Assembly: GCA_963169645.1 (NCBI GenBank)
Contig: CAUJCO010000012.1
Coordinates: 62,001 to 126,000, forward strand
DNA: 64,000 nt
DNA from: Bacteroidota bacterium
Lineage (GTDB): Bacteria > Bacteroidota > Bacteroidia > Chitinophagales > JADIYW01
Direction of reading: 5' to 3'
In this document: piece after piece, positions 1 through 64,000 of the stretch
Position numbering within the stretch: the first letter of the stretch is position 1
Layout of the letters: each line of letters begins with the position of its first letter
The notes under the pieces: model-generated
The model's database searches: none
Seen by the model: the letters and a program-made list of their open reading frames with translations, nothing else
What the model was told of the DNA's origin: nothing
Made by a program: the position numbers and the translations under genes

Positions 1-78
1 AATAATTAGATAAATATTTCTGTTTTTTAGTTGCATTTCCAACATTTTTAAGTGTTTATATAAAAATCATATATCGTG

Positions 79-111
79 TTTGAGTTATCCATTACACAAT
101 TTGTATTTTTG
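79..111 (+). promoter_or_regulatory. Bacteroidota-type promoter TTTG-N21-TATTTTTG upstream of tyrS
   Basis: TTTG at 79-82 and TATTTTTG at 104-111; matches the -33 TTTG / -7 TAnnTTTG consensus, just upstream of the start at 129. Confidence 0.5.
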
Positions 112-128
112 TACAAATATTTATTGAA

Positions 129-1415
129 ATGATGAATTTTGTAGATGAACTTAGATGGAGAGGAATGTTGCATGATATCATGCCCGGAACAGAAGAACTA
201 TTAAACAAAGAAGTTGTAAAAGGATATATCGGATTTGACCCAACTGCCGACTCGTTAGGAATTGGGAATATGGTGCAAGTAATGACTTTGCTACATTTTC
301 AACGTTGTGGTCATAAGCCAATTGCATTAGTAGGTGGTGCAACCGGTATTGTGGGCGACCCAAGTGGACGCAGCACAGAAAGAAATATGCTGTCAGAAGA
401 GTTATTGCAACATAATCTATCTTCCCAAAAAAAACAATTAGAAAAATTTTTGGATTTTGATTGTGGAGCCAACTCAGCTGAAATAGTTAATAATTATGAT
501 TGGTTCAAAGAATTTTCATTTTTGGATTTTATTAGTGATGTTGGAAAACACATCACTGTAAATTACATGATGAGCAAAGATTCCGTAAAAAACAGATTAG
601 AAAATGGCATGTCGTTTACGGAGTTTTGTTATCAACTTATTCAAGGATACGATTTCTATCATCTTTGGAAAACACAAGGTGTAAAATTACAATTAGGTGG
701 AAGTGACCAATGGGGAAACATCGTTACAGGTACTGAAATTATTCGCAGAAAAACAAATGGGGAAGGCGATGCATACGCATTAACTACTCAGCTAATCAAA
801 AAAGCGGATGGTACAAAATTTGGAAAAAGTGAAAGTGGAAATATTTGGTTAGATGCGCATAAAACATCGCCATATAAATTTTATCAATTTTGGTTAAATG
901 CCGCAGATGAAGATGTGAAAAATTGGATTCGTGTTTTTTCTATGAAAGGAAAAGAAGAAATTGAAGCGTTAGAGCAACAACAAAATGAAGCACCACATTT
1001 GCGCATTTTACAAAAGGCCTTAGCAGAAGAAATTACAACACGCGTGCACAGTTCATCTGATTTAGTACAAGCACAGAAAGCCTCAGAAATTTTATTTGGT
1101 AAGGCAACAAAAGAAAATTTAGTACAACTATCGGATGCACAAATTCAAGATATTTTTGAGGGTGTTCCAATTTTTCACCTATCAAAAGATAAAATTTCAG
1201 GTGGTGTAAATATCTTGGATTTGTTAGCACAAGAAACACAAATATTACCTTCAAAAGGTGAGGCGCGCAAGTTGGTGTCAGCCAATGGAATTGCCCTAAA
1301 CCTCGATAAATACACAGATGTTAATGGTGTTGTGAATGCCGATAATTTAATTAATGGAAAATATATCGTTGCCAAAAAAGGAAAGAAAGATTATTTCTTG
1401 ATAACCGTTTCTTAA
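129..1415 (+). CDS. tyrS: Tyrosyl-tRNA synthetase
   Basis: 428 aa; [30 protein letters not shown] and KFGKSESG motifs of class I TyrRS; C-terminal S4-like region. Confidence 0.97.
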
Positions 1416-2069
1416 TTATTTTTTTTGAGCAATGGTGATGTAGTAATTGAAAATAGCTTCTTGCTTGTACAAGATGTTTTGTAAAATAGATAATTTTCTT
1501 TCTATAATAAATTGATTGTATTCTTCAATATCTAATTGCACCGGATGTAAGATGTCACCCGGAATAAATTGAAAAATTTTTTTAAGTAAATAGTAACGAT
1601 GTGCATCTGTTGAGATAATCAAAAAGCCATTCGGTTTTAAAGCTCGAACTAAATTGTCGTAACATCGCTCTATATTATTTACATGATTAATGGCATTCAT
1701 GCAAAAAATATAATCATACTTTTCTGTTTCTTGAAGTGCCTCAATAGCGATTGTTTGAAATTGTGTCCACGCAAATGAATGTGGTTGAAAATGCGGGAAT
1801 TTCTGATACTTGTCTAATAATGGATCTATTGCATCTACCTGATTTCCTTTAAGTGCCAAAAAAATGCCGGCAGGACCACAGCCAGCATCTAATACGATAT
1901 TGTTTTCCGGAAGTTCAATGTATTTAGAGAGCGAAAAAAGTAATTCATCCCAATAGGCACATTTCCATTCTAAATAAGCGTCGGCGTCTTTATTTTTGAG
2001 ATAATTTTCCCACCATTTTAATTCAATTGTTTGTGCTAATTTCCATTTGCGTGTCGGTTTGTCTTGCAC
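1416..2069 (-). CDS. Class I SAM-dependent methyltransferase
   Basis: VLDAGCGPAGIFLAL motif I; DYIFCMNAINHV and LKPNGFLIIS motifs. Confidence 0.85.
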   Translation of the reverse strand: MQDKPTRKWKLAQTIELKWWENYLKNKDADAYLEWKCAYWDELLFSLSKYIELPENNIVLDAGCGPAGIFLALKGNQVDAIDPLLDKYQKFPHFQPHSFAWTQFQTIAIEALQETEKYDYIFCMNAINHVNNIERCYDNLVRALKPNGFLIISTDAHRYYLLKKIFQFIPGDILHPVQLDIEEYNQFIIERKLSILQNILYKQEAIFNYYITIAQKK

Positions 2070-2095
2070 TTTTTTCTCGTTTGTTGCTAATATAC

Positions 2096-3589
2096 TTATA
2101 ATTTATAACCGAGCGTTAAAAGTACCGCCGGTTTTTTCAAACTTAAAACAGCAGATGGAACATCGTTCGCATTGGTCGTGTAGGGTGTAAATATTTCTTT
2201 GCTGTTGGTTTGTATATAAGCAATGTCTGCAAAGAAACGTTTTCCTCTATAACCAAATCCGGCAGAGTAAGTAAGACTCGATGTTTTAATAGAAGTAGGT
2301 GCTGCATCGCTTTCAAAAGGCGATGTTCTGTATTGCACACCAACTCTTAAACGAATGGGATCATATTTGAATTCAACTCCGGCTTTGATAGCATGAAAAA
2401 TACCATATTTTCCTTTGATGGTATTGTTTACGGAGCGTTCGTACGTTTTCACATTAACATCACTACCATTGAATTTAAATTTAGAATTGCCGGCATCACT
2501 TAATTCGTATTCAACCGCCACAAATCCATATTTATGTATATAACCGGCACCGCTAGTAATTTTCCAAGGTTGTACATATTTATATTTGGAAGCACCATCC
2601 GGTGAATCGCCCGTTAATATTTCATTTAAGCTAGCATAATCTACTTCCATACTTGTTGAGTATGCATCTTTCATAAATAATATACTGGGTGTTTGTAATG
2701 CAAGTGATAAGCGTAAATTTTTGATAGGCATTCCAATAACACCTAGCTTTAAGTTAACGCCAATACCGCGTGAACGCAAATAGTTTAAATTGGAAAAACT
2801 ATTCAAATCATCTACGTTGCCTAATACGTCTGTTTCGGTTAATAGTATTCTTTCTGTGTACGTAATAAATGGAATTCCAATAGAAGCACCAATCATCAAC
2901 TTGTCGTTGTACGTGCTCGCAGCACCAATGGCTAATTCGTTGATGCTTCCTTCACGACTTATTGTGAAATCTTGTTGTAGTGCAGAGCTGTCCGCTGCTG
3001 TATAAATATTTCCGATAGAATCCGATGTAATTAAACCCAATAAATACGCAATACTTGCACCAAACGGATATTTTGTTTTAGCATCATTTTCTGATTGTAT
3101 GATGTTTCTATCTTTTAATAAATCGCCGTATGCTGTTAGTAAACTATTTTGAGTATTCAATCCATTGAAATAATATGCACTATTAAAATCCGCTAATTTA
3201 TTAACGGCAATCCCAAATTTTAGTCCATTCCATTTTGTGTTGGTTGGGCTGTTATATCTACTAGAAACGACAACACCTAAATTGCTCAATTGAAATTTTA
3301 TTTTAGAATCTTTATCTGTTGTATTTAAATACGTTGAAGTAGATTTATTGATAGAAAGTGCAGGTGTTAAAGTGAATTCAGTGGAGCTTATTTTCCCAAT
3401 GGCTGCCGGATTAGTAGATAGCGCACTTGGGTCAGCACCAATAGTTCCCATGGTATTGGCAACGGCTGCATTGCGTGCAGTTCCTTGCACATTGGTTGTT
3501 GCATATCTCAATGCGTCAATATCTGTTTGTGCGTGCAAAGCAGATACAACGATGAAGAGCAAGCTGAAAAATAGAACTTGTTTTTGCAT
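2096..3589 (-). CDS. OmpP1/FadL-type outer membrane protein
   Basis: Signal peptide ending HAQ; ARNAAVANTMGTIGADPSALSTNPAAIG typical of the FadL/OmpP1 family; beta-strand-rich C terminus. Confidence 0.75.
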   Translation of the reverse strand: MQKQVLFFSLLFIVVSALHAQTDIDALRYATTNVQGTARNAAVANTMGTIGADPSALSTNPAAIGKISSTEFTLTPALSINKSTSTYLNTTDKDSKIKFQLSNLGVVVSSRYNSPTNTKWNGLKFGIAVNKLADFNSAYYFNGLNTQNSLLTAYGDLLKDRNIIQSENDAKTKYPFGASIAYLLGLITSDSIGNIYTAADSSALQQDFTISREGSINELAIGAASTYNDKLMIGASIGIPFITYTERILLTETDVLGNVDDLNSFSNLNYLRSRGIGVNLKLGVIGMPIKNLRLSLALQTPSILFMKDAYSTSMEVDYASLNEILTGDSPDGASKYKYVQPWKITSGAGYIHKYGFVAVEYELSDAGNSKFKFNGSDVNVKTYERSVNNTIKGKYGIFHAIKAGVEFKYDPIRLRVGVQYRTSPFESDAAPTSIKTSSLTYSAGFGYRGKRFFADIAYIQTNSKEIFTPYTTNANDVPSAVLSLKKPAVLLTLGYKL

Positions 3590-3609
3590 GTGTTATACTA
3601 TGTATGACG

Positions 3610-4632
3610 TTATTTTGGACGAGAGCCTATCTTAATTCCGCTGTTATTATTTGAGTTAGAGTTGCTGTTGTTCCAATTGTTGTTGTTATTATAAGATGGT
3701 TTAGAATAATTGTCGTTGTCATTATTCTTATACGGATTACTCCAACTTCCTTTTGGTGTGCTGTTTGTATTATCGCTTCTGTCCGTCCATTTGTTTTGTT
3801 TCGGAGTAGAATAGTTGTTGGATGAATTCGAATTGTTGTTTACATTCCATCCACCATTGTTATTGTTTGGATTAGATGGTGTGTTATTATTTTTGCCACT
3901 GTTTGGATTATATGTATTGTTGTATGTTCCTGTTCTTGGCGTATAAATTACATTTTTCTTGTTGGATTCATAATTACCATAATAGTGGTTGTGGTGATTG
4001 TAATTGTAATTATTGTTAAATAGTAGATTGTTGCAATACGGAGAAAATCCATAGTTTGGATAATAACTATTCCAAGAATTCCAAGGCGAATAATAACCGG
4101 TATTATACCAACTGCTAAAACCCGGTTGGAAAATGATATACGTTGTGGAATTCCAAAATGGATTATAGAAACTGTGATAGCTATACATCCAACTTGGTGT
4201 GAAGGAATAATTGTTCCAATTATTCCAACCAAATACGTTGTCGTAGGGTGATGAATACCAAGGGTCGTAATAATTATTCCAATTGCTCCAACCTAAATTA
4301 AATTGGATAGACGGATTGTGAAATCTGCGGATACGTTCTGTATAGCCAAAACTACCACTATAATCATCACTGTAGTAATACTCATCATCATTTCCTCTTG
4401 TATCGTTATACGAAGATTGACGTTGAGATGAACGATTATCATCTTCAGTATATGGTACAGTTTTTTCTACGGTAGATGGTGTTTGATATAGAGGTGTAGT
4501 CGTTGTTTTTTCCACCTGCTTTGTTTTTTCTTTTTTAGGTGCAGGTGCATCATACACATCATCGGATGCCATAATATCTATACTTGAAAAAATACAAGTA
4601 AAGAAAAGACCTAAAAGTAACGTGTTTTTCAT
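3610..4632 (-). CDS. Secreted low-complexity Asn/Ser/Tyr/Trp-rich protein
   Basis: Signal-peptide-like N terminus followed by WNNYYDPWYSSPYDN and poly-Asn/Ser tracts. Confidence 0.65.
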   Translation of the reverse strand: MKNTLLLGLFFTCIFSSIDIMASDDVYDAPAPKKEKTKQVEKTTTTPLYQTPSTVEKTVPYTEDDNRSSQRQSSYNDTRGNDDEYYYSDDYSGSFGYTERIRRFHNPSIQFNLGWSNWNNYYDPWYSSPYDNVFGWNNWNNYSFTPSWMYSYHSFYNPFWNSTTYIIFQPGFSSWYNTGYYSPWNSWNSYYPNYGFSPYCNNLLFNNNYNYNHHNHYYGNYESNKKNVIYTPRTGTYNNTYNPNSGKNNNTPSNPNNNNGGWNVNNNSNSSNNYSTPKQNKWTDRSDNTNSTPKGSWSNPYKNNDNDNYSKPSYNNNNNWNNSNSNSNNNSGIKIGSRPK

Positions 4633-4756
4633 GGTAGAATTTTAATTTTATGGCAAAATTAAATGCCGTACATTTGATAAACTAAAATTATACATAAATA
4701 GTTTCAAAAAACATACCAAAAATAGTTAAAAATTACGCAAATTATAAGATTTTAAG

Positions 4757-6238
4757 ATGAGCAAGGAAATTACAAGCAGAGCAGAAAATTACTCGGAATG
4801 GTACAATGATTTAGTATTAAAAGGTGGTTTGGCAGATTATTCAGCCGTACGTGGTTGTATGGTGATAAAGCCATACGGTTTCACCCTTTGGGAAAACATG
4901 CGAGATGTGTTGGATAAAAAGTTTAAAGAAACCGGCCATGTGAATGCTTATTTTCCTTTGTTTGTTCCTAAAAGTTTATTTGAGGCAGAAGAAAAAAATG
5001 CGGAAGGTTTTGCAAAAGAATGTGCAGTAGTAACACATTATCGTTTAAAAACCAATCCGGATGAAGCCGGCAAGTTAATGGTAGATCCGGAAGCTAAATT
5101 AGAGGAAGAATTAGTCGTTCGTCCCACATCGGAAGCCATTATCTGGAATACATATAAAAAATGGATTCAATCGTACAGAGATTTGCCAATATTGGTAAAC
5201 CAATGGGCAAACGTAGTACGTTGGGAAATGAGAACACGTTTGTTTTTGAGAACTGCCGAGTTTTTATGGCAAGAAGGCCATACTGCACATGCCACCAAGC
5301 AAGAAGCCATTGCAGAAACAGTACAAATGATAAATGTATATGCTGATTTTGTAGAAAATTACATGGCATTGCCGGTAATTAAAGGTGTGAAGTCGGAGAG
5401 TGAACGATTTGCCGGTGCCGAAGATACCTATACTATCGAAGCGATGATGCAAGATGGCAAAGCATTACAATCCGGAACATCTCATTTCTTAGGTCAAAAT
5501 TTTGCCAAAGCATTTGAGGTAACATATAAAAATAAAGAAAACGAAGAAGAATACGTTTGGGCAACTTCTTGGGGCGTTTCTACTCGATTAATCGGTGCGT
5601 TAATAATGGCACATTCCGATGACGACGGTTTGGTAATTCCACCACGAATTGCACCGTATCAAGTGGTGATTATTCCATTTTTATCTAAAAATGAAGCGGA
5701 AACCAATAGCATGATAGCAAAGGCGAATGAACTGAAAGCCGACTTAGCTAAAATAGGCATACGTTCATTAGTAGATAGCGATGAAACGAAACGGCCTGGT
5801 TTTAAATTTGCAGAATATGAATTAAAAGGAATTCCATTGCGCATTGTTATTGGCCCAAGAGATTTAGCAAATGGAGTGGTGGAAATAGCACGAAGAGACA
5901 CCAAAGAAAAATCACAACTTTCTGTCACAAACATAGTTTCCGATATCGCAGCCTTATTAGAAAAAATTCAGCAAAATATGTACGACAAGGCAAAATCTTT
6001 CAGAGATGACAATATCACCAAAGTCGATGATTTTGAAACATTCCAAAAACTATTAGATGAAAAGCCGGGATTTATTTTGGCTCATTGGGATGGAACACCG
6101 GAAACGGAAGAAAAAATAAAAGAACTCACCAAAGCCACTATACGTTGTATCCCGTTGGATAATCCGCTGGAAGATGGAAAATGTATACTAACCGGAAATC
6201 CAAGTAAGCAAAGAGTATTATTTGCTCGCGCCTATTAA
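4757..6238 (+). CDS. proS: Prolyl-tRNA synthetase (archaeal/eukaryotic-like short form)
   Basis: 493 aa; class II motifs ([67 protein letters not shown]). Confidence 0.96.
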
Positions 6239-6240
6239 TA

Positions 6241-6276
6241 AAAAAAATCCCGATGCTTTGTATCGGGATTTTTTTT
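6241..6276 (+). terminator. Rho-independent terminator downstream of proS
   Basis: AAAAATCCCGAT-gctttgt-ATCGGGATTTTTTTT stem-loop with T tract. Confidence 0.85.
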
Positions 6277-6291
6277 GTACTATGCATCTAT

Positions 6292-6501
6292 TTATTTTAC
6301 AGAACAAGATACATCAGGATTACCTATTAATGATTCTGCTTCATCACAACTTTTTTTGGCATCACTTCTTTTTGTGTCCGGATAAATAGCTACTGTTGCA
6401 GAAGTTGTCCCATCTGTACATTCACACTTCCAATCTTTAACACAAGCAATTGAACTGAAGGAAATAATTGCAATAGCAATCCAAATCGTTTGTTTTTTCA
6501 T
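6292..6501 (-). CDS. Small secreted lipoprotein, unknown function
   Basis: 69 aa; signal peptide with lipobox-like SSIAC; Cys-containing mature part. Confidence 0.6.
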   Translation of the reverse strand: MKKQTIWIAIAIISFSSIACVKDWKCECTDGTTSATVAIYPDTKRSDAKKSCDEAESLIGNPDVSCSVK

Positions 6502-6646
6502 AATCTTTGATTTTGGTTAATACTTTCAATGTACAGAATTATTAGAAATATGTCAATAGCGCTTTGGACATTAATTGAACTTTATACAAAATCCTATTGT
6601 TTTAATCTTATAAAAAAAATATGTAGGTTTGCACAAAATTTCTAAA

Positions 6647-7114
6647 ATGTCAGTTATACAATTTAATTCTCTCAGTGAAGAACAAAAAGCAATATTGATT
6701 CAAGCTCCGGTATATATCGCATATTTAATTGGCGGTGCCGATAATAATTTTGATGAAAAAGAAGTAGAGATAGCAAAATATACCGTTAATTTACGTAAAA
6801 ACGTAGGCGATCCTTTCTTGTTCGATTATTATGCATTAGCTGCAGAGAATTTCAATGAGCAATTAGATGTATTGGTAGCTAAATATGAAAATCTAGAAGC
6901 AGCCGCAAGAACATCTTTGTTAATTGAGGAATTGCAAAAAGTAAATGATATTTTTCCACAAGTAGATAGCTTGTATGCCAAAACTTTATTGAATTCTTGG
7001 AAAAGTTTTGCACGCGAAGTAGCTGCTGCTTCCGGTGGTTTCTTAGGGATGCTAAGTGTATCTTACGAAGAAGAACATTTCTTGGATTTAGGAATGATTA
7101 ACCCAATTGATTAA
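6647..7114 (+). CDS. Small cytosolic protein, possibly TerB-like fold
   Basis: ORF called from TTG 6629, but ATG 6647 is likelier because a TAGGTTTG -7-like element (6624-6631) overlaps the upstream start; helical, GGADNNFDEKEVEIAKYTVNLRK. Confidence 0.6.
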   Translation: MSVIQFNSLSEEQKAILIQAPVYIAYLIGGADNNFDEKEVEIAKYTVNLRKNVGDPFLFDYYALAAENFNEQLDVLVAKYENLEAAARTSLLIEELQKVNDIFPQVDSLYAKTLLNSWKSFAREVAAASGGFLGMLSVSYEEEHFLDLGMINPID

Positions 7115-7605
7115 TGCCGGAAATCAGCGAGATAAAAGGTAAACCTATTCCACCACAGCTTCAAAAATTAGCTAAATTTACGAAGTTGATGGATAGCCAA
7201 TTTAAAATTCCCGGAACATCTATCACTTTTGGAATCGACCCAATTATTGGCTTAGTTCCTTACTTAGGAGACTTGGTAGATTATTGTATATCAGCCTATT
7301 TGATGATTGCCATGGTTAAAAATGGTGCAAGTGGACGTGCCGTGGCGAAAATGATTATTAATATCACTATCGATGGTATAGTTGGTTTAATACCATTCTT
7401 AGGTCGTATTTTTGATGTATTTTACAAAGCCAACCGAAGAAATTTGATTCTGGCGGTAGAACACTTTGAAGAAGGAAAACACCAAGGTAGTGCATGGCCT
7501 ATTGTAGTGCCTATTATAGGCATCTTACTTTTAATTTTTATTGCGATTAGTGTTATAGGTTATTATTTACTTAGTTATTTTTTCCAGTTACTTATTCCGG
7601 TTTAA
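7114..7605 (+). CDS. DUF4112-like membrane protein
   Basis: FGIDPIIGLVPYLGDLVDY and GLIPFLGRIFDVFYKANRRN repeats typical of DUF4112; C-terminal TM helix; TAATG overlap with upstream gene. Confidence 0.8.
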   Translation: MPEISEIKGKPIPPQLQKLAKFTKLMDSQFKIPGTSITFGIDPIIGLVPYLGDLVDYCISAYLMIAMVKNGASGRAVAKMIINITIDGIVGLIPFLGRIFDVFYKANRRNLILAVEHFEEGKHQGSAWPIVVPIIGILLLIFIAISVIGYYLLSYFFQLLIPV

Positions 7606-7713
7606 CTATTTTGTTGATATTAGTTTCTGCCGATAGTTTGCTGCAACTAAACAAATGAAATTGTAAAAATAGACAATCCTAACAATATTGTCTTTATTGA
7701 TTGTATAACTTAA

Positions 7714-7745
7714 AAGAAGGCTGCCGTAGGCAGCCTTCTTTCGTT
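7714..7745 (+). terminator. Rho-independent terminator
   Basis: AAGAAGGCTGCC-gta-GGCAGCCTTCTTTCGTTGTTTT perfect stem-loop. Confidence 0.8.
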
Positions 7746-7776
7746 GTTTTATTATGAATTAATATCATTTGAGTTT

Positions 7777-8790
7777 TTATTCATCATCATCATCATCATC
7801 GCTATCTTCAATATCGTCGTCATCATCGTCGTCGTCATCAAAATCGTCATCGTCATCGTCATCATCAAATCCGTATTCTAAATCATCTGCACTCTTAACT
7901 TTTCCTTTTGCTTTTCGTTTAGGTGAATCATCATCGTCGCTTTTGTCAAAATCATCAAAGTCACCACCAGCACCTACTGAAATCTCTTTTTCAGAAGGAC
8001 CAGCTACGTCTTGGAATAAATCGTCATCATCATAATCATCTACCATTTTTTGTAATTGTGTACTTACCTTTACTAAATAAGAGTATTCGCCTAATTCAAT
8101 TGGAACTGCGGATACTAATTCTTTTTTAGCATTCGTAAATTGAATGATACCACGATTGTATCCATGAGGATACTTTTCAGATAAGGCTTTTAAAACTTCA
8201 TCCGGTACATTTTTGTAATCTACAATTACTTTTTTAAATCCACCAGGTGGTGGTGTTGGCGGTGTTGGTTTAGTACCTGCTTTCGTTACAGATTTTGTAG
8301 TTTTGGATGTAACAGTTGTTTTCACTTCTTTCGGAACTGTTACAACTTTCTTTTCAGTAGCTTCTTTTGCTGTCTTTTCTTTTTCTACCATTTTTGGTTT
8401 ACTTGCTTGTTCTTGCTTGGTCACAGGTTTCGATGTTTTCTTGTTGTCAATGATTGGTTTGGCTTTAATAGGCACTGCTTTTTCAGCAGGTTTATTTATC
8501 GTCTTTTTAGTTGCGTCTTTTTTAGTTGGCTCTACTTTCTTTGTAGTAGGTTTTGGTTTATCTACAACTTTTTTTGGAGTTGATTTTGTCGCACTCGTTT
8601 TTGTCGCCACTACAGCTTTTTTTACAGCCGGTTTTGCTTTGGGTGCCGATTTCTCTTGCTTTGCTACAGCAGCTTTCTTAGCGGTAGCATTTGTTGCCTT
8701 AGAGGGTGTACTTTTCACCGCTTTTTTAGGCTCTTCTATTTTAGCTTTTTTTCCCACAGAAAGTATATTTTTAATTAGTTTCGAAATCAT
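7777..8790 (-). CDS. Histone-H1-like Lys/Ala-rich N terminus, small central domain and poly-Asp C-terminal tail
   Basis: 337 aa: K/A/P/T-rich first ~190 aa; FKKVIVDYKNVPDEVLKALSEKYPHGYNRGIIQFTNAKKELVSAVPIELGEYSYLVKVS core; D-rich tail. Confidence 0.75.
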   Translation of the reverse strand: MISKLIKNILSVGKKAKIEEPKKAVKSTPSKATNATAKKAAVAKQEKSAPKAKPAVKKAVVATKTSATKSTPKKVVDKPKPTTKKVEPTKKDATKKTINKPAEKAVPIKAKPIIDNKKTSKPVTKQEQASKPKMVEKEKTAKEATEKKVVTVPKEVKTTVTSKTTKSVTKAGTKPTPPTPPPGGFKKVIVDYKNVPDEVLKALSEKYPHGYNRGIIQFTNAKKELVSAVPIELGEYSYLVKVSTQLQKMVDDYDDDDLFQDVAGPSEKEISVGAGGDFDDFDKSDDDDSPKRKAKGKVKSADDLEYGFDDDDDDDDFDDDDDDDDDIEDSDDDDDDE

Positions 8791-8895
8791 GGGCTAATGT
8801 AAACTGAAATTGTCCAATTATGCAAGTTTTTTTTTAAAAATTATACTTTTTAAACCTTTTTTATTTTTTAGAGTCAAACTACAAAATAAGATTCC

Positions 8896-9228
8896 ATGAA
8901 AAATTTAACGTTATTATTATTAAGTGCACTTGTCTTAAATGTAGCAAGTTTAAGCGCTCGTCCAAAGGTTTACGTTCATCACAAACACCACGTACATTAT
9001 GTAAAAGTAAAACCAGCTAACCCAATAGTAGTGAATATAAAACCTGTATGTCCGAGCCCTAAACACGTATGGATTGAGGGTGATTGGATTTGGAGTTCTA
9101 TACAAAATCAATATGTGTATTCAGAAGGACGTTGGGTTATTCCAGCCGGAAGTGCGTCATGGGTTCCCGGACACTGGAAACATACAAAATATGGATGGAA
9201 TTGGATAGAAGGACATTGGAAAATTTGA
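8896..9228 (+). CDS. YXWGXW-like repeat secreted protein
   Basis: Signal peptide; WIEGDWIWSS, YVYSEGRWV, WVPGHWKHTKYGWNWIEGHWKI repeats. Confidence 0.75.
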   Translation: MKNLTLLLLSALVLNVASLSARPKVYVHHKHHVHYVKVKPANPIVVNIKPVCPSPKHVWIEGDWIWSSIQNQYVYSEGRWVIPAGSASWVPGHWKHTKYGWNWIEGHWKI

Positions 9229-9377
9229 TTATATTTTACAAAGGATAATTAGGTTAATGCTAATCTTTTTATAGTGCCTTATTCACAAATCAATCAATTA
9301 ATAACATTCCTTTAATTTGCATATTCTTATTTTTGGAGTTGAACAATAGTATTGTAAACTATTTTAAAACACACAAA

Positions 9378-10379
9378 ATGATAGAAACAGATATATGCAT
9401 TATTGGAGCCGGTCCTGTTGGATTGTTTGCCGTTTTTGAAGCTGGCTTATTGAAATTACGTTGCCACCTAGTAGATTATTTACCACAGCCGGGCGGACAA
9501 CTTTCTGAGATTTATCCAAAGAAACCTATCTATGATATTCCGGGCTATCCAACGGTAGGTGCTCAAGAATTAGTAGATAATTTAATGGAGCAAGCAAAAC
9601 CGTTTAGTCCAACTTTTACATTAGGAGAAAGAGTGGAAGCAATCGATAAATTGGAAGATGGCTCTTTTGAATTAACAACACACTTAGATACTAAAATTAA
9701 AGCTAAAATCATCTGTATCGCAGGTGGTTTAGGCGTTTTTGAGCCTCGTAAGCCGGCAATTGAAAACATCACCGCATTTGAAAAAAATGGGGTGGAATAT
9801 ATGGTGTTAGACCCGGAAAAATTCCGCAATAAGAAAATTATCATCGCCGGTGGTGGTGATAGTGCCTTGGATTGGACAATGTTCTTAGGAGATATAGCTG
9901 CTGAACTAACAATGGTACACCGAGGTGAGATGTTTAGAGGTGCTCCGGATAGCGTGGAGAAAGTGAAGAAAATGGCGGAAGAAGGTAAAATAAAAATGGC
10001 ATTAAATTCCAATGTTACATACTTACATGGTGATGGAAAATTAGAGCGTGTAACAATTACCAATAACGAAGGAACAGTTCAAGAAGTGGAGGCAGATTAT
10101 TTCTTAGCATTGTTTGGTTTAAGCCCAAAATTAGGACCTATTGCTAATTGGGGTTTAAATATTGAAAAAAATGCTATTAATGTAGATACCAGAGATTATT
10201 CTACTAATGTGAAAGGAATTTATGCTATTGGTGATATTAATAACTACGAAGGTAAATTGAAATTAATTTTATGCGGTTTCCACGAAGCAGCTATTATGTG
10301 TCATAGTGCAGCAGAATTGATTTCAGGAAAAAAACCTTCCTTAAAATATACAACAGTAAATGGCGTTAATGCCTTTTAA
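9378..10379 (+). CDS. Ferredoxin--NADP(+) reductase, thioredoxin-reductase-like
   Basis: IIGAGPVGLFAVFEAG FAD motif, PQPGGQLSEIYPKKPIYDIPG, IIIAGGGDSALDW NADP motif; ATG 9378 preferred over TTG 9333, which lies in a TATTTTTG -7-like element. Confidence 0.88.
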   Translation: MIETDICIIGAGPVGLFAVFEAGLLKLRCHLVDYLPQPGGQLSEIYPKKPIYDIPGYPTVGAQELVDNLMEQAKPFSPTFTLGERVEAIDKLEDGSFELTTHLDTKIKAKIICIAGGLGVFEPRKPAIENITAFEKNGVEYMVLDPEKFRNKKIIIAGGGDSALDWTMFLGDIAAELTMVHRGEMFRGAPDSVEKVKKMAEEGKIKMALNSNVTYLHGDGKLERVTITNNEGTVQEVEADYFLALFGLSPKLGPIANWGLNIEKNAINVDTRDYSTNVKGIYAIGDINNYEGKLKLILCGFHEAAIMCHSAAELISGKKPSLKYTTVNGVNAF

Positions 10380-10433
10380 TGTTATATCATACATTGATTA
10401 TAATTTACTTGATTATTACTCAAATTTTTTAAT

Positions 10434-10760
10434 TTGAACTCAATTACAATTCAAATACAACAAGATGACTTTTCGTTTACACCTTTGGAAATTCCCTTAG
10501 GTGTCGATTTATCTTTGATGGAAGTTCTAAAAGGAGAAGATCATCCAATTGACGCAGTTTGTGGCGGTATGGCTATTTGTGGAACTTGTCGCGTAGAAGT
10601 TTTAAATAAAGATGAAGTGGAACTGGATGGGATTGGTGATGCAGAAATGTGTATGCTTGATACATTACCATGTAATACCGGAAATTGTAGGTTGACTTGC
10701 CAAATTAGAATTTCAGAAAAAATTGATGGGTTGAAAATTTCTATTCCAAAAGAATTTTAG
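10434..10760 (+). CDS. 2Fe-2S ferredoxin
   Basis: CGGMAICGTC cluster motif plus C-terminal RLTCQI; TTG start. Confidence 0.88.
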   Translation: MNSITIQIQQDDFSFTPLEIPLGVDLSLMEVLKGEDHPIDAVCGGMAICGTCRVEVLNKDEVELDGIGDAEMCMLDTLPCNTGNCRLTCQIRISEKIDGLKISIPKEF

Positions 10761-10950
10761 TTTTTCCAAATAAATCCTGCTGTCTTCTAACGGTTTTTGG
10801 TTACACTTATGTTTGTAAATTACAATTGTTAACAACATTGCAATCTAATTTAGTTTCTTATACAGATATTTGCATTTAGTTTTGCACCGAAAACGTTTAC
10901 TTACCACCGTAAGAAGGTGTTTTTGTGCATTTAGATTAAATAAAATATTT

Positions 10951-13900
10951 ATGAGGTTATTTTTTGTATTGGTATTTATTTGTAGTTCTTTTGTTTCATT
11001 TGGACAAATTCAACATAAAGAAAAAGAGCATAAAGAAAAAGACACAACTAAGTTTATTGATAAAATTAAAGAAATTCCAAGTGTCATAGTTCGAAAATCA
11101 AATAAAGAGTTTACGATTAAAGGCAAAGTAATAGACAAAACAACCAACGAGCCACTTATTGGTGTAAATATCTTCGTAGAAACAGATAAATTAAGAGGAA
11201 CCGTTACCGATTTTGACGGTAATTATGAATTGAAAGCTAATGAAGGTGATGTCATTGTATTTACTTATATCGGATTAAAAGATTCCAAATTTACAGTTAC
11301 AGGCGACCAAACGTATGATCTAAACATGGAAGAAGAAGGCAACGTGATGGATGAAGTGGTTGTTTCTGTAGGTCGTAAAAAAGAAAAAGCCTTAGATGCT
11401 CCGGCATCCATCGTTTCTGTAGATGCATCAGCGATTAAATCTAAAGCCGGATTAGGTATTACAGAATATATCCGAAATGCATCCGGTGTGCAGGTAATGA
11501 AAACCGGCGTTGGCGGTGGTCAACCTTCGGTTCGTGGTTTTGCCGGTTATTTTAGTAGCGATGTAATGTCATTAACCGATACACGTGTAGCTAAATTGCC
11601 GAATACCGGTTTGAATATGTATCAAATGATGACAACAACAGATGCAGATATTGAACGAATTGAAATTTTAAAAGGACCGGCAGCCGCACTATATGGTCCA
11701 AATGCGAATCAAGGTGTAATTCATATCATCACCAAATCACCTTTAAAATATCAAGAAGTAAAATTTTGGACATCTGTTGGTGCACGTGTTCGTATCAAAG
11801 ATACGTTAGTTGATATTAATAGAGAAAATCCTCGTTTCGATTATAAAAAATTAAAAGATAGAGTATTGTTTACAGCCGGATTCTATGTATCAGATACGAT
11901 TCATACTAAAAATCCAAATGTAAAAACGGGTATTAAATTTTCAGGTCAATTTTTTACCGGTCATGATTGGAGATACAGTAGTTTAGGCGATCCGTATTCT
12001 GTGAAAATGTTTAAAGCGTCAAAAGATTCGATTTATTTTGAACGTCCAGATGAAACCATAGATCCCAACGGTCAAGGAACATTCGTGAATAGACCCCGAG
12101 ATGAAAAGATATTGAATGGACAAGTGGATGGTCGTTATGATATTCAAATAAAAGAAGATTTTAATATTGTGTTAGCAGGCGGTGTAAACGTAAGTAACGG
12201 CATAATTCCAAGCCCAATTGGTGCAATTCAAAATCAAGGTTGGACGTATTCATGGGCACAAATGCGTTTTACATGGAAAGATCTTTTCGTACAAGCATAT
12301 ATGAATAGCAATAACTCTAGAAAATCTTATTTTGTTCCCGTTGGCGGTCGCTATATCGATAAATCAAAAATGTATTCCGTACAAATTCAACATTCTTACT
12401 CTATCAAAAAACGCGTTGATTTAATTTATGGATTCGATGCTTTCTTTACAAGACCAAATACAGAAGGCTCACTCAATGGGCAATATGAAGATAAAGATGC
12501 AATTGATGAATATGGTGTTTACTTACAAGGTGAATATAAATTACATCCAAGATTTAGTACCATTGTTGCCACTCGATTAGATTATAATACAGCGGTTAAA
12601 AAATTATTGTTCTCTCCAAAAGTAGCCATAGTTTACAAACCGGGTACAGGTCATAATTTACGTTTTACATTTAATAGAGCATTTAAAAATCCTGCATCAG
12701 CAGCTTACTTTGTGGATGTAAAACAAGCAGATATTCCACTCGGAATAGAAGTAAGACAAGTTGGTACGCCGTACTCCGGATTTAATTACAGCTTCAATGC
12801 CAATCCAAATTATGGAGGCCAAGTATTGCCTCAGTTCTTATCGCCGTATGGCACATCCGGACAATTCCATGATGTGGGTGATTTATCGTTTAACTCAACC
12901 GGTTGGGAAGGCATATTATCCGCAATTAGAAGTCAATTTGGCTCACAAGCTAATATCGATGCCACTTCACCGATTTTACCGCTTATGAATGAAATCGTAA
13001 ATTCAATTATTCCACAAACTATTCCGAGTGATATACCTCAAGTGGTAAAGAATTTAAATACTGGAAAACAAGAGTTTGAGCCAAATAACGACCATTGGAT
13101 GCAAACAAAAAATATTGGCAAATTAAAACCAACTATGACATATACCTATGAATTAGGCTACAAAGGTGTAATTGGGAAAATGTTTGGTTTACAAGTAGAT
13201 GTATATCGTACAGATTATAAAGATTACTTGGCTCCGGTGCAATTATTAACGCCGGCTGTAATGTTCGACGATGTGAAAATGATGGAATATTTAGCTCCAA
13301 GAATTGAGCAAAACTTCAACAATTTAAATCCACTAATTAAAATTGCCATGAATGAGTTTTTGGATAAAAGCGAAAAATTTGGTGGTAATAATAATGGAAC
13401 TGCCAGTGATGAATTCGTTTCTTTAATAACGCGTGCAGTGAAAAACTTGCCTATTGGTGTTGTTACACCGTATGAAGCAGGTGGTCCGAATATGATATTG
13501 GTAACGCGTAATGTAGGTAATTTGCATGTTTATGGTGTCGATTTCAATTCCAATTTATACTTGCCTTATGGCATCACGTTGAATGCAAACTATTCTTTTG
13601 TAAGTAAGGATTCTGTGGTGGTAAAAGATTCACCATTAGGTTATGTTTCCTTGAATTCACCAAAGCACAGAGTGAATGTTGGTGTGAATTATGCAATCGA
13701 TAAAATTGGTTTAAATTTAGGCGTTAAGTTTAATTGGAGTGCAGGATTTCCTGTGTTGTCCGGTAATTTTGTCGGTCACCAAAAGGCCACACACGACATG
13801 GATTTTGACATTTCATACACTCCAAAATTCTTAAAAGACCATTTGAATGTAACAGTTACATTGTCTAATTTATACAATAAAAAACAACAGTATTTCGTTG

Positions 13901-13953
13901 GTTCTCCAACAATTGGTTTAATGGGTATTTGTAAGTTTACCTATACATTATAA
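10951..13953 (+). CDS. TonB-dependent receptor with N-terminal carboxypeptidase-regulatory-like domain
   Basis: Signal peptide MRLFFVLVFICSSFVSFGQ at ATG 10951; KVIDKTTNEPLIGVNIFVE...TVTDFDGNYEL; plug motif VRGFAGYFSSDV...IEILKGPAAALYGPNANQGVIHIITK; C-terminal beta-barrel. Confidence 0.93.
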   Translation: MRLFFVLVFICSSFVSFGQIQHKEKEHKEKDTTKFIDKIKEIPSVIVRKSNKEFTIKGKVIDKTTNEPLIGVNIFVETDKLRGTVTDFDGNYELKANEGDVIVFTYIGLKDSKFTVTGDQTYDLNMEEEGNVMDEVVVSVGRKKEKALDAPASIVSVDASAIKSKAGLGITEYIRNASGVQVMKTGVGGGQPSVRGFAGYFSSDVMSLTDTRVAKLPNTGLNMYQMMTTTDADIERIEILKGPAAALYGPNANQGVIHIITKSPLKYQEVKFWTSVGARVRIKDTLVDINRENPRFDYKKLKDRVLFTAGFYVSDTIHTKNPNVKTGIKFSGQFFTGHDWRYSSLGDPYSVKMFKASKDSIYFERPDETIDPNGQGTFVNRPRDEKILNGQVDGRYDIQIKEDFNIVLAGGVNVSNGIIPSPIGAIQNQGWTYSWAQMRFTWKDLFVQAYMNSNNSRKSYFVPVGGRYIDKSKMYSVQIQHSYSIKKRVDLIYGFDAFFTRPNTEGSLNGQYEDKDAIDEYGVYLQGEYKLHPRFSTIVATRLDYNTAVKKLLFSPKVAIVYKPGTGHNLRFTFNRAFKNPASAAYFVDVKQADIPLGIEVRQVGTPYSGFNYSFNANPNYGGQVLPQFLSPYGTSGQFHDVGDLSFNSTGWEGILSAIRSQFGSQANIDATSPILPLMNEIVNSIIPQTIPSDIPQVVKNLNTGKQEFEPNNDHWMQTKNIGKLKPTMTYTYELGYKGVIGKMFGLQVDVYRTDYKDYLAPVQLLTPAVMFDDVKMMEYLAPRIEQNFNNLNPLIKIAMNEFLDKSEKFGGNNNGTASDEFVSLITRAVKNLPIGVVTPYEAGGPNMILVTRNVGNLHVYGVDFNSNLYLPYGITLNANYSFVSKDSVVVKDSPLGYVSLNSPKHRVNVGVNYAIDKIGLNLGVKFNWSAGFPVLSGNFVGHQKATHDMDFDISYTPKFLKDHLNVTVTLSNLYNKKQQYFVGSPTIGLMGICKFTYTL

Positions 13954-13971
13954 TCATTATAATACATTTCT

Positions 13972-14020
13972 AAATAGCATTTTTCTATTCTTACATAGAA
14001 AAATGCTATTTTCTTTTTAT
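13972..14020 (+). terminator. Rho-independent terminator downstream of the TonB receptor
   Basis: 16-bp stem AAATAGCATTTTTCTA / TAGAAAAATGCTATTT followed by TTCTTTTT. Confidence 0.85.
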
Positions 14021-14094
14021 TCAAGATGACTATGCTTTAGTAGGCTGTTGTAAAATTTATTTGCGTAAGGCTGTCGAATTTTGTATCATTGAGG

Positions 14095-15087
14095 ATGCAG
14101 TTGCAACACATTTCCTTATTACTCAATATTCCATTATTACTACTTGGTTTTTTCTTGTTGAACCGTGGTAGTGGTATGTTGGTAGATGGTGCAACATCGA
14201 TTGCGAGAAGGCTAAAAATGCCGGAAACCATGATTCATTTTACCGTCGTAGCATTGGGAACATCATTACCCAAGTTATTTACTGTTTTGTTGGCTGCATA
14301 CAATGGTTTTTATGATATGGTGATTGGTACAATCTTAGGGAGTTGCATTTTTAATCTATTAGGAATATTAAGTATTACCGGCTTTTTTAGACCAATAAAA
14401 GCCAATAAAAATACAGCCGGAATTGGTTTTAGCTTTCTGATTTTGTACACTTTAATTTTGTTTGTACTGGCAAATTATTCCATTTTTTCAGGTACGGCAA
14501 ATCACTTTTCCATTTCCAGAAATGAAGGATATATCTTAGTTAGCTTGCTGATTTTATTTATGACGTATGGCTATTTTAATATGCGAAAACAACAAGCTAT
14601 TTGGTTTGATGATACAAGTGATGAACCCACTTCGTATTATGCACTTTGGTTTGCCATAATACTTATATTAGTCGGCATACTAAGTTTAATAGCAGGTGGA
14701 ATTTTAGTAGTCGATAATCTTATTGATGTATCCAGAAAATTTGAAATGTCGCAGCGTTTCTTAGGCCAATTTGTCTTGTCTGTTGGTGGTTCTGCCGTTA
14801 TGTTGTATTGGATAATGAATACACAAACCAACCGCTCCAAATTTGAACTGAGTAACCTACTTGGACAAAATATGCTGAATATTGCAGGAATGTTAGGTGT
14901 TGCTGCCATTATTCAGCCAATTTCATTTAATCCTTCATTTAATATCGATATTTATATTTTACTGGGTGTTGCAGTATTTATTATGATTTTGCTTTGGATG
15001 GGCAATAAAAGAACACTCAATATTTGGAAATGTCGTTTGTTATTTCTCTTACTGTTGATTTATATTTTGTATCTGTTTTTAAGATAA
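14095..15087 (+). CDS. Cation/Ca2+ exchanger (CaCA) superfamily membrane protein with degenerate alpha repeats
   Basis: Two alpha-repeat-like segments (VVALGTSLPKLFT...GTILGSCIFNLLGILS and VLSVGGSAVML...SNLLGQNMLNIAGMLG), ~10 TM segments; ORF track start is TTG 14089. Confidence 0.8.
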   Translation: MQLQHISLLLNIPLLLLGFFLLNRGSGMLVDGATSIARRLKMPETMIHFTVVALGTSLPKLFTVLLAAYNGFYDMVIGTILGSCIFNLLGILSITGFFRPIKANKNTAGIGFSFLILYTLILFVLANYSIFSGTANHFSISRNEGYILVSLLILFMTYGYFNMRKQQAIWFDDTSDEPTSYYALWFAIILILVGILSLIAGGILVVDNLIDVSRKFEMSQRFLGQFVLSVGGSAVMLYWIMNTQTNRSKFELSNLLGQNMLNIAGMLGVAAIIQPISFNPSFNIDIYILLGVAVFIMILLWMGNKRTLNIWKCRLLFLLLLIYILYLFLR

Positions 15088-16221
15088 ATCATCAGCAAAT
15101 AAATGCCCTGTGATGTAATCACAAAATATTTTTCCGGCATCGGTTAAGGTGTAAATTTCATTATTTTCCACCACCCATTTATTCGATAAAAAGAGTAATA
15201 TTTCCAACTTGAAATGTACATAATAGGACTCTCCAAAATTTTGTTTTATGGCAGTGGCATCAATGCCAAAAATAGTACGTATACGTGTCATTACATACTC
15301 GTTATATCGATTGTCGTTTGTGAGTGTTTCTGTTTCGTATGCTATTTTATTTTCTTTTATTTTTTGTACATAAATGGCATTATTCGCAATATTCCAAAAT
15401 CTATTTTCTCCATTATAAGAATGTGCTGCGGCACCAATTCCCAAGTACGGAATACCTTTCCAATAATTGGTGTTGTGTACCGCAAAGTGTGATTCTTTTG
15501 CAAAGTTAGAAATCTCATAATGCACATATTTTTGTTGCTGCATAGCTTGCATTAAAATAGAAAATTGTTGCACCATTTGTGCTTCATCCGGTGCAATTGT
15601 TTTTCTCTTTTGAATATGATTTGCTAACGCAGTTTTTTCTTCTACCGTGAGTGCATAACAAGATAGATGCGGAATGTGTAAATCAAAAGCTGTTTGTAAA
15701 TTGTATTCCCATTGCTCATTGTTCATTGTTGGTGTTCCGTAAATCAAATCAATGGATAAATTTTGAAAGCCTACATCTTGTGCTGTTTTAATACAATTCT
15801 TGGCTTGCTCTGCATGGTGAGCTCGATGCATATATTGTAAATCCGCATCTAAAAAAGATTGTATTCCAATGCTAAACCGATTAATCGGTGTATTCTTTTT
15901 TAATGCAGCTAAATAATCTCGAGATAAATCATCCGGATTGGCTTCCAATGTAATTTCAGCCTTAGGAGAAACTGTAAATAGTTGATGAATTTTTACTATC
16001 AGTTTTTGTATCTCATCTGGTGGTAAAATACTAGGTGTGCCACCACCAAAATAAATAGACTCGATTTCCGTTTCTCCTGAAAAAAAATCTTGTCTATTTT
16101 CTAGCTCTTGTAGCATGGCATGTAGTACAATTTCTTGGCTTTTTAATACGGTAGAAAAGTGGAAATTGCAATAGCTGCATGCTTGTTTGCAAAATGGAAT
16201 ATGTAAATAAATGCCTGCCAT
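15079..16221 (-). CDS. hemW: Radical SAM HemW-like (coproporphyrinogen III oxidase family)
   Basis: YLHIPFCKQACSYCNFHFS CxxxCxxC motif; YFGGGTPSILPPDEI; ANPDDLSRDYL. Confidence 0.92.
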   Translation of the reverse strand: MAGIYLHIPFCKQACSYCNFHFSTVLKSQEIVLHAMLQELENRQDFFSGETEIESIYFGGGTPSILPPDEIQKLIVKIHQLFTVSPKAEITLEANPDDLSRDYLAALKKNTPINRFSIGIQSFLDADLQYMHRAHHAEQAKNCIKTAQDVGFQNLSIDLIYGTPTMNNEQWEYNLQTAFDLHIPHLSCYALTVEEKTALANHIQKRKTIAPDEAQMVQQFSILMQAMQQQKYVHYEISNFAKESHFAVHNTNYWKGIPYLGIGAAAHSYNGENRFWNIANNAIYVQKIKENKIAYETETLTNDNRYNEYVMTRIRTIFGIDATAIKQNFGESYYVHFKLEILLFLSNKWVVENNEIYTLTDAGKIFCDYITGHLFADDLS

Positions 16222-16287
16222 TTGGCTACAAGGTAAGAACGATTGCGTAATAATTAATAACTTTGGCTCATTAGATAATACTTTCTA

Positions 16288-18042
16288 TTGAAAATTCGAC
16301 ACTTATTGCTATGCTTGCTTTTAGTTGCTATCCAAAATGGAATAGCACAAACAATCTATTTGCAAATAGAAAAAGATAATCCAACGGTTAAAATCAAAAC
16401 AGCAAAACAGTATAAAAGTGAAAAAGAAGTAGCGCAATTTTTGAAACAAACACAAGAAAAATTAATGCATCAAGGCTATTTGGAAACATCATTGGATAGC
16501 ACGGTTCATATAAAAGATAGCATATTTGCCTATTTCCATATCGGTAAAAAATATACGATTCAGTTGCCCCATGTTTCCACAAAACGTATAACTAAAAATC
16601 GAAAAAATATTAAATCAACACCAACTGCAAATTCCATTTATGCTATTGAATCAACCAAAGAATCTATTGCCCAAAAGTTAGAAAATAATGGTTATCCATT
16701 TGCAAAAGTCGCACCCGATAGTGTGCAAATAAGTGATAGCAGTTTGTCTTTAAAATATCGCATTGATAAAGGGAAATTTATCACAATTGATAGCATCAAA
16801 AATTTTGGTAATTCCAAGATTACAAAGGGATTTATTCAAAATTATATGCTGATAAAAAGCAAACAACCTTATAATGAATCGCGTATAAAAAAAATAGATG
16901 AGTTATTGCAGAAACTGCCGTATGCAACGCTAAAGCAACCTTCTAAGATAATGTTTAGAGATGATAAAGCGGATATTCACCTATATTTAGATAAACGTAA
17001 GGTTAATTCGTTTGATTTTTTAATTGGCTTTTTGCCGGGTAGCAATAATGGGAAAATTTTAATTACCGGAGAAGTGCGCATTCATTTGCAAAATGCTTTT
17101 AAACGTGGTGAGGAAATTTATATGGAATGGCGAAAATTACAACGGCATTCGCAATTGTTGGATATCCGATTTAATTATCCGTATTTGTTGAATGCACCCA
17201 TAGGTGTCAATTTTACGTTCAATTTAGAGAAACGCGATTCGTCTTCATTGGATTTAGCGTGGCAATTAGGATTGCCATATATCACCAGTTCCAATAATTA
17301 TATCAAAGGATTTTATAAATATAATCAAACAATTATTTTAGTGGCAGACACCACATTTGCCAAAGCCAATAAAGCACTTCCGAATAATTTAGATGCATCG
17401 TATCATCAATATGGCGTACAAGCTTATTATGAAAAATTAGATTATTTGTTCAGTCCGCAAAAAGGTTTTGAACTGAAGTGCAGCGCCTCCATTGGTACAA
17501 AAAAGATAAAACCCAACAATCAAATAACTGCATTGCAAGATGCGTTCTCCGGATTTAATTATGCCAGTTTATACGATAGTATCAAACGACGTTCTGTGAA
17601 AGGAGAGGTGTTTTGGATGGGAAATTATTTCTTGCCACTTGGTAAAAAACAAAAAAATATCCTAAAATTTGGTGTTAATGGTGGTGCTGTTATCAATAGA
17701 GATTTATTAAAAAATGAATTGTTACGAATAGGTGGAAGCCGTTTGCTGCGCGGTTTTGATGAGCAATCTATCTTAGCAAGTACTTATAATATTGCTACTT
17801 TAGAATACCGCTTGTTGATTATGCGAAATTCCTATTTTTTCATTTTTATGGATGCTGCTTATATACATCGTAAATTTAATAATAGCATATTTCACGATTT
17901 TCCATTTGGTTTTGGTACCGGTGTTACTTTTGCCACTAAAATTGGTATTTTTGGGCTTACGTATGCATTGGGACAGCAAAAATATAAAACCATTGATTTT
18001 CGAAATTCAAAATTACATTTTGGATATGTGGCAACATTCTAA
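16288..18042 (+). CDS. Omp85/BamA-like outer membrane protein with POTRA domains
   Basis: Signal peptide (TTG start), POTRA-like repeats, C-terminal barrel with LLRGFDEQSI motif. Confidence 0.8.
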   Translation: MKIRHLLLCLLLVAIQNGIAQTIYLQIEKDNPTVKIKTAKQYKSEKEVAQFLKQTQEKLMHQGYLETSLDSTVHIKDSIFAYFHIGKKYTIQLPHVSTKRITKNRKNIKSTPTANSIYAIESTKESIAQKLENNGYPFAKVAPDSVQISDSSLSLKYRIDKGKFITIDSIKNFGNSKITKGFIQNYMLIKSKQPYNESRIKKIDELLQKLPYATLKQPSKIMFRDDKADIHLYLDKRKVNSFDFLIGFLPGSNNGKILITGEVRIHLQNAFKRGEEIYMEWRKLQRHSQLLDIRFNYPYLLNAPIGVNFTFNLEKRDSSSLDLAWQLGLPYITSSNNYIKGFYKYNQTIILVADTTFAKANKALPNNLDASYHQYGVQAYYEKLDYLFSPQKGFELKCSASIGTKKIKPNNQITALQDAFSGFNYASLYDSIKRRSVKGEVFWMGNYFLPLGKKQKNILKFGVNGGAVINRDLLKNELLRIGGSRLLRGFDEQSILASTYNIATLEYRLLIMRNSYFFIFMDAAYIHRKFNNSIFHDFPFGFGTGVTFATKIGIFGLTYALGQQKYKTIDFRNSKLHFGYVATF

Positions 18043-18892
18043 AGTTGTTTTACTTTTGTTGTTTTTTTTGATATCACAACAAGGATTTACTCGTAGCGAT
18101 ACGTCATCCGTAAATCCCATTTTTAGAGATTCTATTTTGCGCACACAACGCGATACTGTTGCATGGAATAGTATGATAAAACATACCAATAAATTTAAGA
18201 AAAGCACTACGTTGCTTATACAAAAACAAAAGTCGGAGCCACCAAGTATCGTGTTTTTTTATTTTGCTTTGGCATTAATGATTCTTGTTTTAATTATGCG
18301 TTTGGTATTCGAAGATTTTTCACTTTCTATGCTCGAAGGTTTGTTGAGCATCAAACAATATTTTGTGTATTATAAAAGTAAAAAATACGACTCACTCTTC
18401 GCATTGGTGATGCTCTATTTCTTAAATATCATCATACTTTCAATGATTACGTATGTTGGGTTGCAATATTTTAGAGGAAATAATTTTAGAGCATTTCATC
18501 TTACATTTTTTATTAAAATTGTATCGGTTATCGGTGGATTTTTTGTGATAAAAGATATCTTGGAATTCTTATTTAATTGGGTGATTGATATGCAAAGTAT
18601 CTTCAGAGCCTACTTTTTACAACTGTTATTTTCAGAATTTATAATCGCCGGTTTCTTGTTGGCTTTAATTTTAATTACGGTATATAACCAACAAATTTCC
18701 ACTAATTTCTTAGGAACATTATATTTGGTAAGCTTCTTGGGTTACCTCGTTTTCAACACAATTAGAAGTTATCAACTTATGCGCAATGTGCAGATAGCTT
18801 ATAAACTACACTTTTTTCTGTATATTTGTGCCTTCAAAGTAATGCCTTTGTTACTTTTAGCAAAGTATATTACGTATAATGTGATTGCTTAA
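18026..18892 (+). CDS. DUF4271-like integral membrane protein
   Basis: ORF called from 17852, but ATG 18026 (MWQHSKVVLLLLFFLISQQG signal peptide) gives a 17-nt overlap with the upstream gene; multi-TM. Confidence 0.75.
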   Translation: MWQHSKVVLLLLFFLISQQGFTRSDTSSVNPIFRDSILRTQRDTVAWNSMIKHTNKFKKSTTLLIQKQKSEPPSIVFFYFALALMILVLIMRLVFEDFSLSMLEGLLSIKQYFVYYKSKKYDSLFALVMLYFLNIIILSMITYVGLQYFRGNNFRAFHLTFFIKIVSVIGGFFVIKDILEFLFNWVIDMQSIFRAYFLQLLFSEFIIAGFLLALILITVYNQQISTNFLGTLYLVSFLGYLVFNTIRSYQLMRNVQIAYKLHFFLYICAFKVMPLLLLAKYITYNVIA

Positions 18893-18902
18893 AACAGGAT
18901 AA

Positions 18903-19940
18903 ATGACAAAAAAAGTGGCAGCAAAAAGCACATCGACTAAGAAATCGGCAACTGAAAAACCTACTGCGAAGAAAGCAACCAAACCGGCAAAAAAAGCTAC
19001 GGTTACTACGTCAACTTCTAAAAAAGAAAAAGCAGCATCGAAAGTTGCCACTCCAACTGTTACTAAACAAAAAGTAGAAATTTCTACAAAAATAGAAAAG
19101 CCTACAAGAGTAAGTACTTCTAAGTCGGCTAAGAAGCCACATGTTGAAGCAAAGCCACTGCCTACGATTATTATTCCGGATAAATTAAAATCGGTAAAAT
19201 CTATTTTGATATCTCAACCTGCACCGGAATCTGGTAAATCACCCTATATTGATTTGGCCAATCACTTTAAAATTAAATTAGATTGGCGTCCGTTTACACA
19301 TGTTGAAGGAGTGAAAGTAAATGATTTCAGGAAAGATAAAGTGTACATCGAACAGTATGCCAATGTCATTTTCACGAGTCGTGTAGCAATTGAACACTAC
19401 TTCAGAATGTGCGATGAAATGCGTGTAAAAATTAATGAAGAAAATAAATATTTCTGCATCAGCGAAGCTATTGCACTCTATCTGCAAAAATTTATTAATT
19501 ACAGAAAACGTAAAGTATTTTTTGGCGATGGTAAATTGCCAAAGTTGACGGAGTTAATTTTAAAACATCGTGAAAACGGTAAGTTCTTATTGCCATGTTC
19601 TAATGTGCGCGATAAAGCACTCGCAGATACCTTGCATTCACATGGAATTCATTATACGGAAGCGGTTATCTATAAAACTGTAGCCAGCGATTTGTCTGAT
19701 TTAAGTGATGTTAAATACGATATGCTTGTCTTTTTTAATCCATCTGCTATTGATTCATTATACACCAACTTTCCGAAATTTAGTCAAGATGAAACGAGAT
19801 TGGCCATATTTGGGAATTTTACAGCAGAAGCAGTAAATGCCCACAAGCTAAATATCAATGTATTTGCTCCAACGCCGGAAAATCCATCGTTGGTAGATGC
19901 CATCAAAAAATATATTACAGCAGCTAATAAAAAACGATAG
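18903..19940 (+). CDS. hemD: Uroporphyrinogen-III synthase with Lys/Ala/Thr-rich N-terminal extension
   Basis: HemD-like body (VIFTSRVAIEHYFRMCDEM, LLPCSNVRDKALADTLHSHGIHYTEAVIYKT, LVFFNPSAIDSLYTNFP, AIFGNFTAEAVNAH); ~85 aa basic extension. Confidence 0.85.
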   Translation: MTKKVAAKSTSTKKSATEKPTAKKATKPAKKATVTTSTSKKEKAASKVATPTVTKQKVEISTKIEKPTRVSTSKSAKKPHVEAKPLPTIIIPDKLKSVKSILISQPAPESGKSPYIDLANHFKIKLDWRPFTHVEGVKVNDFRKDKVYIEQYANVIFTSRVAIEHYFRMCDEMRVKINEENKYFCISEAIALYLQKFINYRKRKVFFGDGKLPKLTELILKHRENGKFLLPCSNVRDKALADTLHSHGIHYTEAVIYKTVASDLSDLSDVKYDMLVFFNPSAIDSLYTNFPKFSQDETRLAIFGNFTAEAVNAHKLNINVFAPTPENPSLVDAIKKYITAANKKR

Positions 19941-20037
19941 TTCTATTGTTTATTATTGAAGTATTGGTGTGCAGATGTATAAATAATTATCTATACAGCA
20001 AGCTTTTTATTTCAATATTCTTTATTACATTTACAAC

Positions 20038-21012
20038 ATGACATTCGGATTGAAAAATGCCTTATTACTGCTCATGCTATGTGTGGGTTTTATTCCTGTG
20101 ATGGCACAAATTCAGCCTATCTCATCACATTACATGTATAATCCGCAAGTTGTTAATCCAGCATTTTATGGTAGCCATGAGGGAATTCGATTTGGAGCAA
20201 ACTATCGTCATCAATGGGCAAAATTAGAAGGACAACCCAAAACTATCCATATTTTTTCGGATGCTTATTTGCCGCAAGCACATGGCGCTGTTGGATTACA
20301 AATTAGCAATGATATGTTAGGTGCATACACGAATACCAGTATTAATGTTGGTTATACGTTTATTCAACCTATCAAAGACAAAATAAAAATTGCAATAGGC
20401 TTAAATACAGGATTTACAACATCTAAATTAGACGGAACTAAATTAGTTACACCGGAAGGTGATAATACGGGTTTAAACGACGATTATTTATCCGGTCAAA
20501 TTCAAAGAAGCTTTCGACCGAATTTAAATATAGGTTTTTCTATTCAACACAAAAACGTTGAAGCCGGAATAGCTTACTCGAATGTAATACAAGCAAAAGA
20601 TAAAATAGAAGGTGTAAATAATACACTTAAAACAATATATGGTGGTACCTTTCAAATATATGCATCAGGAAAAGTGATAGTAGGAAAAGGAATATCGATT
20701 AAACCATCAATGGTTATTAATACAGATTTTAAAGAAATACAAACGGATTTTAGTTTTTTAGTCGGTTATAAAGAGTATGTTGGCGTCGGATTAAACGTTC
20801 GAGGATACAATAAAAGAGCCTTTGAATCGTTATCCCCAATAATAAGTGTGGGTCCGATAAAAAATATTTGCATAATTTACAGCTATGATGTAAATTTGAA
20901 CCAATTAAGCATAGTAAACAAAGGTACGCATGAAATAACGCTTACCTATATATTGCCGAGAAACAAAATTTATAAAAACCCTACAATTATCAATAATCCA
21001 CGCTTTTTGTAA
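20038..21012 (+). CDS. porP: PorP/SprF-family type IX secretion outer membrane protein
   Basis: QPISSHYMYNPQVVNPAFYGSHEGIRFGANYRHQWAKLEGQPKT typical of PorP/SprF; upstream of gldK. Confidence 0.92.
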   Translation: MTFGLKNALLLLMLCVGFIPVMAQIQPISSHYMYNPQVVNPAFYGSHEGIRFGANYRHQWAKLEGQPKTIHIFSDAYLPQAHGAVGLQISNDMLGAYTNTSINVGYTFIQPIKDKIKIAIGLNTGFTTSKLDGTKLVTPEGDNTGLNDDYLSGQIQRSFRPNLNIGFSIQHKNVEAGIAYSNVIQAKDKIEGVNNTLKTIYGGTFQIYASGKVIVGKGISIKPSMVINTDFKEIQTDFSFLVGYKEYVGVGLNVRGYNKRAFESLSPIISVGPIKNICIIYSYDVNLNQLSIVNKGTHEITLTYILPRNKIYKNPTIINNPRFL

Positions 21013-21119
21013 AAAGATTATTAATATTTGTATAAAATACTAAACGGAAAAGTACAACTAAAGAAAAATTTTCTTTATTTTTACATTTTATTCAGAAGAA
21101 AAAAACGTAAACAACTAAG

Positions 21120-22424
21120 ATGAATAAACTCAAATTTTCATTAATTGCAATGATTGCAATAGCATTGGCAAGTTGCAAAGGTGGTAAAAGTGGAACAGAT
21201 GGTCAGTTAATTGGTGCGCAAGATAGACCATCGTGGGATAATAATCTTTTACCATATGGAATGGTATATGTACCTTCCGGTGTGTTTCATACAGGTCCAT
21301 CAGACCAAGATGTAAATTATGCTTTCAATACAAAAATGAAACAAATTTCCATTGTTGGTTTTTATATGGACGAAACAGAAATTACGAACAACGAATACCG
21401 TCAATTTGTAGAGTACGTTCGCGATTCAATTGCACACCAAATGCTAGGGGGTGACCATTTAATTGAGAGCGATAACGGACAACAAGCTATTAATTGGGAA
21501 ATGCCAATTGATATGGATTGGGAAAGTGGTGGCTCTGTAACAGAAGAAGGTGCACAGTTAGAACCAATGTTCTATTCTGAAGCTGACCGTATTAATGGAA
21601 GAAAAGAAATAGACCCACGTAAATTAGTATATGAATATACTTGGTTTAAATGGAAAGAAGCCGCACAACAACGCCCGACAGATAAAAATCCATTACCTAG
21701 AAGCTCTTTCATGGAGAAAAAGAAAATTTCTATCTATCCGGATGAAATGGTTTGGATACGTGATTTTGTATATTCATATAATGAGCCAATGACACGTACT
21801 TATTTCACACATCCTGCGTATGATGACTATCCGGTTGTGGGTGTTACTTGGGATCAATGTAACGCGTTCTCTGCTTGGAGAACATTGATGTGGAACAACT
21901 ATAGAGCTTCTCAAAAACAAGCTCCTTTAGATCAATTCCGTATTCCAACAGAATACGAGTGGGAATATGCTGCTCGCGGTGGAAGAAACTTGGCACCTTA
22001 TCCTTGGGGTGGTCCATATATCAGAAATACAAAAGGCTGTTTGTTAGCAAACTTTAAACCGGGAAGAGGTAACTATCCGGAAGATGGAGGTTTCTATACG
22101 GTAAATGCTAAATCATACTGGCCAAACGATTTCGGGTTATATAATATGGCCGGAAATGTAGCGGAATGGACATCTACTGCTTATGAAGATGATGCGAACG
22201 CATTTATCCATGACAAGCAACCAGATTTCCGTTACGATGCTAAAACGGAGGATCCGAACGTAATGAAACGTAAAGTAATCAGAGGTGGTTCTTGGAAAGA
22301 TATTGCTTACTTCTTGCAATGTGGTACAAAATCTTATGAATACCAAGATTCAGCAAAATCATATATCGGATTTAGATGCGTACTTCCATTCATGGGACGT
22401 TCTATGAATGATTTCAGCAAATAA
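21120..22424 (+). CDS. gldK: Type IX secretion/gliding motility lipoprotein GldK/PorK
   Basis: Lipobox ALASC; FGE-sulfatase fold motifs (FYMDETEITNNEYRQFV, RIPTEYEWEYAARGG, YNMAGNVAEWTS, VIRGGSWKD); order K-L-M-N. Confidence 0.96.
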   Translation: MNKLKFSLIAMIAIALASCKGGKSGTDGQLIGAQDRPSWDNNLLPYGMVYVPSGVFHTGPSDQDVNYAFNTKMKQISIVGFYMDETEITNNEYRQFVEYVRDSIAHQMLGGDHLIESDNGQQAINWEMPIDMDWESGGSVTEEGAQLEPMFYSEADRINGRKEIDPRKLVYEYTWFKWKEAAQQRPTDKNPLPRSSFMEKKKISIYPDEMVWIRDFVYSYNEPMTRTYFTHPAYDDYPVVGVTWDQCNAFSAWRTLMWNNYRASQKQAPLDQFRIPTEYEWEYAARGGRNLAPYPWGGPYIRNTKGCLLANFKPGRGNYPEDGGFYTVNAKSYWPNDFGLYNMAGNVAEWTSTAYEDDANAFIHDKQPDFRYDAKTEDPNVMKRKVIRGGSWKDIAYFLQCGTKSYEYQDSAKSYIGFRCVLPFMGRSMNDFSK

Positions 22425-22487
22425 CACACTAAAAACATAAATTAATCATTTTTTCTTTTATAACTAACCAAATAAATTAAAAGCATT

Positions 22488-23294
22488 ATGGCAACTCCTT
22501 ATTTTAAAACTAAATCATTCAAAACATTAAAAAATTTCCTTTTTGGTGTGGGTGCGTCTGTGGTTATCGTAGGTGCATGGGCAAAAATCTTACACTTACC
22601 ATTCGCAAATATGATGTTAACGGTAGGTTTATTAGTTGAAGCAATCATCTTCGCTATATCTGGTATTATTCCACCAGAGCCGGATTACTACTGGGAAAAA
22701 TACTATCCGGGTTTGGATCAATATGATTCTGAAGCTTCTGCAGCTGCAGCGCCAATGGCACAAGCAAGCAATAAAAAATCTTTATCTGCTGAAATGGATA
22801 AAATGTTAGAGGCTGCAAAAGTAGACCAAAATTTAGTTAATAGATTTGGAGATAACTTGAAAAACTTTGCTGACAACGTTGGCAAATTAGGAAACTTAGC
22901 AGATGCTACAGTTGCTTCTAACGAGTTTGCAGGTGCTGCAAAATCTGCTGCTTCTTCATTAAATGGTGTTAAAGATTCTTTCTCAAGTGCAGCAGAAGGT
23001 ATGAGCAAATTAGCAGCAGCTTCTGGTGATGCTTCTCAATATCATGCACAAGTACAAAGCGCTACAAAAAATTTAGCCGCATTAAACGCAGTTTATGAAT
23101 TAGAATTACAGGATACTAACTCTCATTTGAAAACAATGAATAAATTTATCGGAAACTTATCTACTGCAATGACTAGCTTAGAAGGTTCTATCGCTGATAC
23201 AGATAAATTCAAAACACAAATGAGTGGATTAGCGTCTAACTTAGAAAAATTAAATGGTATTTACGGCAACATGCTTTCTGCAATGCGTTCGTAA
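22488..23294 (+). CDS. gldL: Type IX secretion motor protein GldL/PorL
   Basis: Two N-terminal TM helices (GASVVIVGAWAKILHLPFANMMLTVGLLVEAIIFAISGIIPPEPDYYWEKYYP); coiled-coil C terminus. Confidence 0.95.
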   Translation: MATPYFKTKSFKTLKNFLFGVGASVVIVGAWAKILHLPFANMMLTVGLLVEAIIFAISGIIPPEPDYYWEKYYPGLDQYDSEASAAAAPMAQASNKKSLSAEMDKMLEAAKVDQNLVNRFGDNLKNFADNVGKLGNLADATVASNEFAGAAKSAASSLNGVKDSFSSAAEGMSKLAAASGDASQYHAQVQSATKNLAALNAVYELELQDTNSHLKTMNKFIGNLSTAMTSLEGSIADTDKFKTQMSGLASNLEKLNGIYGNMLSAMRS

Positions 23295-23341
23295 TTAATC
23301 ATCGCTGTATATTTTATTCTTAAACATTGAAAATTTAAAAT

Positions 23342-24880
23342 ATGTCAATTCCTAAGGAAAACAGGCAGCAGATGATTAACTTAATGTACTTGGTGTTAAC
23401 AGCACTCTTGGCATTAAACGTATCTGCTGAAATCCTGAATGCATTTAAAACAATAAACAACAGCTTAGAGAGCTCTAACGGATTGTTAGATATGAACTCT
23501 CGAGTAAACTATAGCGCTTTCAATGCCAAAAAAGCAAAAGAGCCGGGCAATGCCGAAATACCTAAGTACCAAGCAAAAGCGGATGAAGTAATCGCACTTT
23601 CTAAGAACTTACAAGATTATGTGAAAAGTTTACAAGAAGGTATCGTAACAGAAGCAGGTGGTAAAGGTGAAGAAGGTGCTGTAATGAAAAGACAAGATGA
23701 CTTAGATGCATCTACTCGTTATTTCATCGAAGAAAGCAAAAAAGGCTACGAATTAAAGAAAAAAATTGATGAGTTTACTGCAAAAGTAAAATCATTAGTT
23801 GATCCTGCAGAGATTGATGTCGTAATGCAAAAAATTCCGTTAACAACGAAACCTCAAGCAGCGAATGGTGACTGGGCAAGAGAAAACTTCTTTCAAATGC
23901 CGGCTATCGCTTCTTATACGATGTTGACGAAAGAATTATCAGACATTAAAGCATCTGAAGGAACTTTAGTACAGTATTTCTTCTCTAAAATCGGTTCTTC
24001 TGAAGAATTGAAACCGGAAGAAATTGTATTTGATGCTTTCTCTGCACAAGTAACTTCACCTACTGCTTATATATTACAAGGTGAAACATTTGAAGCAAAT
24101 GTATTCTTAGCGGCTACTAGCTCCAAAAATGATAACATCTCAGTAAGTGTAAACGGTCAAGGTTTAAAACCGGATAACAATGGTATTGCACACTATAAAG
24201 CATCTCCGGGTGTAGGTGAGTATGAATTAAAAGGTAATATCTCTTTGAAAAATCCTAAAACAAATGAGGTTAAATCTTATCCATTACCGCCATTTAAATA
24301 TACAGTTGCTGCACCATTTGCTACCGTTTCTCCAACCAAAATGAATGTATTCTATATTGGTGTTGATAATCCGGTTCAAATTTCTGCCGCAGGTGTTGCT
24401 AATAGCAAATTACAAGTAAGCATTGATCAAGGAACAATTTCCGGTAGTGCAGGAAAATATTCAGTTCGTGTTACACAACAATCAAATGCAAACAACGTTA
24501 AAGTATCAGCAAACGGTAAAAGTTATGGTAATTTCCCTTTCCGTGTGAAAATGATTCCAAATCCACAAGCAGAATGTGCAAACATGCCGGGTGGACGTGT
24601 AAATGCTGGTGTATGGAAAGCACAACAAGGGGTGATTGCTAAGTTAGATAATTTTGATTTTGATGCTAAATTTGAAGTATTGAGCTTTAATATGTTCTAT
24701 CAACCTAAATTGCAAGATCCGGCTATTGCACCTGCAACCGGTCCTTACTTCAGTGCTGCTCAAAAATCATTTATTGCTAAAGCTAAACCGGGTGATATTT
24801 TCTATATTGAGGAAATTAAAGTACGTGGTCCGGATGGATTAACACGTAAAATTCCAGGTATCGCCTTTAAAATCGATTAA
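23342..24880 (+). CDS. gldM: Type IX secretion motor protein GldM/PorM
   Basis: MSIPKENRQQMINLMYLVLTALLALNVSAEILNAFKTIN N-terminal TM signature; follows gldL. Confidence 0.96.
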   Translation: MSIPKENRQQMINLMYLVLTALLALNVSAEILNAFKTINNSLESSNGLLDMNSRVNYSAFNAKKAKEPGNAEIPKYQAKADEVIALSKNLQDYVKSLQEGIVTEAGGKGEEGAVMKRQDDLDASTRYFIEESKKGYELKKKIDEFTAKVKSLVDPAEIDVVMQKIPLTTKPQAANGDWARENFFQMPAIASYTMLTKELSDIKASEGTLVQYFFSKIGSSEELKPEEIVFDAFSAQVTSPTAYILQGETFEANVFLAATSSKNDNISVSVNGQGLKPDNNGIAHYKASPGVGEYELKGNISLKNPKTNEVKSYPLPPFKYTVAAPFATVSPTKMNVFYIGVDNPVQISAAGVANSKLQVSIDQGTISGSAGKYSVRVTQQSNANNVKVSANGKSYGNFPFRVKMIPNPQAECANMPGGRVNAGVWKAQQGVIAKLDNFDFDAKFEVLSFNMFYQPKLQDPAIAPATGPYFSAAQKSFIAKAKPGDIFYIEEIKVRGPDGLTRKIPGIAFKID

Positions 24881-24895
24881 TAGATATTTTTAGAT

Positions 24896-25861
24896 ATGAA
24901 AATTCAAATGAATAAATTACAATCTGCCATATTAGTAACCTTGTTGATGGTTGGTACTGTATCGTTTGCACAAGATAGCACTGTTACAGGCACAGATCCT
25001 TCGGTTACACCAACTTCTACTGTTGACCCATCAGCACAAACTACACCAGTAGCTGTTTCTACTACTTCAACTACACCAGCAGCGGTTGACCCAAATGCTG
25101 TTAAAACAGAAGTTCAGAAATTACCATGGGTTCAAGAGATTACGGGGAAACGCATTGCTATGAGCTACGAGCCCATTCGTGAAGCAGATGTGTTTTGGTG
25201 GAAAAATGTATGGCGTGTAATTGATTTAAGAGAAAAATTAAATCTACATTTTAAATGGCCAAAAGCTCCATTTATACAAGTATTGTTAGATGCTATTGAA
25301 AGCGGAAAAGTACAAGTATATAGTGGTATGGATGATGATTTTACAACACCTATTAATCCTTCTGAGGCTACGAGTGTTGCAGGTGGTGGTGTGGACTCAA
25401 TTTGGATTACAGACCCAGGTACAGGTTTGCAAACACTTCAAGTAATTACTAAAGAAGTAAACTGGAATAATGTAAGTAAAATTCGTTTGAAAGAAGTTTG
25501 GTATTTCAATAAACAAACTTCTACTATGCAAGTTCGTATCATGGGTATCTGCCCTTTAATTGATAATTACGATCAAACAACCGGTGAGTTTAGAGGTGAA
25601 GTTCCAACATTTTGGGTGTATTTCCCAAGTTTGAGAGAAACCTTAGTTAATACTGTAGCGTTCAACCCATTCCCGAACGGTGTTCGATTAAATTGGGACC
25701 AAGTATTTGCTCAACGTATTTTTGGAAGTTATATCTATAAAGTAGACAACGTACAGGATTTCCGTATCAAAGATTATAAATCCGGTATTGATGTTTTGTA
25801 TGAGTCTGAGGCACAAAAACAAAATTTATTCAATTTTGAACATGACCTTTGGGAATATTAA
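24896..25861 (+). CDS. gldN: Type IX secretion/gliding protein GldN/PorN
   Basis: READVFWWKNVWRVIDLREKLNLHFKWP...VWYFNKQTSTMQVRIMGICP signature; last gene of the K-L-M-N set. Confidence 0.95.
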   Translation: MKIQMNKLQSAILVTLLMVGTVSFAQDSTVTGTDPSVTPTSTVDPSAQTTPVAVSTTSTTPAAVDPNAVKTEVQKLPWVQEITGKRIAMSYEPIREADVFWWKNVWRVIDLREKLNLHFKWPKAPFIQVLLDAIESGKVQVYSGMDDDFTTPINPSEATSVAGGGVDSIWITDPGTGLQTLQVITKEVNWNNVSKIRLKEVWYFNKQTSTMQVRIMGICPLIDNYDQTTGEFRGEVPTFWVYFPSLRETLVNTVAFNPFPNGVRLNWDQVFAQRIFGSYIYKVDNVQDFRIKDYKSGIDVLYESEAQKQNLFNFEHDLWEY

Positions 25862-25881
25862 TCCATCGGTTGGATATAGAG

Positions 25882-25912
25882 AACGGATAGCATTTGCTAT
25901 CCGTTTTTTTTT
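25882..25912 (+). terminator. Rho-independent terminator downstream of gldN
   Basis: AACGGATAGC-attt-GCTATCCGTT followed by T tract. Confidence 0.88.
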
Positions 25913-25973
25913 ATCTCATCTAGTAAATGGTATGTATTGTATTGTTTTTTTTAGATTTCGAACGGATATGATA

Positions 25974-27785
25974 TTATTCTTTTATCTTCTGAAAATAATT
26001 GAAAACAATGTTTGCTTTACTTTTTCCTATGCATTTTTCAAGTTGTTCCAACGTGGCATTTTCAATATTCTTGACAGAACCAAATTGTTGTAATAATGTG
26101 CCGGTTATTTTTTCACCAATTCCTTTAATGTCATTTAAGGCTGTTTTTAGCGTGTTATTAGCTCGTTTTTTTCGGTGAAAGGTGATGCCAAATCGGTGTG
26201 CTTCATTTCGCAGTTGCTGGATTACTTTTAGCGTTTCTGATTTTCTATTTAAATGTAACGGAATAGAATCATTTGGATAATAGATTTCTTCCAAGCGTTT
26301 GGCAATAGAAATTACTTGTATCTCATTTTCCAGTTTTAAATTAAGAATGCTTTGCATAGCTGCACTCAATTGTCCTTTGCCACCATCTATGATAACCAAA
26401 TTTGGTAATGGTTCATTTTCCAATATCATACGATGATAACGCCGATAGACTACTTCTTTCATAGTGTCAAAATCATTGGCATCGACCACAGTTTTAACAT
26501 TAAAATGTCTATAATCTTTTTTGCTGGGTTTAGCATTTTTAAATACCACACACGCAGAAACTGCATTGGTTCCTTGAAAATTAGAGTTGTCAAAGCATTC
26601 GATGTGTTTGGGTAATTCTTTTAATCGAAGTTCATCTTTCATTAATTGCAAAATTCGCGTGGTGGAATCTACTTTTGCTTTTCCATGTTTATCTGTCGAT
26701 TGTTCTTTTCCTTTTTGTTTTTGATAGAGTGCATTTCGTTGTGCTAATTCCACCAGATTTTTTTTATCACCTATTTTAGGAATTTGAATTTCCATCAATT
26801 CGGTATATAATTCGATTTCAAATGGCAATAAAATGGATTGTTTTTGCTCCGTGTTTCCAATCGTGTCAATTACGGCAAATTGCAAAAGTTCTTCTTTGGT
26901 TTCTTCTAAATTTTTTTGCAGTGTAATCGCTTTTGTTTGTACAATAGCACCTTCATAAACATAGAGATAATTGATGTAGGCTTTTTTTTCATCTTCTGTA
27001 AAGCCAAATACATGAAAATTTCCTAAACCGGGATGGACAACTGTTGCATCCGAGATATACTCTTTTAAAAATTGTATTTTATTTTTTAAGGCTGCTGCTT
27101 TTTCAAATTCTAAATTTTCGGCATGCTCAAGCATTTCTTGTTTGAGAGCTGTTCTTAGTTCGTGCAATCTTCCTTTTAAAATTTTTCGAATCTGTTCTAT
27201 GTTGTTGTCATAATTTTCTTTCGATTGAAAACCTACACATGGTGCTAAACAATTTCCGATATGGTATTCTAAACAGACTTTAAATTTTTTTGCTTTTATA
27301 TTTTTCTCTGTAAGCGATAAAGAGCAACTGCGAATCGGATATAGTTTTTTTACAAACTCTAAAATGGAACGAACGCGCTGAACCGAAGTGTAAGGACCAA
27401 AATATTCTGCTCCATCTTCTTCATATTTTCTGGTGAAATATATTCGTGGAAAAGGCTCGTTATTGATTTTAATATATGGATATGTTTTATCATCTTTTAG
27501 GCTGATATTGTATTTGGGTTGCAACTCTTTTATTAACGCATTTTCCAATAACAACGCATCTTTTTCTGTAGGCACAATAGAATATTCGATATTGTGAATT
27601 TTTCGCACCATAAGTTGTATGCGATAAGTGTGGTCTTTATTGACAAAATAAGATGCTACTCGATTTTTTAAATTTTTGGCTTTTCCGATATAAAGTAAGT
27701 TGCCCTCTTTATCGTAATAGCGATACACTCCCGGATTTTTCGGTAGATTTTTGATGATTTGCTGGAGTGAATTAGCCTCAGTCAT
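25974..27785 (-). CDS. uvrC: Excinuclease ABC subunit C
   Basis: GIY-YIG domain (PGVYRYYDKEGNLLYIGKAKNLKNRVASYF), UVR motif, IECFDNSNFQGTNAVSACVVF, VIIDGGKGQLSAA, HhH C terminus. Confidence 0.97.
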   Translation of the reverse strand: MTEANSLQQIIKNLPKNPGVYRYYDKEGNLLYIGKAKNLKNRVASYFVNKDHTYRIQLMVRKIHNIEYSIVPTEKDALLLENALIKELQPKYNISLKDDKTYPYIKINNEPFPRIYFTRKYEEDGAEYFGPYTSVQRVRSILEFVKKLYPIRSCSLSLTEKNIKAKKFKVCLEYHIGNCLAPCVGFQSKENYDNNIEQIRKILKGRLHELRTALKQEMLEHAENLEFEKAAALKNKIQFLKEYISDATVVHPGLGNFHVFGFTEDEKKAYINYLYVYEGAIVQTKAITLQKNLEETKEELLQFAVIDTIGNTEQKQSILLPFEIELYTELMEIQIPKIGDKKNLVELAQRNALYQKQKGKEQSTDKHGKAKVDSTTRILQLMKDELRLKELPKHIECFDNSNFQGTNAVSACVVFKNAKPSKKDYRHFNVKTVVDANDFDTMKEVVYRRYHRMILENEPLPNLVIIDGGKGQLSAAMQSILNLKLENEIQVISIAKRLEEIYYPNDSIPLHLNRKSETLKVIQQLRNEAHRFGITFHRKKRANNTLKTALNDIKGIGEKITGTLLQQFGSVKNIENATLEQLEKCIGKSKANIVFNYFQKIKE

Positions 27786-27831
27786 TAGTGTAAAGGTACG
27801 ATTTCATCCAAAAATGTTTATGTTTGTATAG

Positions 27832-29499
27832 ATGCTGGAACGAAAAAATATAATACTTGTCTTCCTTGTGTTTTATGTTGTTTTATTTGTTGTGTATTAT
27901 CCTTCACAAAACGGAATATTATACATAAATGATGCGATGTTGAATATGTATGAGTTTATTCATACTGGTTGGAAAGGTATCTTACATTCGTACAATATGA
28001 TATTTCTTTGGTATGTTCCATCCATCTTCTATTTTATTTGCTATCAACTATTTGGTACAAATTGGTTGGGTTGGCATATTGTCCTTTGTTTGTTCCACAC
28101 CATAAATGCGATTTTGTTGTTGATTTTATTACGTCGCATTGTTCCAAATAGTTCAGGTTATATTTTAATTTTAATCGCATATCTGTTCTTATTATCACCA
28201 TTTCAAACAGAAGTAGTAGCATGGAGTGCATTGTTTCATTACGCACTCTCAGTAACATTTTTACTGTTGTGTATGTTTATGCAACTCTTATTTTTTAGCA
28301 AAAAGAAATGGAAGTTTGTGCTGCTATTTCATTTCTTCTTTCTGTGTAGTTTGTTTTGTTTTGAACAAGCATTTTTATTTCCCTTCGTATTTCTTTTATT
28401 TTCTATTTGTATAATTCCTATTCACTTTCCAGTTTCAACAAGAACGAGTATAAAGCTTACTATCTGCTATTTCTTTATTGGAAATATATTGAGTATCGGA
28501 TTATATTTTGTACTGAATAAAATTGTTTTTGGAGCTTGGATTGCACATTACGGAGCTGAATCGCACACGAGTATTCCGGTGATGTATATGTTTGATAATT
28601 TAATCAATTATCATTTGAAATTTATTTTCTATTTCAGGTATCTTCCGGATGTTATTAAAAGTATTTATAACTCTAATTCTGTTCGATATATTATCTATCT
28701 GCTTTATTTTTCTATTTTAATGGTTGCCATATTTTATTTTATTAAACATAAATACTATCAGCATTATAAATATAAATTACTCTTGTTTTTCTATTGCTCC
28801 TTTTTGTTATTGTTGGTTCCGGTATTAAATTTAGATAAGAGTTTCACATTTGAAATACAAAGTGACCGTTATGGATATAGTGCTTCTTTATTTTTTTACG
28901 CATTTTTGTTGTATGGCATTTACATTTTTTTTGGAAAACAAATAACCTATATTTTTAGTGTTGCTACAGTTGTGTTGTTTATATTTTTATTGATTCCAGC
29001 TGTGAACCGTTGGCATCAATCAGGAAATTTATCGTATGCATTAATTCAATCGTATCCGTTACAACCCAACCAAAAGGCATTGTTACTTAATTTACCGGAT
29101 AATTACAAAGGTGTTTATACAATGCGAAATGGTTTTGAAAAAGGATTAAGCATCGTACATAATAAAAACTATATCGGTTCAACCCATACGATTGCTTGGG
29201 TAAATGTGTTGAGTTTGGATAATGAAACAGCATTCAAAAAAATAAATGATACTACATTTAAGGTAGAATGTACAAAATATGGGAAATGGTATTATTACAA
29301 TGGAAAGGGTGCAGCTGATTATGAAAACGAAAATATGAAAGTAGATTTTGATGAATGGAATTTTGGTTATCAACTTACCATTTATCCAACGAACAAAGAT
29401 TCGTTGTTTTTAATACAATGCATAGGAAATAAATGGAAAATAGTAGATACTATTTTGCCACATTACAACAACATGCCTGCAATAGTTGCTGAAAGATAA
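27832..29499 (+). CDS. Multi-TM membrane protein, unknown function (glycosyltransferase-like topology)
   Basis: ~11 predicted hydrophobic segments, C-terminal soluble region. Confidence 0.6.
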   Translation: MLERKNIILVFLVFYVVLFVVYYPSQNGILYINDAMLNMYEFIHTGWKGILHSYNMIFLWYVPSIFYFICYQLFGTNWLGWHIVLCLFHTINAILLLILLRRIVPNSSGYILILIAYLFLLSPFQTEVVAWSALFHYALSVTFLLLCMFMQLLFFSKKKWKFVLLFHFFFLCSLFCFEQAFLFPFVFLLFSICIIPIHFPVSTRTSIKLTICYFFIGNILSIGLYFVLNKIVFGAWIAHYGAESHTSIPVMYMFDNLINYHLKFIFYFRYLPDVIKSIYNSNSVRYIIYLLYFSILMVAIFYFIKHKYYQHYKYKLLLFFYCSFLLLLVPVLNLDKSFTFEIQSDRYGYSASLFFYAFLLYGIYIFFGKQITYIFSVATVVLFIFLLIPAVNRWHQSGNLSYALIQSYPLQPNQKALLLNLPDNYKGVYTMRNGFEKGLSIVHNKNYIGSTHTIAWVNVLSLDNETAFKKINDTTFKVECTKYGKWYYYNGKGAADYENENMKVDFDEWNFGYQLTIYPTNKDSLFLIQCIGNKWKIVDTILPHYNNMPAIVAER

Positions 29500-30704
29500 G
29501 AAGCTAATGTACCGCACAATAAAGCCTTTAATCCTAATTTGGCGAGGTCGGCTCTACGGCTGGGTGCCAACTCTCCAATGCCACCAATTTGAATACCGAC
29601 TGAACTGAAATTGGCAAAACCACATAAGGCAAAGCTGGCAATGGCTAACGCTTTCGGTGATAAAGCTTCTTTTACTTTTATCAATTCGGAATAAGCTACA
29701 AACTCGTTGATGGTTAATTTTTGTCCCATCATGGTTGCCACTTGCATAGCTTCGTGTTGCGGTACACCCATTACCCATGCCAATGGATAAAAGATAAAAC
29801 CAAATATGGAGTTTAAACTAAAATCAGGATGTATTAATGCTAACAATGCATTGATTAATGCCATCAATGCAATAAATCCAATCAACATAGCAATTACATT
29901 AATTGAAATTTTCATGCCATCACTTGCACCATGCGAAATAGCATCGATAATGTTTGTGTATTGACTTTTTACTTCTACCGAAACTTTTCCTTTAGTTTGC
30001 GATTCTTCTGTTTCCGGAAACACAATTTTAGAAATGACCAACGCTGCCGGAGCGGCCATTAAACTTGCTGCAATCAAATACTCTGCAGGAACACCCATGC
30101 TCACATATACAATTAAAATTCCACCTGCAATACATGCCATACTTCCGGACATAGATGCTAATAACTCACTGTTCGTCATGCCGGCTAAATACGGTCGTAT
30201 CATCACTTGTGCTTCTACTTGTCCTACGAATGCACTGGCTACATTGCTCAATGCTTCAGCACCGGAAACACGCATCACAAAATTCATAACTCTTGCTATT
30301 GCAGCAACCACTCGTTGCATAATTCCGATATGATATAAAATGGCTACCAGCACGCATACTAATATAATAGTTGCCGGAATGCTGAATGCAAATACAAATG
30401 TACCCGGAGCACCATACGGCAATGCATCAATAGCACCTTTAGGCGAGTGTGTGTCTGTCATGATGCCACCATAAACAAATGCCGCACCTTGCTGTGCATA
30501 TCCTTCAATGGCATGCATACCTTGTCCTATGGTTTGGAAAAATGCTTTTACTGCCGGAATTTTTAAAATGATAATTGCTAAAAAAAGTTGTAAGCCTAAG
30601 CCACTTGCAACCAATCTGTAATTTATTTTTTTCTTGTTGTTAGAAAATAAAAAGGCAATTCCAAGTATTACAAGTATGCCTAAAATTCCGGTAAATCTTT
30701 CCAT
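29463..30704 (-). CDS. Concentrative nucleoside transporter (CNT/NupC family)
   Basis: AFVGQVEAQVMIRPYLAGMTNSELLASMSGSMACIAGG, LCGFANFSSVGIQIGGIGELAPSRR, GTLASYLSATIAGML. Confidence 0.95.
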   Translation of the reverse strand: MERFTGILGILVILGIAFLFSNNKKKINYRLVASGLGLQLFLAIIILKIPAVKAFFQTIGQGMHAIEGYAQQGAAFVYGGIMTDTHSPKGAIDALPYGAPGTFVFAFSIPATIILVCVLVAILYHIGIMQRVVAAIARVMNFVMRVSGAEALSNVASAFVGQVEAQVMIRPYLAGMTNSELLASMSGSMACIAGGILIVYVSMGVPAEYLIAASLMAAPAALVISKIVFPETEESQTKGKVSVEVKSQYTNIIDAISHGASDGMKISINVIAMLIGFIALMALINALLALIHPDFSLNSIFGFIFYPLAWVMGVPQHEAMQVATMMGQKLTINEFVAYSELIKVKEALSPKALAIASFALCGFANFSSVGIQIGGIGELAPSRRADLAKLGLKALLCGTLASYLSATIAGMLL

Positions 30705-30789
30705 ATATTATTTGAAGTGTGTAACAAATATACTTTTTACAAGCAGTTTATTGTAGGGTTTGATGGATATAAATATCAACATTAATAGG

Positions 30790-31593
30790 TTACTTTTTAC
30801 TCAATTCTCTGCTGCGGTGTAAGGCTGCATCCATTCCTTTTTGAATATTTGCAGCAACGTCGGTTTGAGTAAATGTTTTTAATGCCGCTTCTGTTGTGCC
30901 ACCTTTTGATGCCACTTTGTCTATCCATTCCTTGCAAGATAAATTATTGACTTTATACAATTCTACAGTGCCTAAAAATGTTTGTTCTACAATTTTAGAT
31001 GCTTCTGTTAAGGAGAAACCATATTCCATTGTTTGTCGTATCATTGCATCCATAAAATAGAAAATATACGCCGGTCCGGAACCGGAAATTGCCGTAATAG
31101 CATTGAGTTGGTCTTCTTCATATAATTGGATAGAAGCTCCGGTTGTTTCCAATAGTTTGCGGATAAAATCAATGTCTGTTTGCGGAATAGAAGCAGACAC
31201 CATAAATCCGGTAACACCTAAACCTATTTGGCATGGTAAATTCGGCATACAGCGCACTACTTTATTCGTTCCTAATTGTTGTTCTACTTCTGTAATCTGC
31301 ACACCGGCCATGATGGTGAGTACAATGTGTTTTTCTTTGATATACGGTTTAAGTTTTGGATATACAGAATAGGCATCTTGTGGTTTTACTGCTAAAATAA
31401 TTAAATCTTTATCTGCAATATAATCACCATAATCATTATACACTTGCCCCAATTTCATTCGGTTGAGTTCTTGAATTTGAGCATGATCTTTTTCAATAAC
31501 CGTTAATTGTTTGTGGGTTAATATTTTTGCATTTAGAAAACTTTCGGCAAAACTTCTACCCATGTTGCCGCCACCAATAATTAATACATTCAT
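30790..31593 (-). CDS. proC: Pyrroline-5-carboxylate reductase
   Basis: LIIGGGNMGRSFAESF Rossmann motif; VVRCMPNLPCQIGLGVTGF; TAISGSGPAYIFYFMDAM; ASKGGTTEAALKTF. Confidence 0.96.
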   Translation of the reverse strand: MNVLIIGGGNMGRSFAESFLNAKILTHKQLTVIEKDHAQIQELNRMKLGQVYNDYGDYIADKDLIILAVKPQDAYSVYPKLKPYIKEKHIVLTIMAGVQITEVEQQLGTNKVVRCMPNLPCQIGLGVTGFMVSASIPQTDIDFIRKLLETTGASIQLYEEDQLNAITAISGSGPAYIFYFMDAMIRQTMEYGFSLTEASKIVEQTFLGTVELYKVNNLSCKEWIDKVASKGGTTEAALKTFTQTDVAANIQKGMDAALHRSRELSKK

Positions 31594-31661
31594 GTAGTAA
31601 AAATAGTAATTAGAAATAAGGAAATGTGTAATACCGTAATAATTTTTCTTATTTTTAAGAG

Positions 31662-32348
31662 ATGTTATATGTGTTACTTTACATACTGGCAGGAATTGTA
31701 AATGTTTCTGCAGAATATATAGGAAATGATTGGTGTAAATACATTTCTAAAGTAATGTTGATGCCTTTGTTGATGCTGCTTTTATACAATGAAACCAAAG
31801 ATATTAAGAAGTTTAGTTGGATATATTTAGCACTTTTTTTTTCGTGGTTAGGTGATATTTTTCTCATGTTTCCACGTGCCACTTATACAGCATCTACAGC
31901 CCAACTTTTATTTGTATTCGGTCTTTCTTCATTCTTATTGGCGCATGTCAATTATATCATTTGGTTTATTAAAGAAACTGCATCAAAACCTAAGGACAGC
32001 ATTTTGCGCCAACGTCCGTTTTGGATTCTGCCATTCTTATTGTATTTAATTTTGCTGCTTCGTATTTTATTTCCCACATTAGGCGTTATGAAAATTCCGG
32101 TAACACTTTATGGAATTTGTATTATACTTATGCTGATAACCGCATTTAATAGAAAAAATTTAGTACATTCTTTCTCATATTATTTGGTTTTTATTGGAGC
32201 TGTATTATTCGTGTTGTCAGATTCTTTAATTGCCATTAATATATTTTACGAAAAACAAGAATGGCATAGAAGTGCAATTATGATTACATATATATTGGCA
32301 CAAGGAATGATCGTGCATGGTATTTTAGATAATCGACATCGGTTGTAG
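31662..32348 (+). CDS. Lysoplasmalogenase-like (YhhN family) membrane protein
   Basis: KVMLMPLLMLLL, FFSWLGDIFLMF and GAVLFVLSDSLIAIN motifs of the YhhN/TMEM86 family. Confidence 0.85.
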   Translation: MLYVLLYILAGIVNVSAEYIGNDWCKYISKVMLMPLLMLLLYNETKDIKKFSWIYLALFFSWLGDIFLMFPRATYTASTAQLLFVFGLSSFLLAHVNYIIWFIKETASKPKDSILRQRPFWILPFLLYLILLLRILFPTLGVMKIPVTLYGICIILMLITAFNRKNLVHSFSYYLVFIGAVLFVLSDSLIAINIFYEKQEWHRSAIMITYILAQGMIVHGILDNRHRL

Positions 32349-32432
32349 ATAAAAACACTTGGTGTTCGTTTCCATTTTTTTTACTTTCTATGTTGTTTCA
32401 TAGAAATTCAAACTGCACAACGAAACGAGTTA

Positions 32433-33263
32433 TTATAATTCTTCGAGGACTTGTTGTTTGTGGACTCTTGCAGAAATTCCGATACTTAACTCGTATAATA
32501 AAAAGATAGGAGCAGAGATTAATAATAAACTCGTTAAATCGCCTTGCGGTGTAATAACTGCTACAACCACTAAAATAATTACATAGGCAATTTTTCTTCC
32601 GTTTTTCATTAAGGATGGTGTAACGATACCTAACTTAGTGAGTAGATAAACCAACATCGGCAATTCAAATAAAATACCGACAGGAATTGTCATCGTAATT
32701 AATAATCCGATATAACTATTAATATCAATCATATTTTGCACGATAGATGTTGCTTGATATTGGATTAAGAAATTTAATGAAAACGGTGCGATAATAAAAT
32801 AACCAAAGGCACAACCGATGGTAAATAAGATAGAAGTAACAAAAACAATTCCTTGTGTATTTCTGATTTCACGTTCGTGCAATGCCGGTTTTACGAATCG
32901 CCATAGTTCCCATAAAATATATGGAAATGCTACAATAGCTCCAACATATAAAGACATTTGAATATGCAACATAAACTGTCCCATAATGTCTGTATTGATA
33001 AATGTAAAATGGGCATCTTGAATACACAAACCACGAATAAACGAATAATTTTGCTCTAACCAACAGAATAATTTATTGGTCGGGAAATCAGCTCTGGATG
33101 GCCCGAAAAGTAAATAATCGAAAATAAACTCTTTTTGTAAAAATGCGATAAACGAACATAACACTACGGCGATGGCAGCACGCATAATGTGCCAACGCAA
33201 GGATTCAATGTGCTCGAAAAAGCCCATTTCTTTTTTGTCGTTCGAATCAGTTATTTTAGCCAT
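32433..33263 (-). CDS. tatC: Sec-independent protein translocase TatC
   Basis: MGFFEHIESLRWHIMRA; PYILWELWRFVKPALHEREIR; FELPMLVYLLTKLGIV. Confidence 0.96.
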   Translation of the reverse strand: MAKITDSNDKKEMGFFEHIESLRWHIMRAAIAVVLCSFIAFLQKEFIFDYLLFGPSRADFPTNKLFCWLEQNYSFIRGLCIQDAHFTFINTDIMGQFMLHIQMSLYVGAIVAFPYILWELWRFVKPALHEREIRNTQGIVFVTSILFTIGCAFGYFIIAPFSLNFLIQYQATSIVQNMIDINSYIGLLITMTIPVGILFELPMLVYLLTKLGIVTPSLMKNGRKIAYVIILVVVAVITPQGDLTSLLLISAPIFLLYELSIGISARVHKQQVLEEL

Positions 33264-33506
33264 TTTGAATAGGCAAAAATACCATTTTGTACATCAAGGA
33301 AATATTAATTTTGATTAAATCGAAGTGTGCAGCTAAATATGCAATTCCTATTATTTCTTTTTTTGATTTAGTTTCTAAATTTCATTTATATTGTCCATAT
33401 ATTTTATTAAATTTAATTTTGCCATTTAATCATTGTAATTACCGTTTACACATTCGATAATGTTATAAACAGTTCGTAAAGTATTTTAGAACCACATCTA
33501 CAACAC

Positions 33507-34232
33507 ATGAATGATTTGTATAACGAATTAGATAATCTTTTTAAGAAGATAAATGCCATAATGGATTCGAATGATTTGACGGATGTTGATTCATTGGATA
33601 AATTAAAAAAGATTTGTGATACTTCAACAGAAATGTCATCTATCTTTAATTTTGAACATGCGTCGTATTCTTTTGCGTATTGTAATAAACAAGCATACGA
33701 GTTTCTAGGTGTTTCAGAAAAAGAAATGACAGAACTCGGATTTAAGTTTATATTGAGTATTATGCATCCCGAGAATATCTCAGCAATGTTTAATTTAATT
33801 CAGTTCTTTTTAAATAAAGATAATCGTGATAAAGTGTATACCGGCGTGCATTATATTAAAGTACGCGGTAATTATGAATGGACTTATTCGTGTATCCGAC
33901 CGGCCTTGTTTAATAAAGATGGTAGCGTAAAATATTTATTGGCTACAGGATGTAGTATAGATAAATTATTGCGGACTCGGTCTAACTATCGAACTTTAAA
34001 ATCTAATTTGCCTTTTTTTGAACATCATGCCGCAAAATTCCTTTCCTTAACCGACAGAGAAAAAGATGTATTACGGTTAATTGCTGAAGAATATACGTCT
34101 AAAGAAATTGCAGAGATCATGCATTTAAGTCCTTTTACCGTAGATACATACCGCAAAAATTTAATTGAAAAACTTGAGGTGAAAAGTTCAATCGGATTAG
34201 CAAAATTTGCTTTCATCTTTAATTTAAAATAG
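33507..34232 (+). CDS. PAS-domain LuxR-family transcriptional regulator
   Basis: PAS-like N terminus; LTDREKDVLRLIAEEYTSKEIAEIMHLSPFTVDTYRKNLIEKLEV HTH. Confidence 0.88.
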   Translation: MNDLYNELDNLFKKINAIMDSNDLTDVDSLDKLKKICDTSTEMSSIFNFEHASYSFAYCNKQAYEFLGVSEKEMTELGFKFILSIMHPENISAMFNLIQFFLNKDNRDKVYTGVHYIKVRGNYEWTYSCIRPALFNKDGSVKYLLATGCSIDKLLRTRSNYRTLKSNLPFFEHHAAKFLSLTDREKDVLRLIAEEYTSKEIAEIMHLSPFTVDTYRKNLIEKLEVKSSIGLAKFAFIFNLK

Positions 34233-34423
34233 AAATTATCCATATTACTCCTAAATTTAGGTAGTCAGACTCTTTTCTTGCTTACATTTCCATTAAATAT
34301 TGGTATTGCAAATATTTTAATTTGTTGTGAATTTTATAATGAGTTAATCGTTTACAATATATGATTTCCCAAGAGTTGTTGTAATGAAATAATCTCAAAA
34401 CCATAACTATGAAAACATTTATC

Positions 34424-34477
34424 ACTAATCTTTGATTAGTTCAATCACTCACAGGAGATGCATTCTTGTGAGTGATT
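34424..34477 (+). other. Two tandem intergenic hairpins
   Basis: ACTAATC-ttt-GATTAGT (34424-34440) and AATCACTCACA-N13-TGTGAGTGATT (34443-34453/34467-34477). Confidence 0.6.
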
Positions 34478-34579
34478 GGTATTTTAAACAACTCGTAATT
34501 GCTTTATCTTAATCAATTGAATTCGTACATAAAATATAAAAGTGAAGTACAAGAACGAAACCTCTAATCCAATTTCTTT

Positions 34580-35551
34580 TTAATCTCCGTTTACGATATT
34601 CAATAATTTATCCACCTTAGGTGCTAAGATGATTTCTGTTCTGCGGTTCGCTGCTCTGCCGTCCGGTGTACTGTTTGTTGCTTTAGGGAAAAATTCGCCG
34701 CGACCGGATGCAATCACTTGCATAGAGCTTACTTTGTATTTATCCGTTAAGATATGTAACACACTGCTCGAACGCATTAAACTTAAATCCCAATTATCTT
34801 TAATAATGCCACTTCCGTTTCCATAAGGTACATTGTCAGTATGGCCTTCAATGTTTACAAGAATATCCGGGTTTTTTTTGATGACATCCGATAATTTTCC
34901 CAATGCATCTACACCTTTATTTTCAACTGTAGTAGAGCCGGATTTGAATAATAATTTATCCGACATAGAAACATATACCTTTCCGTCTTTCGTGTAAACA
35001 TCGAGTTCTCCGGCAGAAAAATCGGTCAACGCTTTTTTTATCGCATCGCGTAAAGCATCTGCTTTTGTTTTTTGTTCACTTAATAATTTTTCCAACTCAT
35101 TTATTTTGGCTTCTCTGCTTTTTAATTCTTCCATTGCTTTTTTAAGGTCAGCTTCTTTTTGTTGCAATGCCAATTTTTGTTTTTCTAAATCTAATTGCAT
35201 CTGAATCAAATCAGCATTGGTTTTTTGGTTTTTGTCGCCGGCTTGCTTTAATTTTTGTTGATACTCGCTTTGTTGCTTCGCATAGGCTGCATTTTGGTCG
35301 TCCACTTCTTTTTGGAGTGATTCTACCAAATTAGACAACTCCGTGGAATCTAATTTGAGTTGATCTATTTGAGCTGATAAGTCACTATTTTTTTTGGCAC
35401 AATCTGCTTTTAAAGAATCCAAACTCTGAGTCAATGCTTTGTTTTTGATGGCTTCATTAAAGAAGTCATTCAATGCTTTATCGTATTCTTTTTGTGTTAC
35501 ACAGTTGGTGCAAAAAAGCAGAGCTAATATTGGTACAATATATCTTTTCAT
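34580..35551 (-). CDS. OmpA-family lipoprotein with coiled-coil
   Basis: Lipobox LLFCTNC; long Q/K/E coiled coil; OmpA_C motif VNIEGHTDNVPYG...LSLMRSSSVLHIL...ASGRGEFFPKATNSTPDGRAANRRTEI. Confidence 0.92.
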   Translation of the reverse strand: MKRYIVPILALLFCTNCVTQKEYDKALNDFFNEAIKNKALTQSLDSLKADCAKKNSDLSAQIDQLKLDSTELSNLVESLQKEVDDQNAAYAKQQSEYQQKLKQAGDKNQKTNADLIQMQLDLEKQKLALQQKEADLKKAMEELKSREAKINELEKLLSEQKTKADALRDAIKKALTDFSAGELDVYTKDGKVYVSMSDKLLFKSGSTTVENKGVDALGKLSDVIKKNPDILVNIEGHTDNVPYGNGSGIIKDNWDLSLMRSSSVLHILTDKYKVSSMQVIASGRGEFFPKATNSTPDGRAANRRTEIILAPKVDKLLNIVNGD

Positions 35552-35678
35552 TTTTTTTATTTAGATGTTGTGTGTTTATTTGATTGTCTGTTAATTTTTA
35601 TTTCACCAATTCAATGTATCGTCAAACAAAAAAAAATCTTCCATACTTTGCTTTTGGTTACGATTACAAATTTCCATT

Positions 35679-35709
35679 TTTGGTTTGATTAAATAAGATA
35701 TTATCTTTA
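35679..35709 (+). promoter_or_regulatory. Candidate promoter of radA: TTTG-N19-TATCTTTA
   Basis: -33 TTTG at 35679-35682, near-consensus -7 at 35702-35709, directly upstream of ATG 35715. Confidence 0.35.
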
Positions 35710-35714
35710 CACAA

Positions 35715-37061
35715 ATGTCTAAAACCAAGAGTGTTTATATTTGCCAAAGTTGTGGAACAAATTCACCGAAGTGGATGGGAAAATGCGGTAATTGTGGTGC
35801 GTGGAATAGTTTTGTTGAAGAATTGATAGAGCCCAAATCGAAAACAGCTACCGTGGTAAATGCACCCAAATCCAAGCCACAGCTCATTGGTGCTATCTCA
35901 TCCGAAAACCGACAACGCTTTATTACGTCCGATTCGGAACTAAATAGAGTATTAGGTGGTGGCATTGTGCCCGGCTCATTGATATTAATTGGCGGCGAAC
36001 CCGGCATTGGAAAATCAACGTTGTTATTACAAATTGTATTACAAACAAAAGGCTTGAAAACACTATATGTTTCAGGCGAAGAAAGTGAGCAGCAATTAAA
36101 AATGCGTGCCGATAGAATTCAACAACATAATTCAGAAATTTATGTGTTTACAGAAACATCGGTAGAGGCAATTGTACAACAAATAGAACAAGTGCAACCG
36201 CAATTGTTAGTAATAGATTCGATACAAACATTGGAAACATCGATGATTGAGTCGGCTGCAGGCAGTGTATCGCAAATACGCGAAACAACACATGTCATAC
36301 AACAATATGCCAAACGACACCATTTACCTGCTTTTATTGTTGGACACATTACCAAAGAAGGCACCATAGCCGGACCTAAAATATTAGAACATATTGTAGA
36401 TACCGTATTGCAATTTGAAGGTGATAGAAATTACAATTATCGCATTTTACGTACACAAAAAAACAGATTCGGTTCTACAGCTGAATTGGGAATTTATGAA
36501 ATGCGAGGAGATGGTATGCGAGCCGTGAACAACCCTTCAGAGTTGTTAATTACTCAACGTGATGAACAAGTGAGTGGCGTGGCAATTGCCGTAACAATGG
36601 AAGGTATGCGTGCATTATTGGTTGAAGTACAGGCTTTGGTTTCACCAGCCGTTTATGGCACACCACAACGCAGTGCAACCGGATATGATTTACGTCGCTT
36701 AGGAATGATTTTGGCAGTTTTGGATAAACGATGTGGTTTCAGGTTTGGTGCAAAAGATGTTTTTTTAAATATTGCAGGTGGTTTGCGCGTAGAAGATCCG
36801 GCGGTAGATTTGGCAGTGGTGGCGGCTTTGCTTTCTTCGTATGAAGATGTAGCAATAAATAATAAAATTGCATTTAGTGGAGAAGTGGGTTTGAGTGGCG
36901 AAATACGCGCCGTCAATAAAGTAGAACAACGTATTGCAGAAGCCGGAAAATTAGGCTACGAAAAAATATTTATATCTAAGTACAACCAAAAAGTAACTAG
37001 TCACGAAGCTGAAATTAATTTAGTAAAAACAGTTGCCGAGTTTTATAAAAAATTGTTTTGA
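35715..37061 (+). CDS. radA: DNA repair protein RadA
   Basis: Zinc finger CQSCGTNSPKWMGKCGNCGAWN; Walker A GGEPGIGKSTLLLQ; KNRFG motif; Lon-like C terminus. Confidence 0.97.
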   Translation: MSKTKSVYICQSCGTNSPKWMGKCGNCGAWNSFVEELIEPKSKTATVVNAPKSKPQLIGAISSENRQRFITSDSELNRVLGGGIVPGSLILIGGEPGIGKSTLLLQIVLQTKGLKTLYVSGEESEQQLKMRADRIQQHNSEIYVFTETSVEAIVQQIEQVQPQLLVIDSIQTLETSMIESAAGSVSQIRETTHVIQQYAKRHHLPAFIVGHITKEGTIAGPKILEHIVDTVLQFEGDRNYNYRILRTQKNRFGSTAELGIYEMRGDGMRAVNNPSELLITQRDEQVSGVAIAVTMEGMRALLVEVQALVSPAVYGTPQRSATGYDLRRLGMILAVLDKRCGFRFGAKDVFLNIAGGLRVEDPAVDLAVVAALLSSYEDVAINNKIAFSGEVGLSGEIRAVNKVEQRIAEAGKLGYEKIFISKYNQKVTSHEAEINLVKTVAEFYKKLF

Positions 37062-37150
37062 AAAAAGAAGATGTCTTTCTTTCTTTTTTAGATTCATTAT
37101 ATCTGAAAATAAATAATTATTTTATTTATTTTTATAGAAATGAAAAATAA

Positions 37151-37855
37151 ATGCGTTTCAACCTTCTTGATTATCCTGCTGATTTAATCCGTTTATTTTA
37201 TCCAAGAATTTGTGGAGGATGTGAAACTGCATTAGTAAAAGGTGAACAACATTTATGCCTGCATTGCCGCATGGAGTTGCCATTTACCACGTTCGATAAT
37301 ATTAAAGATAATCCGGTTGAACGTATCTTTTATGGGCGAGTGATGTTGGAATTTGCTACTTCATTATTGTTTTTTAGCAAAGGCACCAAAGTGCAACATA
37401 TTTTACATAATATAAAATACAATGAGCGGAAAGAATTGGCCATATTTTTAGGCCATATTTTGGCTCAGCGATTACAACAGAATCCATATTTAAAAGATGT
37501 TTCCGTTATTATTCCGGTTCCGTTGCATCCACAAAAATTACATATTCGCGGTTATAATCAGAGTGCACTTTTTGCGGAAGGGATGCAAGAAGTTTGGAAT
37601 ATACCTATACAAACAAACAACTTGATTCGCATCGCTGAAACAGTCTCTCAAACCAAAAAATCTAAAATAGAAAGATGGGAAAATGTGGAACAAGCGTTTG
37701 TATTAAAAAATCCTGCTGCATTAAAAGATAAACATATTTTATTACTAGATGATGTACTAACAACCGGTGCCACTTTAGAAGCTTGTGCCAGTACAATTCT
37801 TCAAGCAACATCTTGCAAAGTGAGTGTTGCTACTATTGCTTTTGCCATGCAATAG
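37151..37855 (+). CDS. ComF-family amidophosphoribosyltransferase-like protein
   Basis: CGGCETALVKGEQHLCLHCR; PVPLHPQKLHIRGYNQSALFA; ILLLDDVLTTGATLEACAS PRPP motif. Confidence 0.93.
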   Translation: MRFNLLDYPADLIRLFYPRICGGCETALVKGEQHLCLHCRMELPFTTFDNIKDNPVERIFYGRVMLEFATSLLFFSKGTKVQHILHNIKYNERKELAIFLGHILAQRLQQNPYLKDVSVIIPVPLHPQKLHIRGYNQSALFAEGMQEVWNIPIQTNNLIRIAETVSQTKKSKIERWENVEQAFVLKNPAALKDKHILLLDDVLTTGATLEACASTILQATSCKVSVATIAFAMQ

Positions 37856-37889
37856 CAAATAATTGGTATAAATAATTAACTTTGTTTCT

Positions 37890-39359
37890 GTGAGACAAAG
37901 TGTTCAAAATACATTTGGAAAAGTTGCATCGTATGGCATGTGTTTAGTGTTACTGAGTATGTGTTTTTTTTCATCTTGTAAAAAAGATAAAATCAATACA
38001 TCTGCTACACTTTCGTTTTCTACAGATACGTTAACATTCGATACATTGTTCTCCACTTTAGGTTCTACTACAAAATCATTCGTTATCCGAAATAATAAAA
38101 AAGAAGCAATTGTAGTATCCAATATTGCATTAGCTGGCGGTACTACCTCATCGTATAGAATTAATGTAGATGGTGTTAGTGGCACTACATTTAATGATAT
38201 TAAAATTCCTGCTAAAGATAGCATTTATGTATTTGTAGAAGTTACCATCAACCCAAATGCAGCCAACTTACCTTTTATTGTAGAAGATTCTATTTTCTTT
38301 TTAACGAACGGACATCACCAACAGGTGCAACTGCAAGCATACGGACAAAATGCCCATTTTTTTAATGCAGATTCTATTGAAAACAATGCTGTTTGGAATG
38401 ATGATTTGCCCTATGTGATATTAAATTATCTGCAAATAAAACCCGGTGCATCACTGACGATTAATGCCGGATGTGATGTGTATTTTGGTGGAGGTGCCGC
38501 AATGATAGTAGAAGGCGATTTGAATATACACGGAACGGACACGTCCAACATGGTAACCTTTAGAGGTGTACGTTTGGATAAAGATGTTGCCGACCGTTTA
38601 TATGATGATTTTCCCGGACAATACGCCGGATTGTTTTTCTTGCGAGGTAGCAGTGGCACAATCGAGTATTTAAAAATGCGCAATTCGTTGTACGGTATCA
38701 ATGTGGGCAATATAAAATCAACAGAAGATGCAGCACAAAATTTGCTGTTGTTGCAAAGTATGAATTTGAGCAATGCACCACTAGTTACCATCGAAAATTC
38801 CAAAATTTACAACCACGCTTTTTATGGCTTATTTGGCTTCTTTGGTCGCATTTATGCCAGCAATACTTTAGTGTATGATTGCGGTAAAAACGTAGTTGGT
38901 TTGTATTGTGGAGGCGATTATGAGTTTTTAAATTGTACATTTTACAACAGAGGTTCTGCTTATATTTCGCATTCTAAAGAGCCTGTTTTTTATGTCAATA
39001 ATTTCTTTGATGCGGTAACTCCAACTATCTTACCGGATACCACAAGAGCCGTTTTTCAAAACTGCATTTTGTATGGTACACTGGAAAATGAAATTGTAGC
39101 ACAAGGAATTGCCAGTAATCCGCATTTACCTGCTTTAGGTTTCTTACATTCGGTAGTAAAAACAGATGTACCCACATCTTCTATCTTTTCCTCTTGTGTA
39201 TATACTGATCCGCTTTTTGTAGATGTTTTTAAGAGCAATTATAAATTGAAATCCAATTCACCGGCAAGTAATATTGGTATTCCGCCGTACCCGACAGTAG
39301 ATATAGATGGCTTTGCACGCAATAATCCGCCGGATGCCGGTGCGTATGAAATACAATAA
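37890..39359 (+). CDS. Secreted right-handed beta-helix lipoprotein
   Basis: Lipobox FFSSC; FSTDTLTFDTLFSTLGSTTKSFVIRN; parallel beta-helix-like repeats; terminal DGFARNNPPDAGAYE. Confidence 0.75.
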   Translation: MRQSVQNTFGKVASYGMCLVLLSMCFFSSCKKDKINTSATLSFSTDTLTFDTLFSTLGSTTKSFVIRNNKKEAIVVSNIALAGGTTSSYRINVDGVSGTTFNDIKIPAKDSIYVFVEVTINPNAANLPFIVEDSIFFLTNGHHQQVQLQAYGQNAHFFNADSIENNAVWNDDLPYVILNYLQIKPGASLTINAGCDVYFGGGAAMIVEGDLNIHGTDTSNMVTFRGVRLDKDVADRLYDDFPGQYAGLFFLRGSSGTIEYLKMRNSLYGINVGNIKSTEDAAQNLLLLQSMNLSNAPLVTIENSKIYNHAFYGLFGFFGRIYASNTLVYDCGKNVVGLYCGGDYEFLNCTFYNRGSAYISHSKEPVFYVNNFFDAVTPTILPDTTRAVFQNCILYGTLENEIVAQGIASNPHLPALGFLHSVVKTDVPTSSIFSSCVYTDPLFVDVFKSNYKLKSNSPASNIGIPPYPTVDIDGFARNNPPDAGAYEIQ

Positions 39360-39411
39360 AAGAAATAAAAAAAGCCGGCTTCACTTTTTATATTTTTTTG
39401 GCTAACTTGTA

Positions 39412-41694
39412 TTGGTGAAAGCAACCTTGCAAAAATATTTCACGAATATCTATTATAGTTTTCCTATACAATTGTTGATATTACATATCAATAAGCATTT
39501 ATTTGTCTTATTATTTTGGATTTTTTTATTCGCATCTGTATTGCAATTATTTGGTAATAGTTATGGTGTTCCATTATTGTTCTTAGATCCGGAATACGTT
39601 GGACATGTCAATTTTCTAAGTTTCCTTATTGTCGGATTTACAATGGGTGGTTTCATCATGGCATGGAATATGTCTTTTTATATTCTAAACGGATATCGAT
39701 TCCAATTCTTAGCCTCATTTAATAATTCCTTTGCCCATTTTTGTTATAACAATAGCATCATTCCAATTGCTTTCACGATTTTATATATCGTACAAATTGT
39801 AAAATTCCAATATGTAGAAGGCTTGTTTTCTGCCGGAAAAATTACGGTGCACATTCTCGCATTATTGGTCGGGAATATGTTGATGATAATTGCATCCAGT
39901 GTGTTTTTTATGCTCTTTGATCAAGATATTGAATTGTTTTTTAAACGCATAAAAGATAGAGCAAAAAATTCCTTATTAGCAAAGAAGCTTAATCTATTTA
40001 AATCAACGGAACTGCCTGTAAATACAAGTAGTTCCATGCATATTAACAGACAATGGCGTGTGGATACCACCATTACATTTCCATTTAAATTAAATGCCAT
40101 TCGCAATACGGATTATTACGATCAAAAGTTAGTGGATGATGTCTTGTTTCATCATCATCGAAATGCCATTATTTTTCAATTCATTGCTATTGTCGGGTTA
40201 ATTTCATTTGGTCAATTAATAGAACATCCTTTTTTCAGATTGCCTGCAGGCTCTGCCATTTTTCTTATATTTTCTGTGTTGGTAGTATTGTTTTCATTTT
40301 TATCGTTTTGGTTTCGCACGTGGCGAACTATCGTAATTATTGCCATTTTATTTGTAATGAATATTCTGACTCAATATGGTTTAGTAGTTTATAAACACGA
40401 GTTGTACGGATTAAATTATCATACAGAAAAAATAAAATACAATAATGAAGCAGTGAACGATGCTGTTACTAAAAATATGATTGTGCGTGATATTCAACAT
40501 ACACAAAAAATATTGGATAAATGGCATACTAAAATGGTACAACAGTATGGCGAGACTAAGCCAAAGTTGATTTTTATAAACACCGCAGGTGGTGGTTTAA
40601 AAGCTTCTTATTGGACGTTTTATTTGTTGCAAAAATTGGAACAAGCAACGAACCAAAAATTATTTGACCATACCATGTTAATGACCGGAGCATCGGGTGG
40701 AATGATTGGTGCAGCCTATTTTAGAGAATTATATTGGCGGCAAAAACAACATGAAAAAATATCGTATTTAGATACAACATTTTTAAATGACATAGGCTTG
40801 GATATTTTAAACGGAATGGCTACATCTATTGCTACCAATGATATTTTTTATCCATGGCGAAATTATCATTACAAAGGCAATACATATAAAAAAGATAGAG
40901 CCTATATGTTTGATTTAAAATTAAATGAGAATACCAAAAACAGAATGGATAAGTTGTTGTCAACTTATAGCATTCCGGAACAAAATGCCGATATACCTAT
41001 GATGGTAATTGGTGCAACTATTATAAACGATCAACGGTTTTTATTTTTTTCACCGCAACCAATTTCTTATTTGATTAAACCATATATAGAAAATGAACGT
41101 GGTTTTATAGATAATATGTCCACCGATGCCGTAGAGTACATGCGTTACTTTAAAGAAAAAGGTGCCGCAAATATTAATTTTATAGATGCATTACGCACCA
41201 ACTCCACGTATCCGTATATTATGCCGATAGTATATTTGCCTACAATTCCGGAAACCAAAGTCATGGATGCCGGCATTCGAGAAAACACCGGATTGGCTGT
41301 ATCTACTCGCTTTTACAGTGTTTTTAAAGACTGGATTGATGAGCATACAAGCGGAGTAATTTTTATTTCTATAAGAGTAGATAATAAATTACATCAATTT
41401 GACGAACAGAAAAAAACAACCTATATCAACGAGTTGTTGTCGCCGATTGGAAGTATTTTTAATAACTTTTTACTCTTGCAAGATTATAATGCCGACATCA
41501 GTTTTTCTTATTTAGAAAATGAAAGTAAAACAGATATTAATGTATTGAATTTTAATTACGATCAATCTAATAAAAGAAAAAAAGCATCGATGAGTTGGCA
41601 TTTAACCAATGATGAAAAACGAGATATTCGCAATGCATTTTCGCAACAAAATAATCAGGAAATGTTAGCAAAGCTGAAGGCCTTATTACAGTGA
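39412..41694 (+). CDS. Patatin-like phospholipase with N-terminal multi-TM domain
   Basis: ~7 TM segments, then FINTAGGGLKASYWTF (oxyanion), MTGASGGMIGAAYF (GxSxG) and DAGIRENTGL (Asp). Confidence 0.75.
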   Translation: MVKATLQKYFTNIYYSFPIQLLILHINKHLFVLLFWIFLFASVLQLFGNSYGVPLLFLDPEYVGHVNFLSFLIVGFTMGGFIMAWNMSFYILNGYRFQFLASFNNSFAHFCYNNSIIPIAFTILYIVQIVKFQYVEGLFSAGKITVHILALLVGNMLMIIASSVFFMLFDQDIELFFKRIKDRAKNSLLAKKLNLFKSTELPVNTSSSMHINRQWRVDTTITFPFKLNAIRNTDYYDQKLVDDVLFHHHRNAIIFQFIAIVGLISFGQLIEHPFFRLPAGSAIFLIFSVLVVLFSFLSFWFRTWRTIVIIAILFVMNILTQYGLVVYKHELYGLNYHTEKIKYNNEAVNDAVTKNMIVRDIQHTQKILDKWHTKMVQQYGETKPKLIFINTAGGGLKASYWTFYLLQKLEQATNQKLFDHTMLMTGASGGMIGAAYFRELYWRQKQHEKISYLDTTFLNDIGLDILNGMATSIATNDIFYPWRNYHYKGNTYKKDRAYMFDLKLNENTKNRMDKLLSTYSIPEQNADIPMMVIGATIINDQRFLFFSPQPISYLIKPYIENERGFIDNMSTDAVEYMRYFKEKGAANINFIDALRTNSTYPYIMPIVYLPTIPETKVMDAGIRENTGLAVSTRFYSVFKDWIDEHTSGVIFISIRVDNKLHQFDEQKKTTYINELLSPIGSIFNNFLLLQDYNADISFSYLENESKTDINVLNFNYDQSNKRKKASMSWHLTNDEKRDIRNAFSQQNNQEMLAKLKALLQ

Positions 41695-43104
41695 TTCTTT
41701 TAATTCCAATAACACTACATTCTCAATATGATAGGTATGCGGAAACATATCTACGGCTTGGCTTTTCACAATTTTATATTTTTCGGAAAACAATAAAACA
41801 TCACGTGCTTGTGTAGATGGATTGCAACTAACATACACTAATTTTTTGGGTGCAGCTTGTAGCAATACTTGAATAACATCTTCATGTAAACCGGCTCTCG
41901 GAGGGTCAAGTACTACAATGTCCGGCATTCCATGCGTTTCAATAAAAGTTTCTTTTAAGATATCTTCACAAGTACCCACATGAAAAACGGTGTTTTCAAT
42001 TTTATTTAAAGTAGCATTGTATTGTGCATCTATAATAGCATCCGGAATTTGCTCAATGCCTACAACTTTTTTACAATTTTGGGCAATGTATAATGCGATA
42101 CTTCCCGTGCCACAATACAAATCATACACGATATCATTTTTGCTAAAATTCCCGAAATCTTTTACAATATCGTACAAGCGTTTAGCTTGTTTACTATTAG
42201 TTTGAAAAAAGGATTTTGTACTGATTTTATATTGAATATCTCCGAGTTGTTCTATGATGAAATTTCTTCCGTGAAATGTAATAACATCTTGGTCGTAAAT
42301 GGTGTCGTTTTTTTTCGTGTTTATGATATAATTCAGCGATGTAATAAATGGAAATTGATGTTGTATAAACGACATTAATTGCTCAATTTTTTCTATATCC
42401 TTTTCAGCAAAACAAACGGTAACCATCCATTCGTTTATAGTTGTATTTCGGAAGATGAGATTGCGTAATAATCCTTCGTGAAATTTTAAATTATAGAATG
42501 TGTAATTATGTTGTATGGCAAAATCATAAATAGCATTTCTAATCTGATTTACTTTTTCATCTTGTAAAAAGCATTTATCTATTTGTAAAATAGAAGCAAA
42601 GTTTCCGGCGGTATGAAAACCTAAAGCATTTCGGTTAAAAGATTCGCCACTTTCAATTTGTTCTTTGGTCAACCACACGCGATTGGAAAACGTAAACTCC
42701 AATTTATTTCTATAATAGATTGTCTCATCACAACCCAAAATTGGTAAGTTGTCTTCGAGTTCGGTTTTTCCTATTCTACGAAAAGCATCTTCTACCAACT
42801 TTTGTTTCATAACTGTTTGATACGTGTAGTCAACATGTTGCCATTTACAACCACCACAAGTACCGAAGTGTGCACAAAAGTAATCTACGCGATGCGAAGA
42901 TGCTTGCACCAATTGGTTGATTTCTGCCATCGCATAATCTTTTTTCTTTTTGATTATTTTGGCATTTACGACATCACCCGGAATAGCTTTCTCAATAAAA
43001 ACCACAAAATTATCGACTCTTGCTAAGCCTTTCCCTTCCGCAGCAATATCGGTAACGGAAACATTTTCCAACATAGCATAGTCTGTTTTTTTCTTTCTTC
43101 GCAT
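41686..43104 (-). CDS. rlmD: 23S rRNA (uracil-5-)-methyltransferase RlmD-like (RumA family)
   Basis: TRAM domain; CGTCGGCKWQHVDY cluster motif; FFQTNSKQAKRLYDIV; VLDPPRAGLHEDVI; VYVSCNPSTQARD. Confidence 0.93.
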   Translation of the reverse strand: MRRKKKTDYAMLENVSVTDIAAEGKGLARVDNFVVFIEKAIPGDVVNAKIIKKKKDYAMAEINQLVQASSHRVDYFCAHFGTCGGCKWQHVDYTYQTVMKQKLVEDAFRRIGKTELEDNLPILGCDETIYYRNKLEFTFSNRVWLTKEQIESGESFNRNALGFHTAGNFASILQIDKCFLQDEKVNQIRNAIYDFAIQHNYTFYNLKFHEGLLRNLIFRNTTINEWMVTVCFAEKDIEKIEQLMSFIQHQFPFITSLNYIINTKKNDTIYDQDVITFHGRNFIIEQLGDIQYKISTKSFFQTNSKQAKRLYDIVKDFGNFSKNDIVYDLYCGTGSIALYIAQNCKKVVGIEQIPDAIIDAQYNATLNKIENTVFHVGTCEDILKETFIETHGMPDIVVLDPPRAGLHEDVIQVLLQAAPKKLVYVSCNPSTQARDVLLFSEKYKIVKSQAVDMFPHTYHIENVVLLELKESL

Positions 43105-43156
43105 CGTCCTTAAATCTTGTTAAAATTTAGCAAATAAATGTAGTTTGAAAGTTCAA

Positions 43157-43189
43157 TTTGGTAAAGTAGAATTAATTTCTATATTTTTG
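43157..43189 (+). promoter_or_regulatory. Bacteroidota-type promoter TTTG-N21-TATTTTTG upstream of parvulin gene
   Basis: TTTG 43157-43160, TATTTTTG 43182-43189, ATG at 43206. Confidence 0.5.
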
Positions 43190-43205
43190 TTTAAAACCTT
43201 TTTGT

Positions 43206-45143
43206 ATGCAAAAAATTCTACATTGCTCGTTCTTGCTCTCTTTTTTATGTGTTTCCATGATGATAAAAGCACAAAATGAAGTTTTGTTCCAAATTGGAGA
43301 TACAAAAGTAAAGAAATCTGAGTTCGAATACATCTACAAAAAAAATAATTTCAATAATAAAGCTGATTTTTCCAAAAAATCGTTGGAAGATTACTTGAAG
43401 TTATATGTCAATTTCCGACTTAAAGTAAAAGAAGCAACAGCACTCGGTATTGATACAACAGACCAATTTAAAAGTGAATTATCTAAATACGAACAACAAT
43501 TATTGGATTCTTATGTAGATAAAGAAATCATGCAAAAGCTGATACAGCAAGAGTATGAACGTTCTAAAACAGATGTACATTTAAGTCATGTTTTTTTCAA
43601 AGTTTCCAATGTTGTGCAAACGGATTCTATAAAAAATAAATGTATCGCTTTGGTAAAGCAAATTAAAGATGGACTTCCCTTTGCAGAAGCAGCCAAGCAA
43701 TCCGATGATTCGAAGACTGCCGGCCATGCCGGTAATTTAGGCTGGTTTAATAGTTATCAAATTGCATTGCCTGAAATTGAAGAGGCTGCGTATACATTAA
43801 AAGTAGGTCAGATTTCTGAGCCTATCCGCACGCGATTAGGTTATCATATTCTTCGTTTAGATGAAACTAGAAAAGCACGGCCACAATTAAAAGTTGCCAT
43901 TATAAAACAATATTTACCTATTGATGAAAATGATGCCAATACGGCAAAAATGATAGCAGATTCTGTGCAAGCCGCATACACAAAATTAAAAGCCGGAATG
44001 CCTTTTGAAAAAGTAGTGGAACAATATAGCCAAGATGAAACTTCTGTACTAAATAAAGGTGTTTTAGGTTGGTTTGGGATAAATAAATATGCAGCAGTAT
44101 TTGAGGAAACTGCGTATGCATTGAAAGATGGTGAATTTTCCAAACCATTTAAAACAAATACAGCTTGGTATATTATTAAGCGGTTAGAAACCGCCAAAGA
44201 AATGAGCTATAACGAATCTTCTTCCGTATTAAAATCCAAGCTTGCAGGCTTACCTGTTTATGCGTACGAAATACAAAAATTCTTGAAACGTTTGGATGCG
44301 AAATTCAATGTGCAAAATTATCCGGAAGTACAACAAAACTTGAGACAACGATTGATAGAGTTTAGTCAGAAAACGCCATTTGTTTTTCGCGATACAGCAA
44401 CGGCAAAAACTATTTTAAAAATAGGAAATCGTACCATTACAGAAAATGATTTAGGTAAAATCATCCAACAAAATTATTACACAACAATAACAAAACAAGG
44501 TGAAGATAAATACGATGCACTGATAAAAAATGCACTTCAGCAAGTTTATTTTGATTATTATAAAGAAGATGTTAAAACAAATAATGAAGAATACAAAACA
44601 TTGATGAATGAGTATAAAAATGGAATTATGATTTTCACTTTGTCTGAAAATTATGTTTGGAATAAAGCATCAGAAGATACACTTGGGTTGAAAAAATATT
44701 ATGATGAACATACCGACCTATTTGCATTAAAAAATAGAGCAACCATTCGCACATTTACAATTGCTACGGCAACACAAGCACAAAAAGTAACGACACTTTT
44801 AAAGCAACATAAAAATATGGACGATGATGCACTTTTGTCCATCTTTAAAAATTCAGGATTAAAAGAGGTGAAAATTCAATCGCAAGTGTTAGATGAGACC
44901 AAAACCAACCTCAATGTAAAAACAGAAAGCATTAGCCAACCTAAGTTAATAGATAAAAAATATAGTATTACACAAGTGATGCAACCACAGCCGGCACGTT
45001 CCACAACGTATAGTGAAAGTAAAGGATATGTAGTGGCTGCGTATCAAGAATTTTTGGAAAATAAATGGTTGGATACACTGAAACAAAAATATCCGGTACA
45101 AATAAATAATGCGGTTTTGGAGAGTTTGGTTAAAAAACCTTAA
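43206..45143 (+). CDS. Peptidylprolyl isomerase with two parvulin-type (PpiC) domains
   Basis: VHLSHVFFKV...GNLGWFNSYQIALPEIEEAAYTLKVGQISEPIRTRLGYHILRLDE and second copy KGVLGWFGINKYAAVFEETAYALKDGEFSKPF. Confidence 0.9.
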   Translation: MQKILHCSFLLSFLCVSMMIKAQNEVLFQIGDTKVKKSEFEYIYKKNNFNNKADFSKKSLEDYLKLYVNFRLKVKEATALGIDTTDQFKSELSKYEQQLLDSYVDKEIMQKLIQQEYERSKTDVHLSHVFFKVSNVVQTDSIKNKCIALVKQIKDGLPFAEAAKQSDDSKTAGHAGNLGWFNSYQIALPEIEEAAYTLKVGQISEPIRTRLGYHILRLDETRKARPQLKVAIIKQYLPIDENDANTAKMIADSVQAAYTKLKAGMPFEKVVEQYSQDETSVLNKGVLGWFGINKYAAVFEETAYALKDGEFSKPFKTNTAWYIIKRLETAKEMSYNESSSVLKSKLAGLPVYAYEIQKFLKRLDAKFNVQNYPEVQQNLRQRLIEFSQKTPFVFRDTATAKTILKIGNRTITENDLGKIIQQNYYTTITKQGEDKYDALIKNALQQVYFDYYKEDVKTNNEEYKTLMNEYKNGIMIFTLSENYVWNKASEDTLGLKKYYDEHTDLFALKNRATIRTFTIATATQAQKVTTLLKQHKNMDDDALLSIFKNSGLKEVKIQSQVLDETKTNLNVKTESISQPKLIDKKYSITQVMQPQPARSTTYSESKGYVVAAYQEFLENKWLDTLKQKYPVQINNAVLESLVKKP

Positions 45144-45228
45144 TGCAACTTGCTCTGTAAGTCAAAATCCATTCTTTTTTATACTATACTACGGCACATT
45201 TTTGTACATTTGCAACTCAATTCATATA

Positions 45229-46578
45229 ATGAAAAAACTAAGTTTACTTTTCTTTTTTGTAGCACTTGTACAGGGTTTATTTGCTGCCGATTCTACACAG
45301 CGTGTTTTATTAGATAAAATTGATGCGATTGTCAATGATAAAATCATCTTAGCATCCGATATCGAAAACCAATTAGATTTATTAAACCTGCGAGGTGAAG
45401 ATGAAGCAAAAAGTCGTTGCCAATTGATGGAGCAAATTGTATATAACAAAATGTTGACCACTCAAGCCTTACGCGATAGTTTACCATTATCGGATGAAGA
45501 AGTAGAAGACGAGTTGAGCAGAAAAATAAACTATTTCATTAGTGTTGCAGGTTCACAAGAAGCATTTGAAGAATATTATCATAAAACCGTAGAACAAATC
45601 AAAGAGGATTATAGAGATGATATTAAAGAACAAATGTTGGCATCCAGGATGCGTAATAAAATTGTAGGTGATATCAAAGTAACACCATCTGAAGTGAAAA
45701 CATTCTTTGATAAAATACCGAAAGACAGTTTGCCTTATTTTGATGCTACGGTAGAAATTCAACAAATCGTGATGAAACCACGTGTTTCGGATGAGCAAAA
45801 AGAAGCTGCAAGAGCAAAAGCGAAAGAATTATTGGAACGTTTAAAAAATGGTGAAAGTTTTGATTTATTAGCCGGCTTATATTCTCACGATTTAGGCTCG
45901 GCACAACAAGGTGGCTTGTTAGATTGGGCACCACGAGGCACTTATGTGAAAGAGTTTGAAGGTGCCGCATTCAAATTAAAAGCAGGCGATTTAAGCGATA
46001 TCGTAGAAACACCTTTTGGCTATCACATCATACAAATGGTAGAACGAAGAGGCGATATGATACAAGTGAAACACATCCTTATTCGTCCACAAACCACTTC
46101 TAAAGATGCTGAGTACGCACAATTAAAATTAGATTCCGTTCGCAATGATATTGTAGAAAATAAAATCTCTTTTTTTGATGCCGTGAAAAAATATTCACAA
46201 GACGAACAATCTAAAAATGTAGGTGGATTTTTATTAAATATGGAAACAGGCGGTACGGTAATGGAAGTGAATAAAATAGATGCTCAATTGTATAATATTA
46301 TTGACACACTTACCATCGGAAATATTACACATCCAATCATGTATCAAGACAACGACGGCACACCGGCGTTCCGAATTTTAAAGATGGTTTCCAAAACAGA
46401 ACCACACGTTGCCGATATAAAAATTGATTACGACAAAATGCAAAACGCCGCTAAATCTGATAAAGAAGAGCAAGTATTGAAACAATGGTATGAACGCAAC
46501 AGAAAGAAAACCTATTTAATGATTAGCGACCATTATAAAGATTGCGAGGAATTGAAAACATTAATGTCAACGAATTAA
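45229..46578 (+). CDS. SurA-like peptidylprolyl isomerase (parvulin)
   Basis: ATG 45229 with signal peptide MKKLSLLFFFVALVQGLFA; LLDKIDAIVNDKIILASDIENQLDLL; parvulin domain GGLLDWAPRGTYVKEFEGAAFKLKAGDLSDIVETPFGYHIIQ. Confidence 0.9.
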   Translation: MKKLSLLFFFVALVQGLFAADSTQRVLLDKIDAIVNDKIILASDIENQLDLLNLRGEDEAKSRCQLMEQIVYNKMLTTQALRDSLPLSDEEVEDELSRKINYFISVAGSQEAFEEYYHKTVEQIKEDYRDDIKEQMLASRMRNKIVGDIKVTPSEVKTFFDKIPKDSLPYFDATVEIQQIVMKPRVSDEQKEAARAKAKELLERLKNGESFDLLAGLYSHDLGSAQQGGLLDWAPRGTYVKEFEGAAFKLKAGDLSDIVETPFGYHIIQMVERRGDMIQVKHILIRPQTTSKDAEYAQLKLDSVRNDIVENKISFFDAVKKYSQDEQSKNVGGFLLNMETGGTVMEVNKIDAQLYNIIDTLTIGNITHPIMYQDNDGTPAFRILKMVSKTEPHVADIKIDYDKMQNAAKSDKEEQVLKQWYERNRKKTYLMISDHYKDCEELKTLMSTN

Positions 46579-46596
46579 AAAGCATTTTCCGTTTTT

Positions 46597-47619
46597 TTGC
46601 TGTTGATGAGTTTCATTTTTCATTACCAAATAACATCTAACCAAACCAAACGCATGAAACAATTTGCCAACGATGTCGAAGGAATCCAACAATTAGCCAC
46701 TACGTACGGCCAATTAAAATCCGAAATTGGTAAAGTCATCATCGGTCAAGATGAAGTAGTGAAATATGTGTTGCTTTCTATCTTTTGCGACAGTCATAGC
46801 TTGTTGGTAGGCGTTCCGGGTTTGGCAAAAACCTTATTAGTAAAAACCGTTTCCGATGTATTAGACTTACATTTTAAACGCATCCAATTCACACCCGATT
46901 TGATGCCGTCAGATATCATCGGTGCAGAAATACTTAATGAAAACAGGCATTTTCAATTTAATAAAGGACCACTTTTTGCCAATATTATTTTAGCAGACGA
47001 AATCAATCGTACACCACCCAAAACCCAATCGGCATTATTAGAAGCCATGCAAGAGCGACAAGTAACCGCTGCCGGTGTGGTGCATACATTAGAGTTACCT
47101 TTTTTTGTTTTAGCCACCCAAAACCCAATCGAGCAAGAAGGAACCTATCCGTTACCCGAAGCTCAGTTAGACCGTTTTATGTTCAACATTGTATTAGATT
47201 ATCCAAGCTACGATGAAGAAGTGAAGGTGGTAAAAAATACCACCATAGACCAAACAACAGCCATCCAAAAAATTGTTGGAGCATCCGATATTATTGCGTT
47301 TCAGCACCTCATTCGTCGCATGCCCATTGCAGATAATGTAGTAGAATACGCCGTTAGCTTAGTTGCCTCAACCCGACCAAACACACCCAAAGCAGCCGGT
47401 ATTGTAAACGAGTTTGTAGCTTGGGGTGCCGGTCCGCGTGCCTCGCAAGCGTTGGTGTTGGCAGCCAAAGGTCACGCCGCCATCCATGGTAAATTTTCAC
47501 CCGATATTGAAGATGTACAAGCCGTGGCATTGCCTATTTTACGCCATCGTATTATCCGCAATTTTAAGGCAGAGGCAGAGCAAAAAACCATCGAAACAAT
47601 TATTCAAACCTTGTTGTAA
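46597..47619 (+). CDS. MoxR-family AAA+ ATPase
   Basis: GVPGLAKTLLVKT Walker A; IILADEINRTPPKTQSALLEAMQERQVT; LATQNPIEQEGTYPLPEAQLDRF; ATG at ~46654 (MKQFAND) possible. Confidence 0.93.
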   Translation: MLLMSFIFHYQITSNQTKRMKQFANDVEGIQQLATTYGQLKSEIGKVIIGQDEVVKYVLLSIFCDSHSLLVGVPGLAKTLLVKTVSDVLDLHFKRIQFTPDLMPSDIIGAEILNENRHFQFNKGPLFANIILADEINRTPPKTQSALLEAMQERQVTAAGVVHTLELPFFVLATQNPIEQEGTYPLPEAQLDRFMFNIVLDYPSYDEEVKVVKNTTIDQTTAIQKIVGASDIIAFQHLIRRMPIADNVVEYAVSLVASTRPNTPKAAGIVNEFVAWGAGPRASQALVLAAKGHAAIHGKFSPDIEDVQAVALPILRHRIIRNFKAEAEQKTIETIIQTLL

Positions 47620-47658
47620 TTCAAGGGTGTTTTTTATTTGGGCGTGCCGGTTGCCACG

Positions 47659-47748
47659 CTACCAATCCACACACACCGTCAGGCTGTCCGCTTCCATCTT
47701 TTTCCTACACTACCAATCCACGCACAAAAAAGTATGTCCGCTTCCATC
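47659..47748. repeat. Two imperfect ~50-bp tandem repeat units downstream of moxR
   Basis: CTACCAATCCAC at 47659 and 47710; TGTCCGCTTCCATC at 47685 and 47735. Confidence 0.75.
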
Positions 47749-47767
47749 CTTCACGCAAATGCATAGT

Positions 47768-49663
47768 TTATTTCTTTCCCATTTTTAAAGAACTCACCAT
47801 GCGTTGTCCGTGAATTAGAATTTTTAAACTATTTCTTTTCAGCGAAATATGTGCTTGTTTCTTTTCTATCTCTTCCACTTTATATTTATACGACGCGAGA
47901 ATATCTCTATACGTTAATAGTCCAATAATTTGGGTGCTATCGTTTAATACTACCGGAAGTACATCTACATTTTCTTTCGCCATTAATTCTACCGCAGTTT
48001 GTAAACTATCTTGTTGAGCTATGTAAAATGGCGAACGTTTGATTAATGTGCCAATCCTATTTTCAGTTGCATGGTGTGCACTCCACAAATTTGAAGTACT
48101 CAAAATGCCTTTGTAAGCACCTTCATCATCCGAAATAATAAAATAATTGGTATTGTTTTCTGTCGATGCACTCAACCAATTGCGTACTTCTTGAATCGTA
48201 TTGTTTTCACTAATAATTGTTCCACTATCCGTAATCACTTGCTCTACGGTGAGTTTGCTTAATAAATCTGCTTCGTACGCATGCGGTGTTTTAATACCTC
48301 TTCGAGCAATTTTTTCTGTCATAATAGTATTTTCCATTATCCAGTAAGAAACGATATAAGAAGAAGTACACGTTGCCAATAAAGGCAAAAGTGCATTAAA
48401 TTGTCCGGTACTTTCTACTGCAAATACAATTGATGTTATGAACGCACGGGAAGCACCTGCAAACATAGCAGCCATTCCAACTAATGCCGCTAACGAAACA
48501 GAAACACCGGAACTTGGAAGTATATGTTGAATTCCAATTCCAAGTAAAGCACCTAATGCACCACCAATAGTTAGCAATGGTGCTAACGTTCCGCCAGATG
48601 TGCCACTTCCTAATGATATTGCCCATGAAATAAATTTCATAATGCATAAAGTAAAAATGATATCGGTTGCCATTGTGCCGGATAATACGTCGGTGATGTT
48701 GTTATATCCAACACCCAATGTTCTTGGATAAAAATACCCGATTATCCCGACAGCGAATCCACCTATTGCCGGCCACAATGCCCAATGAATAGGCAATTTC
48801 TCAAATAGATCTTCTATGAAATACACTATTTTTGTAACACCTACAGAAAGCAACCCAATAAGAATTCCCATTAGATTATAGTAAAATAAGGCTTTATTAC
48901 TCGGAATGGCTACAGTTTGTACAATTGGAAATACGACACCCTGCTCAAATAACAAATGATGTCCGGTGGCACCTGTAATGCAGGCTAATGCAACCGGAAT
49001 AAAGGAGCGTGGCGAGAACTCAAAAAGCAATAATTCTATCGCTAAAAATATGGCTGCAATGGGAGTTCCAAATATGGCAGACATACCGGCTGTGGCTCCG
49101 GCAGCTAATAACACTTTGCGTTCGTGGTGCGATATTTTTAAAAGCTGTCCAAATGTTGAACCCAATGCACCACCGGTAGCAATAATAGGTCCTTCGGCAC
49201 CAAATGGACCACCGGTTCCGATGGAGATTGCAGAAGATAAGGGTTTTAAATACGTAATGGTAGGTTTTATTTTGCTTTGGTTGGTTAATATTTGTTCCAT
49301 GGCTTCCGGAATACCATGCCCACGGATTGCTTTTGATCCATAAAATGCCATCCATCCAATAATTAAACCACCTATAACCGGAATTATTATGACAAAAAGC
49401 CCAAGTTGGTTATTAGCTGGACTGATATTCTCAACAGAAAATTTACCATAAAATGAAATATTTGTGATGATGTCAATTAAATAGATAAGCAATTTTGCAA
49501 TGATGCTTACACATCCAGCAATAAAAATGGCAATTGCTGAGATGGTAATTAAGCGTTTTTTTTGGTAGTCGTCTTGTTCGTGTTGGTTTTCTTTTTCTAA
49601 TTCCGGTAGGAGAGAGATTGAAATGGGAATGCTTGTATTGTTTGACTTAGGTAAGTTGGTCAT
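47768..49663 (-). CDS. ClC-family chloride channel/transporter with C-terminal CBS domains
   Basis: RGHGIPEAME, GTGGPFGAEGPIIATGGALGS, GSGTSGGTLAPLLTIGGALGA; paired CBS-like C terminus. Confidence 0.93.
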   Translation of the reverse strand: MTNLPKSNNTSIPISISLLPELEKENQHEQDDYQKKRLITISAIAIFIAGCVSIIAKLLIYLIDIITNISFYGKFSVENISPANNQLGLFVIIIPVIGGLIIGWMAFYGSKAIRGHGIPEAMEQILTNQSKIKPTITYLKPLSSAISIGTGGPFGAEGPIIATGGALGSTFGQLLKISHHERKVLLAAGATAGMSAIFGTPIAAIFLAIELLLFEFSPRSFIPVALACITGATGHHLLFEQGVVFPIVQTVAIPSNKALFYYNLMGILIGLLSVGVTKIVYFIEDLFEKLPIHWALWPAIGGFAVGIIGYFYPRTLGVGYNNITDVLSGTMATDIIFTLCIMKFISWAISLGSGTSGGTLAPLLTIGGALGALLGIGIQHILPSSGVSVSLAALVGMAAMFAGASRAFITSIVFAVESTGQFNALLPLLATCTSSYIVSYWIMENTIMTEKIARRGIKTPHAYEADLLSKLTVEQVITDSGTIISENNTIQEVRNWLSASTENNTNYFIISDDEGAYKGILSTSNLWSAHHATENRIGTLIKRSPFYIAQQDSLQTAVELMAKENVDVLPVVLNDSTQIIGLLTYRDILASYKYKVEEIEKKQAHISLKRNSLKILIHGQRMVSSLKMGKK

Positions 49664-49779
49664 TCTGCGTATTTGAAAGTAATAGGTGAAATTTTGTTGT
49701 TTCTAAAATTCCACTTTTTATACTTAAAATACATTTAAAAAGTTGTTAAACTTTCCGGGTTACAAAAGCATAATAAAAA

Positions 49780-49808
49780 AAATAGGCTCAAAAAAAATGA
49801 GCCTATTT
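49780..49808 (-). terminator. Rho-independent terminator downstream of lepA
   Basis: AAATAGGCTCA / TGAGCCTATTT stem; T tract when read on minus strand. Confidence 0.75.
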
Positions 49809-49852
49809 CAAGTTGATTATATGATTTAAGTAGTTAGATTGCAATAAATCTG

Positions 49853-51643
49853 CTAATCATTCAACTTCAAAACAGCCATAAATGCTTGTTGTGGTACTTC
49901 TACGTTACCAACTTGGCGCATACGTTTTTTTCCTTTTTTTTGTTTTTCCAATAATTTACGTTTACGCGAAATGTCACCGCCATAACATTTTGCAGTTACA
50001 TCTTTACGCATAGCAGAGATTGTTTCACGAGCAATTATTTTGGCACCAATGGCAGCTTGTATCGCAATTACGAATTGTTGGCGAGGAATCAGCTCCTTCA
50101 ATTTTTCGCATAATCTGCTTCCAAAATGATATGCCTTGCTTCTATGTATTAATGCAGAGAAAGCATCAACATTATCGCCATTTAATTTTATATCTAATTT
50201 TACTAAATCACTCTCACGGTAATCACTCATATGATAATCGAAGCTGGCGTATCCTTTTGAAATGGATTTTAATTGATCGTAAAAATCAAATACAATTTCA
50301 GCTAAAGGCATTTCAAATTGTAACTCTATTTTAGTAGGTGATAAGTACACTTGGTTTTTTAAAATACCTCGTTTGTCCATACATAATTTCATGATAGAAC
50401 CCACATATTCCGGTTTGGTAATTACTTGTGCTTTAATATATGGTTCTTCTACATAATCGATATGTGTTGGGTCGGGTAAATCTGTAGGATTGTTAACGGT
50501 TAGTTTTTCACCCGATTTTGTATAGGCAAAATAGGTAACGTTTGGAACAGTAGTGATAATCGTCATATCATATTCGCGTTCTAAACGTTCTTGGATAATT
50601 TCTAAATGCAATAATCCTAAGAAACCACATCTGAAACCAAAGCCTAATGCCAATGAAGTTTCCGGTTCCCAAACCAACGAAGCATCGTTAAGTTGTAATT
50701 TTTCTAACGAATCACGTAACTCTTCAAAATCATCATTGTCTATCGGATAAATACCGGCAAATACCATGGGTTTCACATCTTCAAATCCTTTGATACTTTC
50801 TAAACAAGGTTTGTTTACGTGTGTAATAGTATCACCCACTTTAATTTCTCTGGATACTTTAATTCCTGTAATAATATATCCTATATCTCCGGCTTTTATT
50901 TCACTTCGTGGCTCTTGCGTCATGCGCATAATCCCAATTTCATCGGCGTGATATTCTTTCCCTGTATTGACAAATTTTACTTTATCGCCTTTTTTTATTG
51001 TGCCATTTAATACGCGAAAATAGGCAATTACTCCTCTAAATGAATTAAAAACAGAGTCGAAAATTAATGCTTGTAATGGTTCACTTTCATTTCCTTTCGG
51101 TGCCGGAATGCGTTCAATTACAGCAGGTAATATTTTATCTACACCTAAACCTGTTTTTCCGCTTGCTTCTAAAATATCATCGTGTTTGCATCCGATTAAA
51201 TCAACAATTTGGTCTTTTACTTCTTCCACCATGGCACCATCCATATCAATTTTGTTTATAATAGGAATGATTTCTAATCCATTTTCAATCGCTAAATATA
51301 AATTAGAGATAGTTTGTGCTTGTATGCCTTGTGTAGCATCTACCAATAAAAGTGCACCTTCACAAGCAGCCAAAGAACGAGATACTTCATACGAGAAGTC
51401 GACGTGTCCGGGTGTGTCAATTAAATTGAATATATACTTTTTACCTTGATATTCGTAATCCATTTGGATAGCATGACTTTTAATTGTGATGCCTCGCTCG
51501 CGTTCCAAATCCATATCATCTAAGGTTTGTGCTTGTAAATCTCTTTCAGAAACGGTATTGGTTAATTGCAACAAACGATCGGCTAAGGTACTTTTACCGT
51601 GGTCAATATGTGCGATGATACAAAAATTACGAATATAATCCAT
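49853..51643 (-). CDS. lepA: Elongation factor 4 (LepA)
   Basis: [50 protein letters not shown]-terminal [29 protein letters not shown]. Confidence 0.98.
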
Positions 51644-51715
51644 GATGCAAAAATACGGATAATGCAGCTATAAAAAAATGGGAAATAATTTATTAATAAG
51701 TAACCTTAATGTAGG

Positions 51716-52582
51716 TTATTTTTGCTTTTTATTAGTGGAAGTAGAACTTGGCATTTTATCCAAATTTTTCAATGGGTCACGTTTTTTAAGTGTATATGTG
51801 ATACCAAAATGAGGTTGAAATCCAAGGTTACTTTGGTAGGAAAATGCTACATCAAAACTAACACCTTGTTTTAGTAATACACCAATACCTAAGGTTCCTG
51901 TAACAGGATCTGTGGCGACGCCTGCACGGAAGCAAACTATATCCTTTAGAGTGTATTCTGCACCGGCTCTGAAAATGAGTTTATTCTTTAAGTCTTTGTC
52001 AATTTGAGCAGAAATATAGAATTTTTTAATTGCCTCATACGTAATTCCCAGTCGGAATAGAGTAGGTACTTTCTCACCGGTTGCTTTATCTACATAAAGT
52101 TTTAAAGGATTATACACATGGAAAGCAATCGCCAATTCATCAATTGGTTTAGAAAATATACCTAACTCAAAAGTGAAATAATTTTTGGAGCCGTAGCCAC
52201 TAATTTGAGTATTCAAGTAATCGAGTTGCATGCCTAATGAAACCCATTTAGCTAATTTTATGGAATAGGATAACCCTAATTTTTTTTCATTGAATAAATT
52301 ATATCCAAAATAATTAAACGAAAGTCCGAGTGTTCCGCCTTTCTTTACCGGAACAGCAATAACGGTAGATATATTACTGACATTTTGCCCCAAAAAAACA
52401 GGTGCATAATAGATACCAAATGAAGGCCTTTCTAAATAAGCACCTGCTGCTTGGTTATTGTAAACGGAATACGCATTTATCATAGAAATAGAATTTAATC
52501 CCATTCCTATTTGTCTGGCTCCCGACACTCTCAATTCGCCCATTGTAAAAGCTGAAACAGATGTTCCTAAAAGCAAGCACAA
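51716..52582 (-). CDS. Outer membrane protein, unknown function (start codon uncertain)
   Basis: GARQIGMGLNSISMINAYSVYNNQAAGAYLERPSFGIYYAP; beta-strand pattern; frame stays open upstream. Confidence 0.6.
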   Translation of the reverse strand: MCLLLGTSVSAFTMGELRVSGARQIGMGLNSISMINAYSVYNNQAAGAYLERPSFGIYYAPVFLGQNVSNISTVIAVPVKKGGTLGLSFNYFGYNLFNEKKLGLSYSIKLAKWVSLGMQLDYLNTQISGYGSKNYFTFELGIFSKPIDELAIAFHVYNPLKLYVDKATGEKVPTLFRLGITYEAIKKFYISAQIDKDLKNKLIFRAGAEYTLKDIVCFRAGVATDPVTGTLGIGVLLKQGVSFDVAFSYQSNLGFQPHFGITYTLKKRDPLKNLDKMPSSTSTNKKQK

Positions 52583-52807
52583 ACTCCAAATCCTATATTT
52601 AGTCTTCTGCTTTATTTTCCAAAATTTAGTTAAAATCGAATATTGAATTGCGATTTAAAGGTCTAAATTACAATTATTATTACAATTTTTCGTTTGGCAT
52701 TATAGTTGTTATGAAAGAAATAATGAAAAGATTGTGGAAAACTAAACTACTTTTTTGAGTAATTTAAAAGCACTTTTGTTAATTGAAATTGATAGAGATA
52801 TTTACGT

Positions 52808-53845
52808 ATGAAAAAATTACTTATTTTACTTTTATGTGTGCCGTTTTTTGTGGGAAGAATGAACGCGGCTGCTATATTGCACAACGATTATTCTTATTTA
52901 CAAGAGGTAACTTTAGAGCTATATACAGATGATGTACCGGCATATAAAGTTCCGGAACAAATGAAATCCATTGAAGAGGTTTTAATGTTTGATGTAATGC
53001 ATGCCACATGGAAAGATAACAAATGGGTGGCCTATACCTTGAATAAGGATTTATTAGGAACATACAAGGTTGGACAACCGGCTTTATTGGATAATGGAAA
53101 ATCAAAGAAAATTTTCTTCATCTCTAATTTTCCCGGCAGTGTAGGTGGTTTAGATATTTATTCGGCTGAATATACGAATGGAAAATGGAGTAAACCAAAA
53201 AATTTAGGTGATGTGGTGAATACTATAAATAATGAAACCAATCCGGGTTTATTAAATGAAAACACATTAACATATTCATCCAAAGGAATCATCAAAAAAT
53301 TAGATTTAAAAACGCTAAAGGTGGTCGATTTAGTAGATAACACTTCGGCAAAAATTTCGACATCGACGCAGCCTAGTTCAAAAGATGATTTGGCTGCGAT
53401 TGGTGATAATTCTACCGCGACACCAAGTGGAACAACACCGAGTGAAGATTACGGTGCTATTGGCGATAATTCATCTGCAATGCCGATAAAAACAAGCAAA
53501 GCAGCTGAGTCTATGAAAATGGAAGAGAAAGCTACGTATAGTACACCGAAACAACCTAGCGTATCTACTAACACCACTTCAAAAGTAGATAATTTAGGCG
53601 TGCAAACACGGGATGCAATGTTGGCTAAATACAAAACTGCTATTCAGCTGGGTGCGTTCTCTACTCCAAAATGGGAGCAAATTATGCCACTTTCTGAATT
53701 TGGAAAAATTATCAGTTACAAAAATGAAAATGGCGTGAATGTAGTGTGGTTAGTTGGTTTTGCCAACCGTTCAGCTGCTGAGAATGTACTTCCTAAAATA
53801 AAAGCAATTCCAGGATTTGAGAATGCATACGTAACCGGAAAATAA
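52808..53845 (+). CDS. Secreted protein with PD40/WD40-like segment and SPOR-like C terminus
   Basis: Signal peptide; FFISNFPGSVGGLDIYSAEYTNGKWSKPKNLGDVVNTINNETNPGLL; AIQLGAFSTPKWEQ...NRSAAENVLPKIKAIPGFENAYVTGK. Confidence 0.65.
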   Translation: MKKLLILLLCVPFFVGRMNAAAILHNDYSYLQEVTLELYTDDVPAYKVPEQMKSIEEVLMFDVMHATWKDNKWVAYTLNKDLLGTYKVGQPALLDNGKSKKIFFISNFPGSVGGLDIYSAEYTNGKWSKPKNLGDVVNTINNETNPGLLNENTLTYSSKGIIKKLDLKTLKVVDLVDNTSAKISTSTQPSSKDDLAAIGDNSTATPSGTTPSEDYGAIGDNSSAMPIKTSKAAESMKMEEKATYSTPKQPSVSTNTTSKVDNLGVQTRDAMLAKYKTAIQLGAFSTPKWEQIMPLSEFGKIISYKNENGVNVVWLVGFANRSAAENVLPKIKAIPGFENAYVTGK

Positions 53846-53971
53846 AATACATTTATATGAGTTTGGAAGCATTAAAAAATACCAATACACGAAAGGTGGG
53901 CATTTGCCCACCTTTCGATTCAGAAACATTGTAACACAAAATAGGGTAATTCTGATTCTTGTTTTTTCTAA

Positions 53972-55741
53972 TTATTGATACATGCTATTGATAATTGCTT
54001 TATAGCGTTCATTAATAATTTTTCGCTTGGGTTTCATTGTTGGCGTGAGTTCTCCATTTTCAACTGTCCATTCTTCCGGCAATAACGCGAATTTTTTTAT
54101 CTGTTCCCAATTACCAAAAAATGTATTGTATTTTTTTATTTCTTGTTGTATTAGTTGGTTTACTTGTTCCTGTTGAATGAGCTCCAAATTATTTTTAAAG
54201 GATAGTTGATGTTGTTTTGCCCATTCATCTAATTGCATAAAGGACGGCACCACTAAAGCAGCAATAAATTTTTTTTCATCATCGCCTACTACCATAATTT
54301 GCTCGATAAATGGGCTTTCTTTCATTTTGTTTTCTATCACTTGTGGTGCGATGTATTTTCCGCCGGCAGTTTTAAAGAGTTCTTTTTTTCTATCCGTTAT
54401 TTTTAAAAATTGATGACCATTTTGTGATATCCAAGTGCCGATATCACCTGTATGAAACCAACCCTCTTTATCTATTGCTTCGGCCGTTAATTCCGGTTGG
54501 TTGTAATAGCCACGCATAATGTTATCACCTTTTGCCAGTATTTCACCATCTTCGGCAAATTTTATTTGTACACCCGGAATTGGCATGCCCACTGTACCAA
54601 TACATCTTTCTGTTTCTTCTACGCGATTACAACACAATACCGGAGACGTTTCTGTCAGTCCATACCCTTCTAATACTTGAATGCCGGCTGCTGTAAAAAG
54701 TGTAATTAATCGCGGTTGCATGGCTGCTGCGCCGGTAATGATAAATTGCACATTTCCGCCTAAGGCTTCTTTCCATTTACTAAAAATTAGTTTTCGTGCT
54801 AAATTCAATTGTTGTTGGTACCACCAATTTTTCTTTTCTCCAATTTTATATTGAGCTCCAACATCCATTGCCCAGAAAAATAATTTCTTTTTTATGCCGG
54901 TTAATGCATTGCCTTTCGCGATGATTTTATCATATACTTTCTCAAGCATTCTTGGAACGGTAGTAAAACAAAATGGTTTTACATCTAATAAATTTTCTCC
55001 GATTGTTTCTAAACTTTCGCTGTAATGTACATGAATACCAAATGATAAATATCCAAAAAAAACCATTCGTTCAAAGCTATGACAAAGTGGTAGAAAACTC
55101 AATGCTTTTTCTCCTTCTCCGAATGGAACTATTTCTTTTATACTTTTAATATTACTTACAATATTTTTGTGCGAGAGCATAACACCTTTTGGGTTGCCCG
55201 TTGTTCCGGAAGTATAGATAATAGTGGCTAAGTCGTCTTCTTTTATTGTATTTTTGATGATATTTAATTGACCTTCATCTACTACAGTAGCTGCAATGGC
55301 TGATTGGAATTCTTGTGCTTGTTCAATTTTTTCAAAGGTATATATATCTTTTAATGCACTTACTTTACCCAACAATGGTTTTACTTTTTGGTAGATGCTT
55401 TTATCACCTACAAAAGCATATTTTATAGCTGCATCATTGAAGATATATTCGTAATCCTTTTCAGAAATGGTTGGATACATGGGTACTACAATTACGCCAA
55501 TTTGTTGTGCTCCTAAATCTACAAAATTCCATTCCGGTCGATTCGTAGAAATAAGTGCAATGGTGTCACCTGATTTTAATCCTAATTGTAATAAAAACTG
55601 ACTTACCTTATTAGCAATATTTTGCACTTCTAAAAAGGAATAATGTCGCCATTGATTCTTTTCTTTTGCTGCGATAAATGGACTATTAGGTCGTTTCTCT
55701 ACATAATAATTTAGATAATCAAAAAGACGAGCGGCTTCCAT
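53972..55741 (-). CDS. Long-chain acyl-CoA synthetase (AMP-binding)
   Basis: TIIYTSGTTGNPKGVMLSHKN; LEGYGLTETSPVLCCN; GWFHTGDIG; ITDRKKELFKTAGGKYIAPQVIENK. Confidence 0.94.
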   Translation of the reverse strand: MEAARLFDYLNYYVEKRPNSPFIAAKEKNQWRHYSFLEVQNIANKVSQFLLQLGLKSGDTIALISTNRPEWNFVDLGAQQIGVIVVPMYPTISEKDYEYIFNDAAIKYAFVGDKSIYQKVKPLLGKVSALKDIYTFEKIEQAQEFQSAIAATVVDEGQLNIIKNTIKEDDLATIIYTSGTTGNPKGVMLSHKNIVSNIKSIKEIVPFGEGEKALSFLPLCHSFERMVFFGYLSFGIHVHYSESLETIGENLLDVKPFCFTTVPRMLEKVYDKIIAKGNALTGIKKKLFFWAMDVGAQYKIGEKKNWWYQQQLNLARKLIFSKWKEALGGNVQFIITGAAAMQPRLITLFTAAGIQVLEGYGLTETSPVLCCNRVEETERCIGTVGMPIPGVQIKFAEDGEILAKGDNIMRGYYNQPELTAEAIDKEGWFHTGDIGTWISQNGHQFLKITDRKKELFKTAGGKYIAPQVIENKMKESPFIEQIMVVGDDEKKFIAALVVPSFMQLDEWAKQHQLSFKNNLELIQQEQVNQLIQQEIKKYNTFFGNWEQIKKFALLPEEWTVENGELTPTMKPKRKIINERYKAIINSMYQ

Positions 55742-55750
55742 GTTCTGATA

Positions 55751-56302
55751 TTATTTAATGAGTTTACTAATAAACTTAAAGGCGTCTGTTCCGGCTTTTT
55801 CAATCAATTGAAATAAAATCATTTCTGTTGATACGATGAATGCTCCGGATTGTTTCATTCTTTCTAATGCGATTTGTTTGTTTTCTGCAGTTCTGGACGA
55901 AACAGCATCTGCTACGACATGCACTTCTAAGCCGGTATCCATTGCTTCTAATGCCGTTTTTAAAACACAGATATGCGATTCAACACCGCCAATAATTAAG
56001 GATTTGATATGGTGTTTTTGTAAGGTTTCAATTACTTGTTGTGATTGTAGGCAACTGAAACAAATTTTTTCTATTACTTGCGTGTTTTCCGGTATTTCAA
56101 TATCTCTACAAGTGTGTCCTAATCCATTAGGATATTGTTCTGTAATGATTGTTGGAATATTTAATATTTGAGCTGTTTTTAAAAGACGATTTGTATTTAA
56201 AAATACTTGCTCTTTATCTTGCACCACCGGCATTAGCTTTTCTTGAATATCGATGATTAATAAGGCTGTTGATGCTGCTTGTATGAGTCCGCGTGATTTC
56301 AT
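55751..56302 (-). CDS. Isochorismatase-like cysteine hydrolase (ISOC1/2-like)
   Basis: LLIIDIQEKLMPVV (Asp), TEQYPNGLGHT, GGVESHICVLKTALEAMDTGLEVHVVADAVSSR (Cys). Confidence 0.88.
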   Translation of the reverse strand: MKSRGLIQAASTALLIIDIQEKLMPVVQDKEQVFLNTNRLLKTAQILNIPTIITEQYPNGLGHTCRDIEIPENTQVIEKICFSCLQSQQVIETLQKHHIKSLIIGGVESHICVLKTALEAMDTGLEVHVVADAVSSRTAENKQIALERMKQSGAFIVSTEMILFQLIEKAGTDAFKFISKLIK

Positions 56303-56313
56303 TTTCTTATATT

Positions 56314-58038
56314 TTACATAGAAATAGAACCTTTTCTAAATTCACTTTTCCCGATGATGGCATTGATGATAAATGGAATTCCTTTTCTGCTTTTTGCTTT
56401 TGCATCTTTTGCCGCTTTTTCCATTGCAGGAATATCTTCCACTCGTTCGCCATCGGCGCCAAATGCTTTTCCTATCATTTCATAGTTAGAGTGTGCTAAT
56501 GTAATGGCACAATCACTGTTTAAAAATTCTACTTGATCGCGTGCTATTTGTGCCCAGCAGGCATCGTTTCCGATAACAGAAATCACCGGCAGTTTATGTC
56601 GTACAAATGTGTCGTATTCTACTAAGCTGTAACCGGAACTTCCATCGCCATAGATAATCCAAATATCTTTTTCCGGAAATACGACTTTTGCTCCTAATGC
56701 AAATCCGGCACCAACACCTAAAGTGCCAAATACACCCGGATCTAACCAAGATAAAGGTGCTCTCGGTTTTAAGGTGTAGGCTGCAGTTGCAACGAAATCG
56801 CCACCATCCGCCACTAATACTGTATTATCATCTAAAATTTTATCTAATGCTCTAAACAATTCAATAGGATTCATTCCATTAAGTTTATCTTTAGCTTGTG
56901 CGTCAATTGCAGCTTCACGTTGGTTATCACGTTCGCGTAGTTTTTGCACCCAATCTTTTGTTTCTGCTTGATATTTAGAAGCCAATTCAATCAAGAAATT
57001 TTGTGGATCTGCATGAATAGCAATGGTTGGTTTTTTATTTTTAAATAAATCTTCTGTACTACGATTGATAGAAACAAATGGACGATGGCCAATATGATTG
57101 CCATATTCTAATCGGAAATCATTGGGTACGCCGGCTAAAATAATTAAGTCAGCTTCCTTTATGGCTTCTTTCCTTTTATGTCGCATTTGTAAATTGGCAT
57201 CTTTTCCTACTAAACCACGTGCCATACCACTCAAATACATGGGTATATTTAATTTTGTAACGGCAGCGGCTAATTCATTTACTTTTTGAGGCAACATTAA
57301 TGCACCACTACCAATAATTAACAATGGATTTTTTGCTTTCTGTAGTGCTGTTTTTACTTGCTCAATATCTGATGCGGTATGTGTTGGAATCGTGAATGGA
57401 AGTGGTTGGTGAAATTGTATATTTTCTTTTCCTTCAAATAATTTTTTTGCATGTCGGTTAATATACCATTGCACCACGCGTTCTTGCATATTGCGAGGCG
57501 GAACATCTTTACTTTTTGCTCCATACCATTCGCGTACTAATTCTTCATTGTAGAGTGTATCAATCGGACATTCAATAAATACTGGACCTGGAACACCTTC
57601 TTGTGCTACGGCAAAGGCTCTTTCAAAAATGGGAACAATTTCCTTTACTTTCGTAATACGTGCAGCCCATTTTACCACCGGTTTCATGAGGCTCATTTGG
57701 TCGATGTCTTGCAAAGAACCTCGACCTTTTAAAATGGTTGCAGCACCACCACCTAATACTATCATCGGCGATTGTGCCATATACGCATTTTTTACAGCAG
57801 TGATAGTGTTGGTTAAGCCCGGACCGGCTGTAACAGCTGCTACACCGGGTACACCTGTTAAACGTGAAACGGCATCTGCAGCGAATACAGCATTCACTTC
57901 ATGACGTGTATCTATTACACGAATTCCAATTTTTTCTGCACTCACAAAAATAGGTGAGATGTGTCCACCACAGAGTGTAAATAAATATTTTACACCATGG
58001 TTTTGTAATACTTTTGCGATGATTTCTCCGCCGTTCAT
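56314..58038 (-). CDS. TPP-dependent lyase, acetolactate-synthase-like (ILVBL/HACL2-like)
   Basis: [79 protein letters not shown] motif. Confidence 0.9.
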
Positions 58039-58113
58039 AAATAAAATTTTAAGTTGTTATTGTTGCGTTTGTTTGTTTCTCTTTAATCTAAATTTAAAAC
58101 TATTTTTTTATTT

Positions 58114-58129
58114 ACGACAAATTTGTCGT
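58114..58129. promoter_or_regulatory. Perfect 16-bp palindrome ACGACAAATTTGTCGT, candidate operator of the TPP lyase operon
   Basis: Self-complementary sequence 76-91 nt upstream of the start codon at 58038. Confidence 0.5.
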
Positions 58130-58290
58130 TTTTAAATTAATCAAAATTTTAAAAATAATATTTACGTAATATTAGAGCAGTTTAGGCAGCAAAAATTAGT
58201 AGATGCAAAAGCATTTTGCATTCATTTAATTTAAATAGATAAGTGTGCAAATAGGATTGCGAAAGAAAAGAAATAAGTGGGTGGATTTTA

Positions 58291-58929
58291 TTAAAATAAA
58301 CCGAATAATTCGGCATCTATTTTCTCTACTACTTTTCCAAAGTCATCCGGCTTGTCGGCGTAGTTCAAATCATCCACATTAATTACTAAAAGTGGACCTT
58401 CTTTGTAGTTATCAATCCAATTATTATAATAGGAATTCAATTGTTTTAAATAATCTAATCGGATATTGTCTTCGTATGCACGTCCGCGTCTTTCTATTTG
58501 ACCAACTAATGTTCCAATAGATGCTTTTAAGTAAATTAATAAATCCGGCGCATTTACTTTTTTACTGATTGTACGGAAAAAGCTGATGTAATTTTCAAAA
58601 TCTCGGGTGCTCATTAATCCCATTTCGTGTAGGTTGGGTGCGAAGATATGTGCATCTTCATAAATAGTTCTATCTTGAATAACGATTTGTTCGCCTTCTT
58701 GTATTTCAACTAATTGACGCAATCGACTATTCAAAAAATAGATTTGCAAATTAAAAGACCAACGAGGCATATCTTGGTAGAAATCGTTTAGATAAGGATT
58801 GTTTTCAACGTCTTCAAAACGAGCTTCCCAATTATAATGTTTGGCTAATTTTTCCGTAAGTGTTGTTTTTCCGGAGCCGATATTTCCAGCTACTGCGATA
58901 TGCTTGAGTTGTTTCTTTTGTTTTGCCAC
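58291..58929 (-). CDS. Deoxynucleoside kinase
   Basis: IAVAGNIGSGKTTLTEKLAKHY P-loop; ERRGRAYEDNIRLDYLKQLNSYYNNWI. Confidence 0.9.
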   Translation of the reverse strand: MAKQKKQLKHIAVAGNIGSGKTTLTEKLAKHYNWEARFEDVENNPYLNDFYQDMPRWSFNLQIYFLNSRLRQLVEIQEGEQIVIQDRTIYEDAHIFAPNLHEMGLMSTRDFENYISFFRTISKKVNAPDLLIYLKASIGTLVGQIERRGRAYEDNIRLDYLKQLNSYYNNWIDNYKEGPLLVINVDDLNYADKPDDFGKVVEKIDAELFGLF

Positions 58930-59033
58930 GAGTATGGTTTTTAATTTAGAGCATCTAATCTATATAAATTTTATTCAATGAAGAAGATAGCTGCGTTATT
59001 TTTTAAAAAAGTGGATAAGTTTGTTGCATAAGA

Positions 59034-60038
59034 TTATTTCCAAATCGGTTTTAATCCCATAATTTCTTGAACACCATCGAGGGTTGCTCTTGCACTATTT
59101 CTGGCCTTTTCTGCACCGGCTTTGGCTATTTCATTAATAAATGCTGGATTGTTTTCTAATGCAGTAATTTTTTCTTTTAGTGGTGCCGTAAATAAAATAA
59201 TGTCTTCTGCTAATTGTTTTTTGAGTTCACCATATCGGATAGTGCAATTGTTATAGCTGTCCTCAAAATGTTGAATGGAATCTTTAGAGGATACTAATTC
59301 CATCAATGTAAAAATATTTTGTATTTCTTCCGATTTTGGTTGATTCGGTTCTGTTGGACCAGCATCCGTTTTTGCACGCATTACTTTTTTACGAATAACT
59401 TCGGCATCATCTCTTAAAAATATTGCATTTCCTTCGCCTTCACTTTTTCCCATTTTTCCGTTTCCATCTAAGCCGGGTACTTTTACTAATTTTCCGGTCA
59501 TGTCAAATGCTTGTGGCTCCGGAAAAAAATCGACTCCAAACAAATGATTAAAACGTACGGCAAAATTTCGAGTCATTTCCAGATGTTGTTCTTGGTCTTT
59601 TCCAACCGGAACTTTATGTGCCCTGTGAATAAGAATATCTGCAGCCATTAATACGGGATAAGTTAATAATCCGGCATTAATATTTTCTTGGTGTTTTTTA
59701 ATTTTTTCTTTGAAAGAAGTGCATTTCTCCAACTCGCCTTTGTACGCTAACATATTTAATAAAGCATACAATTCCGATATTTCAGGGACATCAGTTTGTA
59801 CATAAATGGTACTTTTTTCCGGATCTAATCCGCAGGCGATATATTCAACTAATGTTGCACGAACTGATTTCTTTAAAAGTTCAGGATTAGGATGTGTTGT
59901 AAGTGCATGTAAATTGGCAATGAAGAAATACGCTTCATAATCTTCCTGCATTTGTATAAAATTTTTAATGGCACCAAAATAATTTCCTAAATGTAAATTT
60001 CCGGTACTACGTACACCACTTAATACTTTTTCTTTCAT
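59034..60038 (-). CDS. trpS: Tryptophanyl-tRNA synthetase
   Basis: SGVRSTGNLHLGNYFGAI HIGH-like; KMGKSEGEGNAIFL KMSKS-like. Confidence 0.97.
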   Translation of the reverse strand: MKEKVLSGVRSTGNLHLGNYFGAIKNFIQMQEDYEAYFFIANLHALTTHPNPELLKKSVRATLVEYIACGLDPEKSTIYVQTDVPEISELYALLNMLAYKGELEKCTSFKEKIKKHQENINAGLLTYPVLMAADILIHRAHKVPVGKDQEQHLEMTRNFAVRFNHLFGVDFFPEPQAFDMTGKLVKVPGLDGNGKMGKSEGEGNAIFLRDDAEVIRKKVMRAKTDAGPTEPNQPKSEEIQNIFTLMELVSSKDSIQHFEDSYNNCTIRYGELKKQLAEDIILFTAPLKEKITALENNPAFINEIAKAGAEKARNSARATLDGVQEIMGLKPIWK

Positions 60039-60320
60039 GGTGCAAATGTAGTAGTTTGTCGTTTAATTCAAAAAAAGACAATGATAGAATGCATATATAA
60101 AGTAGTTTTTACTGTATTAGCAACCTGAGTTTAGAATATCTGAATGTTTGAAATCCTTGTAATGTCAATATAAATAGAGGAAATAAGGTTGTAATTTTGC
60201 AAATACGTCTCTTTTTTGTTAAAAAATAAAGAAATTCCATTAATTTTTATTGATATATGTCATTAATTTACTAATATTATAGTAGGCATTAACATTTTTT
60301 AGCATCTAAGAAACCATAAT

Positions 60321-60974
60321 ATGAATATGCATAAATATTTACACTGCTTTTTTATATCTATTTTATTGTTTGTTCTCATTTCTCCAATTATAGCACAATC
60401 GGATAGAATATTGCTTTCTAAAAAGATAGAAAATATTAAATCAAATCATGATTTCGAGGTTGTAAAGCAATCTAATATTCCGGAATCAAAGACAAAAATT
60501 ATTCTACAAAAGTCAGGAAAAGCAGAGGCTGAGACAGCTACCCATACATCTTCTAACTTTCAAGTTAATACGACGGAAGTAAAAACAAATTATAGTGAAG
60601 AACGTAAAAGTAGGGATCAAATAGAACATGTGATAAATCCAGCGCATCCAAATACTGATAATTCAAGTACTATATACCTCGATTTAAAAGTAGAAGCCAC
60701 ACAAGAAATAAATAATTATCCAGTCAAAGAAAATAATGAAATAGCACCGCGTAAAGTAGAAAAACAAAAAAACGAAATTCAAAAACAAACGAACACGGCT
60801 AAAGCGGTATACAACAATACAAATTCTGTAATAATATCTCCCTTAAAAAGAAAATTTTTGGAAGATAGAATGAGTTACCTAGAAACTGAACTCCAAAAAA
60901 TGTCGGATACTACGAGTTTAGAATATATAAAGATGCAAACTGAATTAGCGGACTTGAAAAAGTTGTTGCAATAA
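60321..60974 (+). CDS. Secreted protein of unknown function with C-terminal coiled coil
   Basis: Signal peptide ending IIAQ; low-complexity middle; SPLKRKFLEDRMSYLETELQKMSDTTSLEYIKMQTELADLKKLL. Confidence 0.6.
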   Translation: MNMHKYLHCFFISILLFVLISPIIAQSDRILLSKKIENIKSNHDFEVVKQSNIPESKTKIILQKSGKAEAETATHTSSNFQVNTTEVKTNYSEERKSRDQIEHVINPAHPNTDNSSTIYLDLKVEATQEINNYPVKENNEIAPRKVEKQKNEIQKQTNTAKAVYNNTNSVIISPLKRKFLEDRMSYLETELQKMSDTTSLEYIKMQTELADLKKLLQ

Positions 60975-60992
60975 TATTTTCGTAGTTATAAA

Positions 60993-63900
60993 ATGTGGAA
61001 GATGAAGGTATGTTTACGATATATAGTTATTTTATTTTTATGGTGTAATATACACACTGTAAATGCACAAACTGGAAATAATTGTGCAAATGCAATTAAC
61101 ATTTGTAACAATCAATTAGCAGAGCAATTGACGGACGGGTTTGGTACACAAGATTGTCCAACAGGAGGTTGCGGTTGCTTAATGGCCGGTGAACATAATT
61201 CAAGATGGTTTCGATTAGTGATTCAGACCGGTGGTGTATTAGAATTTACATTAGAGCCGTATAATGGTTCTGCAGATTATGATTTTTCGGTTTGGAATCA
61301 AGGTGTTGGTGGTTCTTGTCCTACTGCAGCACAATTGAGTGCACCGGATAGATGTAATTATGCTGCACCTCAATCACCAACAGGAATTAGAGGAACCGGA
61401 AATGGCAATTCAAACAGTGCATCAGGCAACTTGTTTTCTAATAATATGACAGTAAGTGCTGGACAGGTTATTTATATTTTAGTAGATAATTATGATGGTA
61501 CAAACGTAGGCTTTAGATTGGATTTTTTTGGAGGTGCACCGGGTTCCGGAAAAGGTACTACAGCAACATTTAATTGTTCAAGTGTAAATACATGCAGTAC
61601 ATGTTCCGATCCGGATTGCAACACCTATCGTTTTGATTCTCCAACAGATTATTCTTTTGATGAAACAGCAGCAAATGGTGCTTGTCATTCTAACTTTGCA
61701 ACCAATACAAAAGTGGCAACTGTATGCGGTACTTTTACTGTTCCTGCACCTTTTACTACAGTAGAATTCCCGTTAGATGCCGGATTAGAAATTACGGCCT
61801 CATCCGGTAATACCAATGCTTGTTTAAATACAGCATTGTCCAATATTTCCTATCAAGTTTGGGGAACATGCGGAACACCCTTATCTCCATTGCCCGGTAC
61901 CGGAATTTACAACGGGTTAAACAATGTAACTACATATAAAGTTTGCAAAACGGTAAATGTTTCGTCCGGTTCTGCAGATTGTTATATAAGTAGAATATGT
62001 TTGCCTTATTGGACGATGATTCAAAATGATGATATTTGTGGTGCTATTCCTATAACTGTTAATGGAGCTGCAGTATCCGGTTCAAATGCAGGTGCTTCTT
62101 CCGGAATGGATGCAGGATGTACTGCGTACCAAGATGTTTGGTATAGTTTTGTGGCACCGGCATCCGGAAGAGTCCAAATTAATGTTTTACCAGATGCAAC
62201 ATCAGACGTAAAGGTAAGCCTAATTGGACCATCAGCCGGATTAAGTGGCGGTATGAATGATTGTAATCAACCATGTGATGAAATGACACAAATAGCAGCA
62301 GGTTGTAATGATTATGCAGGTGTGAATGGTGCTGAAAGATTATTTTCGTTTGTAATTCCTGGTCAAACATATTATGTATGGATTAGTGGAACAGCCGCAA
62401 GGCCTACTGCCAACTTTACAGTTCAAGTTGTAGAAAATATTACAGCATCGGCACTACCTTCACCCGGCACAGATTTAGTTGGAAATCCTGACACAAAGCC
62501 ATCTAATGATGAATGTGCAAACGCAATTGATTTAAATCCGATGTGTAATGCAATATCCGGAACAACTATTGGTGCAACAGCTATTTGTACCGATCCGGAT
62601 CCTCAATTTGTTGCAGCAGTTACATTAGAAAATGATGTTTGGTATAAATGGACCGCTCCAGCAAATAATGGCAATGCACAAGTAACCTTAGAAGTAACCG
62701 GAGTGAGTTGCACGAACGGTGCCGGTACAAGTGCTACAGGAATTCAATTCGGTATTTTTAGAGGCTCGTGTGCTTCCTTAATTCCGGTTCAAAATGGAAC
62801 TACCACCGTAACTTTTACACCAATTGCAAATGCTACTTATTATTTTGTTATTGATGGAAATGCCGGAGCACAATGTAATTTCTCCATAAATATCAAACGA
62901 CCAACCATAACAGGATATACTTGTAATACCGGAAATTATTGTACCGGAAGTCCCATAAATTCTACTTTTAATTATTCGTATGCAGGATCTAATCCGGGAT
63001 ATCGTTGGGCATATTGTAAATCCAATACTTGGGGTTCTCCTTGCGCTATTGATATTGATAATCCAGCTACCTATTCTATCTATAATCCGGCTGTTGGATT
63101 ACCTAATCCCGGTTGTACGCCTGCAACATATACTTTTGTAGGTTATATATTAGCTGACAACGGCGCTACAACAATAGCACCAGGCTATCCGAGACCACAA
63201 CCGAATTCAGCAAATTGTGTTCGTCAAACGCCACCATGTACATTTAATATATATCCGGATATCCGAACTACAGTAACTACCACAGCAACTAATTGTAGTC
63301 AGGTAGTAACACCGAATGTATCGTGTTCTCCTGCAGCTCCTATATTAATTTCTGGAAATACCAATCAAACGGCATCACCGGGAACAAATGGAACATTTAC
63401 TCCGGTAACAGTAACCTGGAATGCACCATATGCAGCAACAGCACCGGCATTATGTAACTCTTATACTATTCAAAATAATTATGCTTGCCCTGGTCCTTCC
63501 GGAGCAAATACTTGTAGTACTGCACCACAATTAACGATAGGTGCTGCAGCCATTACAAGTAATAATGTTGTTAGTTACACAAGTGCTGAATATATTTATG
63601 CCTGTGGTAATGGAAATGATGGAAGTGGCGTATGGTTTACGTTTGTTGCACCGAGTTCTGGTAATGTCAATATTAATCTTACAAATGTTGGGTCGGGAAA
63701 TAATTTAGATGCAATGCTTTATTTATTTGACAGCCGATTAGCACAATATGACGATTGCTTAACTGATTTTTATTTTGAGTCGGATATATGTGCTTCTTGC
63801 AATGATTTAAATTCAAGTTGTGAGTTAGATGATCAATTAATATATTGTTCAGATGTAGGTGGTACAAATGGTAATGAATCCATACAAGCTCGTTATTTAA

Positions 63901-64000
63901 ATCCCGGAGAAACGTATTATATAATGGTAGATGGTTATTATGATCCATCGAATGTAAGTATTGCAAATGGCAATTTCTCTATAAGAGTGGTTGATGCAGG
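60993..64000 (+). CDS. Large Cys-rich secreted protein with repeated PPC-like beta-sandwich modules (partial, runs off window)
   Basis: ATG 60993: MWKMKVCLRYIVILFLWCNIHTVNAQTGNNCANAINICNNQ...; frame spot-checked open near 62160, 63540 and 63960; repeated WYSFVAP/WYKWTAP/WFTFVAP and YYVWI/YYFVI/YYIMVDG modules. Confidence 0.88.
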   Translation, partial: MWKMKVCLRYIVILFLWCNIHTVNAQTGNNCANAINICNNQLAEQLTDGFGTQDCPTGGCGCLMAGEHNSRWFRLVIQTGGVLEFTLEPYNGSADYDFSVWNQGVGGSCPTAAQLSAPDRCNYAAPQSPTGIRGTGNGNSNSASGNLFSNNMTVSAGQVIYILVDNYDGTNVGFRLDFFGGAPGSGKGTTATFNCSSVNTCSTCSDPDCNTYRFDSPTDYSFDETAANGACHSNFATNTKVATVCGTFTVPAPFTTVEFPLDAGLEITASSGNTNACLNTALSNISYQVWGTCGTPLSPLPGTGIYNGLNNVTTYKVCKTVNVSSGSADCYISRICLPYWTMIQNDDICGAIPITVNGAAVSGSNAGASSGMDAGCTAYQDVWYSFVAPASGRVQINVLPDATSDVKVSLIGPSAGLSGGMNDCNQPCDEMTQIAAGCNDYAGVNGAERLFSFVIPGQTYYVWISGTAARPTANFTVQVVENITASALPSPGTDLVGNPDTKPSNDECANAIDLNPMCNAISGTTIGATAICTDPDPQFVAAVTLENDVWYKWTAPANNGNAQVTLEVTGVSCTNGAGTSATGIQFGIFRGSCASLIPVQNGTTTVTFTPIANATYYFVIDGNAGAQCNFSINIKRPTITGYTCNTGNYCTGSPINSTFNYSYAGSNPGYRWAYCKSNTWGSPCAIDIDNPATYSIYNPAVGLPNPGCTPATYTFVGYILADNGATTIAPGYPRPQPNSANCVRQTPPCTFNIYPDIRTTVTTTATNCSQVVTPNVSCSPAAPILISGNTNQTASPGTNGTFTPVTVTWNAPYAATAPALCNSYTIQNNYACPGPSGANTCSTAPQLTIGAAAITSNNVVSYTSAEYIYACGNGNDGSGVWFTFVAPSSGNVNINLTNVGSGNNLDAMLYLFDSRLAQYDDCLTDFYFESDICASCNDLNSSCELDDQLIYCSDVGGTNGNESIQARYLNPGETYYIMVDGYYDPSNVSIANGNFSIRVVDA

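Follow-up and report, generated by a model that had tools for sequence, protein, structure and literature searches.

Organization of the locus

The window analyzed here, i.e. the whole stretch of 64,000 nucleotides from a Bacteroidota genome, contains three closely spaced genes on the minus strand for a ThDP-dependent lyase, an ISOC-like hydrolase and an acyl-CoA synthetase. Do they serve one pathway, and which one? In our reading, to which we give a probability of about 0.6, the operon forms a cassette devoted to the cleavage of 2-hydroxyacyl-CoA (alpha-oxidation), with a bacterial HACL2-type lyase at its center and a hydrolase that most likely clears formyl-CoA.

The first gene of the operon (56314-58038, minus strand, 574 aa) was assigned to the HACL2/ILVBL-type lyases from the ORF list, Pfam, a phylogenetic tree and active-site residues. 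The second (55751-56302, minus strand, 183 aa) encodes an ISOC1/ISOC2-type cysteine hydrolase according to the ORF list, Pfam and structure matches, and the third (53972-55741, minus strand, 589 aa) encodes a long-chain-type acyl-CoA synthetase (FadD). The intergenic gaps are 11 and 9 nt, while 252 nt lie between the lyase gene and the upstream kinase gene. Downstream of fadD there is a probable intrinsic terminator on the minus strand (approximate coordinates 53885-53916), a perfect hairpin GAAAGGTGGGC-AAAT-GCCCACCTTTC followed by a T-run, with a folding energy of -23 kcal/mol (z = -5.2). Judging by the upstream gap and the hairpin with its T-run, the three genes seem to form one full transcription unit. 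A 16-bp perfect palindrome, ACGACAAATTTGTCGT, was found at 58113-58128 (no strand), some 75 bp before the start of the lyase gene. It is a candidate operator, possibly of a local regulator, and near-copies at a comparable upstream distance were detected only in the two closest relatives. Elsewhere in the window, a very large secreted-looking ORF of more than 1000 aa (60993-63998), of the repetitive adhesin-like type, runs past the window edge.

The ORFs were checked again, and the original prediction had the minus-strand trio, its coordinates, both gaps and the cited motifs right. The third gene, which it had called an acyl-CoA synthetase, carries the AMP-binding and AMP-binding_C_3 domains of Pfam.

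The lyase groups with HACL2

The lyase is an intact TPP enzyme with the three domains TPP_enzyme_N, M and C. Human HACL2 (ILVBL, UniProt A1L0T0) does not appear among the PDB matches of the lyase; for the tree and alignments we used a presumptive human HACL2 sequence, whose Q161, I554 and E557 match the published positions (PMC8760513, PMC13327070). The window lyase is 47.6% identical to this presumptive sequence over 584 aa, whereas the acetolactate synthase (ALS) of the same genome reaches 24%. A maximum-likelihood tree was built from 39 proteins, with no HACL1 or RuHACL among them. In it, the presumptive human HACL2 and 25 bacterial proteins, including the window lyase, form a clade with a long stem and support of 100/100 (bootstrap/SH-aLRT). 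This clade is set apart from ALS, Gcl, Oxc, AcHACL and the PRK05858-like proteins, and its bacterial members come from Bacteroidota, Myxococcota, Acidobacteriota and Pseudomonadota.

The active site was compared with that of AcHACL by alignment. Residues H44, E65, T88, L127, Q128, R273 and R362 of AcHACL correspond to H25, E46, T69, L108, Q109, R288 and R373 of the lyase, E46 being the catalytic Glu. Both Q109 (human Q161) and R288, the counterpart of the CoA-binding R273, are conserved throughout the HACL2 clade, and this Arg is absent from ALS, Gcl and PoxB. The two hallmarks of actinobacterial HACL, Glu493 and a C-terminal lid, are missing from the lyase: the position of the catalytic E493 of AcHACL is occupied by Ile497 (I554 in human HACL2), and the protein has a short tail, ending in FRKGSISM and aligned to human FRDGSIAV. 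Three positions past I497 there is an acidic residue, Asp500 in the lyase and Glu in human HACL2 (E557) and in some bacterial members. In HACL2, the acidic residue one helix turn past the Ile has been singled out, and short C-termini have been linked to long-chain substrates (PMC8760513). Since there is no large C-terminal lid, the substrates are probably not restricted to C5. The active-site pattern and the tail fit a putative long-chain 2-hydroxyacyl-CoA lyase.

The genome (2.70 Mb, rated 100% complete) was queried family by family, and a second TPP enzyme was found on another contig. This one passes the NCBIfam model TIGR00118 (acetolactate synthase large subunit) with 710 bits and adjoins ilvC, so that the genome has another enzyme for making branched-chain amino acids. 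The window lyase stays under the curated cut-offs of the best-scoring NCBIfam models, i.e. TIGR00118 (245 bits, cut-off 538), the actinobacterial HACL model NF058623 (316 bits, cut-off 600) and PRK05858 (407 bits, cut-off 587). The last of these, named 'acetolactate synthase', is nevertheless the closest model by score, and one could argue that the window enzyme acts mainly as a carboligase or an acetolactate synthase (acetoin/dimethylglyoxal chemistry) and just resembles HACL2. ILVBL itself has been reported to make dimethylglyoxal from pyruvate (PMC11237006), and I497 recalls the Val/Ile of ALS and Gcl. We regard this explanation as very improbable, since the PRK05858 score is far under its cut-off, the CoA-binding Arg is retained while ALS signatures are gone, a real ALS is encoded elsewhere in the genome, and the operon partner is an acyl-CoA synthetase. 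The mycobacterial protein P66947 is presumably an IlvG of the PRK05858 type. Its listing as a putative HACL (PMC13327070) also argues against a carboligase.

As originally suggested, the TPP protein does not read as a biosynthetic acetolactate synthase; that role was rejected on the grounds of the tree, the residues and the presence of a separate ilv operon. The proposed kinship with ILVBL/HACL2 was upheld by the 100/100 clade with the presumptive human sequence and by the active-site residues, and in the phylogeny, which did not include HACL1, the lyase fell outside ALS, Oxc and actinobacterial HACL. By sequence, the lyase belongs with human ILVBL/HACL2 and not with acetolactate synthase.

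The ISOC-like hydrolase and FadD

The hydrolase has a Pfam Isochorismatase domain and a TEQYPxGLG motif. Its matches to ISOC-type structures (E 1e-34 to 5e-36; 1e-34 for C. elegans 2b34) are far ahead of those to YcaC (3e-11) or to nicotinamidases, and the nicotinamidase and biuret amidohydrolase models match it weakly. It is 38% identical to a sequence that we take to be human ISOC2. The structure matches and this comparison agree with the kinship to ISOC1/ISOC2 that had been proposed for it. The predicted triad D18-K79-C112 is invariant in 30/30 sequences. ISOC1 is a peroxisomal human protein of unknown function (PMC3583843).

FadD has a YTSGTTG motif at residue 176 and the C-terminal Lys at residue 570. 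It is a dedicated extra paralogue, as two further copies were found in the genome at E<=1e-150.

Distribution, linkage and transfer

We searched 299 genomes of the same order and found the lyase in 35, ISOC in 33 and the operon-type FadD in 29, the last being defined by E <= 1.5e-230, which corresponds to roughly 60% identity and above. All three genes occur in 28 genomes, and the lyase is found in each of the 29 genomes with the operon-type FadD. The lyase occurs without ISOC in just 4 genomes, and ISOC without the lyase in 2. The Fisher test for co-occurrence gave p values of about 1e-33 to 1e-35, uncorrected for kinship among the 299 genomes. Within six genera, lyase and ISOC are jointly present or jointly absent, while two genera are discordant. 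The three genes lie side by side in many genomes amid otherwise unrelated genes; where the lyase is located elsewhere, ISOC and FadD are still adjacent (7 genomes), and where FadD is elsewhere, lyase and ISOC are (6 genomes). This recurrence amid unrelated flanks, together with the co-occurrence, places the linkage far from chance. The linkage is therefore not a peculiarity of the source strain, and the three genes as a functional unit are well supported. As they come and go together across related bacteria, they probably belong to one pathway, which offers a route to finding the function of ISOC.

In all three gene trees, genomes G403, G489 and G528 group together, usually with G484, although three families are spanned, pointing to transfer of the trio as a set. 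The lyase is rare in the phylum, being found in 1 of 396 genomes sampled across Bacteroidota. The function is thus accessory, and the module is no general trait of Bacteroidota. No further conserved neighbors of the cassette were found beyond isolated instances, among them a gene for a 144-aa protein resembling Rrf2-type regulators. ISOC orthologues are absent from most of the non-Bacteroidota lyase holders searched; in general, then, the lyase does not depend on ISOC for its function. Within the order, one lyase holder without ISOC keeps only the lyase-FadD pair (G652), and three genomes of one family (G577, G573 and G607) have a divergent lyase (51-55%) alone. These four genomes provide natural tests of the ISOC requirement.

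Proposed pathway and sources of the substrate

In the proposed pathway, FadD would activate a long-chain 2-hydroxy acid by forming the CoA thioester, and the ThDP lyase would cut the C1-C2 bond to yield formyl-CoA and a fatty aldehyde one carbon shorter. ISOC would most likely turn formyl-CoA into formate and CoA, drawing the reversible lyase reaction forward. The genome encodes two ALDH3-like dehydrogenases outside the operon, one of which would then oxidize the aldehyde. The chemistry of the lyase and its preference for long chains are those expected from its family. The reaction of ISOC and the natural substrate of the cassette are suggested more tentatively.

Neither a 2-hydroxylase nor an aldehyde dehydrogenase dedicated to the cassette is linked to it. 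The original prediction had named sphingolipids as a plausible source of substrate. Such lipids made by the cell itself are unsupported here: no serine palmitoyltransferase was found in the genome, where the sole close relative of the family scores as BioF. A P450 2-hydroxylase was likewise rejected as the source of 2-hydroxy acids, as the genome has no P450 hydroxylase. Four FA_hydroxylase (PF04116) proteins, none linked to the operon, may supply 2-hydroxy acids, and one isolated protein of the PhyH family may also do so. An external origin of the substrate is possible.

There are 8 PhyH matches in the genome, most of them in one tandem array on contig C12, outside the window (5645-12056). 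It comprises six genes for PhyH-family dioxygenases, including a two-domain one, next to genes for two radical-SAM/SPASM-like proteins, two UbiA-like membrane proteins and a methyltransferase-like protein. The array resembles a cluster for biosynthesis or modification of a kind not yet described. As a source of 2-hydroxy acids it was set aside, since with these radical-SAM and UbiA-like neighbors it seems unrelated.

The three genes could also be ordered differently. ISOC might act upstream, as an amidase on an acyl-amide lipid; the (2-hydroxy)fatty acid so released would pass to FadD and then to the lyase, and the operon would serve the salvage of hydroxy-acyl-amide lipids. The lipid would have to be a non-sphingolipid amide, given that the genome has no serine palmitoyltransferase. 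Many characterized cysteine hydrolases of the isochorismatase fold are amidases, and the weak matches to the nicotinamidase and biuret amidohydrolase models point the same way, as does the ISOC-FadD adjacency that outlasts the lyase in 7 genomes. However, the lyase-ISOC adjacency likewise outlasts FadD, and the pockets of this fold usually accept small substrates. We consider an upstream amidase unlikely. A biosynthetic rather than catabolic role, in which hydroxy acids are shortened by one carbon to provide odd-chain/iso fatty acids or fatty aldehydes of membrane lipids, seems to us distinctly improbable. Bacteroidota have unusual branched chains, which would suit it, and odd-chain fatty acid production is ascribed to mammalian HACL2 in a title cited in PMC12655727. 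Nevertheless, the sporadic, transfer-prone distribution of the genes suits an accessory catabolic or niche role better than core membrane synthesis.

Significance of the operon

HACL2 and its reaction are already known, while no description of a bacterial operon joining an HACL2-type lyase with an ISOC-type hydrolase was found in the openly licensed papers searched. HACL2-type lyases are hereby extended to a defined bacterial operon, and a soluble bacterial counterpart of the membrane-bound animal enzyme becomes available as a model. For proteins of the ISOC1/ISOC2 type, the operon is also the first genetic context to emerge from this analysis, and the co-occurrence gives a specific, assayable prediction. 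A broader proposal, which we hold to be doubtful, is that alpha-oxidation has a missing enzyme, one that clears formyl-CoA or is obligate in some other way, and that ISOC1/ISOC2-type hydrolases fill this place. If true, the bacterial tie to an HACL2-type lyase would show what a conserved peroxisomal human protein does. Removal of formyl-CoA by a hydrolase would also matter for one-carbon carboligation, for which HACL enzymes are wanted (PMC8760513).

Comparison with known systems

The closest known system is vertebrate ILVBL, i.e. HACL2 (A1L0T0), the 2-hydroxyacyl-CoA lyase of alpha-oxidation in the ER. It shares with the window lyase the Gln, the CoA-binding Arg, the Ile pattern and the short C-terminus, and the 48% identity to the presumptive human sequence spans the whole catalytic part. 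The bacterial lyase differs in starting at the catalytic domain, without the N-terminal extension of about 50 residues that bears the membrane anchor, in having Asp500 for Glu557, and in its operon with ISOC and FadD. The bacterial ISOC has the TEQYPxGLG motif, the D-K-C triad and a C-terminal LIK in common with human ISOC1/ISOC2 and C. elegans 2b34. It differs in having no peroxisome signal and in its genetic tie to the lyase and FadD.

The remaining ThDP enzymes are more distant. AcHACL, the 2-hydroxyisobutyryl-CoA lyase of Actinomycetospora (PDB 7PT1-4), is of the same fold family but lies outside the HACL2 clade; its E493 is Ile in the lyase, which also lacks the C-terminal lid that limits AcHACL to C5 substrates. 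Oxc and HACL1/RuHACL are ThDP enzymes with the formyl-CoA-releasing chemistry proposed for the lyase. Oxc shares the CoA-binding Arg, but has Tyr/Glu at the positions of AcHACL L127/Q128 and branches apart. IlvB acetolactate synthase has the ThDP fold and Q109 in common with the lyase, while ALS proteins are 24-26% identical to the presumptive human HACL2.
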